Assembly (NCBI GenBank): GCA_030737835.1
Contig: CM060850.1
Coordinates: 28,809,716 to 28,873,715, forward strand
DNA length: 64,000 nucleotides
Source of the DNA: Acorus gramineus
Lineage: Eukaryota > Streptophyta > Magnoliopsida > Acorales > Acoraceae
Direction of reading: 5' to 3'
Shown here: positions 1-64,000 of the stretch, one piece after another
Numbering within the stretch: the first letter of the stretch is position 1
Layout: each line of letters starts with the position of its first letter
Made by a program: the position numbers and the translations under genes
Notes under the pieces: model-generated
Database searches by the model: none
What the model was told of the DNA's origin: nothing
Seen by the model: the letters and a program-made list of their open reading frames with translations, nothing else

Positions 1-438
1 CCTCCAAACGCTCAAAATCTTTTTGATATTCATTGCCGATTATAACACAAAATAATCAGAATTCCATCTCGTTAGAACATTTAAACATAATGATTTGCTA
101 CATGTGATTTTTTCCTCTCTAACACATTTCTTGAATATTTGTAACCTTGAAGAAGAACTCTGCATATACTTCACACTTTCTCAAATGTGAATGACCCGCT
201 AACTTCATAAATACCTTCTTTCACAATGAGGTTTAAAATATGAGCAAAACATGTCACATGACAGAATTCACCATCCACCAACAATGCATTCCTCTTGTTC
301 AATTTCATTTTCAGATTTCTTATAGCAGCATCATTAAAATTTGCATTATCAACTGTCAATATAGATACCTTATCGATTCCTCAATCCAACAAACATGTTT
401 CTACCGCTTGTGCAATAGTCTCACCACGATATGCAGTT
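1..438 (-). mobile_element. hAT-family transposase remnant (RICESLEEPER/BED-type), broken
   Basis: Read on the minus strand, this stretch follows the core of plant hAT (Ac/RICESLEEPER-like) transposases in order: a GE..AQAVETCLLD block, then GIDKVSILTVDNAN, then HVTCFAHILNLIVKEG, then SSRLQIFKKCV, then LCLNVLTRWNSDY. The order and spacing match the family, so the identification is good. It is not functional: a stop replaces the usual Trp in the LLDWGI block, there is a frame change near 190, and another stop follows the TRWNS block. The element continues beyond the left edge, and neither the BED finger nor the C-terminal dimerisation domain is present here. Confidence 0.85.
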
Positions 439-728
439 GGAATTTGGGCGGGTTGAACTCAACTCGAACCTAACCCAAGCCCAACCATCAAAAAACTGAG
501 GAGGTCAATTGGAACTCACCTCATATAGTTTAGTTTGAGTTTAGGTTTGATTTACACTTGAGTTGAATTTTTGAGTTTATGTTAGATTCAGTTTTGGTAT
601 TAACAATGTTGTTATATAAAATAAGTTGAACTTCCCAATAGTTGCAACAAATAATAATCGATGGAAACAGACTATAGGTTGATATTTGATAACAAAATTA
701 TTTTCTATCCGAATGTACTCCAACCAGC
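439..728. other. Intergenic; short AACCC-type repeats, possible transposon subterminal DNA
   Basis: About 120 bases next to the hAT remnant are rich in short AACTC/AACCC and GAGTTTAGG motifs, like the subterminal parts of the hAT-type elements near 11.6 and 12.9 kb. The rest is AT-rich, with no gene. It may be the edge of the same old hAT element, but I could not find paired termini. Confidence 0.35.
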
Positions 729-1120
729 TCAAAGCCCTCCATCATCTATGTCGGTCATCTCATCGTCAGATTTTGTCTGACGACGGCCATATTTCTTGCA
801 AGCGTAGGTCACAGCACCAAAGATGAGGAGGAGGACGATGAGGAGTACAACTGTGAAGATTGGTATCCCCAACTTCTTGTTGATTATAATGTCTCCTGAT
901 GGGAAATGGAAGACCTCGCGCTGGTCGATGCCCTGGATAAATACACGAACAGAGAAGGGGGGGTGGGGAAGGTGAGAAAGAAAAAACACAAACATATATA
1001 AGAAATGAAATGAAGAGAAAGTCTGTGGTTACTAACCGCCGGCGGAGGAGAATCTGTGGAGGCGGACGTGCCGGAGATGACAAGTACTAAGATGATGAAA
1101 ATCATGAACCGGTTCTTCAT
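729..1120 (-). CDS. Small secreted/membrane protein, unknown function (2 exons, 95 aa)
   Basis: Exon 1 is 1037-1120 and exon 2 is 729-932, joined in phase 0 by a 104-bp intron (donor GCG|GTTAGT, acceptor CCAG|GGC). The product has a hydrophobic N-terminal signal peptide (about residues 1-21), a short Ser/Pro stretch, then a lumenal or extracellular piece containing FHFPSGDIIINKKLGIP. A single strong transmembrane segment follows (about residues 49-70, FTVVLLIVLLLIFGAVTYA), then a basic KKYGRR stop-transfer and an acidic tail DDEMTDIDDGGL. This suggests a type I single-pass membrane protein with a short cytosolic tail. I do not recognise a named family. The coherent splice join, signal peptide and topology argue for a real gene, but expression is not shown. 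Confidence 0.65.
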
Positions 1121-1903
1121 CCTTCAAAAGACAAATACAAAATGGTGAAGGGGAGATTCATAAAAAAAAATTATTCAAAAAAATGTGTTCATAAAAAATA
1201 ATCTGTATGACTCAAATCATTCCTGCCTCTCTTAAAAATGTACACAAAGTAAACTAAAAAAAAATAAAACGAATGCGATTTGAGGGAAAATCCAATGTAA
1301 TTTGCTTGCGATGATAAACGAATTGAAAATCTAATACAGAAAAAAGAAGATTGAAAAAAAAATTGAAGACAAGGTGAGAATGGTTATATTTGAGAAGTAG
1401 CTCTATTTGATTTAATTAATGAAGGAAAAAATGCATGTAGCCCCCTCAAAATTTATAGATATTCAAATGGACCTTTTATTTTTTGAATATCCATTTAACT
1501 CTCTTATTTTTGTCTTGATCAAACATTTAAGTCCCTAGGTTAATTTTTCACCTATTTCTAAACAGTATTATGAAAATATGCCGTCATTTAATGGTGGTCT
1601 GAAATTATATATTCATATAACATTCTAATATTTAATAAAAATTCGAAACAATCATTAGAATGATCCAAACATCCATATATACCACCCGAAAACATCGAGA
1701 TGAAATTTTATTGACCTCCAAAAAAAATTGATCACTCATGGAAGTGAATATCATATCTATTGTTCAGTTAAATATAATTTGAAATCACTGGCTAAGACTC
1801 CATTACCGAGAGGAAAACTTAAATATGAAGTAAGTAGTTACTCCTAAGAAACGAGGTGTGATTGATCATACAAGTACCAATGGCAAAGATCACAAGGGAG
1901 CCT
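1121..1903. other. Intergenic, AT-rich
   Basis: This holds the presumed promoter side of the small membrane-protein gene. Around 1438-1560 there is a stretch with phrases like CCCCCTCAAAATT and AAGTCCCTAGG, typical of decayed foldback MITEs, but I found no matching second arm. No gene is visible. Confidence 0.4.
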
Positions 1904-2122
1904 CTAGAGACTCACTACTGAGACCCCCACCCAAAAGAAATTTTTGGGTGGTGGGATAAGAACAAAAGCAAAAAGAGAGGAAAGAGAGAGAATGGGAAGA
2001 GGGCTAGCGGTGGCAAGGGGATGGGGGAAGAAGTACCGGAGGGGCAGTCGGAGGGGAGCGGGAGGCAGATCAAAAGGCGAAGCGGAGGAAGGTGCGACGC
2101 TAGGAGGTGGAGGAGCAGCCAT
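1904..2122 (-). CDS. Possible first exon or orphan ORF, low-complexity 72-residue reading frame
   Basis: A minus-strand ATG at 2122 is preceded by leader-like sequence: a GA tract (2209-2232 on the opposite strand), then ATTAGGGTTTCTCC, a telo-box motif usual in plant 5' UTRs. The frame starts MAAPPPPSVAPSSASP, is Pro/Ser/Leu-rich and ends at 1904. The protein resembles nothing I know, and the body is CT-rich, so it could be low-complexity noise. It may be a broken first exon or a captured gene start, because no following exon is evident towards 1.1-1.9 kb. The plus strand also carries a frame here (1944-2174), which I regard as a shadow. Confidence 0.25.
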   Translation of the reverse strand: MAAPPPPSVAPSSASPFDLPPAPLRLPLRYFFPHPLATASPLPILSLSSLFAFVLIPPPKNFFWVGVSVVSL

Positions 2123-2208
2123 CGTCGCCGACCTTGACGGATGGCTTGATTGGTGTTGGAGAAACCCTAATTAGATCCAAATCGGTTGTTGGAGAAACGA
2201 TTTTGAAG

Positions 2209-2232
2209 CTCTCTCTCTCTCTCTCTCTCTCT
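2209..2232. repeat. (CT)12 microsatellite
   Basis: Simple dinucleotide run. On the minus strand it is GA-rich leader-like sequence upstream of the frame at 1904-2122. Confidence 0.9.
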
Positions 2233-3009
2233 GAATTTTGAAGACCAGTAATGGTTCATTTGTTTTTCTTTTTGTATGTAAATCCTATTATATCAAAGAA
2301 GCTTTTTAAATTTAGTAAAGGGTTGTTGTGAGTAAGAACTAAGAAATGCGAGGGTACAATGCTTGTACATATGATTTTAATTGAAAAATTAAAAAAATTG
2401 CATAAAAATTATTATTTTTTAAAATACATCGAGAAAACCCTATTTAACTATCCCATATTTTATCTAAAGAATGTGATTTATAAAAAAAAATGGATTAAAA
2501 ATCGGTGCATGTAAAATCAGTTTAAATTGTTATTCATTCGGATAAACAAAAACCAATTTGTTTTAATCCAAATGAATAACAATCATTTTAAACAATAACC
2601 AAATAAATAACATCTAAAAAAGAATTTAAAACATGGTTTTATTTATCCAAATAAATAACAATAAATAAAAAAAAACAAAAATAAAATCAAAATAAAATAT
2701 TAAATATTCTTTATTAAAATTTATTTAATACATATACTAATTATAGGAAATATTTTTTAAATCTAAATTAATATATATTTTAATATACTAATGTGATATT
2801 ATTATTACAGTAATATAAGTACTACTAAATTAAGTTTAATGACATTTTATTAGTAATAGATATTATTATTATTCTATTCATATTAATATCAAAATATTTT
2901 ATATTACAAGTTAATTAAAAGCTACATTGGTTTATTATATAACAATATGTTTTTAGTATTGAAATATTAACTTTCATAATAAAATATATATTAATTGCAG
3001 CCTTATTAA
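2233..3009. other. Intergenic, extremely AT-rich
   Basis: Long runs of A/T with short ATT/AAT repeats. Nothing coding and no paired repeat termini seen. Confidence 0.5.
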
Positions 3010-3326
3010 CATCAAATATTAAAGTTAAAACACAAAACACAGCACCACAGTCATAGAGAATGAAAGAAACACTTATCATCCAAATAAGATATAAATTGCT
3101 CGCTATATCCTCACAAAGAGAGCATTTACATGACAACCAATTCACAAGTACAAGTAAAGTCAGTTGTATAGTTTCTATTATCATCAAATATTAAAGTTAA
3201 ACACAAAACACAGCACCGCAGTCGCAGAGAATGAAAGAAACATGTACCATCCAAATAAGACATAAATTGCTTGCTCACTATCCTCACAGAGACAGCATTT
3301 ACATGACAACCACTTCACAAGAACAA
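3010..3326. repeat. Tandem duplication, unit about 145 bp, period 172 bp, two copies
   Basis: Copy 1 (about 3010-3154) and copy 2 (about 3182-3326) share start, order and end: ATCAAATATTAAAGTTAAA, then ACACAAAACACAGCACC, GAATGAAAGAAACA, CATCCAAATAAGA, then GCATTTACATGACAACCA. They differ by scattered substitutions and one-base gaps. No gene is recognised in the unit. Confidence 0.85.
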
Positions 3327-3825
3327 AAATGTAAAAAACCCTCATATCTGAAAACTTTGATTGATACTCGATATAAATGAAAACTTTGTTGATTGAAAAC
3401 TAAATAACCCTCAATTTCGTTCATCTTTCTCTCAAAGTTTCATGACTTCTATAACTGAAAACTTTGATTAACACTCATTATAACCATTCCAATATTTGAA
3501 ACTAAAAACTTTTACGAGGGTGTGTTTTGATTTTTTTTAGAGCACAACAGCACCCTAACATCATTTTTGAACAAATCATATAAACCCTGGTTGAAAAACT
3601 AAAATGTAAAAAAAAAAAACCTACAATATAAACCCAAAAACCAAGCCAACCATATAATAAATCACACAAACCTAAATCGGGGTCGCCGGGCGTCGCAGGG
3701 ATCAAAGATGGCGGTCTCTCTGTGTTTTTTTTTTTTTTTTTAAAGAGGGTTGCAGAGAGAGGGTCAGAGGGGTTGCAGGGGTCAAATATATATTGAGGAT
3801 TTGAGGGTGATTTGGGAATTTTTTT
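3327..3825. other. Non-coding flank of the Pack-MULE
   Basis: AT-rich DNA with a short GC-richer part around 3675-3715 and a long T run at 3725-3742. I see no gene. The last bases before 3826 are a T run, matching the T run right of the element, as expected for a target-site duplication. Confidence 0.4.
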
Positions 3826-3945
3826 GGGTGAATTGTCCAAATACCCATGGACGAGCTATCCCATTTTTTCTATGCCCTTGGATTTTTTTTTTTACCCCTA
3901 CATTGCTGTCTCATTTTTTTTTATCCCTCACCAATGCCACATCAT
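3826..3945 (+). repeat. Left terminal inverted repeat of the Pack-MULE
   Basis: Pairs with the reverse complement of about 6492-6612. The arms match in order with small gaps in the T runs. The outermost bases are GGGTGAATTG, a common Mutator-like terminus form. Confidence 0.82.
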
Positions 3946-3959
3946 ATTTTACTATCTAA

Positions 3960-4110
3960 ACTACCCTTCCCTCCGATTCTTTTTCCAATCTCTCCCAAAT
4001 TAATTCATCTCCCCCCAAAACCCACAAAACATAAACTACTCTTCTCTCCATTTCTTCTCCCAATCTCCCTTAAAATGATTTATCTCCCTCCCAAAACCCA
4101 CCAAAATAGT
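3960..4110. repeat. Tandem duplication (about 75 bp x2) inside the Pack-MULE
   Basis: Two successive stretches run CTACCCTTCCCTCC .. CCAATCTC .. ATTCATCTCCCCCC .. AAAACCCACAAAA and CTACTCTTCTCTCC .. CCAATCTC .. ATTTATCTCCCTCC .. AAAACCCACCAAAA. Subterminal tandem repeats are frequent in Mutator-like elements. Confidence 0.65.
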
Positions 4111-4167
4111 AAAAAATGGTTTCTCTTCCCCCAACCCTTCTCTCTCTTGGCAAAAAAATGGTCACCG

Positions 4168-4432
4168 CCATTTGCTCTAATACCGTTCGCCTGAAATACT
4201 CGTCGACGATGCGGTCGAGGGTGCGGAAGACGAGAGGGCTGTAGACGAGGTACTTGAGAAAGCCCTCCTTGCTTGGTTACCACATGTCGGCGGCTGCGTT
4301 TGATGGTGGTGGTGGAGAGGAGTTGGGGTTGGAGCTTCATGGCGAGGAAGCGCATCTCCTTGGTGATGCCAGTGGACTCGCGGGGGTACTGCTTTCTGTA
4401 TCTTTTCCTCTTCTTTGGGATTGTGAATGTAG
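4168..4432 (-). pseudogene. Captured heme oxygenase (HY1/HO-type) gene fragment
   Basis: On the minus strand the first part reads KKRKRYRKQYPRESTGITKE then MRFLAMKLQ. This matches the plant plastid heme oxygenase block that normally reads KRYRKQYPGES.GITEEMRFVAMRL. After a degenerate Thr/Arg/His stretch and a frame change comes PSKEGFLKYLVYSPLVFRTL then DRIVDEYFRRTVLE, the next conserved HO block (normally W.PSKEGFLKYLVDSKLVFDT.ERIVDES...YFRRTGLER). Heme oxygenase opens heme to biliverdin for phytochrome chromophore synthesis. Only about 90 of roughly 280 residues are here. A stop follows the Trp before PSKEG, the frame shifts once, and the segment before YFRRT is short. CAC/CCA expansions lie in and upstream of it. 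It sits antisense inside a Mutator-like element and cannot make enzyme. Confidence 0.85.
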
Positions 4433-4906
4433 GTTATGGTGGTGGTGGAGAGAGGGTTGTGGTGGTGGTCTTCATGGTGGTGGTGGTGCAGCACCTGATG
4501 GTGGTGGTGGAAAGGTATAAAAAAAATTACATTGCATTCCCAATATTTGGCTTCAATAAGGTTATATTGTCTAAATCTCAACACAAGTCATGGAGAATGG
4601 GAAACTGATATCTTTTGGAGGTATTAGAATTTTCAATGTCCAAATAAAATTAGGAGACATTCTTTCGAACATAGATTAGCTCTCTTTGATCTTATATATA
4701 CATCTTTGTTTTCCTAGTTTGATATTTTTTTTTCCTACTATATATGCCTTTATAAAGCAAATGTCTTTATAATTGTTTATCAAGATTATGTAATTAATCA
4801 TTTACATATCTGTAAATTGATATTATATTTATGTAATTGGTTATTATATTTCTATAACATTGTATGTCTTTAGTTTAATTTCATAAATGGTATAATATTT
4901 CTGTTT

Positions 4907-5650
4907 TGTAAATGACAATTGGAGGGGCAAAAATTTGCTTTATCGGATTCGGGTAAACGGACTCCGCCTCTCCCGTTCTCTTCCGCCCGAACTCGCCTTG
5001 ATCCACCGAGCAGCCGCTCCTAAACGCCTTCAACACCGAGAGGTGGGGGGCCTGCAGAAGACCCTCCGACGCTCAAGTCAGTGAAAGTGGTCGACCAAAA
5101 GGGAATAGAAAACAGAAATTGTGTTTACCTCATGAATCCGTTCTTGCCTCTTATTTATAGTGGTGATGGAATGGTGCTAGGGTTCTGGATTGACCATCTC
5201 CATCAGACGGTCGAGAATCCCTGAATCATTATCCAGGAGACAAAAGATATGCTCCCTGATTTGGTCAATTATGGATTAACATATATATTCAGATTCCATG
5301 GGGATTTGGTGGACCAAGTTAATAATTATCTGATTTGGTGATTTGCATGGAATTAATGGGGATTGAATGCTAATAATTATCCCTTAATGCAGTGGATTTG
5401 TGTGGATCCATGCAGTAATTGGATGGATTACTTACTCATGACTTGGTCTGCGGTAATCGGTCGGATCCTCGAGCCGGACCCATTTCGGATTTGGGTCGGC
5501 TGTGCTGTCGCGTCGTCGGACAGTGAGACCGGTCACCAGGCCCATCAAGCTAGGCTCGCGCTCTGCGGATCGTCATTTAGTCTGGTCAAACCGGATGGGC
5601 TTCAAGATCCGACCCAATACTTTCAGCCAGAAAATTTGGCGCCTACAACA
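4907..5650 (-). mobile_element. Solo LTR, Ty3/gypsy-type, nested in the Pack-MULE (fossil)
   Basis: The 744-bp segment begins TGTAAATGAC and ends CGCCTACAACA, so it has the TGT..ACA form of an LTR, and it is flanked by GTTT on both sides (4903-4906 and 5651-5654). On the minus strand it carries a TATA-like CTATAAATAAG near 5148-5160, then TGACTTGAGCGTCGGAGGG, a phrase I associate with LTRs of plant Tat/Retand-type gypsy elements. GC content is well above the surrounding MULE DNA. No internal retroelement sequence or second LTR is present, so it looks like a solo LTR left by recombination. It is younger than the MULE, but its age cannot be derived without a paired LTR. Confidence 0.7.
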
Positions 5651-5859
5651 GTTTATGTCATGAGCATTATATTAATAATTCTGTTATAATTTTTATATGA
5701 ATGATAGTTTATGTTGTAATTGGACATTACATTGATAGTTCTTATGTTGTAGTTGTTACATTAGTATACATTATGTGATGTTGTAGTTTCTGTTGCATTG
5801 TTGATATGTGAATGATTCTGATAAATCATTTATTACATTCTATAATTGCTTATAAATTT

Positions 5860-5970
5860 TATGTAATTGGTCATTTATATATCTGTAAATTGATATTACA
5901 TTGCTGTAATTGGTCATTACATTTCTGTAAAGTTGTATCTCCTTAGTTTAATTTCATTAGTAGTTTTTGT
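5860..5970. repeat. Direct repeat of 4793-4893 within the Pack-MULE
   Basis: Both copies share ATATCTGTAAATTGATATTA, then GTAATTGGT.ATTA, then TTAGTTTAATTTCAT in the same order and spacing. One copy lies on each side of the solo LTR. The unit is AT-rich and not coding. Confidence 0.75.
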
Positions 5971-6491
5971 AATTGGTTATGTAATGTTGTAGTTTCTGTA
6001 ATTGCTAAAGTACTTCTACGAAAATATTAATGTTGTTACATCTTTAATGTAGCTTGGACAGTGGATTCTTCATTATGAAGTACATTGAATGTCAAGTTCG
6101 AAAGCTTTTAAGTGGATTCGATTTCACTCAAGAATGCATGAAGAGAATCAGGAGGAAACAACAATTGATTTCATTAGAATAGAAAGGCAACATTGTAAGT
6201 CAACAAGTTGATGTATCTATTTTAATGACACTTGTAAAAATATATATATAACAATTTTGTGTACGTTGAATGCATTTATAGATGATAATGACAGTACTTA
6301 CCGTTCATGAATATATTATAATGACATTGGAAATGTATCTATAATCATTTTGTATTTAACCATCTCTGTGTACATTTAAAGTTCTCTGTAGATAATTATT
6401 AAATATCTGTAACTATATGTATAATTTTTGTATGTTCACATTATATTTTTGTATTCCTGTAACTCTGCCTATAAGGGGTACTTCAGGTATT

Positions 6492-6612
6492 ATGAGAAGT
6501 CAGGAATAAAAAAAAATGAGACAACACTGTAGGGGTAAAAAAAAATAAAAAGAAGTTCAGGGGCATAAAAAAAATTGAGGTGTTGGTTCAAGGGTATTTA
6601 AGCAATTCACCC
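6492..6612 (-). repeat. Right terminal inverted repeat of the Pack-MULE
   Basis: Reverse complement of the left arm. It ends CAATTCACCC at 6612 and is followed by nine T, matching the T run on the left. Confidence 0.82.
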
Positions 6613-6947
6613 TTTTTTTTTCTTTCGTTTCTGTGTGAAAAGGAGAGGGTTTTGATTGTGTTAGGGTCAGGTGGGTGGGTTTGGTTAGGGCTGTGGTTAA
6701 GATTTACCTAACTATACATCAGATTTAATGTGAAAAAAAAAATATTTATTAAAACAAACAAATACTTATAAGGGATGAATCATTTTGAGAGTATATACCG
6801 CTTTCAAATACTGCTATGTGCAACCTTTTACTCCTACATTTTTACATAAAATCAACATTTCTAAACATAAGACTTGTTTAATGAATTACTCATTTCAGAA
6901 TGGAAATTAATAATAGTGGTATTTATCCTTATTTAATTTGCTGGCAG
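6613..6947. other. Right flank of the Pack-MULE
   Basis: Starts with the T run next to the terminal repeat, then a GT-rich stretch (about 6640-6705) and AT-rich DNA. No gene recognised. Confidence 0.4.
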
Positions 6948-7998
6948 ATTCAGCTCATGAGGAACAAGTGTATTTTGCAAGGAACTCAACCTCAGGAAGT
7001 TCAAGTGGTAAGTAGAGAGCCTTGTCATATTTGAAGGAGTGTATGGTGCCAACTTGGAAAGTTCATGAATTACTCATTTAAGTTACAGCAAGTGGGATAA
7101 ATTAAGAAAGGGATTTTTGCGTGTATACAATAAAAAAAAATTTAGTTTTTTTATATCATCACAAATAAAATATTTATTTTTATACCATTAGAATTTTTCT
7201 TAATAAAAAAATGTGCATCTCCTTTACCCCCTTTTAACTAAAATGAAACTTAACCATAGTTACCTTTTAACCAAGAATTAAAAATGACATAAATAACATC
7301 AACATAATATTTGTCATAATATAAATAATTAAATATAATAACTTAATTAATCTCTTGTTTTTTCCAAATCAACCATGAGTCATTCAACTTTATCCCTTCT
7401 TTTCTTTCAATCAAGATCTAAGTTTTTTTTAAAAATTTGTTATTTTATAAAATATATGATTAATTAATCTTAAAATACTTTTATGTCATTTCTATTAAAG
7501 TAAGTATTACTAAATACAAAACAAAAATTGTTATTTTATAAAATATATTATTAATTAATCTTAAAATACTTTTATTTCATTTCTTTTAAAGTAAGTATTA
7601 CTAAATACTATGTCTTAGATAATAAATAATTTGTATATTTAATTTTTATGTTTGGATTTTAGAGAAAATCTATCATTTTCGTATTAAAATTAATTTTTTT
7701 ATTTTTATAAATATTATATTTGGTAAGGTAAAATATGCATAATAAAAAAATAAGGGTAATTTGGTCATTTATCCAAGACTTTAATGGTTTTAATAGAAAT
7801 TTAGATGAAATTTAACTAGAATGATAAATATGCATAATTTTTACATATTCTAAAAGACCATTAATAAATTAAACCTCGAATTCTAAATTAATTATCATAA
7901 CAGATGGTAGTTCATATATTTATTCAAGGGGCTATAAAAATGGGCATGCAGTCTATGCGCAGTACGTCTCATTGGGCGCGTATTTGTACGGATTCTAA
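6948..7998 (+). pseudogene. Two-exon relic of an unidentified host gene
   Basis: An exon-like segment 6948-7017 has a good acceptor (GCTGGCAG|AT) and a strong donor (AGTG|GTAAGT). A second, 7904 onward, follows CATAACAG. Joined, the phase is kept and the product reads DSAHEEQVYFARNSTSGSSS then DGSSYIYSRGYKNGHAVYAQ, with a stop at 7996-7998. The same frame beyond the stop stays Tyr/Gly-rich (YGTSSTYVYGGEY) with more stops, as in a decayed longer exon. The first exon needs an upstream exon ending in phase 1, and none is visible. I do not recognise the family. A truncated functional gene is less likely than a relic left behind among transposons. Confidence 0.45.
7438..7608. repeat. Tandem duplication, period 91 bp, two copies
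   Basis: TGTTATTTTATAAAATATAT, then TTAATTAATCTTAAAATACT and AAAGTAAGTATTACTAAATAC occur at 7438-7517 and again at 7529-7608. They lie inside the putative intron of the two-exon relic. Confidence 0.85.
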
Positions 7999-8617
7999 AA
8001 TCATGATCCATATATTACAAGATTCAGATATGGGACCTCCTCCACTTATGTATACGGTGGAGAGTATATTTAAATGCAAAGAGCATAAAGAGATGGTTCA
8101 CTTTAAAAAAAGTCAATCGAAACGACAGTACAAGCTCCCAAAAATCATGTTTTGTTCAGGATATATTTTGAGAATCCATTGATCAAAAGGTTAATACTTA
8201 TTAGTTAATAATTTGCACAGGATTAATTCTTCCCAACTTTTGTATATACTATGGTTAACAATTAATTAAAACTTTTATATGAGCGTAGCCACGATCAAAA
8301 CCTACTCTTGTATATTATAAAACAAGAGATGAATGTATTAATGTGTCATGCATTAAACACAACCCAGATCATGCAAACCCATATATACATATATATGTTT
8401 ATATGCAATTAACCATGGGCAAGGGAAGTTGCAGATACTGATAAGGCATCATTAGGTCTGTCTGGCAGCTATGGATACCCTATTTACTGATATGTCCTGA
8501 TTCAATTAATTTCTTTTATGGTAATGATTTTTTTTTTTTAATTTGTAGTCAACATGAAGTTGATGGGCATGCAAGAGAGGAAAATATTCCTGTCATATCC
8601 TTAGGTGTGTTTGGATA

Positions 8618-9434
8618 AGGATACTGGGTGGCTGAATTGGAATTGAGAATTTGGTTTGGATAATTTTTAGAAGAGAGACTGTGATTGAAAAAGAGAGACT
8701 GAGAGGATTGAGAATCTCACTCAATAAGTGGTATTCTCCCAATGGCCCAATCCCTATCTAGCTGAACTGTGAAAAAGATTTTTTTTATCTAGTTTTTACA
8801 TTTATTTTTTTAATAATAACCGATTTTTCCATTTTCCTAATAATAACCGACTTCTCCTAAATCCCAACTCCCGCCTCAGCCAATAAAAACCAATCCATAA
8901 TTAATAATTAGCCATTAAAGCCGAAATTTAAAAAAAAAAACATCTCCACCAATCTTCACCGATCCACACAGCCATCTCCAAACATCCGATAATTAAAAAA
9001 AACACACAGCCAATCCTCCATCTCCACCAATCCACACAGCCAATAATTAAAAAAAAACACAATTAGCCAAGTAAGCTGAAACTTCTTCTTCTTCTTCTTC
9101 TTCTTTTTTTGTCATTCATCAATGCATGCATGGATTTAACCAATAGTAAAATATTCTTTTGTGTTTATTAAATATTCTTTCATGCATGTGTTAAATAACG
9201 TAAAATTGAATTTACGTTAACATGTGTTAGATTTTGTAGAAAGGGTATTTTTAAAATATATATTTTTTATATTGTAATCCAGACATTACCAAACACATGA
9301 TAGGAATCTCAATCATGTTTTTTTCATGTTCCATATTAAACAAGTTGATAGGATCCTCAATCCCAGTCCACCTGAATTTGAAATCCCATGATTCACAGAA
9401 TCTTAATCCCACATGTCAACTAAACAGACCCTCA
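8618..9434. mobile_element. Possible Tourist/Harbinger-like element (weak)
   Basis: The left end GGTGTGTTTGGATAAGGATA and the reverse complement of the right end GGGTCTGTTTAGTTGACATG resemble PIF/Harbinger termini, and both arms contain GATTGAG/GGATT motifs. TSDs are not clean. The inside has two related stretches with ATCCACACAGCCA and a TTC/CTT microsatellite (about 9082-9113). No transposase is seen. It could be an aged MITE or two chance-similar ends. Confidence 0.35.
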
Positions 9435-10621
9435 ACAAGAAAATGAGAGAGAAAGAGAAAGAGGAGAGAGAGAAAGAGGGGTTGTTGCATTTGCATACCT
9501 AGTGAACATGTTTTTTTTTAATTAAATTGAATCACATTTCTTCATCTTCTGACACTAGTTAATCCACACACATTACTGCACACCCCTAATTTCTCAATCC
9601 AAACTTCTTACATCAGTCGCTTTCAAATGCCATATGACTCACTGGATAAAAGATATTTGTATTATACTTTACCCACAACATCAATTTGCATTCCTCGGTA
9701 AAAGTTACAAAGAAAGAAAAAAAAAAAAAAGATGAACATGGTTTTGTTTTTCATATTATGATGAAAAACAACAATGGTTCTCAATTATTGTATATTTTCT
9801 ACATGATCATGATTTTATGGGCACCTAAAAATAGACTGGACGTACTCTTCATACAGAAATGCCTGAGGGAGAGAGGATTTTTTTTTTCATCCAATTTATA
9901 AAAGCTTAATTAATAATTACAGAAGTTTACCTATCAAAGTAGGTTCATGTCAAATACTCATGTTTTTTTTATAAAAAAAAATGAGCGGATCAACTAAGTT
10001 CAATATTCTCTTTGTCGTTATGTACAGCTAAAGCATATAATTAATAGATATGATGACTAGGAGATAAAATAATCAAATAATAGTTTGCCTTGGCAAAGCC
10101 AAAAAATCAAAGTAAACCAAGGAATCACTAGGAGATAAAATATGACTTTAAATATATGCATAAAAGAAATGATGATTTATATCATAAGATGTATCAATTG
10201 TGTAACAAAACAAGCAAAAAACTATGGAGATCCACATACATTAAAATCTGGAAAGACAACCATACAAAGCCATGTGGAAGATCATATTTTTGCCAATGAA
10301 TTTTGGAAAGAAAAAAAACAACTCATAATACAACCTAGGCTTCTTTGTGAAGGACGAGCAAGGAACATCACATAAAAATTTCCTGAAATGTAGGAGAGGT
10401 ACATATGGAAAACAAAATGGACAACTCATAAAGCATACCGGCCAAATCTCTTAAGAGGAAGCACAGCAAATAGAATGTCACCAACACATAAACAGCTCCA
10501 AAAACATATCTTGGAGGGCAAGCACAACCAAAAAAGAAAATCAATTTAGGGTGATCTGTTGGACTGTTAAGCTCCTTGTAGTGTAGTGGTCTTCTGCTGT
10601 TTAATTAAAAAAAAAAAGGAA
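9435..10621. other. Intergenic, no gene seen
   Basis: AT-rich DNA with GA-rich stretches near 9440-9480 and a poly-A tract near 9715-9732. Only short chance ORFs are present. Confidence 0.4.
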
Positions 10622-11075
10622 AAATCCAAATAACTTCGTGAACTGCTTGAAATCCATGTAACCCCTGAAAACACCTATGTAAATCAAAATAACCGCCTGA
10701 GTTAATGTTCGTTAACAGACTAATAGACTATGATTATTTTGTGAATTTTTTGTCTGGTTAACCCTGGTTGAGAACACAGCTAAAAATCTTTTACAATGTG
10801 TTCAAATACGAAAACTCCTCTTTAAATGACAATTTTACTCTTCTGGATAGGATTTTATAATATTTTCAGAAGGGTAAAATTGTCATGTATAGAAGATTTT
10901 TCGTATTTTTAATAAATTGTAAGGGTTTTTTTGATATACTGTGTTTTCAGACAGATGACAGAATATTCATTGTCTGTGAACTGGAAGTTTAGCTCACGGG
11001 ATTATTTTAATTTACATAGATGTTTTCAGGGGGTTATATGGATTTCATACATATTACAGGGGGTTATTTTGGATT
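10622..11075 (+). mobile_element. Foldback MITE, family A copy 1 (long inverted arms, MULE-like)
   Basis: The left arm reads AATCCAAATAAC .. GAAATCCATGTAACCCC .. TGAAAACACCTATGTAAATC. The reverse complement of the right arm reads AATCCAAAATAACCCCC .. GAAATCCATATAACCCC .. TGAAAACATCTATGTAAAT, over roughly 150 bp. The centre also folds (AATGACAATTTTACTC with GGGTAAAATTGTCATG). It has no coding capacity. Two related copies occur at 21796-22248 (opposite orientation) and 55195-55590 (same orientation). Confidence 0.85.
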
Positions 11076-11553
11076 GTGTTGACTGTATCAAATGTTATTT
11101 TCTATAAATAAATTGAAAGAAGGCTAAAAAAGCAATTAAAAAAGAAATTGGGGTTATTTTGAAAAATTGCCCTATCCCCATTGGATGTATGATGTATCGG
11201 ATGTGATTCATCTGCATGGTTGGTGGAATCTCTTTCAATGAAACAGATATTTATTAGCATATCATTGATGAAGCTTATTAATTAGGAATGGGTATCTGTC
11301 TCCAACTAGTACTTTATCAACAAACAATACTAATTCTACCTCTTTCAAAAAAACAAACAATACTAATTCAAAGTTTCAAAAGTAGATGGGTGGCATCCAA
11401 TGTTTTATAAACCGCAATGTTTCAATTTCAGTTACCCCGATGCTTAAACCAGTCCGGACTCATTTAATAATAATAAAAATAAAGTATCTTTTCAAGCCAA
11501 ACGGGTTTATGCTCATAGTTAAGCTTGTCAATTATTTAAAAAATATATGTATC

Positions 11554-12418
11554 TAAGCCTATCAACGGGTCAGATCGAGTCTAGACTCGGACCCGATTAC
11601 ACGTGTAATATACTCGACCGATTTGGATCCAACCCGATTTGGATCCAACCCGAGTTGGATCCGACCCGGCAGACCCGAACAAACAAACGGGTTGGGTCCG
11701 GGTCCACCCCGCCCCGACCCGTTGGACCCGAGACCCGATTGTTTTATTAAAATATGCTCATATTATAAGACCATTAGTATTAGTTGATATATAATTTTAT
11801 TTCTTACTTAACTTATTTTTGTATCCACAAGTTTATAAATCATAATCATAACAAGCCCATAAATCATAAGTCATAATCATAACATTTTTTCTGTTGTGTT
11901 GATGTTGCAACTTGCGAGAACTTGATTGTTTAATATATAATAAACTTAGTAATGTATTGTCGTCGGTTTGTTTTGAACAATTAACTTATTAGTTTTTGAA
12001 TTTGTATAATTAATTAGTTTGTTGCATGATTTATGTTTATTATTTAGGTTTTAGTGTCTATTGTTTTGAATGTTGTTTAGGTTTATATTGTTTTGAATGT
12101 TTGTATAATTAGTTATGTTTATTATTTAGGTTAATATGTTTTTTATGTTAGTGATTATTGTTTTGAATTGTAGAAAAATTATATTCAAACATAGTCTCAT
12201 TAATAATAGTGTTTTATTACAAAAAATTTCAAATAGAATGATAATACAAACAAATACATGAGCTCTTCTTGTTTTTTTTTTTTCACCAACCTTCCGGGTC
12301 GGGTCGAACCCGGACCCGACCCGGGTCCGACGGGTCCAGGTCCACATTTTCCCAGACCCGCTGGATCTTACCACGGGTTGGGTCCGGGTCCACCCCGACC
12401 CAACCCGTTACAGGCCTA
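11554..12418. mobile_element. Non-autonomous hAT element with 8-bp target-site duplication
   Basis: The perfect 8-bp direct repeat TATGTATC lies at 11546-11553 and 12419-12426. The ends are inverted: TAAGCCTATCAACGGG on the left and, in reverse complement, TAGGCCTGTAACGGG on the right. Inside each end lie clusters of CCCGACCCG/GGGTCC motifs (11575-11740 and 12290-12405), and the 550-bp core is AT-rich without a transposase. The 8-bp TSD, short TIRs and subterminal repeats are those of a hAT element. It is 865 bp, and the intact TSD suggests a fairly recent insertion. Confidence 0.88.
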
Positions 12419-12548
12419 TATGTATCCCATCTAAATCCATATTAAATAATTTTAAAAATTATCTGATATTAAAAAATTCATATCTCAATCCGAAATAAAA
12501 TACATATCCAAAATATTTCAAATCAGATACAAACATGATACCAACCTC

Positions 12549-12715
12549 TGTTAAAGGTGGAGACTCCTCGGGCACAGGCGCAGGATCCGCCTGAAGGCGC
12601 CCACTATCACCGCGATCGCGAGTGGTTCAAAGAACCACCCCTATAAAGGCGACAGTCTCTCCCAAGGGTAGGGAGGAGACTGTATCACTGATCTAGTAGT
12701 TAATATGCATTAACA
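12549..12715. mobile_element. Very short solo LTR, TRIM-like (fossil)
   Basis: This 167-bp segment begins TGTTAAAGG and ends GCATTAACA, so its ends are inverted TGTTAA/TTAACA, and the 4-bp direct repeat CCTC flanks both sides (12545-12548 and 12716-12719). It is GC-rich within AT-rich DNA and has a TATA-like CTATAAAGGC about two thirds in. Size and ends match LTRs of terminal-repeat retrotransposons in miniature. No partner LTR or internal part lies nearby, so I read it as a solo LTR. Age cannot be estimated. Confidence 0.68.
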
Positions 12716-12823
12716 CCTCCCCCCTTAATTTTTATTGATGTTGATTTAAAACAAATGGAATTGGAGTTTATGCAATGATCTTTAGTGGGTTCAAATGTAA
12801 GTACTTTTGGTATTAGGGGGTAT

Positions 12824-13404
12824 TAGGGATGCAACTCAGACGGATTGAATCGGGATGGAGCTTAACCCGAACCCAACCCAAGATTAGAAAAGCCAACCCG
12901 AGCCCAACATAACCCAACCCTCGGGTTTAAAAAGCACAACCCTAACCCAACCTGTCGGGTTTGGTTTGGGTTCGATTCGGGTTGGGCTCGAGTAGGGTTC
13001 TGGTTTAACTTCTAAAATTCTAAACAATTAAAACTTTATAAAAATCAATGTTCCATGTAAAAATAATAAGAAAGATGAAATTAAAGAACATTTTTTATTA
13101 AAAATAAAGAAACAAAATTATAAAATTGATAGATTACATGTAAAAATTAATTAAATAATTCAAATTTTATTTCATAATAAATTAAAAAATTAAAACATGA
13201 CTTTGACTTAAAATATTTCAACTTATCATCCCTGATTCGAGTTCGGGTTGGATTCAGGTTTCTAATCCTCCAACCCAAACCCAACCCAAATTAAATTCAA
13301 GTTGCTCGGATTCAGGTTAAACCCATACACTAAAATCCCAACTCAAATTAGGTCGGTTTCAACCCGTCCAAGTTGAGGTTCAACCCGTTCAAGTTGCACC
13401 TCTA
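12824..13404. mobile_element. Second hAT-like non-autonomous element, degenerate
   Basis: The left end TAGGGATGCAACTCAGACGG and the reverse complement of the right end TAGAGGTGCAACTTGAACGG match over about 30 bp with scattered mismatches. AACCC/GGGTT subterminal repeats fill both flanks, and the centre is AT-rich. No clean 8-bp TSD is visible, so it is older than the element at 11554-12418, or its borders are off by a few bases. Confidence 0.65.
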
Positions 13405-13997
13405 TCTAATGGTCCATTTGAAAACACATATGAAAAATAAGATTTTAAATAAAAATGACTTAAATAAAATTGATTGTTGAAAAGCGATTTGAAAAACATA
13501 TGAAAAACAAAACCAAACAAGACCTAAGTATATGTTCAGCCGGATTACATTGTATGCACCCCTATATATAGGGGATTACGGGAGGGGGGAAGGGGAGCGT
13601 TCACTATACATTTTGTAATGTATTTTCAAATTGTCTTCACCCATGTATTTAACCACCTTGTTTAACCAATTATCCTCTTTCAAAAATTCATGGATATTAT
13701 TTTTTTTTTAACTTTTAAACGTCGTTACTGCTTGGAACGGATGATAATGATGCCAGTATTTTTCAATCTTTCTTTTTTTACAAGCACTTTTAAATACATC
13801 ACTAATGAGATAAATATCATTAATACATAATTTCATACACTGATATGTACGTAAAAAAAAATAGTTTTTTTCGTTTAGCCATACATGATATAAAGACCAC
13901 AGATTAAAAGGCACCTCTTCATCAGTCGCACAAACACAAGGCTTGTTCACGATTATTATTTTTAAAAGGATTTTTTAATTAATTTAGTTCTCATAAA

Positions 13998-14209
13998 CTA
14001 TATGATTTAATGATTGATCCCTCACTTCTTCATATTTCAGTTTAAATCCCTAGATTTAAAAGACATGTTTCTTATTAGTTCCTAGAAAGACCTATCACTA
14101 AATTATTTTAGTTTTCTTTTTAGTCCTTGGGAGAGATTAAAAGGAATATTTCCTTTAAATCCGAAGACTTAAACTGAAATATGAAGAAGTGAAGGATCAG
14201 CTCATATGG
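13998..14209. mobile_element. Foldback MITE of about 210 bp
   Basis: TGATCCCTCACTTCTTCATA followed by TTTCAGTTTAA on the left pairs with the reverse complement of TTAAACTGAAATATGAAGAA and GTGAAGGATCA on the right. The arms are about 70 bp and enclose a short AT-rich centre. No coding content. Confidence 0.75.
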
Positions 14210-14215
14210 ACTTAA

Positions 14216-17038
14216 AAATATAAAAAAAACCCTTTTTAAAACTACAATCCCAAACAGTCAAACCATTGTTCAAAAGAAACACAGCAGGCAATGAAGGTCA
14301 AGACACATTTCGACAACAATAATAAAGTCACAAGAATAAGCATCTTTCATTACAATTTCAGGAAAAAAAAAACAATACATCCACCGATGTGTTATAGGTA
14401 TAAATTACAAAGGAATGTATATTGATTCATAAACTATCTAGATCAGAAGGCATGGAATTAGACAAATCATAACAGACTAAACAATGTTATACATATGATG
14501 AAACCTAAAGTTTGACTTCACGAAAGAGAGATAAATTAGAATGCCCACATCATAAAAATGATCCATCGTACATATGTAGTGGCGAAGGGCATAAAGGGAT
14601 CCACCAACAGAGACATTTCAATTCATCTTTATATCACATATTGATGATATATTTAAGTTAAGCTAGATTTTTCTTCAATTAAAACAATAAGAAACATGTG
14701 CCTGAGATGGGAATCAATGGATGAAAATGATTACTCTGTGGATGATCAGATCAGCCTACATATTTTTTAGTATGGTCAACTATAATTCGAAAACAATCAT
14801 GGATTAACAATCATATGAATTAATAGTTAAATAATAGTCAGTTAATCAGTTACAGAAATCCTACTCAGTTTAAAAATCCCTTGAAGTCCACAAGCAGATA
14901 CTAAACCAACAGAGAGAACAAAAACAGTAACAAAGAGGACAAAAGAAATGTCAGCACACCAGAAACAAACTTCAAAAATACCAAGGCAGAAGGCATCAAA
15001 GTTAGAATTGTAGGTGGATTGCATTGTTTCCCCTAAATATTTAGTTTTGCATCATGAGACCTGTGAGAGCCTACTACCACCAATTATAGCACAAAGTGTG
15101 AAATTTCTCCGAATTTTCATAGGTTATAGGCTTGCTTCCAACTTGAAATACATCACTTCAACCCAGTTTTAAAATGGAAAAAACAGTGCCATATTTTCAC
15201 CAACTCTTAGCTTTTGATGCCCACCATGCTAAGAGGCTTAGGAGAAGGCATTAACCAAACAATATAAATTGACTTCTGAACAGTCATCAACTTTGAGACT
15301 GTAACAAATAATTTAAGATCCCACATGCAAACTATACTGCGAATGACTGAAGTTCTTGTCTTGCATGTCACGACAGGACAAGTTATAGCATAAATCACTA
15401 GGCAAGGGTTATCTTAGTAAAGAAAGGGCTCATAGTTAACAACACATCAACCTAAAAGTCTAGATATCTAGCACCATAATGACATGCAAATTTTTCATAT
15501 CATCACATAAGAGAAACCTTGATGTATCTTAAAACATTCAATCCAACAAAATAGAAAGTTGCAATGTCATGTTACTCAACCAGAACATATCCTATAATGT
15601 GAAATCTCTGGTAAAACCCAGCCAATTATTCTTTCTATCCTGCTTAGAGTACTCCAAGTGGCAATATCTACATATGTAGCACCAGATCAATATTGATTCT
15701 ACTGTCATGGTAGTTGCAGGAGAATGCCAAGCAGTAGTTCTGTTAAATACAGCACCTCATAATGTTCCATTTGTCCCCACAGCCCAACAGAGGTTAATTT
15801 TACCAACCACCCAAATATAACCTAGTCTCCGTGTGTAGGTTATGTGAAAAGATATCACCATGCTTTACATTCCATAATCCACATAGATGCAATAACAGTC
15901 ATTAGTTTCATGAACAAGAAAGTTTCCAATATTTTGAATCACTGTACTAAAAGTTCTCGTTTGAGGAATGCAGATATTTTTCCAAATGTTCAGCCATTAT
16001 TAATAGACAGCTGAAAGACATGGTTTAATCAATCACCAATGACCAATGGTAATGCAATGCCCAAAATATGATAAAACTTATGTGAACCAAACCAACCAAC
16101 TTCCACTTCAGATACGAGAAGTGAAGTGCTGAGTATAAACTTGCCAATAACTATTGACACACCTACACATAAAATGCTTCCAACCAAAATACACAAAGTA
16201 GGATTCTCAATGTTAGTTAGTAATGAATGCATCTGGGTCATTGATCCAAAACATTTAATCTTGTTGAGGATATAAAACAACACCTACCAACTGCCATGAG
16301 TAACACTTATTTATCCATGGCCACCGGAGAATATTCACTTAACATATAAACTGGGTTCACAATGCCTCCCCAGTCAGAAATACCTTATCCAGAAATTTCC
16401 ACAATTACAAAAATCCAGAAGGGCAAGGGCACCTTCATAAAGTACCTCAGGCTTTACCATGTGCCATTATCTTTTTAGCTCATAAAACATACGTATTGCA
16501 TAAAACTTCCTTGTCTGTTCAACAGAGTGCTTAGGGAGAGAATAAATATCTCATACATACCAAACTTGTTCTTCCTTTGTCCACAACTCAAAGTCATAAC
16601 TTAATTATCCTTACAGTGGAAGAGCATTGCTAGGAACCCTTGTCTAGATGAATTTGTAAAGGCACCAGACATCATCTCATAAAGCATAATGTCAAACCCA
16701 AGCCAAAGGATTATAATTTTCATCTAGGAAATAGGAAATACTGGCACTTGCCCCTCTTCCCAAGCGAGTAGGCATTCATAAAATCTTCAATCATATACGT
16801 CAGCCTACAGCATCTTCCTTTGACCCCCAGATCTGTGTCATAAAGGCAAATCCATGTGATCACGAAGCTTCAAGCTCGCCAAGCAGAGCACCACAGGTAA
16901 TCAAAGTAAATTGTTCTTCAAACAGAAATAGTTAAACGACAAAGTCGACCTATTTTTGATGGAGCATGAATGACAGTTTTTCTATTCTAAAGAACAAGAA
17001 ATTGAATCCAACCCACGAGAGAGAATGAATTGCGCACC
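14216..17038. other. Long region without coding sequence downstream of the LFL2-like gene
   Basis: Base composition here looks more like transcribed intron or UTR than like the TE-rich DNA to the left, yet no exon with protein similarity is visible on either strand. The LFL2-like stop codon is followed directly by G|GTGCGC, a possible donor, so part of this may be a 3'-UTR intron and a distal 3'-UTR exon (perhaps near 14.25-14.5 kb). That is inference only. Confidence 0.35.
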
Positions 17039-20000
17039 TTAATAGTATGAGCTGGAACCACCACTGCCCATGTATCCACTACCACTCAAGCTACGACCAG
17101 AGTACAGGGATGAGTAAGAACTACCACCAACCTGGAAAATGTAAGGTAACAGTTAAAATAAAATATATAAAATCAATAGAAAAATTAGAGTTTCACAGTA
17201 ACTTAGCATACATCGGAGCCACGTGACAGATAACCACTACCGAAGCTAGGCGAATACATCCCACCAACATCACTGCTGCTTAATGACCCTGAGTACACAT
17301 TGTTAAAGATTACTACTCAGATATAATAGGTGGCAAAAGATTCAACTAGAAAGAAAGGTCACTATACTGTACCTCCACCATACCCCATCCCTTGACGACT
17401 ACCATACATTCCACGTGGTTCTTCACCAGATAGCGCACTTCTACTGCCACTATATCCAAGATGAGATCTTCCAAGCCTAAAATAATTAGGCAAAAGAAAT
17501 GAATCAAATAATTAACAAAGCAAAGCAAACATTTGATCATCATAAATGATCCACCAAATCAAACAGACCTATCACTATAAAGATCCTCATACTGAGCACT
17601 GCCACCAACTCCATAGTCAATACGAGCCCTCGACTGGCGAACACTTACATCGGCATACCGTGGAGGAATATCATCCTTTAAGATGGTGAAATCAAATTAG
17701 CTTTCACTTTGTTGAAAACATAAATCATGAAGCCAGGAAGATAAGAAACAGAATAATGACTGAAATATTACTAACCAATGACGAGTATGGGCGCTTAGAT
17801 CCAGCGACTGAGTCATAATCACGACCTCGTCCCTCACGGTATGCTGGAGGAGGCCTTTCAGGCCTCCGCCCATATGTTTCATCAGCATAGGCCCTCCTAG
17901 CAGAATTACGTGGTGCACCACGGGGTGGTGCATCAGAATAGCCAGGACCACGAGACATATATTCGTCCCTGTAAGACAATCGCCTCTCATCCACAAATCT
18001 GGAACCATATTCTGCAACTGCTCTGCTTCTGGATGGAAGTTCATCACGTCTGCTATAATCCTTTGGAATGCTCTTCGGATATGCAGGAACTGTTTTATAT
18101 ATTAAAAGGTATTAGAATGCAGTAATAGGCAGGTCGCAATTGCAGAAAGGCATTCCAATGCTAAACATTACCTGGTGGCCTCCTATCATAGGACCTTCCT
18201 GCAGGAGGCAATGGCCTGACTCTCTCCGATGCTGCCACTATAGGGCGCCTATCTCTGAAACTAATAGGCCTCTTGTACCCACGACTTGCAACTGACGCTC
18301 CACGACTTCGAACAATTCTTGTAAGCCCGCGATCAGGGAACCTGCGAGGTGGTTCACGATTCCAAAGTCCACGTCCACCTCGTGGGATCCCTCGGCCGAT
18401 CGTATGATCCCCTCGGACACTGCGTTTACCCCGGCCCTTCTGATGAGGCCTTGACAGCCTCGCCCGGACCTTTACCTGATCAATATCAAGACACGATTTA
18501 GTAACAACAAAAAGAAAAGATAGATATTTTTTTTTGGAAGTAATGCAAAAGATAGAAAATAAATAATAGATTGGAACAATATTCTGAATTTAATCACCAA
18601 TGTCGAGAAGCAAGCATCTAAACAGTGACCAACCTTATTGTCACCATCACCCAACTCAGCATTGTTAATGCCTTCAGCACACACCACTGCTGCATCATGA
18701 GTTTCAAAAGTAATAAATCCAAAATCCCTTCTCTTGGCGGAAGGCATGTTGCGAGCAAGTTCAATCTTTTCAATTACTCCAAACTTCTTAAGGTACCCTT
18801 TCACGCGATCCTCATCCCATGCAGGAGGTAAGCCATCCACGAATACAGTTTTAACCTGAAACAGTAGTTCCATGATTCAAAACCCAAACCTCCAAATAGA
18901 AAGTTCAAGATGGGGCCACACAATTAGAACAATATGGAGAATTGCAGAATCTAATGTCAAGTACTACAAGAAGAATGGAAGATAAAATACTTCATCAGAG
19001 CATTCCAAATCCATTCAATCCACAATACATGAACATATCTTTACTCCACTGAAAGAATGACCAGGATCATCATGCTGTACTGATGCATCCAAGCAACTTC
19101 AGAATAAAATTTACCTGTGCCATAATTTCATCATCAGGCTCAATGAAGGAATCAGCAAAAGCCACCTTCGCAGTCCTATCAACTCCAAACACAACATCCC
19201 TCTTTTGAAGACGTCTATATGCACCCATTGCATCTGAACGAGACGCAAATTCTAAAAAGGCAAATCCACGGTTCATCCCCTCATTATTGGAATCTTCAAC
19301 CAGACTCGCATCTTCAACATTCTCGATTCCATAATGTTTCAGCCTCTCCTTCAACTAAACTCATTTCCAATAGACACTGTCAATAAAACAGAACGCCAGA
19401 AAGGCATCCCACAAATATATAATATAATTATAAAATCATGTTCAAGATTACTTACGGCTTCCTTTGTCCATGTTTTACAAATGTTACCCAAGAAGAGTGT
19501 ATCACTGTCTTGACTAGGGGAAACACCACACTGTTTACCATTTACCTGGAAGCATTGCCAGTAGAAAGATAAAAGATAACATCCAAAAAAATGAATGGGC
19601 GACAATTCAAACTTTGGAGTAAGTAAACACATACCACTGGGCTTTTAAGTTGTGAAACAGCACGCTTTGCTTGTTCAACAGTTGCAAAACGAAGAAAAGC
19701 AAAACCCTTGTTTTTCTTGGTCTGAGGATTCATCATCAGCCGAACTTCTGTCACCTCACCAACTTCACTGAAGACCTTCCTAAGATCATCTTCTGTTGCA
19801 TCCTTGTCCAATCCCCCCACAAACACTTCAAATTCCTTGCGTTTGCGATGCTCCTTAACCACTTGATGGTGCTCTTCTTCCTCTCCAGCTTCATGCTCTT
19901 CATGCACATGTTCATCATCCTCTTCACCTTCAATATCCTCTCCACCATCTTCCAATTCATCATCAACCATATCACCTTCTTCTTCTACTTCTTCTTCTTC

Positions 20001-21456
20001 CACTTCTTCTTCACCCAGATCATCCTCCTCAACTTCCTCCACAGCTTCAGCCCCCTCTTCTTGGACATCCTCATGTACGATGTCTTTATCATCATCATAA
20101 TCAGGTTCATATTCAGGTTCATTCTCCTCAAGCTCTAAATGCTCTCCATTATCTTCCTCAACATAAGCTTCCTTTACATCTTTTTTGTCTGCATGAAGCA
20201 ACAAAATTTTCACTTGCTGTCCGAATGGGTTCCACAACTCCCCAAATCAGTAAAACGATAAATAACCAAACGTAGCACACATTTAAAACAATTGAGGAAT
20301 TGTTCCATCAAACACCATCAAATAATGGACTTTACAAATAACATATATCAGGAGCAATTAAAAGAAAATGTGTTTCCATGCCATAATATGGATCCAAGTA
20401 CACACACATCCAAAAAGGACAGAAACAGAAGTCCTACTTAAGATATAAACCAGATGACAAACAATAATGGAAATGAAAAAATCATTACTAGACGACAGTT
20501 GAGCTTCAAACACATGCACAGGGGACAATTTCAAACATTATACATCAATAAAAGTTCAACACCCTCATTCTTTCAAAACAATACAAATGTAAAGAAGTTA
20601 AAGTTCATCAGATAAGAAAGAAAATGCAACCAATAATCCAATTCTTTTCCTTCTAATCCAACACTCAGGATAAGTGCATACAAGTGATCATACTCTCCGA
20701 CAGACCTTTTTATTCCGTCTCCAAGTTTATTACAACCAATAGATCGATTATTTTACACGACCAATGTCAACATGAGTTGAAATACTTGGCGTGCATAACA
20801 AACCTCAAGTTGAAAGCTTACCAAACCCAAAATAAAAATACAGCAGAGAACCCTTCTGATCCATTAAACCTAAAATATCAATTACCTAGACAACTCTATC
20901 AATAGAATAAGGTTCAGAGAAAACAAAAATACAATTTTAGGAAGAGAAATAACACAATTGCACATGAAAAAAAACAACTTTTTCCCTCCCCGCAATCAAA
21001 ACATACAAACCGATATAATAATAAGCGAAATCAAAGCAAACAAATAAGAATAACACTCATGAAAGACGACAACAAAGATTTTCCCTTTATGATCTCAAAA
21101 ACCTGATCCGCAACAAAAACCCTAAATCAATCAACAATCAATTCAGATTCGAATCTACGAGGGTCCACAAAAGCAACAAATAAACAAAAGAAGAAATCCA
21201 TACCCTCCGTAGGCAAAATCTCGTTGTCCTCCAATTTCGGCTGCTTCACCTCCTCCACCACCGTCTCCGGTGGATTCACGACAACGACCTTCTCCTCCTT
21301 CTCCACCTTCACCTCCCTCTCCACCTGAACCTCCTCCACCTTCACCGGGACATCCCACGGCTCCTCCCGTTTCGTAGCGGACCTCGACGCCCTAGCGGCC
21401 GCGGCCTTCCTGGTTCCGGGGCCGGCGGTCGACCTCTTCGCCACTCGAGGAGGCAT
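17039..21456 (-). CDS. LFL2: hnRNP Q/LIF2-like protein with three RRMs (LFL2-like), 785 aa
   Basis: Eleven coding exons, all GT-AG: 21204-21456, 19635-20188, 19456-19545, 19115-19354, 18634-18855, 18172-18475, 17776-18089, 17569-17675, 17373-17476, 17212-17288, 17039-17131. Phases agree throughout and give 785 residues. The N-terminus is basic Ala/Arg/Lys-rich, then a long Glu/Asp tract (about 85-200). RRM1 (about 205-280) has VFVGGL and KGFAFLRF. RRM2 (about 285-365) has LFLGN and RGFAFLEF. RRM3 (about 382-455) has VFVDGL and FGFITF. An RGG/Arg/Tyr/Gly/Ser-rich tail ends SSSYY. This layout is that of plant LHP1-INTERACTING FACTOR 2 relatives. The acidic N-terminus and length point to the longer LFL2 member rather than LIF2 (about 500 residues). 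Family members are nuclear RNA-binding proteins linked to Polycomb gene control; the role here is inferred. Confidence 0.92.
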
Positions 21457-21600
21457 CGATGGAAAGCCTTTTAGGTCTGGAAAGATTACGAATATGAGAG
21501 AGATGGAAGAAACAAAGGGAACGGCTTTCTGAAAGAAACCAAACCCAGATAAGAGAAAGAAACCCTAGATTGTCCGGTATAAATAAAGATCGCGGTTGGT
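21457..21600 (-). promoter_or_regulatory. 5' leader and proximal promoter of the LFL2-like gene
   Basis: On the minus strand a telo-box CTAGGGTTT lies about 105 bases before the ATG, in front of a pyrimidine-rich leader. The sequence TATAAATA at 21578-21585 is read on the plus strand, so it is only a weak TATA candidate for this gene. Telo-boxes are common near start sites of RNA-binding and ribosomal protein genes. Confidence 0.4.
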
Positions 21601-21795
21601 TTTTCGGAGTCGGTCCCGTCATATGTAGATGCGAGTGCGAGGTTCCGTTTTAAGTTGCAATCGTTTTGCACCTATTCATATTGAACATATGAAATACATG
21701 CTTTGAAATATTTTAAAATTTAAATGTATAATGATCTAATGAATTATATTATTTTTTAAAAAAATATTTATACAACACTATAGAATCTGACAGTT

Positions 21796-22248
21796 TTTTT
21801 AAAATCCATATAATCCTCTCAAAACACTTAGTAAATTCAAATAATCTTTTAAATAAATTTTTTGTTAATAGATGATGAATATTTTATAAATATTTTATCT
21901 GGTTAACCCTGAGTAAAAATACAATATATTAAAAAATCACTATAATGTGTTAAAAATGTAAAAAATCCTATAAAAATAGCGATTTTACTCTTTTTGAATA
22001 TATTATAAACCCTATCCAAAGGAGTGAAATCGTCATTTATAGAAAAAATTTCATATTTTTAATCCACTGTGTAATTTTTTTGGTATACTATATTTTCTAC
22101 TAGAGTTAATCAAACATAATATTCACAAAATATTCATCATCTGTAAACGTTAATTTTATTCATGGAGTTATTTAGATTTATTGTGTATTTTCAAAAGGTT
22201 ATATGGATTTTAAGAAAAATTAGAGGGTTACATAAATTTTAGACGGTT
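21796..22248 (-). mobile_element. Foldback MITE, family A copy 2 (opposite orientation, more diverged)
   Basis: Same arms as copy 1: AAATCCATATAATCC on the left, and GTTATATGGATTTTAAG plus a GAGGGTTACATAAATTTTAG end on the right. The centre is reversed relative to copies 1 and 3 (ATTATAAACCCTATCCAAAG here against GGTTTTATAAT in copy 3). It lies between the LFL2-like 5' end and the cofactor A 3' end and is not coding. Confidence 0.78.
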
Positions 22249-22784
22249 TACAAAGTTCTTTATTTTTTAGTATAATATAAAATTCAAACTAGAATAATTT
22301 TTGATTTACTGATTAAAATCCAATTATTAATTAAAAAAAACCATCTCAACAACAACAATGTTTTTAAATTTATTTTCTTCCAGAAAATAATGACATCTTA
22401 AAAAATATTATTTTTGCATCTATCATATTAATATTGATCTTATTTTAAATAGTATCGATTTTATCTTAAGACAATACCAATTTTGCGATATCTTTAAGGC
22501 CATACCAATTAGGTTTGAATTCAATTCATATAATAAAAATTACACTAATTTTTTACCAAAACAAGAAGCAAACAATACAATATTCCAATTCACAGTTTGC
22601 TGTCCGGACCATCTGAACACCCTTCATGAGCAGCAAAATCAAACTCCATTTAAAACTGCTAAGATTGGAGAAATCCACTCCCAGAGAGATATACACACAC
22701 AAGCACCATTGATGTCACTATTGAGTGATAAAAAAAACACACAAACCACATAAACCTAAACCTCCAAATATGGCTGGTACACAA

Positions 22785-24251
22785 TTATTCTGCTGCTTGA
22801 AATAGAGTCTCAACCTCTGTAATGATGTTTTCAGCTTCACCCAACGCCAGACCTTGCTCATCTGCCTCCTTCAGCTCTGCCTGAAAGAAAAAAACAAAGA
22901 AAAAAACAAAGAAGATGAATTGGTCCTCACATTGTATAATTTAAAAGATCTTGGTCGCTGCATCACACGTACCAATGTTCCTTTCAAGTCAGCAAGGGAA
23001 GACTCCAACCTCTTGTGGCAGTCCGGGATCATCATCCTTGATTCCGCCAGCACATTCTCCTGTTAGGATACATAAAAAGACGACTGATGAAATTAACAGA
23101 ACATATATATAAGGTGATGATAATAAATGGAACTGAAGCTTCATAGATAATCAATATGAGGATTTGCACAGCTAGTACATGTAAAAGATGTTATGACTTG
23201 TGATCTTTGATTATGTAACATGATACCAGATGAAATGCAAACAATACTCAGTACATATGTGAATACAAGCTTTCCTTGGACTGTAATTCTAAAGCTCCAT
23301 CAAAAACAAATTCCTCATTTACATGGCACAATTAGAAAGGTTTGGAATAGCTCCTACACATGACTCAGAATCAAGTGATTAGATGTTGTTCTAAGTTAAA
23401 ACTCAAGATATATTCCATAATACATCAAGAATGCTTGCCATCAGCCTGTTCTGTGAACAAGTGTGCATGGGTATCATGCACTGCATCCTGTATTCCAATG
23501 CCGCAATCATGCAAGGTGACCAAGTCCATCAAAACATGCACGTTACAGAGTTATCATACCAAGTCATACTTCAGGGATGCAATAACATTGTTGAACTGGG
23601 CATATAAAGAAACACAAAAAGCCATAATAGATCATCCTACAGATTCAGTACAAGTAGATTCAGTGGCAAGTTCACCTCCACATCATATTGGGGGACAAAA
23701 TCCAAACTACCTTTGCCAACATAGAAAAATAAATGAACATAACACATGATTTCCTAATGGGAGAAATTTCAACAGAGAGAACATCTAGATATGCAGAGAG
23801 ATGAAATGAGATCATTAAAGTGCTTAGAAGGATAGCAAAGCTGAATTCTTTACGTCACGAACAAGCTTGTGTAGAACATACAACATGGCATTGGAATTAA
23901 TATATTTGTATCCTTCAGAGAGGGCTATTCTCAAGAAACGTGAAAGCACAGAGATTATGCCTTGCAACATATATAAATATAAAAATAGTATGGGTGATCA
24001 GATAATTATACACAGACGAGCGTCTGCAAAACATGCATGATGCCTTGGGGTGGATGAAATTCTGACCAAATAACACAATGACCATCTGAGCATGTTACCT
24101 GTTGCTTTAGATCATAAGGATCAGCTCCACTATCTTTCATGTCGGCCGTTTTCTTGGCTTCATTCTCGACTTCCTTCTCATAAGAATGAAGCTCTTTAAG
24201 GATTCTTTTGCATGTGCCTGTCTTGATTTTCAGGTTCCTAAGTGTGGCCAT
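22785..24251 (-). CDS. TFCA: Tubulin-folding cofactor A (tubulin-specific chaperone A), 111 aa
   Basis: Three exons, 24099-24251, 22973-23059 and 22785-22880, join in phase 0 to give 111 residues, close to the roughly 113 of plant cofactor A. The protein starts MATLRNLKIKTGTCKRILKE and is almost all charged helix (ELHSYEKEVENEAKK .. DPYDLKQQENVLAES .. MIPDCHKRLESSLADLKGTL .. ITEVETLFQ), fitting the three-helix bundle of the TBCA family. Cofactor A holds beta-tubulin after release from the chaperonin and is needed for correct alpha/beta ratios; the Arabidopsis mutant is kiesel. The ATG follows TTTCAG|AT, so the start is probably carried on an exon downstream of a 5'-UTR intron. Identification is firm. 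Confidence 0.93.
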
Positions 24252-26085
24252 ATCTGAAATTCAAGCTAGGGTTGTAAGATCATCCAATAGATGAAGCACT
24301 TCAGGGATAAAATTGTAAAAGAAAAAAAGGACCTACTTATAATAGAAAATGATGTTGTTTTCAACTTTCAACCATGCAATGAACAATCAATCTAGTGCAG
24401 TATTCATAATGAGAGGTTAGCCTACTACATTCTTTTTGTCCAGAGAGAAGGATGGCTCCGGAAGTGGACTTACATAAATTCATACAGTCGGAAATAAAAA
24501 ACAAACCATAAACATAAGAAAAAGAAAATAAAAGTTGACCTATTTAAAAGAGTGATCATGGGCGTATTGCATTGTGGAGTGTGTTTCATTTAAAGAAGAT
24601 GGTTTCCATATATACCCAACTTTCAACAAATCAAAGACACTTTTCCTTTGATGGAAAAATATTTAAATTTTGAAAATCTGGGAACTATCAATCTTGGCTG
24701 CCCAAACTTTGCAGACAAGAGCTGGTTCGCATTCCTTATAAATCTGTGTAGCTGCTTAAGTTACTGCCTGGCAACACTAAAGCCAACCAGCTCGGCCAGC
24801 TGCAGACCAATTAAGGCAATTTCAATACCAACAACAATACCAAATTTCAACAAAAATCACCAAGCACTTTAAAGGAAACAATTACATCTGAAAGATGAAC
24901 TAGATTTTTGTTGTATTTTTCACTCACGTACTTTGTTTACATCAGTTTGAGAGGTAGCTGTCCTGAGACATCAATATATACAATCATTGATCATCGTGAT
25001 CCTGGATACTCCTCTAATGATTGGATCAGGTGGCCGATGTTTGTAGCCCTCATTGTTTTTAAGATTTAACACGGATAGTTATCTCTTTGTAGTGTAAAGT
25101 GTAGCATGTTATATGAAGAACGAATGGTCTTCCCTTCTAACATCAGGGAATACTTAAAATTTTGAAGATAAATTTCATAACTCCACTTGTTACATAAAAG
25201 AACTTATGGAAAACAAACACCATCCAGATTAAATATCAATATTTACACATATCCATCACAACACCATCTAAGAATTCAGCACACCCACGAAATAACAAGC
25301 ATCTAACATGAAACATGCAGACCCAAATCAAACATTCAAGCAGACCCACGTGTACAATGTATACAAAGAAACTGCAGAACCAGATACAGCTCCTACCACA
25401 AAAGTTTTTTTTTTTCACAAACCCAAGAACAATATAAAAATACAAAATTTGCACTAATCTTCAAAAAAAAAAAAGTTACAAAATTCCAATTACCTGAACA
25501 CAACAACCATATGTAAGAAAATGTTCCAGACCTAACAATTTATTTCTTTTCCAAAGTCTAGTAATGAAATGAAAACACATATTATTATAACATGAATCCC
25601 ATCTATTATGAACATTTGGGCAGAATAAAACAAAGAGGTACATGTTTAACATTCAACAGATCTGTACATGGTTTCGAAGCTACTAAAACTGGAAAAAACG
25701 AACAAAAAGAAGATCTAATAGTGCCATTTCCATACATGATGAGTTGAAATACCAATTAAAGAATACAGAAATAAGAGCACCTGATAATAGACCAAAATTG
25801 GATTTCTCACATTAAAACAGTCCCCCAAAACCCTAAAATCAAAAGAACCAAAGAATATCGCATTAAAAGAAAACTTGTTAAAACCCATTTTAAAAAATTC
25901 AAAAAATCAACCAAAATTCGAGGAAAAAAACAGCCCATTGAACCCCGGAACCAAATGCACGCAATCCAATAGATTCCCATAAGAGCAGATTATCATCCAT
26001 GAAGAGAATGTGAGAGAGATTCACCGTCGCCTATTTAGCTGAGATCACCCTGCGATGGGAGAGAGGGAGAGAGAGAGAGAGATGG
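24252..26085 (-). other. Probable 5'-UTR intron and leader exon of the cofactor A gene
   Basis: The acceptor TTTCAG lies immediately before the ATG. About 1.8 kb upstream, a leader-like stretch with a CTCTCT tract (26054-26085) ends in GGCGACG|GTGAATC near 26020, a plausible donor. The DNA between has only chance ORFs. This gives a leader intron of about 1.77 kb, a form often linked in plants to intron-enhanced expression. No transcript was available to confirm it. Confidence 0.5.
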
Positions 26086-27461
26086 AGAGCAGTGGAAGCA
26101 CAGCGAATCACAGGAGCAGAGAAGGGCATCAGAACAAATGTTCTTGTTAATAGATTTCAGACCGTGGAGATATGATTCAACGGTCATGATTCACAGCCCC
26201 AGCTTTTATTCGGGTCGGACTTCTATTGTCGGTTCCGAAACGCTTGGAACAATAAACCAGATTACACTAGCTGCACCATCATCTTAAAAAAAAAAATTTG
26301 AGTTAAAATATGATCATATCCATTTATATAAGATAGACTATGTCTAATTAATGATGAAGAGAAAATAAAAGAATAATAACATAAAAAAAATAAAAAAAAT
26401 AGTATAAAAACATCAAATAACGAAGGTGACAGGAGAGTAAAAAAAGTTTTCTAACCCCCCTTCCCCTGGTGATGCCCTATCCTCTCGTCACCCATCTGAA
26501 TATGATCTTCTTCGAAGTAGATGCTAGATGCTCCTCCTAAGTGAGACCCCCAATCTATGATAGATTAATAAGTTGATTCTCAAAGATTTTCAAAATAGCT
26601 AGAAGCGCATTCCTTAGAAGACAAACTCGTTTCATGATCTTCATATTGACCCAGTGTAAGCTGGTATAATGAAAAGAAGAATTGTTTCCAACTGACTAGT
26701 ATCGTCCTTCTCTTCATAAGCTTTACGACTTCCCATAGCTCCATCTCTATTTACTGAAATAAATAACCATTTTTGAATAAATATAAAATAAATCATTTTT
26801 TATTATATTTTTAATGATTCGTGTGAGGAATATAAAAAAAAAAAACTATTTGCATGGTTGAACATAGATAAATAGATAAATTATAGATATAATATCAAAA
26901 ATAAATTAAATGTGTATAGAGAGATCTTTTGATCATGTCATGGAGGATATGTGTTCCGGTCAAATGCTGGTCGGGCCACTAAACACAAGCTTTTCTACAC
27001 TTAATCTTTTTTATGGTCCAAAATACATCATTAATCCTCTTCACGCACTGTAACAAGTTATATATATATCTCGTTATTTTTTTTTATATTTTCTATAATT
27101 AAATTATATCAAAATATATATTTCACTTTTGTTTTTGAAAAATATATATTTTTTATTTTTTTATAAAAATACATATGACATGAATGAACCGGTGCTGAAA
27201 TAAGTGTAACATTTTTCAAAATGTTATTCGGTATGTCTGCTTAATTTAATAGTATGACACATACCTACCATTTCAATAAATAAATAAATAAAACATTTTT
27301 CATAAGGTCAAATCTTTGCATACAGGAGCTAGGTTGTAAGTTCACTGAGGAAGCCGTACTGTGTTTCTCAATTAATTAATTACAAGACATAAACAAAAAC
27401 CTCTTACATCAACATGCAGTACAAAAAGCACAATTTATCACATAAACAAAAAAAAAAACAA
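26086..27461. other. Intergenic between cofactor A and the GT77-like gene
   Basis: Contains the likely cofactor A promoter (26090-26260, GC-richer), then AT-rich DNA with A/T runs. No gene or clear transposon ends were seen. Confidence 0.4.
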
Positions 27462-30400
27462 CTAATGCTTGTGGAGCTCATTCCACGAGTCGACAAGGCA
27501 AGTCTTGTGAGGGTTGGGCGGCACGGCCTCCCCTCTCCTGTACGTCCTCCAGTCCTCCAGCACGAGCCCGAGATCGACCAGCTTGGCCCGGACCGTGCGA
27601 CAGCAGTTGGCGTGCATGGTGGTCAACCTCTCGAAGTCCCTCCTGTCATTGCAGAACCCGCCGAAGTAGACCGTGTCGAGGTACCTGACGCGCACGCCCA
27701 TCTCTCCCACCGTCCCGTTCTTGACCATCCCTTTCAGCACGTCCTGCTCTTTCATCCCTCCCGAGCTGTTCTTCGCTTCGTACCACGCGTTGAAGAGGGT
27801 TATGGTTTGGGTGTTGGAGCGGACGAAGAAGAAACCCGTGTTGATGGAGTTGGCGGGGTCGTCAGCACGGCCGTTGAAGCCGTCGCAGCTGAACTGGACG
27901 TCCACTTCGAGGCTCTGGTTTAGGGTCTTGAATGGGTTCCGAAGCCACATCACGTCCGCGTCCTGCGTGCATGCATGCATGCATGAGAATTGAAGCATTT
28001 TTTAAAGCAACATTTGGTTTCACGATTGACCGGCCCTCAGTCAGTGTTTAGCAAAGTTTTATTTGAATTGATTAAACTAAACAAAGAGACTCACAGTGAA
28101 GATATAGCTGTAGCCTCGCCGAAGAACCTCGCCGAGGAACTGGGTCCGCCTCCACATCATGGTGACGAAGTTGCCGGCCATGTAAAACTCCTCGCCGGAG
28201 AAATCAACGCCGTCGGTGACGAGCTTGTAACAGTGTAACCCTAAAGCCACGCAGCGGTCGTAGGCGGTCTGATCGACGGCGACGAGAAGGAGGTGGGAGA
28301 GCAACGGTCGCGTGCCATCGCCGAGGCTGAAGCTCCGGAGGAAGAGGTCGAGCATGCCGTGGTTCTCGGAGTAGGCCTTGTTGAGGACGGTTATGATGAG
28401 GGTCCTATTGTGGCCCCTCGATGCGGCCTGCAGGACTCGATCCAGCTCGTCCCTGGGTGCCTGGCTAGTCTCGAAAACATTAAGGTCTAGTTTGACATGA
28501 GGATAAAGGGTTGGGATAATGAAAAAATTGGATTAAATCACTTGTTATCCCATATGGCATAAAAAAAAAAATAGGATAAAGCATGGACAATTGTCCACAT
28601 TTTGATATAAAAAGTACGGACAGTTTGTTCTAGGTAAAAAGTGAAACAGACTTTGTCATAATTTTTTATCCCTATTTTGTAAAATTAGAATAATATTGAT
28701 GATTACTTTTTCGAAAGAAAAAAAAACCAAATCAAAAAAATAAAAGAATGTATTCCACTAAACAACATTAATGCCCCATTAATAGGAATGATAGATTTGG
28801 TATTTTTAAAAAAAAATTGAAGTTATCTTATATTTGATCCAAATGTAAGATTGAGGATAATAAAAAGCATTAACAAATGCAAATCTGGATAAAAATAGTA
28901 AATTTTTTATCCTCGTAAATTAGACTAACTTATCATAAAAACTTATTCATTTATCAAACTAGGCCTAAAGAAAATATTAGACATGTACTTGTAACCCTGA
29001 CTACATACAAGTATGAATATATCATGTAAGATTAAAGTGTGGATGTTTCATTTTGTGGCCCCTTGATGCTTTGGCTAGCATGGAAACATTTTGATTAATT
29101 TCTTGATAATTAGAAACTGAATTCATCACATTGCATATTGATGTAGGATCGGTTGTCTCCCATGAGCATAGTTGATTGGTTGGAGTTGAAGTTTGAATTA
29201 ATTTTTGGGATATTTTTTATTTTAATTTTGGGATTTGTTTTAGATTTTAAGATTTTTTGTTAGGTAGTGAATTATTTATTTTAGATTTAAATAAGTTTAT
29301 TGTGCTAGCTCTTTTGTTTTAGAATTATTTTAGAATAAATAGAAATGTCAACATAATTGTATTAGGACAGATCTTCATGATTAACAAAAAATATTATTTT
29401 TATTTTATTCGTGTGGGTTCAAATTAATTAAGAGTATGCTATATATGTATTCTAATGGTTAATTATCAAAGAAGAAGACAGTGATCTTCTTCTTTCCTGG
29501 TGGATTTAAGGGGTAAGTCTTGAAAGGATGAAGTATATATACTAGTAATGATTTTCTTTTGCTGGGTATATTGTAATGAATTGAATTTAATCATTCATTA
29601 CTTATATCCCTTAAAGATCCATCTTACAAATAATTGATTTTGATAAAAGCTTTTCAATCTATTTGAATGATTAAAAATATTTTCTAATTGATTCAATTCT
29701 ATACCAATATATGTAAGAAAAGAAAGGCTTCTTAAAATTGACCTAGGTAGGTTTAATTTAATCCAATATTATAATATTGTTTAGTAGACCAACAACACAA
29801 AATATTTTGATCAGCACTCTCTCTATGTACGCTCACAGAATTTGTCAACATTTCATGAATACTTTTGAATTTGTCAACTTTTCATGAATGCTTTGAGATA
29901 ATAAATATGCACTGCACGTGGATGAGATAAAAGAATTATCAAAACTTATTAAATATATTTTTTGAAATCTACGAAATTCTGTCCACATGCATAACTATAT
30001 TTTCTTTAGCATATCCTTGACCTTGTTCAAATAACATGAGTCATCAGAACCAATGTTTAATTAATTTCTGGAGATCTACGAAGCATTGATGCAAGCTGTT
30101 TGACCATATATATAAACAGTAATCTTGGACAACCTCCACCAGTACGGAATTCACATATAAATGTTTTATATATATATATATATTTTTTGATCTTATGGAA
30201 TATAAATATTAATTAAATTAATATTATATATCTGTCAAAACCAAGCTTGAATCTAGCAACTAACCAAAAGGAGTGCATGGGAATAATTTTGCTTTAAAAA
30301 ATATTTTAATTTTGTATAACCCTTTTTTCAATCATGTTATTGCGTACACACGTCTAAATGTTTATCGCAAAAATAAAAATATATGAAAAACATTTTCCCC

Positions 30401-30860
30401 AGCCACTAAAAAGACAATACACCCTTTAAACCTCAAAATTTATGGAACGTAAGGTGTGTTTCTGCATAATAAAAAAATAAAAAATTTAATAAAAATAAAA
30501 AATGTCTTAGACCAATTATTCATATATAACTCAAAATTTAGAATGAATAAGAAGTACAAAAAGCTCAAAAAACAATATGAAAATCAGATACTTAACCGGT
30601 CGACACTGGTACCCAAAGAACACACCCGCAGACATCGGAGTCCATATGAAGGCGTAGCACAGCCCGGAGAGGAGGAGGAGCCCTAGGACCAACCACGCCG
30701 CGTGACCCTTTGCGTGGTCCATGGCATCGGCCATGACACATGAGACGGTCCACCGTCGTTTCTCCGACGATCGCATCGCCTCGGATCGCTTGTTCAGGAC
30801 TCCGGCGGTGCACCGGAGGCCCTGGGGACAGCCATGGGTGCAGGTGAATTGAGACCCCAT
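27462..30860 (-). CDS. GT77-type nucleotide-diphospho-sugar transferase (At4g15970-like), 376 aa
   Basis: Exons 30597-30860, 28095-28460 and 27462-27962 join in phase 0. The N-terminal 88 residues carry a membrane anchor (about 54-74, HAAWLVLGLLLLSGLCYAFI), as in a type II Golgi protein. Residues 89-376 match the plant Nucleotid_trans domain: ILI/ITVLNKAY, LDLFLRSF, HLLLVAVDQTAYDRC, then GNFVTMMWRRTQFLGEVLRR, then the DADVMWLRNPF motif (DxD, residues 211-213) at the start of exon 3, NTGFFFVRSN, KEQDVL and DTVYFGGFC. Family members transfer sugars to cell-wall glycans or glycoproteins using a metal bound by DxD; the substrate here is unknown. Intron 1 (2.1 kb) contains a MITE close to its 3' splice site. 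Exon GC content is very high. The first ATG was chosen for its good context and its spacing from a TATA box; Met29, 44 or 47 are alternatives. Confidence 0.9.
28484..28965. mobile_element. Tourist-like (PIF/Harbinger) MITE with TAA duplication, in GT77 intron 1
   Basis: It is flanked by TAA on both sides (28481-28483 and 28966-28968). The ends are GGTCTAGTTTGACATGAGGA and, in reverse complement, GGCCTAGTTTGATAAATGAA. The 3-bp TAA duplication and GG..TTTGA termini are those of Tourist elements. It is 482 bp, AT-rich and not coding. It lies 23 bp from the exon 2 acceptor of the GT77-like gene. Confidence 0.88.
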
Positions 30861-30938
30861 TTTGTGAATGTGACACTCTTTTAGGTAGACCTTAGAGGGC
30901 CATTTGGTGCAAATTAAAAATTTGGTTGTTGGTTAGTC

Positions 30939-30945
30939 TTTATAG
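30939..30945 (-). promoter_or_regulatory. TATA box of the GT77-like gene
   Basis: TATAAAG on the minus strand (in TTCTATAAAGAC), about 80 bases upstream of the chosen ATG, a normal spacing for a short leader. Confidence 0.55.
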
Positions 30946-30960
30946 AATGGACTTACACAA

Positions 30961-31956
30961 TGCAGCTTGTAGTTGTGAGAAATTACGGAGGAACCTGAAT
31001 AAGTGTGTATGTACGGGTGGGGGTGATTTGGGAATAGGCACCTTGGACAGCAAGGGAGGGGTGAGTAACCAATAACAACTAAACTCCTCTTATCAATAAC
31101 AACAATAACAATATGTTACACATAATGATGAATACACAAAAAGCTTACGATTGAATTTTTGGGATTTTACCTCTGCTCAGGAGTCACTAATTACTAGTTT
31201 TTTTTTGGTAGGTGAGTCATGAATTACTAGTTGACTAAAGTGAGTTGCCACATTGATCTTTTAAATTGTGCATTTTTTTAATTGATTAATGGAAAAATAT
31301 CATGTGAAGTTTTATGTGTAAATTCTTTATGCATTTTAAATTTAAAAAAATGTATGCTTCATGTGATGAAAAATATATATATTTTTGTAAAAGTGATATA
31401 TCATTATTTAATTAATTGTGTAGATTCATTTAACTAAAAAATGAATATAGATGTTTTATTTAATGAAACACACAAACAAGATGTGTAAAACTGCATGTTG
31501 AGTTATAAATGTGATTGTCTACCTAAATAAGTCACATGTCAAATAGATATCAGTTACATTTTAAAAATTAAGGGATTCACACATCAAATTATTTTTTTAT
31601 TTATAAATTTTTATTCATATCTTATTCACATTTTATTTATAATTTATCAATTGTTAACCAAACAATAAAAACTTCATTATTATGTTTTCAATGAGAATAA
31701 TCAAAATCACAAGTAAATAGAAATGATTTATTTATTTATTCCACCAGTACATACTGCATACAAGTAGAAATCATACCCCTATTATGTTTATAGCACCGTA
31801 GTCAATGTAAATCAATTAATTATTCATTCAATTAATACTTTGCCATGGGATCATGAACTAAAGGTGTGGGTGAATTTTGGGAAGTGCTAATCTTCTTGAA
31901 AGCTGAGCTTGATGTGAGAGCTTTGAAGGCTGTGTCTGATAATAAAGGAAATTAAT
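30961..31956. other. Intergenic, AT-rich
   Basis: No genes; only A/T runs and chance frames. A GGTAGGTGAGTCATGAATTACTAG-like partial repeat of nearby sequence occurs near 31175-31230. Confidence 0.35.
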
Positions 31957-32285
31957 TAGGGGTTCTTGTAGTCACATTTTTATTATTTTTAAATTTTTAA
32001 AATTTTTCAATTTTTTTTAGGTCCTTAAAGCGGTGAAAAATTATCTTTAAGTCTTTCCTGCCGGATGTTATTCTAAAAATAATATCGAAAATGACACCCG
32101 CTGAATTATTTTAGTACATTGTTAACTTGCTCATAATTGAACAAGAGCATTTTCAGTATTTTTGAACAACATCCAGATGGAGGGACCTAAAGATATTTTT
32201 TTCAATTTTTTAGAGACCTAAAAAAAAAAAACTTAAAAATTTCAGGGATCTAAAAATAATAGATGAATAATTACAAGTACCCCTA
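31957..32285. mobile_element. Foldback MITE of about 330 bp
   Basis: Left arm TAGGGGTTCTTGTAGT .. TTATTATTTTTAAATTTTTA .. TTTAGGTCCTTAAAG .. CGGATGTTATTC. The right arm in reverse complement reads TAGGGGTACTTGTAAT .. CTATTATTTTTAGATCCCTG .. TTTAGGTCTCTAAA .. TGGATGTTGTTC. ATTAAT occurs on both sides (31951-31956, 32286-32291) and may be the target duplication. Not coding. Confidence 0.8.
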
Positions 32286-33898
32286 ATTAATTAATTTTCC
32301 CTCGATAACAAGTAGATAAAAAATAAAAATGTGGGAGCCAGGGAATTCGTTCACATGATTGACAAATCAGCTTTGTAAGTTGAACCCGATCCACAATTAA
32401 AGCTTTTGTTAATCCAGATTAAGAGTTGATTACGTTGACTTATGAGACACAATGCGTACACAAAAAGTTGTTTTTTCGAAGGCTAGCTGAGGAGCAATTA
32501 ATTAAGTCCTTTAAGAGAGAACTTAATCGCACTAAAAAAAGAAGAATTGAAACATCTCCCAATAATCTTAATAGTCCATTGGATCAGGTTTTCTATGTTT
32601 TGCAATTGGTCGACAATTAATTCTCATCGGTTTCGGAATAAATGAAACCTTTTTTTTGTTTTGTGTCAAAGACCTCTCTCATCACAGAAGCATATCTATA
32701 TTAGTTAGATAGATGGATTAGTTGAGTATTACATATAATCTGCTCAACCTGAAAGTTCAAACGTATATACAACTGTATTTAATATATCTGGTACATCCAG
32801 ACTTCTTCTCATTGCGAGCATATTGTGCCAAAATCTCTGCTCCTATCTCGAACTGAGTCCCTTGGAAAAAAACTGACACTTGAGTAAATGAAGATCATCA
32901 ACATGGTTTATTTATGATTTCATAATGGATTTTTTTTTTTTGTTTATAAAACCAATAGGTCATCGTTTTAATAGCAAAACAACCTCCCCTAGGTTTGTTT
33001 TCTTACTAGCCAGGTTTCACTTGATGAGTATGAATTATAATATGCATGTCCCAAAACAAATTTAGCAACATTGTGATAAATAACTATTTTATTATGGATA
33101 ATTGTACTATAATAAATCTTTTTTTGTTAGGTTGTGTTTTTAATTATTCTCGAATAAAAACTTAGTAATGAAATTTTTTTTTTGTTTAATTGATAATGGA
33201 TAAGGTATAGATAAAAAGGCGAATAATATATAAATAAATATTTATAAAATGTAGTAGAAAAAATGATTTGACATATATGAACCCTAATTTATTAGAGTTA
33301 CTAACAAGTAACTTGAAATGTGGGTCCTTTTATGTCAGTAGAATAAAATGGATAGATCACACAATTCCAGCGGGGTCTGAAATAACAATATCAACTTATT
33401 TTCATTTATTTTGACATTAATGATATCCATTTATTTCGTGTAAACAAACATATTTTCTAGACTTATTTCATTCTATTTTTTTATTACACATCTATTTTAC
33501 TATCCAAATAAAAGCTAAATGTGGGTCAGTATAACTTACTTTATTCATGTTTCATAAGTTTTTTTTTTTCTATTAATTTAATTATTTGATTGACTGGACA
33601 AAACCAACTGGTTCCGAAATTTTTATAGAATCAGTGAGATTGTTTTACATGAAAAGGAAATAAAAAAATATCCATGGAATATCGTGTGGATCAGATCATG
33701 ATATTTCACTGGTTGTGTTACGAGCTTGCAATTGCAATCACACACCACAGTGTGAGCGATTTAAAAGTGTCTTCCCTGTGACCCGCCGAACTCTGGTGTG
33801 TAATTACACACCAAACTTCATTTGAAATTTTATCACTGTGTTATTATACATCTTAAACACAATTATTTGATAAGACCGACACAGTATGATCTCACTTT
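32286..33898. other. Intergenic, no gene seen
   Basis: AT-rich. Only short chance ORFs (for example 32426-32620) without recognisable protein features or splice context. Confidence 0.4.
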
Positions 33899-33922
33899 TG
33901 TGTGTGTGTGTGTGTGTGTGTG
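33899..33922. repeat. (TG)12 microsatellite
   Basis: Uninterrupted dinucleotide run. Confidence 0.95.
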
Positions 33923-33970
33923 AAACTCAACTATGATAATCAAATCATAGTTATAATCAAAGGATAGACC

Positions 33971-34165
33971 CTTTTTTTTTTTTTTTTTTTAGGTAAAACA
34001 GTTGGCCTACGCCTTTTTATTAATAAAAGAAACAAACTCAAATATTACAACAAATAAAAAGCAAACAAAGGAAAACAAGTGAATGATCTAGATGTGACAT
34101 CGACTAAACTAATCCAAAGGGCCAAAAACATGAAAAAAAAAAAAAAAAAACCTCTCGTATCACCA
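33971..34165 (-). mobile_element. 3' end of a LINE (L1-type), 5'-truncated
   Basis: On the minus strand the tail reads CTTTTATTAATAAAAAGGCG then TAGGCCAACTG, followed by a run of about 20 A. TTATTAATAAA plus an A tail is typical of plant L1 3' ends. No ORF2 sequence remains here, so it is a short dead 3' stub. A second T/A run at 34133-34150 may mark its 5' side. Confidence 0.55.
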
Positions 34166-34189
34166 AACGCTCATCCTCCAAAAGCACTG

Positions 34190-34580
34190 AACAAACACGA
34201 GTTCATTCAATTAGATAAATGAGCGGGCTTAAACAATTTTTAAAGTTCGATAAGACTCGGGACCTGGATCGAACTTCATTTTGTGTTCAAATTCGACTCG
34301 TTGTGTTATAAAAAAACTTAGTTGAAACTTAACTAAACTCCTTTATAAAATTAGGACATTAAATTAATACAAAGTTATGCTCGTTTAGATTCATGAACTT
34401 GGCTCATTTAGGCTAAAATTTTATTTTCAATTCCTAAAAACCTTAAAATGAAGAAGAACGCTAGGCTCGTTTAGGCTCATGAGCTCGACTTGACTCGACT
34501 CAGTTCAACTCGTTTATAAACGAGTTAAACTTAAACATGTCAAAACTCGACTCGTTCGACTCATTTATCACTCCTAACCG
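34190..34580. other. Degenerate GAGCTCGACTC-type subterminal repeats, possible hAT-like relic
   Basis: Many GACTCG/CGAGTT motifs on both strands around 34250-34310 and 34455-34565, ending ATTTATCACTCCTA (reverse complement TAGGAGTGATAAAT, like hAT termini). A matching left end was not found. No coding content. Confidence 0.35.
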
Positions 34581-34946
34581 AAATAGGGGCGGAGAAGGGC
34601 AACAAGGGGTTGAGGGTGGAGGGAGCAGACTGACTTTAATCAATCCACTTCATAATCTATGAATTAAACTTCACAATTGTCTGATACATATACAGTTCGA
34701 TTTATTGTGTAGGTTAATTCATAAGCACTGCAGTTGAAAGAAAACCATCATAATTCACCGCCTCAGTGAGGTCGACAAATCGGACGGTCACTATTTAAAG
34801 AACCCACGAAATCAACGAACGCAAAAACGTGTATACAGTAGATATATGGAAACATGTAACAACTTTTTTTCATTGTAAAAGATTTTTTATTTTTTAATTT
34901 TTTGATCGCCTTCTGGAGGAGAAGCGGAGGCGATCGAGAGACGGCG

Positions 34947-37640
34947 ATGGAGACGAAGGTGATGAACAGATCGGCCATGGAAGACATAACGGAGAGGCTC
35001 TCGTCCGTCGAAGGCCTCTACTTCCCTCGCTCCGTCCACACCGAGACCTCCGGCGACCCCTCTCGCCGGAAAGCCGTGCTCCTCGACCTCCTCTCCCGCG
35101 ACGCCGCCGTCTTCCTCGGTAACCCCCGACTCCACTCCCCCCCGCCCCCTTCTTTTTCTCCTCCAATTCCCGTCGATGGAAACCCCTTATCCGATCTTCC
35201 TCTCTCTGATTCAGAACGATACGGTTCGAATCTCTCCCTCGAAGAGCTCTGCGAGTTCGAGGCGCTGAAGGGCGACTACGAGGTCGGGTGGCACCTGAAC
35301 CGATTGAGGAGCCTCCAGAGCCCTACGTCGGAGGAGAAGCGGTTGCGGTCGTCGACGGTGAAGAACCGGCGGCGGGCGTTCATGGACGAGCTCGTCCGTG
35401 GCGGGGAGTACTTCTCGGAGGAGGCGATGAGGGAGAGGGAGCCGTATTTGCACTACGAGTGCGTTGGGAAGTTCCAGGATCCTTTCGGGAGGAGGATGTC
35501 TCGGCCCGGGGAGCGGTGGTCGGAGACGCTCATGCGGCGGGCCGAGGAGGCGATACTTGTTTCGAAGATTAGAGGGGAGCAGCAGAGGTTGGGGGTAGAT
35601 GAGAGAGAGTGGGTTGGGAATGAGAGGAGGGAGGAAGAAGAAGAAGAAGAAGAAGAAGAAGAAGAAAGCGAAGCGGAGGAGAGAATGGAGGAATCACTAC
35701 CTGCGAAGGTAACTGTAGTTTCTGATCATCCCAAATCAAAATTCTTGCTTGATTTGAAATAATTGTTTAATATGTGATTCAATGCTGTGATTACACTTGT
35801 TATGCTGAGATTTTTGTTGGGTGTCATAATTCATAATTCATATGCTTTCATTTCTGCTGTCAAAAAAAGTATTCATGCATCATGTTATCAATAAATAATT
35901 GGTAATTTTGATTGTCTGCTTATTATTTATTTGTGAAGTTTGGGTTTGTGTTCGAGCCTTCCCGAAAGAATTTGTTTTGTGTTCCTATTACTGGATTGCA
36001 GTTTTGTGGAAATGATGATTGAAGTGGAAATTTTACTTCCTTCAGCTATTCTATGAATCTATGGTTGCTGTTTCTTGATGTTGTCATTGTCCAAAGGATT
36101 TACTACTACTTAATTAAGAAACTTCCTACAACAGTGATGAATTCAGAAAATGATTGTTGATGAGGTATGGATGATAATGTCCCTCTCTGACTATGTTGCA
36201 CATTTCTAAAATGAATTCCTGGCATTGAGAGGTTTCTACATTTCTTATACTTCAGTGGAATGCTTATTGCTCAAGCAATGAGAGGTCGTGCTTCTGTATT
36301 TGAGGAATTCTTAAGCAATTGCTACCAACTTTTATTGGTATGGATTAGTTTAAGTAAAAGAAGAAGAAAAGAAGAAGCTCAGATGAAGTGAATAACAGAA
36401 ATCTAACCAAACATGCTTGGCTATAGATGATTATTAGTAGAAGCAGTAGTGGGATGGATTAACATGCCAGAAGGTATTCATTCACATGCCTGTTTACTGC
36501 TGTGTTTGTAAAACATGGAAAAACGGTTGTTCTAGTTATGAAAATCTCCATCCGTATTGAAGTATCAGAAGCGTCAGGACATAGTTTAAAGGAATTAATG
36601 CACCTTTTAGCAGAAAATGTAAACTATTGGCTGTGACAATGTCTATTAAGACTGAGTTCATGTCCTCTGTACTCTTGACAGTTGACACTAAATAAATTAC
36701 CTACTTCTGCTCTCTTAAGTTATTTGAACATTCTCTGAAATCCACAATGTAAGATAGAGGGAAACCGGGGAACTATTTTTCTGTTCACGCCCTTTGGCAC
36801 ATAATACTAATGTATTAATGTCTGCTGTACCAGAGTATATCAGTATATTTTGCAGAGTATATTCATGCTTCTTCATTTTATTTGTTGCTTCCCTTCGATA
36901 TAGCAATAGGATTGATTGCATCTTGTTATTGTGTGGGAAAACAAATATTCAAACATTATAGAAACAACAACCGCTTGAAATATTTTGTGTGCATATTAGA
37001 ATAAATCTGATGATGTTCACTGTGGACTTGCCTGAATCAAAGATGATGCCATCAGTTGGTCTAAACTCTGGACTGTAGCAAGTGATCGGGACCAATTCAT
37101 TCAGTGGAGACTGTGTCATCGTTTCTTTGTTTTTTTTCGTAGCCGGATTTGGTTGTGACTTGTGAGCTGATTGACCAGTGGGATATCTGTTTTTAGGGTC
37201 TTTCTTTGTAGTAGTAGTTATTGCTATCGTTCCAAAGAGTGTTTTTGTTGTATGGAGCCTATGTTGCAAGGTTTATATCCACTTTTGGATGACATCATCA
37301 TATCTACCTCAGTGGTTTGTGAATTTACCTTTAACACTGTTTACTATGTTTTCCATCATAAAAGAACTTATTTAATTTCCATTAACAGGGGCAGGCGGAG
37401 CATGATCCATGCAATGGCGCTCAGGCACCTTACAAAGAGTCCTTTGAGGGAGCACCACACATGGTGGGCCTGCAAGAACGGATGGAGCAATTCACTCACA
37501 TGATGCAACAAAAGTTTCTAGCAGGGGAAGACTCGCAGTACTTGGATTATTCCAAGATCGATGATAACGAGAGACTGGATGATCATTGGCAGAGGGAAGC
37601 AAATCATGATGCAGAAGAGAAGTACTTCGAAGAAGATTAG
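34947..37640 (+). CDS. CCDC97-like coiled-coil protein, 305 aa
   Basis: Exons 34947-35118, 35215-35708 and 37389-37640 give 305 residues. Diagnostic pieces in order: LLDLLSRDAAVFLERYGSNL (spanning the first splice), EFEALKGDYEVGWHLNRL, KNRRRAFMDEL, REPYLHYECVGKFQDPFGR, a poly-Glu run from a GAA microsatellite (35634-35665), and the C-terminal LQERMEQFTHMMQQKFLAGE with DYSKID and EEKYFEED. This is the CCDC97 (DUF2052) domain, a conserved eukaryotic family without an assigned enzyme activity; I believe human CCDC97 has been linked to the SF3B splicing complex but cannot check. The start is the ATG in GGCGATGG. The 96-bp first intron has no stop and keeps frame, so an unspliced reading also works (337 aa), but it splits a conserved block. 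Confidence 0.9.
35119..35214 (+). other. Short stop-free intron (exitron-like) in the CCDC97-like gene
   Basis: Donor CTCG|GTAACC, acceptor CTGATTCAG|AA. The length of 96 is divisible by three and there is no stop in frame. Retention would insert 32 Pro/Ser-rich residues between VFL and ERYGS. Removal restores the family block VFLERYG. The sequence is pyrimidine-rich, as expected of an intron. Confidence 0.8.
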
Positions 37641-40265
37641 GTCGAAACTCGGTGCTGCATTATGAACTTGCCGTAGTGTAGGTAATCCTGCATCTTGTAC
37701 CATCCCTAACCTCTTTTTATGATGCTTTATGTATATAGAGTAGTTTGCCAGTGTTGTATGGTATTCTCCTGCATGAGTTTTGTTATATGCAAAAATTTTT
37801 TAGCTCTACTTTGGCCATAGAAAAAGATTGATATATCCATACACTATGATAACGCAGTATATATTACTCTATCATAGTATATGGGATTGTCAAACAGGCT
37901 ACAAAACAGGTTAAGTGTATCAGTGCTCTATGCTTTAATATAAAAATATAGGTGTTGATGTACTTAGCCTGTCTAGCACAGAGACGGTCCCAATCGCCTA
38001 TACACCATTAATAAAATATATATATACTGTCCTGTTGCAGTATGTGATTCACTAGTGCAGCATATGAATATTATTATTATTTTTTTAAAAAAGAAATATG
38101 TATACTTCATATTTTGTAATAAATATATAAATCATTAAGATGGTTTAATTAGAAGAAAAAAAAGATTGAAATGTGGACTTTCTTGTCTTTTTAAGGTATC
38201 ATATGAAATAGATTTGAGGGGCTAAAGTTTTTAAGAATAATTAATTAATAATTGATAGTTGAATTTATAGTTTATACAGTGCATAACACAAAACGTAATT
38301 CATATATGTCTTAGAGTGGATTTGTTATATACGTATTTGTTTTAAAATAATTTATTGATACTTAGAATATCAAAATAATAATAAATCATACAAGATTTTT
38401 GAAAATCATTATAATGATGTTCTTCAGATAATGAAGACGTTAATTCACGTGACTAAGCAGTGGTGAAAATGGCTGAAAGGACATCATGAAAATGGCCTTT
38501 GCATGTGCGCTGTCATTATTAAAAAAACCAATTAAAATCCTCTGAAAGAACAGTGTTTGATGAACAGCATGATTGAGACCTCCCAGGTCAACTCTGGTTT
38601 TCAGTGCATCCGTCCATCAACCTTGATGCATGCGCCACCGTTGCTCCTAATATCAACGGCTCATCGTATATTGTAACTTATATATAACAAAGTATATAAT
38701 TATTATCACTTATATTCACCAGAGGGGTGTCTCTATGTTTGTATACCTTTTTTGAATTGGTTTGATATGCACTTTTTAATATGTATATATGTTTTCATCT
38801 TTATATTAAAAAAAAAATCTTCACAAAAAACACGTTTTAAACTCTAATCAGGTGAAAAAAAAAGACAATGAGGTGAAAAAAAAAGGCAATGAGGTGGACC
38901 TGAACGAAGTAAAGTGACGGATTTAAAAAACTATAAGAGGACCTAAATAAGAATTGTATTCTAAATCAAAAATAAAAATTGTGGTAGCTAATTTTTTATT
39001 TTTTATTTTTTAGAAAAAAGAATTGTATACCACGAGCGAGGGTGTGCTAAAAAGTCGAGAGCTAGTTTGATAATGGATTAAGATTATGAAGATAAATTGT
39101 TCTTATTTTAAATAACAAAAAATTCATCAAATTTGTTAATATTTATATTTATCAAAATTAGAACAAAAAATTGAGATAAATGCTATCTCAAGAATTAGGT
39201 GAAATAAAATATTTTCTATTTTTAAAATTAAGAGAATTGTTCGTAATTTATCTTAATTATTTTTTACACCCTTATCACGATTTAGATAAGTGTGCAAAAC
39301 ATAGGGTACTTATAAATAAATAAATAAATAAAACTGTCTCGTCCTACACCAAGAAAATCTGATGGCCAAAATATGAAGATCACAATAGCGTGATCCGTAG
39401 AGCGGGGATTACACTCACCGTAGGTGACTTTGTATAAAAAAAAAAAAAAAAAAAATCGATATTACTCCCTTAAAACTTATAAAAAATTTAAAAAAGGCCC
39501 ACATAAAATAAGTAAAAATCTCTATCTTTTGTCCTTATTAATGATTTTAGATCCCGAGTCAATATTCAATAAAATTTAAATCAGTCATTTTTATAACCGA
39601 AATACCTTTCAAATTTAAAAATATAATGAACACCCTTGTCACCTCTATTGAAAAGTCTCATACGATCAGAAAATCATATATTTCATTATAATGAATTTGA
39701 AATCATATCTAAAAAATCATTTAAGTGGTGTATTAAAACGATAATTTTTTAAAATTTATAGAGATTTTGGTGAATATGTTATATAATTTTTTTACTTAAT
39801 TTGTTATAGAATCTAATTTTAAAATTATAAAATGTATCATCTACTTAATCTTAAAATAAATTTAGAAGAAGAAATAATTGTTTTAGAATAATAAAGAATT
39901 ATTTATTTACTGATTATATAGAGATCATTTCTTTCGTAAGTTTTTAAAGAGATTTTCTTAAAAAGATATCACACTAATTTATCATATTAGATTAGGGTTA
40001 ATTAATTTTTATTACAATAAAAATTAAAATAAATATTAAGTAATTCGAGTGGATTGATCGATTTCACGTGATCTTATTCGATTTTCGTAAGTTTTTACGG
40101 AGCTATAACGATTTATACCTACAAAAAATATTTCGCTGAGTATTGTAGTCAATACACTTCGCCAGTATTCAGAGAGCCCGTGATTTCTATTTCTACCCCC
40201 AAAACTGCATCGAAATTACCATCTCTTACCCTTCCCATCCTTCTCTTCCATCGAAGCCGAAAGAT
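37641..40265. other. Intergenic between CCDC97-like and CK2-beta genes
   Basis: AT-rich. It holds a small hairpin element (37838-37883) and a doubled GGTGAAAAAAAAAGNCAATG unit near 38852-38896. At 39060-39120, GAGCTAGTTTGATAATGGAT resembles the end of the Tourist-like MITE at 28484, without a clear second end. No gene is visible. Confidence 0.4.
37838..37883. repeat. Small hairpin element, copy 1
   Basis: CATACACTATGATA pairs with TATCATAGTATATG (one mismatch) around an AACGCAGTATATATTACTC loop. A near-identical hairpin lies at 61350-61395. Confidence 0.75.
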
Positions 40266-40437
40266 AGAGAGAGAGAGAGAGAGTGACGTTCCTCCATCCC
40301 TCCCTCTCCACTCTCTCTCCTCCCCTTCCCTTTAAAGCAAACCCTAACCCCAGATTCCCCCCCCCTCTCGCTCGTACCGGAAATCTAGGGTTTCGTTTGG
40401 TCCTTCATGCGCGGGGGATTCGTCGGTTCTGAGAGAC
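40266..40437 (+). promoter_or_regulatory. 5' leader of the CK2-beta gene with GA tract and telo-boxes
   Basis: An (AG)n run (40266-40283), a CT-rich stretch, then AAACCCTAA (40339-40347) and CTAGGGTTT (40385-40393) lead to the ATG at 40438. No clear TATA box. Such leaders are common for constitutive plant genes. Confidence 0.5.
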
Positions 40438-45856
<5,419 letters not shown>

Positions 45857-48800
45857 AGCAGAGTTACATGCTGGGGGAAGAGCTCAGGTTCGGTGGCCCG
45901 TCCTTGTGTATTATTTAACCAGTTCGCTTCACCTCGTGAAATATATATGCCATTCAAGAGTTTGGTCGCCAACCCCCAACACTCCCCCCCCCAAAAAAAA
46001 AAAAAAAAACGAAAAAAAAAAAGAGACTATCACCTCTTCTATACACCAGTGAAATCAAAATGCTTGAGAAGAGATTTACCTATCAAGCTATTATTTTTGT
46101 TCTCTTTTTTTTCTTTTTCCCTTCTCTGTTGTATTCAGAGAACTGTGTGTAAGCTTTTCCAAGGTTTCAGAATTGATTAATGCCTTAGCATGAATGAGGT
46201 TGCATGATTTTTTTTCCTTTTTCTGATGTTTGCTATATCATGGGGGGAGATGAAGCCATCACCCTCCAAGCTTAACTGGCCATTCTTTTTCTTGATTATT
46301 CATAAAATTAAAAATGATATGTAGATTTGTCATGTTTGTGAAAATTTATGCCAGTTTTTCCATTACCTTCAGTTACATGTTTTAGTCCTGTGGTATCTGT
46401 CATATCCGCACTATTTATTTATTTATTGGTCTTTACTGTGTTATCTATCAGGCATATTGCTGTGACTGGGTCACCTTGGTAATTTGTTTACCATCTCAAC
46501 TTAAACAACTAAGAGAGCATGACATCTCTTTGTCTTGTCCCCTTTATATGATTTATATATGATTTGACTTACCTTGGAGATGAGGACAATTTTGTTGATG
46601 GTATGATGGGGAGGGATATGAAAGCAAAAGCCTGTTTCATAATTATCATTTATTTAGTTCTGGAGGTTTAGTCTCTTCACTATTTTTCTTTTCTTTGAAT
46701 TATTGTGTATATATTTTATTTTTCATCCTCATCTCAAGATGGGCCCTTCCTTTCTACATCATGGGATGTTAACCTTGCTCATTTGTTGTTTGTAGCGCCT
46801 GATGCACCAATTATCTTAATTGTCTTATTTGCCATATCTGACTACGTCACAAGCCATAACCCTGTCTTGTGTCCATCAGTGGTGAAGTTGTCTTAAATCT
46901 TGATTATCTGTTTGGACCACATCAGATTAATTTATCAAGTGTGTTGCATTTTTTAATGATCCGGTAAAGGCATGGACAACTTTTGAAGTTGGAGTATCGG
47001 AACCATCATAATGCCTACTTTTTCTGGATGTTTTATCATTTCTGTTAAAAGTATCAGCATGAGTCCTACCATTCAAATTCTGAATGATGTGCAGAACAGT
47101 GCAGTTATTTCTCTGGAGTTCTTTATAAGATATATGTTTCTCTTGAGTACTTTGTAGTATTTTTAATTGAAGGCTTTGTCGTCTGGTCATTCATGTTCAT
47201 AATTCATGTGGGGTAGAAACCAAATGATTATGTGCATGGACTTGGAGAAAGGGTTTTGTTGCCACAAAAGGTGCAAAAGGTGGTTCCACTTATATCTTCA
47301 CATCATCATCAACTGTTCTTCACTGGGCTCCATGGTGGAACAAGTTGAGGATACACCTTCTCTCTCTCTCTCTCTCTCAATGATCCATCCATTTTTTACA
47401 ATGAGATGAGAATGTGTAGCTATGTATGCCATGAGCCCTAAAATCCACATCCTTCTGATATTAGGATAAGTTATCCCAATTTTTAGATTTAGATATGTAG
47501 TTAGTTATCATATATTACATCCAACAGTAAATGAGGATGACAAATTTTTGGATATATGCAGAATGTTATAAATTCAAAAATTTAAAGAGAAGTGTATTAA
47601 AATTATAATATTAAGTAAGTCTTATTTTTTCATTTAAACTTAGTTTAAATAAGTTTTAATATCGATAAGGTCAATAATAAATTTGGCTTGATTTAGGATC
47701 AGTTTGATGATTTGGCATAGACCGAGAATTGAAATCCAGTTCTGATAGACTTTACCCAAAAAAAAAAAAAATGATATGGATTATTCAAAGAATTGAATGA
47801 TTTCTAAAAATGAGAATAAAAACATTGAATGTATATATATTCATATTATATGGACAGATGAGCTTATATTCCATTCATTCCATTGATGGGCCTGAAATCA
47901 CAAGGTACCATCCATGTACGGATGAGTTGTGATTCTTTAAAACATAAATGTCCAATCAAAGTGTATGGTCGGCACCATTAACAACTCCCGTATCAAATGC
48001 ACTCATTCAATTCGAATGCGTCCCATTCGGGAAAAAATAAAACGAAATTTCATTGATACTTCCACGCGGCGGATGATGGTTGGTGCCACGTGGAGGGTCA
48101 GCGGTGGTCAGTGTTCTCGGAGAAGCCGCGGTTTTTGGTTGTTTTGGAACGGGTCTTCTGATGCCGCCTCTCGGCCCAGAAAAAGGAAAGTATATTATTG
48201 CCCCTCCGGTTTCTCATTATTACTGTCATTGGTACTCAATAGAATATTACAAATTGGTACTCCCAAACATTAATAATTTCATGTAAGTCCTTAAAAACTC
48301 TTGTACTTTTTTATGTCAAGAGATGTTCACACTAACTTTAACCCATACCATAAAATGATTATGTTATCTATAATTTTTTTACATTTTTCAAACAGTACTT
48401 CTATGGGAATAAAGAAACATAGAAATCTTATAGGGGTAATTACATGATGACGGAACATTCTGCCAAGTTTGGATGAAAATTCAATATAATGCTGATAATT
48501 GGATTTTTGTAAATTTTTAAGGATTTTTACGTCTACTCTAACTTTAACATAGATTTATATGAGAGTACCTCGTGTCTACAGAGATGTAGATGCCTTGAAC
48601 TTTAGAAATTGAGGTGCAATCCCAACAACGAGGTCCATCTACTTCAATAATCAATGTATATATTTATATATTTCGTTAATGTTTTATTCATGTTTACAAT
48701 CAAATGGGTTAGGAATATGGCATTATTCACAAAACTTACGTTGAATTGGGAAGAGCTGCTATTCTACTTCAATAGGAATAAGATTGGCTGTTGATATTTG

Positions 48801-49461
48801 GATTTTGGCAATTTTCGTATATAATAATGCAAATTATTGGGGGGAATATGGTCGGCTTGAGTGGAACTATTTTTTGTACTTTGAAAAAAAAACATGAACT
48901 CATTTTTCAATTATTGTGTGAGAATCTCACGTAATCTTGAATATGATAAGACACAATATGATAACTCTTGCAAAGCAATTAAATATATTATATATAAATT
49001 TGTTCTCATCTGAGTTCTAATAACTGTCAAAGTGCCGTATTCATGTGGGTTACAACATATTATTATTATTATTGTTATTATTTTAAGTGAATATCAAATG
49101 CATTTGACATGTAAAAATAAAAATAGTTCTGGTTAACAAAAAGAATTTGGGAGCAGATAATTTTATCTAAATTGAAGGACCAGAGTTAACATATGATTTC
49201 AAAGTTATTTAATTAAGTGAAACAGTAAAACGAGAATAATGAATGTTAATTTTTTTTAAATTAATTTAATAATACACTGTTGTCTCACTCTCATTATCAC
49301 AAGTTTAAGGGCGGGTAAGTACAAAAATGTAATTATATCCAAATTCACTCCCAACCCGGTAATTCCACGTCTGACAAAACCCTCTCTCTCTCCTCACCAT
49401 CGATTAATACGATCCCAATTTTTTTAATAACAAAAGAAAACAAAATAAAAAAAAGACCGAG

Positions 49462-49464
<3 letters not shown>
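45857..49464. other. CK2-beta 3' region and long intergenic stretch
   Basis: No further gene recognised. It includes the CK2-beta 3' UTR, a C/A homopolymer block (45984-46022), a CT run (47361-47378) and AT-rich DNA. A GC-richer island at about 48000-48180 carries a perfect G-box (48086-48093) but no following gene. Confidence 0.4.
48086..48093. promoter_or_regulatory. Orphan G-box CCACGTGG
   Basis: Palindromic bZIP/bHLH site (GCCACGTGGA) in a GC-rich island, about 1.45 kb upstream of the MORN gene ATG. It could be a distal element of that gene or part of a decayed promoter. No direct support. Confidence 0.3.

Positions 49465-49496
<32 letters not shown>
49465..49496. repeat. (GA)n tract in the MORN gene leader
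   Basis: About 16 GA units, 40 bases upstream of the ATG. GA/CT tracts in leaders are frequent in plant promoters and can bind GAGA-type (BPC) factors. Confidence 0.85.
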
Positions 49497-49498
<2 letters not shown>

Positions 49499-49533
49499 CT
49501 TGGGATCGATGAAGAAGAAGAAGCAGTGATTAA

Positions 49534-52500
49534 ATGCATCAAAAGCGATCGGAACCCCAGATCGGAATTGAATCGACCACCACCGGCGTCTCTTCCGATT
49601 ATTCCAAGCATCCCCTCCAACCCCACCACCACCACCACCATGACCTCTATCCCTCCACCCCCCACAAACGACCCACGATGACCCCACCACCTCCTCCTCC
49701 TCCTCCCCCTCATCGCAACCCCTCCTTCTCCTCCCTCAACCGCCGAAACCACCACCAACCCCCTAACCCCACTCCCCCCTCTCCCCCTCTCTTCCCCTTC
49801 TCCGCCAGATCCGCCCTCCGCCTCCTCCTCCGCCGCCTCCGCCTCCGTCTTCGCCTCCTCCTCCTCCTCTCCTTCCCCTCCCTCTACCTCTTCCTCCTCT
49901 CCCCCCGCCGCCGCCCCCTCCTCCTCGACTTCCTCTCCGCCGCCGCCTTCTCCGCCGCCCTCCTCCTCCTCCTCCTCTCCCTCCGCCTCCTCTCCATTCC
50001 ATCCCTCCGCCTCCTCCGCCTCGTCCCCTCCAAGCTCCTCCCCACCACTGCCCCCTCCGCCGCCGCCCCCCGACGCCCGGTGCTCTGGTCGATTGGGGGG
50101 AACAAGGGGAAGTCGGAGAAGAGGCCGATGTCGGGGTGTTCGGTGCAGGTGTACAGCAACGGCGACGTTTATGAGGGGGAGTTTCATAAGGGGAAGTGTT
50201 CGGGGAGTGGGGTTTACTATTACTATATGAGTGGGAGGTACGAGGGGGATTGGGTGGATGATAAGTATGATGGGTTTGGGGTGGAGACTTGGGCGAGGGG
50301 GAGTAGGTATCGGGGGCAGTACCGGCAGGGGCTCCGGCATGGGTATGGGGTCTATAGGTTTTATACGGGGGATGTTTACGCCGGGGAGTGGTCGAGCGGG
50401 CAGAGTCATGGGTGCGGTACGCATACGTGTGAGGATGGGAGTCGTTATGTTGGGGAGTTCAAGTGGGGGGTCAAGCATGGCCTTGGGCACTACCATTTCA
50501 GGTAAAAGAAGAAAAAGAGGGGGAACGATTGGGTCTTTTGATTGAATTTTGGGGGTTTTGTTTGGTAGTTGTGTTCTTTTTTGCATAGTTATGTAGAAAT
50601 CTGGTAAAATTAATAACAGTCTTGCATATTCTGTTACTAATTAACATTGTATTAGAGATCTGTTCATGTTATGAACTTAGTTGGTTTTATGTATCGGGTT
50701 CATTGCATTGATTGAAAATGCATGAAGTTGTGATATAGGGTTATCTTTAAACTTTTAGGTATTCTATAAATTCTAGGCATTGGTTATTTCCTCTGGGCAA
50801 TACTCCTGTAAGCATAAGAATTTTTCTGGTTTGGCTATATGGAAGATTGGAAGTCCCCCGATGTATGTATAGAAAATAAGGCATTATATGAGCTCCTTAT
50901 CTGGGGTTTTGATGGATTTTTGCTAATCCAACTTATAGAAAATAAGGCATTATATGAGTTCAGGGATTTTGTCTACTGGATTCTTATTAGTGGATCTTAT
51001 AGATTCTTTGGTTATTGAATTTAGCTTGGAAAGGTTCTTTGTTTGAAGATTTGTTTGCTATCTGTCATGCAACAGCCCCCTATATTTCTTCTTCGTCTTC
51101 CGAGTTGTCTGTTTAAGTGCTCAGGCAGCACATATTCATCAGATTGTTCTTATTTAAATTTTTGGCTATGAGGGTGATAGAGATTGATGAAAATGCTTCA
51201 AGTAGAATAAAGGTAAGAAGAAGTATTATGTGTCTTTAGGTTGTTGGTGTAAGTAATAACAATTGAAATTTCATAGGACAGTGATTAGGTCCAGCTATAT
51301 ATGGAGGGTTTCTAAAAAGGAACACGAATATATGTTCATATGTTGCAAAAATATGGATGCTGAGGTGGACATGTTGCAAAACTAGGTAGGATAACCAAAA
51401 AATATAGGTGTACTAAATGAACCTTTGTGGTAGCTTCTCTAGGGAATAAAATACCAGAACCTTGTTGTAGATGATGGATTGACTATATGTTTTGGAGTAC
51501 ACATCATCCAAAGTGAATTCTACCATCCTATTCTTATTACTCGTCTTTTTTTACCACCTGATTCTTGTTGCTCTCCCAGAGCCTTTTGTTTATGCTCCTT
51601 GATTTTTTTTGTTAAACTCGAGTTAAATGAAGGCCCGTGGGTTAGGAAGCATTTTCAAAATATTTTATCAGAGCTAAAGGATATTTAGAGCTGGGCATCG
51701 TTAATACTGTTGAAATCTATGGAAATTTTCACTTTGGCTGATTGATAGCTTTCGGGAAAATGACAACTGGTCATGAAGGAAAAAATTAACATGAACGGAT
51801 ACGAGAGTGATGATTGGTTTGAATGATGCGCCATTGCTCTTCTAGTTGAGCTTTTACCTTGTGCATAGATTGAATGAGCAGTTAACCTTTGCATGCCAGT
51901 TTTTCATGACAAGTGCATTGTGTTTTACATAAACACGACAACAAAGCCTTTATCCCAAAATTAGTTTATTTGTTCACCTCATCTTAAATCATGTAGTATG
52001 ATACAGGCTGAAAGGTTATGAGAAGGGTTGGTTGAATCATAAGAAAATCCATCTCCTGAGCATGTGATTGGAAGCAGCTCCTGGCATAATGAATCACAAT
52101 CTAATAGGAAACTGCTGCAAAAGCCACTGAGATTCTGTTAGTGACAGCCACAAAAATTTTGAATCTTTATGTGCCCCTCCCATGAAACAATGTGTTTTGT
52201 TTGGCCTACCATAGATCTATAATTATAGGTGGTCATTCATGTAGAACAAGGATTTGTTCAGTTAAGACTTGACAAGAACACATCATTAGCACGGAATATT
52301 TGACTGCACTAAAAGATGGATGGTGATTAGAATATTACTGTATTCCTTGGCTGACAAGCCAAGCATGTCAAGGACTGTGAGTACATTTACTGAACTGAAG
52401 TGGCCATTTTCAGTTTTCTTCTTCTTTATACGAAATTTATGGATATGTAAAAAATGTAAGGCTTAATTCTGTCAGAACAGAATATAGTACCCAATATCTT

Positions 52501-54337
52501 ACTTATTTATCCTGTTAATTGGTTAAAGGGAGAAAAATGACGTGGTCTAATAGCATAGTTCCATGTCAATGTGTTGTAAATCATACGATGTACAATATTC
52601 ATCAATATTTGCAATATGACTTTGTTGTGAGAATTTATCTCTTTGATACAGTGACGAGGCTGCTTATAATTTTAACCCACGGAGATGTACTTGAAAAAAA
52701 TTTCTAAGCTACTTCAATAGTCAAGGCTGACAATTTTAAAGCCTGAGAGAGTTGGTTTTGTTTTGTCTTGTATGCTTATTCATGAATATCTTAGTCGTGG
52801 TTTATGTCGTAAATTAATAATGATACAATGGTAGTTCATAAAATAAAAGAGTATGATGGTTGGAAATGTTTCCCTATTTAATGGTCTTCAAAAATGTTTT
52901 CAAATGTCTCTGTCAGGCATGTTTCTCTTAGTGTGTTTTGTTGCTCCAAAAACTACTGCATGCATGAATTATTTTCATAATTGATGTGTGCAAGATGATG
53001 TCTAATCATGCATATTGATATCAAGGATATTCCAAATCTTGTACAGATAATCCAAAAACTACTGCATGCATGTGGATTGGTATCATTTTTTTTTTTAATC
53101 TGTTTCGCCATATTAACCTGGCTTTAGTTAAAATTCATTTGTTTGAGTTTTCTTTCCTTCTCATTGACTCCATGCGAATATGTGAAGTTTTTTGGAAAGT
53201 TTTAAGCTTTAAGAAGACTGTATGTAATACAGTGCTTGGCATCACATGACTCGTATGTGGTTTAGTTTTGCTCCTCGGTAACATTTGTTCTGTGTTCATA
53301 CCGCCTTACATTCTTGTTGCATTGAAGAGAACGGGTGAACATGGATACAGATGATTGCAGTTTTCCAGATTGAAGGGGCCTCGGTTACTTACAAATACAC
53401 AGAATCTCAATCTGACAGGCTTCCAACTGTTATTCATGATATTGTGGTTAATTATTAAAAGGAAACAGATCATGTTGTCCTCCGTGAAAAGCCATATGTG
53501 ACCTATATATTTTGCCTTGGGACTAAATGTTTGTGCATTCTCATCTTGTCTTAGGCTCTTAGCTTTTGGGTGGACTTTGTTGAAGAGTAGATGTGGTCAA
53601 ATTCTTTTCGACATCCTCTGATCCATCATACCATTAGTCATCTTCATCTGATCATTTTTTTACTTTTTGTTTTATGGTTCAATAATTGGATGATAACAAT
53701 GATGGATTTATTTTATTAATTATGTTAATAGGTCAAACAAATTAGACTTCCTGACATTCTTTTTATTATTTTTAGTTACATTCCACCACTAAGTCTCCCA
53801 TCTTTTGCAGAAATGGAGACACCTATGCCGGGGAGTATTTTGCGGACAAGATGCATGGCTTTGGTGTTTACCGATTTGCAAATGGGCATCGGTACGAGGG
53901 AGCCTGGCATGAGGGAAGAAGGCAAGGACTGGGGATGTACACGTTCAGGAATGGAGAGACACAATCAGGGCACTGGCAAAACGGTATTCTCGACACCTTG
54001 AGCACTCAAAGCAGTGTCATTGGATCTCCAGTCGCTGTTAATCATTCCAAAGTTCTCAATGCAGTCCAGGCAAGTATATAGAACACTTAAAAAACATGCA
54101 TCATCTCCGAGGGGCAAAAAAATAAATAAATGAAAAACTGAATACTTTATTGCATGTCATCAGGAAGCACGGCGTGCTGCAGAGAAGGCATTTGATGTTC
54201 AGAGAGTGGATGAGCGGGTGAACAAGGCGGTAGCAGCGGCCAACAAAGCAGCCAACGCAGCGAGAGTTGCTGCAGTGAAAGCCGTTCAGAAGCGGATCCC
54301 AGGTACCAACTATGAGATTCCAATCCCGATTGAATGA
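49534..54337 (+). CDS. MORN-repeat membrane protein, 466 aa
   Basis: Exons 49534-50501, 53811-54069 and 54164-54337. Residues 1-90 are His/Pro-rich. Residues 94-165 are Leu/Arg-rich with two hydrophobic stretches (LLLLLSFPSLYLFLL and FLSAAAFSAALLLLLLSL), probably membrane-embedded. Then come seven MORN repeats of 23 residues (about 207-367; YEGEFHKGKCSGSGVY, YEGDWVDDKYDGFGVE, YRGQYRQGLRHGYGVY, YAGEWSSGQSHGCG, YVGEFKWGVKHGLGHY, YAGEYFADKMHGFGVY, YEGAWHEGRRQGLGMY) plus a partial one. A conserved Ala-rich helix follows (EARRAAEKAFDVQRVDERV .. AANKAANAARVAAVKAVQ). Plant relatives (AT4G17080/AT2G35170 type) are often labelled SET7/9-like, but no SET domain is present here. MORN repeats usually bind membranes or lipids. 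Intron 2 has a GC donor. Confidence 0.9.
54070..54163 (+). other. GC-AG intron in the MORN gene
   Basis: The donor is GTCCAG|GCAAGTATA, otherwise a perfect consensus, and the acceptor TGTCATCAG|GAAGCA. Only this junction keeps the family sequence NAVQ-EARRAAEKAF in frame; the nearby GTATAT would shift the frame. Confidence 0.85.
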
Positions 54338-55194
54338 GTCTTTTCCTCCCAACATTTTTCAAGTCTCTCCGCATCAACACACATTTCATGACGAGAAACA
54401 TCAAGAGACTAAAGTACTTAGGGGTGGTTTAAATCTCCTGATCTACTTAGGAATCTGCCTTCTGTTATCGAAGAAGATAACTGAATGTGCGGGCCGGTCT
54501 TTAGCTTTTGTTCTGTGCAATATTGTATATAGGACCAACTACTACATGGATGAAGATGAAAAACCCATGTAATATGGGTAAGAGTAATTTTGTTTTCTTT
54601 TTAGCGTTTGTTGTTTGTAAATTGTTAAGGGAATTACTGGTATCCAGGTAAAATATCTGAGCCAGTCTGTGTTGTATCTGGGCAGATATTATATTCTCTA
54701 AAATCAAACCATTTTTTTTTAGCGTTCTCTAAAGTTGACCTCTGTATCTTCTTTTGCTTTGTTAAATTAAAAGTTACAATCCCACAATGATGACTCAAAA
54801 GTGATTCAGAAAGTTTGGCCCGGCTTAAAGTTTTTGTGTCTGGGAATATCCTTGTGAGTTTTTGTGTCTCTTGCAATGTCCTACATTCATTGATATATGC
54901 TTTATTTTCCTCCCAAAAAAAAAAAAAATCATAATAGTTGACCCTTATTTGGGGTTGAGGAATGAGGGCCAATTAGAATGGGAATTGCCAATTTTTATTT
55001 ATTTATTTTTTTTTTCGTGGATAAAATGTGATGGTTATGCATCAATAGAAACAATATCGACCTTCACATTGCTTTCAAGGGGAGAGCAACCTATACACAT
55101 CTCATGCATCCCCATAAAATAGTCATACTTACGTTTTGTCTAAAGTCTCATGTATCTCGATTTTATCTAATGTACATTGTAAATATTTTTTTGG
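54338..55194. other. MORN gene 3' region and intergenic DNA
   Basis: Probably the 3' UTR for the first few hundred bases, then AT-rich DNA. No gene seen. Confidence 0.4.
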
Positions 55195-55590
55195 GAAAAA
55201 TTCATATGACCCCTGACTTTTCTTGGAATCGATATAACCCCCTGAAAACATCTATGTAAATCTAAATAAATCACTAAGTTAAATTTTCTGTTGACATATG
55301 AGAATTATTTTACGAATATTCTGTTTGGCTAACCCCGGATAAAAATCCAGTATATCAAAAATCATCTACAATGTGTTAAAAATATCAAAAATCTTTTATA
55401 AATGACGATTTTACCACTCCACATAGGGTTTTATAATCTATACAAAGTGGTAAAATCATCATTTATAGATGATATATGTATTTTTAATACATTATAGATG
55501 TTTTTTTGGTATATTATGTTGCCAGCTAGGATTAACCAAGCAGAATATTCATCATCTGTCGACGAAAGTTTAACATGAGGGGAGATATAA
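55195..55590 (+). mobile_element. Foldback MITE, family A copy 3, right arm truncated
   Basis: Follows copy 1 in the same orientation: ATATAACCCCCTGAAAACAT then CTATGTAAATC, the GGTTTTATAAT centre, and TTGGTATATTATG. It stops soon after AAGTTTAACATGAGGGGAGA, so the outer right arm present in copies 1 and 2 is missing. A LINE remnant starts right after it. Confidence 0.78.
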
Positions 55591-56480
55591 TTCTTGTGGA
55601 ATCTGAGCATGCATATATTAGATGTAGCCCCCACTCGCATTGCCATACAAAACAGCATGCCATGGCCAGCCTGCACACCCTGTAGCCATAATAGAAAAAG
55701 GCTCACGGCGACCTAGAACATATCTGCACTATCTTGTTGAACACTCCCATCAGTGAATAACCATAACCATTGAGAAGCTCTTGGAGCTGGAAATTGACCT
55801 TCATGCCAACTAATCACTTGGTTTGACTTGACACCCTGTATAAAAGCTTGAGGACAACATACGAACTGACCAAGTTCCTGGGCATGACAAAAAACTATAA
55901 TACATAACTTGCATGGGAGTCTCTATCACCCCTTTGTATATACGAGCATTGGGGCTCTTCCAAATGTGCCACAAAGTAAGGGTGAACAAAATTAGTCTGT
56001 TACAATACTGGTTGAAGATGGCTTGAAATCATATTCCAACAAAGAATTGCATGATCACATTGGAGGAGAAGATGCACCGAGGCTTTCTGTCCTTGTCAAC
56101 ACATTGGGCATAAAAGAGACACATGAATCCCAAGCCGATCCAAAGTCATCTTTGTGGGTAGACGATCAAGGATCAGATGCCATAAGAAAATTTTAATTCT
56201 AGGCAATATAGGCAACCTCCAAATGACCTTCCATGTGTGTTTATTCGCATCAGCTACTGGAGAGAGGAGGTTGTTATAAAGTTGAGACAGCTTTGGCATA
56301 CCTGTAGCCTCATCTTCCCAAGCCCATTGCTGTAAAGAGGGGGTCCTCATTTGGAAGTGAATGAGCAATAATTTGTTGTACCCAATATGGGAAAAGTAAT
56401 CGATTTAAAATATTTAAATCCCACATCCCCTTGCTGAATACATGAGCTCAACCTAAAATCCAATGAGGCCAACTCCATAT
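55591..56480 (-). mobile_element. LINE (L1-type) ORF2 C-terminal remnant: zf-RVT and RNase H parts
   Basis: Minus strand. At 56096-56368 it reads KHTWKVIWRLPILPRIKIFL then WHLILDRLPTKMTLDRLGIH and LLCPMC, the zf-RVT domain found after the reverse transcriptase in plant LINEs. Further 3', LTLWHIWKSPNARIYKG (about 55940-55990) and a FTDGS motif (about 55742-55756) followed by ATSNICMLRFH mark the C-terminal RNase H region. Several stops and frame changes break it. The reverse transcriptase proper is missing or unrecognisable to the right (56480-56800), so it is an old, dead piece. Confidence 0.72.
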
Positions 56481-57425
56481 TAACAAAAGTAGGTACTCGA
56501 GCAATGAGACATGATCTATTCAAGAAAATATGAATTCATAAATATCATCTGTATTTAATAAGAGAGTGATATATGGACCCAACAATTGATTGTGCAGTTC
56601 GATTAAAAGAGTATTCAATTTGGTACTGACCAAACTGACCAGATCCTGTCAGATAAGACCTCCAATGCAATTGGGACCACAATAAGTCATGAGTCCTGAA
56701 GGATATCAATCGATGATCAATCTGTTATATTTCTTCGACGGTGCGAGCAATCTTCATAACACCACCAATCATTCTCCATAATATGGAGAATGATTCGTGG
56801 AATATATACTTCATTCTCCAAAAGGAATCCATAATTGGTGGAATATATAGTTCATTCTTTTAATGTGGACTCTGTTAAAGGGGCTGTCTAATATTTCACA
56901 TGCAAGAAAACCCCTTTGACAGTTTTTAGAATGTAATGTTCCCTTTTGGAATTGTCCCATCAGCTTGGTCCAAATTGGTTTTAAGTTTCACATAGGAGAA
57001 TGATCAGTATATTTTTAATTATTTATTTTTTGAATATTCACTTCTTAAAAAATAAATATATACTAAACATCACCCCATTTCATTAAACAAAATCAGTAAC
57101 AAAATATAAACTTGGTTGGAAGAAAAAACAAACTACATTTGCAACAACAAAAGCTACATGAAAAGTTAAAAATTCACAAATAACAAGCTTATATGCCCAT
57201 AAGTGAAAAGAAAAAAGAAAAAAACCATTAATTCATAGAATTGAACGATTCCCCCGGGGAAAACCTGGATGTCTTAGCATCAGCGAATACAAGTATCCAA
57301 AATTGTCTAAATCAACAAAATTAAGCTAAGTAATGCATTCTTTTGAAAGACAGTCTGAATGTGATGTCTACATAATGAAACCATCAAAATAACACATATA
57401 GCCGCCATGGCTCTGATCAGAATTC
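56481..57425. other. Intergenic between the LINE remnant and the eL43 gene
   Basis: Possibly further decayed LINE sequence to about 56.8 kb. Near 56765-56855 the phrase AATATGGAGAATGATTCGTGG and relatives are repeated in short inverted form. It then becomes the eL43 3' UTR side. No other gene. Confidence 0.35.
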
Positions 57426-59684
<2,259 letters not shown>

Positions 59685-59717
59685 TTTTGGGGTATCGGAA
59701 GGTCTGAGCGTCAATGG

Positions 59718-59776
59718 AAAACCCTAGCTCGGCAGAAACCTTAATAGGAAGAACCCTAACGAGTTTTTAATATATA
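59718..59776 (-). promoter_or_regulatory. eL43 promoter core: TATA box and two telo-boxes
   Basis: Minus strand: TATATATTAA at 59767-59776, 83 bases before the ATG; a telo-box GTTAGGGTT at 59752-59760; and CTAGGGTTT at 59718-59726. Telo-boxes drive coordinated expression of translation genes in dividing plant cells. Confidence 0.6.
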
Positions 59777-60623
59777 GTATCTGTGATGTAGGTGCATCTG
59801 ACCGTTCATGTATGCGAAAGAACAGTGTGGATCGTCTGATTTTTAGATGGTCCTTTTGTCGTGAAATGCACTGAATGAACGGTTTCGATTACTCACTGAT
59901 CATGGACCGGCCATTTTTTCGCAATGACAAACTGGGCTGTAACTCCGGCCCGATAACATTCTCATTTATAGTCTTGAAGATCTCGTTAACCATATGCACT
60001 CATTATATGTTTGGATCTCTCATAGGCTACAACCAACCAATATTGTGTTGTTACATGAAAAATGCAAATACCTCCTTATTCATATATCTTATCTTCTAAT
60101 AATACCATAATTAAGTTGTTCTTTATTCAGTAATTTGTTGCTCATATGCATCAAACATACTAATGTTTTGAAGTAACTCACGAAAACATGATTTATTGTT
60201 TCATCCAAGCAATAGAGCGCGCCAAGTATAGGAATATCCTAAAATACATGAGGTCTACAATCCGTAGTATTGGTGACCAAAGGAGTTTTCAAACTGGGGT
60301 GTTTGAAAATAAGTTTTGATTAAATAGGATTCCTGTAAAAGCAGAATTTTGAGTTGACTAAACTTATTTTCAAATGTTGCCTGAATATGATTATTTGTAT
60401 TAGTTCCAAACTTGTTATATCTTGAAAATTGGTTCTGTATTATTTGTATTGCTGCAGGAGCCACGGTTAACAACATGTGAACGATTCGATATCTACACCA
60501 AGCAATTCTCACAATGATTTATCCTCCAACACCCACTTTACTACTTCATGTTGTGCATAGTGGCAGAGCCAGAATTTTTATAAAGGAAAGGCTTAATGTG
60601 ACTCATATAAATATTTTTTAAAG

Positions 60624-60697
60624 TTATTTCATTATATATATATTTATTCATTTCAATAGCGTAGACTAAAAAATGAATATATATATAATGAAATAAA
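60624..60697. repeat. AT-rich palindrome with about 30-bp arms
   Basis: TTATTTCATTATATATATAT continuing TTATTCATTT on the left pairs with AAATGAATATATATATAATG continuing AAATAAA on the right, around a short loop containing AGCGTAGACT. Probably a foldback element. Confidence 0.7.
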
Positions 60698-61349
60698 GAC
60701 ATTCACATAAAACATATAACTGAATAATTCTAAAAGATAATTATCATATTTTAAAATAACATGTCAAATTTCATATCAATGATTCACAAAAAAAAGAGTC
60801 AAAATATAAATCTACTAAGCAATACATACTTTTAAATTTGACTTCGATGAGGTTTCATATTCTAAAAATATTGAATGATTTTATCATTATTAATCCAATA
60901 ATCTCAGTGAATAATCAGATACCTGGTGATTTGTATTTAAGGTGCTCTTGAATTTTCTTTATATATTAGTGTATCAACAAATTATTTATTTTATTTTATT
61001 TTATTCACTGTTGAACCATGGGGTTTTGGTGATATTTTGGAGGGTCTCACTCTCTTACCATCAACTTCATCATCTGTTTATTCATGCAGTGGTTGATAAA
61101 ATAAATATTTGATTGATATGGAGAGTTTGCATGGATTTTTATTGTGATTATTTAAGAGATTTCATCTTCATGAAAAGGGGAGGGTGGGGTTTCCTTATTT
61201 TCTGGTCTTTAAGATACAAAAAAGTGGGCCATTGTTGTTGAGTTGTGGAGTTCATGATTATAGCCTATAGACTCATGGGCCATAATAAAAAATATTTTAG
61301 AAATAAAAAAAAAAAAGAGCGAGGATAAACTCAATACGTTTTACAATCT

Positions 61350-61395
61350 CATACACTATGATAACGTAATATATATTGGACTATCATAGTGTATG
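61350..61395. repeat. Small hairpin element, copy 2
   Basis: CATACACTATGATA and its perfect inverse TATCATAGTGTATG flank AACGTAATATATATTGGAC. Apart from a few bases it is identical to 37838-37883. Confidence 0.78.
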
Positions 61396-62216
61396 AGTTA
61401 TATTATAGTGTATAGTGTAAAAAAAATTATTATTTTTTTAATATGAAAAAAAAAATACAATAGTGTATCAAAATATATACTTCATTTTATATAATTGCAT
61501 GTACTTCAATTGAAAAATGTATGATTAAAAAAAAAAATTCAATGTGAACCATCCGGAAGGACATATCATTTCTAAAAAAACGAAAAACCCAAGGGGACTC
61601 TGTTTCTCATCCAGTTTTGAGAGCTGCTCCATTGGAGGTACTCTGTTTCTCACATAAGATCCTTCTATATATTCCTGGATCATTACTTTGTAATAATATC
61701 AACCTTGTCTAATGATGAGCAAGTTCTCGTTGTGTCTTGGATCCTGAGCTACTAATAAATTGTGTTGTACCACTTATGCCTGATTTTATTTATCTACTTA
61801 TGCTTGAATGACTGATATGAATTATTCAACAGGCTAATCAAAAACATCTCAAACCAAATATTGGTGGGTGGAGGTGTTTTATGGACACTGTTGTCCCTCC
61901 TAAAACAAAAGTTTGTGTTATCTTGTAGTTGTCTAATGAAATATATATCTTTCTTTAAAAACACTATTAGAAAAGATAAAAACTACAGGCATGACTTGAG
62001 TATATCATCAGCCTAATAGAATTTATTTACCATAAACATGAACCCAAAAAGTGCATCTCCTGTTGCAAAGCCACTATGTAACAGATGGATTCATTCGACT
62101 TCAATGAAATATGATGCTGACATTCCATTTAATGGGTATATCTAAAAGATGAGGCACAATCATATAATTATAGCAACTGTACATTAAATCCATTGAAATG
62201 GATGGTGTATTCTCAG

Positions 62217-62287
62217 TCAGGCTCCTCCAGGTTTATTCTGTTCATAAAAATGGACCATCACACTTGCTTCTGTGAGCCCTTCCAGCC
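62217..62287 (-). CDS. Probable last exon of an unrecognised gene (partial)
   Basis: On the minus strand a good acceptor (TTTATGTTGCAG|GG) opens a frame reading LEGLTEASVMVHFYEQNKPG-GA, then stop. The codons look coding, and the sequence beyond the stop resembles a 3' UTR. Upstream exons should lie to the right; one weak candidate is near 62880-62925 (after TGTGTCACAG), and others may be outside the window. I cannot name the family. It could also be an isolated exon relic. Confidence 0.4.
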
Positions 62288-63580
62288 CTGCAACATAAAC
62301 ATGAAATATGAAGTGGGGAAAACAAACAAACATAATTAGCTAACATCCGGCCGGACCTATTTCCTGTTTTGACATAGTATAGAAAAACGATAAAAAAAAT
62401 CTGATCTATGTTAAAATTCTATAATTTGCTCTCCAAAGAGAAAAAAGAAAAGAAACACTCAAATATAATTGATAAAAATTTGAGTTTGCACTCTGTAATG
62501 AAAATTAAAAGTTCCTCCATATATTAAAGACAAAAAATATTAAACAAACATAATAGTCACTTTTTTTTGAGATCCTAGAAATTTGTTAGATCTGATAGCA
62601 TTAAATTATGATATTTGAAGAGAAATAATTAAACAATCATGTGGATTATTACTATAAATATCAAATTCGTTTATAAATGTTTTAATGATAGATTTTTATT
62701 TTATTTTTTGAAAAATATAGAAATTGCTACTATCACTTTTATAACAAAAAAAAATGTTCCAAAATGTTCCAACTCTAAATTGGTGATAAAGAAAAATAGA
62801 TGATGCAAAACATTAAAAACAAAAACTAAAAAGCACACATACTCATGGGACCAGGGATGTCTAAGAAAACTAACCCATGTCCCCACAACCCGAACTCCAG
62901 CAATCGCCTAGCCCCACTGTGACACAAGCATATAGACACGAGAGTACAAGACTATTATTATCTAAAGCAAAGTTAATATTTTAACACGTCAAATTTCGTG
63001 CGATTTTAATATCACCATTATTATTGTCAATTGCTATTCTAATATCGTCACTATTATTGTCAGTTGCTAAGTTTTCGTAGGTTTATTTTCATGCACCTTA
63101 TGTCATATCTCTGCAAATGGAACTGAAGATACTTGTCACTATAAGACGAGCATCACATCTCATTAGGTGTAGATCCCATACAATCGATCATTCATTAACT
63201 ATAGCGTGTTATTAATTTTATTGAAAGATATATTTGAGAATGAATTTAGATAATTTTTACATCATCAAGTTTGGATCTCTTATGGCATCTTCAATGGAAA
63301 ACTCTAAAACAGAGGGTCAAAATACATTAAAAAAATTAAAAAGTGATTTTAGAGTCTCACTGTTCATTCATCAACTCCAACCACAATCTTTATTTTCATC
63401 TCTATTCTATTTTTTTAATATTATTTTTTTATAGAACTTTAATTTATAATCTCTCTTATTTTTTTTATGTAGTACACATAATTGAGACTTATTTGTAAAA
63501 TTTAAAATCGGTAGAAGTGAATATTATTAGTTTCGGACCAAGTCATCAGTAAATTTATCAGTTATTCCAAACTTATATCT
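62288..63580. other. Intron or intergenic DNA at the right edge
   Basis: Apart from the possible small exon near 62880-62925 and a doubled phrase TATTATTGTC..TTGCTA at 63018-63068, nothing is recognised. Confidence 0.35.
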
Positions 63581-63700
63581 GTATCTGAAAAACCTGTATT
63601 CGTATTTGGATGAAGTATATGTATCCAAAAAACTTGTATTCGTTCCTGATTAAAATATATGTATCCGAACAATCTGTATTTGTATCTGATTAAAATGATA
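63581..63700. repeat. Tandem repeat, 40 bp x 3
   Basis: Three adjacent 40-bp units (63581-63620, 63621-63660, 63661-63700) each begin GTATC and contain (C/T)TGTATT(C/T)GT and GAT.(A/T)A(A/G)..TAT. They diverge by several substitutions, with no length change. Confidence 0.85.
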
Positions 63701-64000
63701 TTACATTGTTTTGTTTTATTTAATTTTTCATGTACTTTCTTTTGTTGTACTATTAGTTTCGATTAGAATAAATGATATTTTAATATATAAGTACAAATAA
63801 TAATTAATGTAATATTAATGTAAAAAAATAAAAAAATATTATTAAATATGTGACATTTTTAAACATATGTTAAACATATTCAATATTAGATTCATTTGAA
63901 TCGTATCGACGATATCTATCCAACGATACCAATTTTATGAAAATTGAAATTATATAGTAAAAATTATCAAAGGTGTTTTTTTTTAAAAAAAAATAAAATA

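Follow-up and report, generated by a model that had tools for sequence, protein, structure and literature searches.

The region between positions 3826 and 6612 of the window (the 64,000 nucleotides of Acorus gramineus DNA analysed here, from contig CM060850.1 of assembly GCA_030737835.1, lying on C4 of the 398.6-Mb genome) is a Pack-MULE that carries a fragment of a heme-oxygenase (HO) gene. This identification, already proposed in a first-pass annotation made from the sequence, is supported by the terminal repeats, the target duplications, the multi-copy family to which the element belongs and the donor gene that was identified. The HO piece was captured a single time and amplified afterwards, on the basis of a 2-nt deletion shared by 12 of 12 carriers and of a branch with support 100/100 in a tree of the right half. 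The element is ordinary in kind and its structure is well supported, its one unusual feature being the intron-free cargo. Its value lies in belonging to a multi-copy Pack-MULE family whose donor is clear and whose events can be placed in relative order, from capture through frameshift and amplification to LTR insertion. Coordinates are collected in Table 1.

Table 1. Features of the HO-carrying element and its flanks, in positions of the window
Feature	Position	Strand	Remarks
Left target-site duplication (AATTTTTTT)	3817..3825	.	7/9 alike with the right flank
Non-autonomous MULE (Pack-MULE)	3826..6612	.	2787 bp in total, 2059 bp when the nested LTR is subtracted; terminal repeats and alignment to 10 further full HO copies
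Left terminal inverted repeat, 106 bp	3826..3931	+	75.4% over 114 columns against the right end; recurs in the genome
CT-rich subterminal region	3932..4167	+	In part common to copies without HO (L057-L060)
Start of HO2 exon 2 (YFRRTVLE), fused to exon 1 without intron	~4175..4199	-	19/25 nt to donor exon 2
HO2 exon 1 piece, frameshifted	4200..4510	-	86% to the C9 HO2 gene; 213/231 core columns
Element interior up to the nested LTR	4511..4919	+	Common to HO copies
Putative nested solo LTR, TG..CA	4920..5647	+	Flanked by ACAAT/ACAGT (4/5)
Right internal AT-rich region	5648..6498	+	Present in copies with and without HO
Right terminal inverted repeat, 114 bp	6499..6612	-	Pairs with the left end
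Right target-site duplication (TTTTTTTTT)	6613..6621	.	7/9 alike with the left flank

Ends, target duplications and content of the element

The ends of the element (GGGTGAATTG.. and ..CAATTCACCC) are inverted repeats with 75.4% identity over 114 columns, and the inverted ends of about 115 bp in the first-pass annotation measure 106 bp on the left and 114 bp on the right. According to PMC4858842, terminal inverted repeats of MULEs are as a rule 100-500 bp long, a range that includes both ends. Runs of T are found on both sides of the element, as had been noted before. Because flanks lying in such a run say little alone, the duplications were evaluated over the family, taking the best left/right 9-mer and permitting offsets of up to 3 bases in both real and swapped-flank pairs. 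The 9-bp duplications were perfect in 7 of 15 copies and had at least 8 matches in 13 of 15, against 10 and 31, respectively, of 210 control pairs in which the left flank of one copy was joined to the right flank of another. The two copies falling short are that of the window (7/9, in the T-run) and L060 (5/9). In PMC4858842, MULE duplications are described as mostly 8-11 bp, with up to 2 mismatches tolerated in 9-11 bp, and at the level of the family the duplications found here are of this kind.

The captured piece (4168-4510) has a GC content of 0.554 compared with 0.288 for the rest of the element and 0.585 for exon 1 of the donor. GC-rich cargo is given as a tendency among Pack-MULEs, and cargo of rice MULEs as GC-rich and derived from the 5' part of genes, in PMC4858842; the element follows this tendency, which is not part of the definition of the class.

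In keeping with a Pack-MULE and with the first-pass annotation, no transposase was found by Pfam among the 12 ORFs scanned of the 34 listed with at least 40 aa, several of those scanned being located in the nested LTR. The longest ORF in the element has 136 aa, and the sole Pfam listing among the scanned ORFs was SR-25 (E 0.065, under its cut-off). MULE transposase domains (PF10551) are abundant, with at least 150 in the genome (150 of 1162 candidates were scored, all above the cut-off). One region, L062 (C4:19144000-19152000), was chosen for a subterminal match near a PF10551 match and read; it holds a FAR1/MULE ORF and has no terminal match to the element, and was set aside as the autonomous partner. 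No partner with these ends was found in this one region.

Inside the element we observed a 728-bp insertion that the first-pass annotation had not mentioned. None of the 10 other full HO copies contains it; in them position 4920 is followed directly by 5648, the two sides overlapping by a few bases. The insertion recurs in the genome, where 26 of 42 matches cover its positions 1-728 (a lower bound, 40 of 222 candidates having been scored), and some of the matches form same-strand pairs about 8-10 kb apart. The insertion is likely to be a solo LTR that entered the window copy later.

Pack-MULEs of rice were reportedly treated by Jiang et al. 2004. According to PMC4858842 and PMC8903248, the Pack-MULEs of rice and other plants have in common with this element the long terminal repeats, duplications of 8-11 bp, the absence of a transposase and a GC-rich piece of a host gene, whereas here the cargo spans an exon junction without the intron and the donor is HO2. 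In the literature collection searched, no paper was found that treats a Pack-MULE together with heme oxygenase.

One capture followed by amplification

Recurrence of the ends, on which the first-pass annotation had made its proposal depend, was found, the termini forming a family. The left 345 bp (end and subterminal region) gave at least 51 matches, with 40 of 158 candidates scored and some places giving two, and the right end gave at least 40 (40 of 169 candidates scored). Since candidates were scored only in part, the copy numbers for the ends, the LTR and PF10551 are lower bounds. The HO piece is present at no fewer than 12 places, the window included and the donor gene and a further fragment, L054, not counted.

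The window copy was aligned with ten full HO carriers (L042-L051), a truncated carrier (L053) and four copies without HO (L057-L060), these last being the four best-scoring of the fetched copies without HO and the ones to which the comparison applies; L061, matched by its left end alone, was left out. The frameshifting 2-nt deletion (CTC--CAAC) is common to all twelve HO carriers. A GCC run is also 12 nt shorter in 12 of 12, which is weaker evidence as it is a repeat tract. In the tree of the right half (5648-6490), a region independent of the HO piece, 11 HO carriers lie on one side of a branch and the four copies without HO on the other (100/100); L053 has no right half and was not placed. 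The shared deletion, along with the fact that the 11 carriers that could be tested form one group, argues for one capture. The right halves diverge by 2.9-8.0% from the majority sequence, with pairwise identities of 88-94%, and this divergence between copies indicates that the spread was not very recent.

Two carriers, L043 (C43:2563997) and L044 (C4:3281001), are sisters in the tree (91/85), and in both about 60-70 nt of the HO piece are reversed, which places sense and antisense HO pieces side by side. Folds of 170 nt gave -58.4 kcal/mol for L043, -48.9 for L044 and -41.9 for the window copy. In L051 (C3:23093000-23099200) an extra element end is located at 2814-2925, about 475 bp past the right end, as a tandem insertion might leave.

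The captured fragment, its donor and the missing intron

Besides the other copies of the element, the best match of the HO piece is a gene on the minus strand at C9:10359.4-10360.2 kb, with 86% identity (E 9.9e-106), which supplies the HO parent that the first-pass annotation had proposed to look for and whose absence would have counted against its proposal. Its exon frames are open and its exon 2 scores above the Pfam Heme_oxygenase cut-off; the protein search does not alone show it to be intact, as the query was read from this gene. The donor lies outside such an element: no family ends were found in the 7.5 kb around it, where the HO piece was the sole match to the element at E 1e-5.

In the protein comparison, identity reached 82% over query positions 33-98. 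The 25-nt piece of exon 2, picked after the match was seen, agrees with the donor in 19 of 25 positions, the next best agreement in the donor locus and 52 kb of the window being 16 of 25. That the likeness arose by chance in a low-complexity stretch has a negligible probability: part of the match is indeed a CCACCACC repeat, to which many weak matches exist elsewhere in the genome, and nevertheless the nucleotide identity and its E value, the protein identity and the 213 of 231 matching core columns already refute it.

The two consecutive HO blocks described in the first-pass annotation were found on the minus strand and in different frames; the 2-nt deletion accounts for their having been seen as two blocks. 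The match of the second block includes a TAA stop. Production of an HO protein from the element is ruled out by the frameshifting deletion in all 12 copies, and a coding role of the cargo is unlikely.

By its sequence the donor belongs to the HO2 type, Arg occupying the position at which HO1 carries the heme-ligand His. At the same site the donor has MRFVAMKLRNPNS and the HO1-like gene on C8 has MRFVAMKLHTRDQ; the donor reads MKLRNPNS, with Arg at the heme-ligand site, and the HO1-like gene of this genome MKLHTRD, with His, which is also the residue in the HO1 structures 7eqh and 7cka. The histidine of a catalytic HO1-type donor is absent. HO1-like loci were found on C8 and C75 (L055, C8:17156-17160 kb, and L056, C75:34-39 kb); they have equal exon layout and near-equal scores and are perhaps an uncollapsed haplotype.

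In the donor, exons 1 and 2 are separated by a 90-nt GTAAGT..CAG stretch, taken to be an intron on account of splice signals and protein frame. The first-pass annotation had asked whether intron positions are kept; intron 1 is absent from the element, where exon 1 (..GTCGACGAG) is directly joined to exon 2. The least trimmed copy, L053, contains 5'UTR sequence, reaching at least about 44 nt upstream of the ATG, and a longer exon 1 (..TCCTCCCATCGTCG), followed by GTGAA and by exon 2 (20/25). It too has no intron and its exon junction is nearly complete, the joint being inexact (CGTCG-GTGAA-TATTTC). At this point about 19 more nt are missing from the 11 other copies.

A second HO2 fragment, at 2061-3204 of L054 (G000:C1:27373500-27379500), keeps intron 1 and is without element ends. 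It has 27-bp direct repeats (96%) and imperfect inverted GC-rich flanks, is split by a further stretch, and appears to be an independent duplication of this part of the HO2 gene. Since it keeps the intron, the intron is older than this duplication.

The missing intron can be explained if the element took up spliced HO2 sequence, by RNA- or cDNA-templated gap repair or from a retrocopy since lost, and was then amplified, an explanation to which we give slightly less than an even chance. The intron could also have been lost at the DNA level, by deletion or by a template switch that left filler, either while genomic sequence was being captured or afterwards; this, too, we consider a tentative reading, a little short of even. 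The inexact junction of L053 and the additional nucleotides missing from the other 11 copies fit such a loss, and the CATCGTCG found at the junction may represent filler taken from sequence directly upstream; junction filler is a known product of gap repair. Nevertheless, in a simple simulation a random deletion spanning the 90-nt intron takes 10 or fewer exon nt per side in only 0.45% of cases, and an originally exact junction could have decayed later, the chance of an indel within 8 nt of it being 26-39% given the 8-13 indels that we estimated by eye in L053. A donor paralogue already without the intron is a third possibility, although none was seen in the protein search of the genome. We give RNA-derived cargo in Pack-MULEs a low prior, and for this reason the spliced-copy and DNA-level readings are put near even.

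Retrocopies (processed gene copies) share with the cargo the absence of the intron and, in L053, the inclusion of 5'UTR sequence, whereas the cargo stops in exon 2, sits in a DNA transposon and has an inexact junction. For loss at the DNA level it also counts that PMC8277862 treats gap filling accompanied by template switching as the standard model. Among the titles and abstract openings of the literature searched there was no case of intronless or cDNA-like Pack-MULE cargo, and cases may be in print. In an animal Pack-TIR survey (PMC8277862), captures of multi-exon genes that had no introns were, by its own statement, discarded, and such cases could be overlooked in this way. A spliced template, if true, would bear on the way in which DNA transposons gain host genes, genomic DNA being the source of the cargo in the gap-filling and tandem-insertion models as we read them.

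Consequences for the donor gene and surroundings of the element

Taken together, the history that explains the element best, and which we consider very probable, is as follows. A non-autonomous Mutator-like element captured once the GC-rich 5' part of an HO2-type gene, comprising 5'UTR, exon 1 and the start of exon 2, the template probably being an intron-free HO2 copy. By the time of its dispersal to at least 12 places, the window among them, the HO frame had already been disrupted; the transposase would have come from elsewhere and acted in trans. The window copy was later interrupted by an insertion, probably a solo LTR. The cargo would then be passive sequence with no coding function, with weak siRNA crosstalk to HO2 possible.

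A stronger effect, in which the window copy would be transcribed and 21-24-nt siRNAs from the HO piece would methylate HO2 or cleave its mRNA and so tune HO2, seems improbable to us. In its favour, the window copy and HO2 exons 1-3 have 15 exact 21-mers and 10 exact 24-mers in common, the longest run being 33 nt, and for L053 the corresponding numbers are 35 and 28. L043 and L044 carry adjoining inverted HO pieces, and crosstalk between gene-capturing elements and their donors is in print (PMC11986588, PMC13317346). Against it, the ten other copies have only 0-8 exact 21-mers and 0-3 24-mers, 8 of the 10 having no 24-mer, and no more than 13 nt are common to the element and the HO1 loci L055 and L056, compared on the same-sense strand. 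By sequence identity, siRNA crosstalk is possible for the window copy and unlikely for most other copies, and the window copy and L053 would be the likeliest to matter, if any copies do. Gene-capturing elements of maize and Brassica napus are presented as siRNA reservoirs in PMC13317346 and PMC11986588; common to these and to the window copy is a fragment with perfect 24-mers to its donor, whereas here the likeness is one of sequence identity and most copies are too diverged.

The first-pass annotation had called the HO piece antisense, which holds for its orientation, the HO sense strand being the minus strand; as a statement about a transcript it is not supported. It had also connected the element with the phytochrome chromophore. 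This link is weakened by the HO2-type donor, with its Arg in place of the heme-ligand His, and the chain from HO through the chromophore to siRNA does not follow directly. Silencing a donor of this type would not, in contrast to silencing of HO1, directly block chromophore synthesis. Arabidopsis HO2, which has Arg, is reported as inactive and as having an undefined role in photomorphogenesis (PMC11634067), and an effect via this role is possible. The functional story is thus corrected to a donor of the HO2 type, non-catalytic in Arabidopsis, rather than a chromophore-making HO1.

Just right of the element, on the plus strand, a 60-nt exon-like stretch (6948-7007) lies between AG and GTAAGT. 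With its flanks it is found at three other places in the genome (84-86%), and these matches gave no named gene. Should it belong, as an exon, to a plus-strand gene that also has exons to the left of 3826, the pre-mRNA of that gene would contain the HO piece in antisense orientation. Left of the element, the four ORFs scanned had no Pfam match at E 0.01, and positions 1-12000 of the window gave no Rfam match at gathering scores. Further to the right, two ORFs on the minus strand (18472-20246) contain RNA recognition motifs (PF00076) and are probably exons of a gene for an RNA-binding protein.
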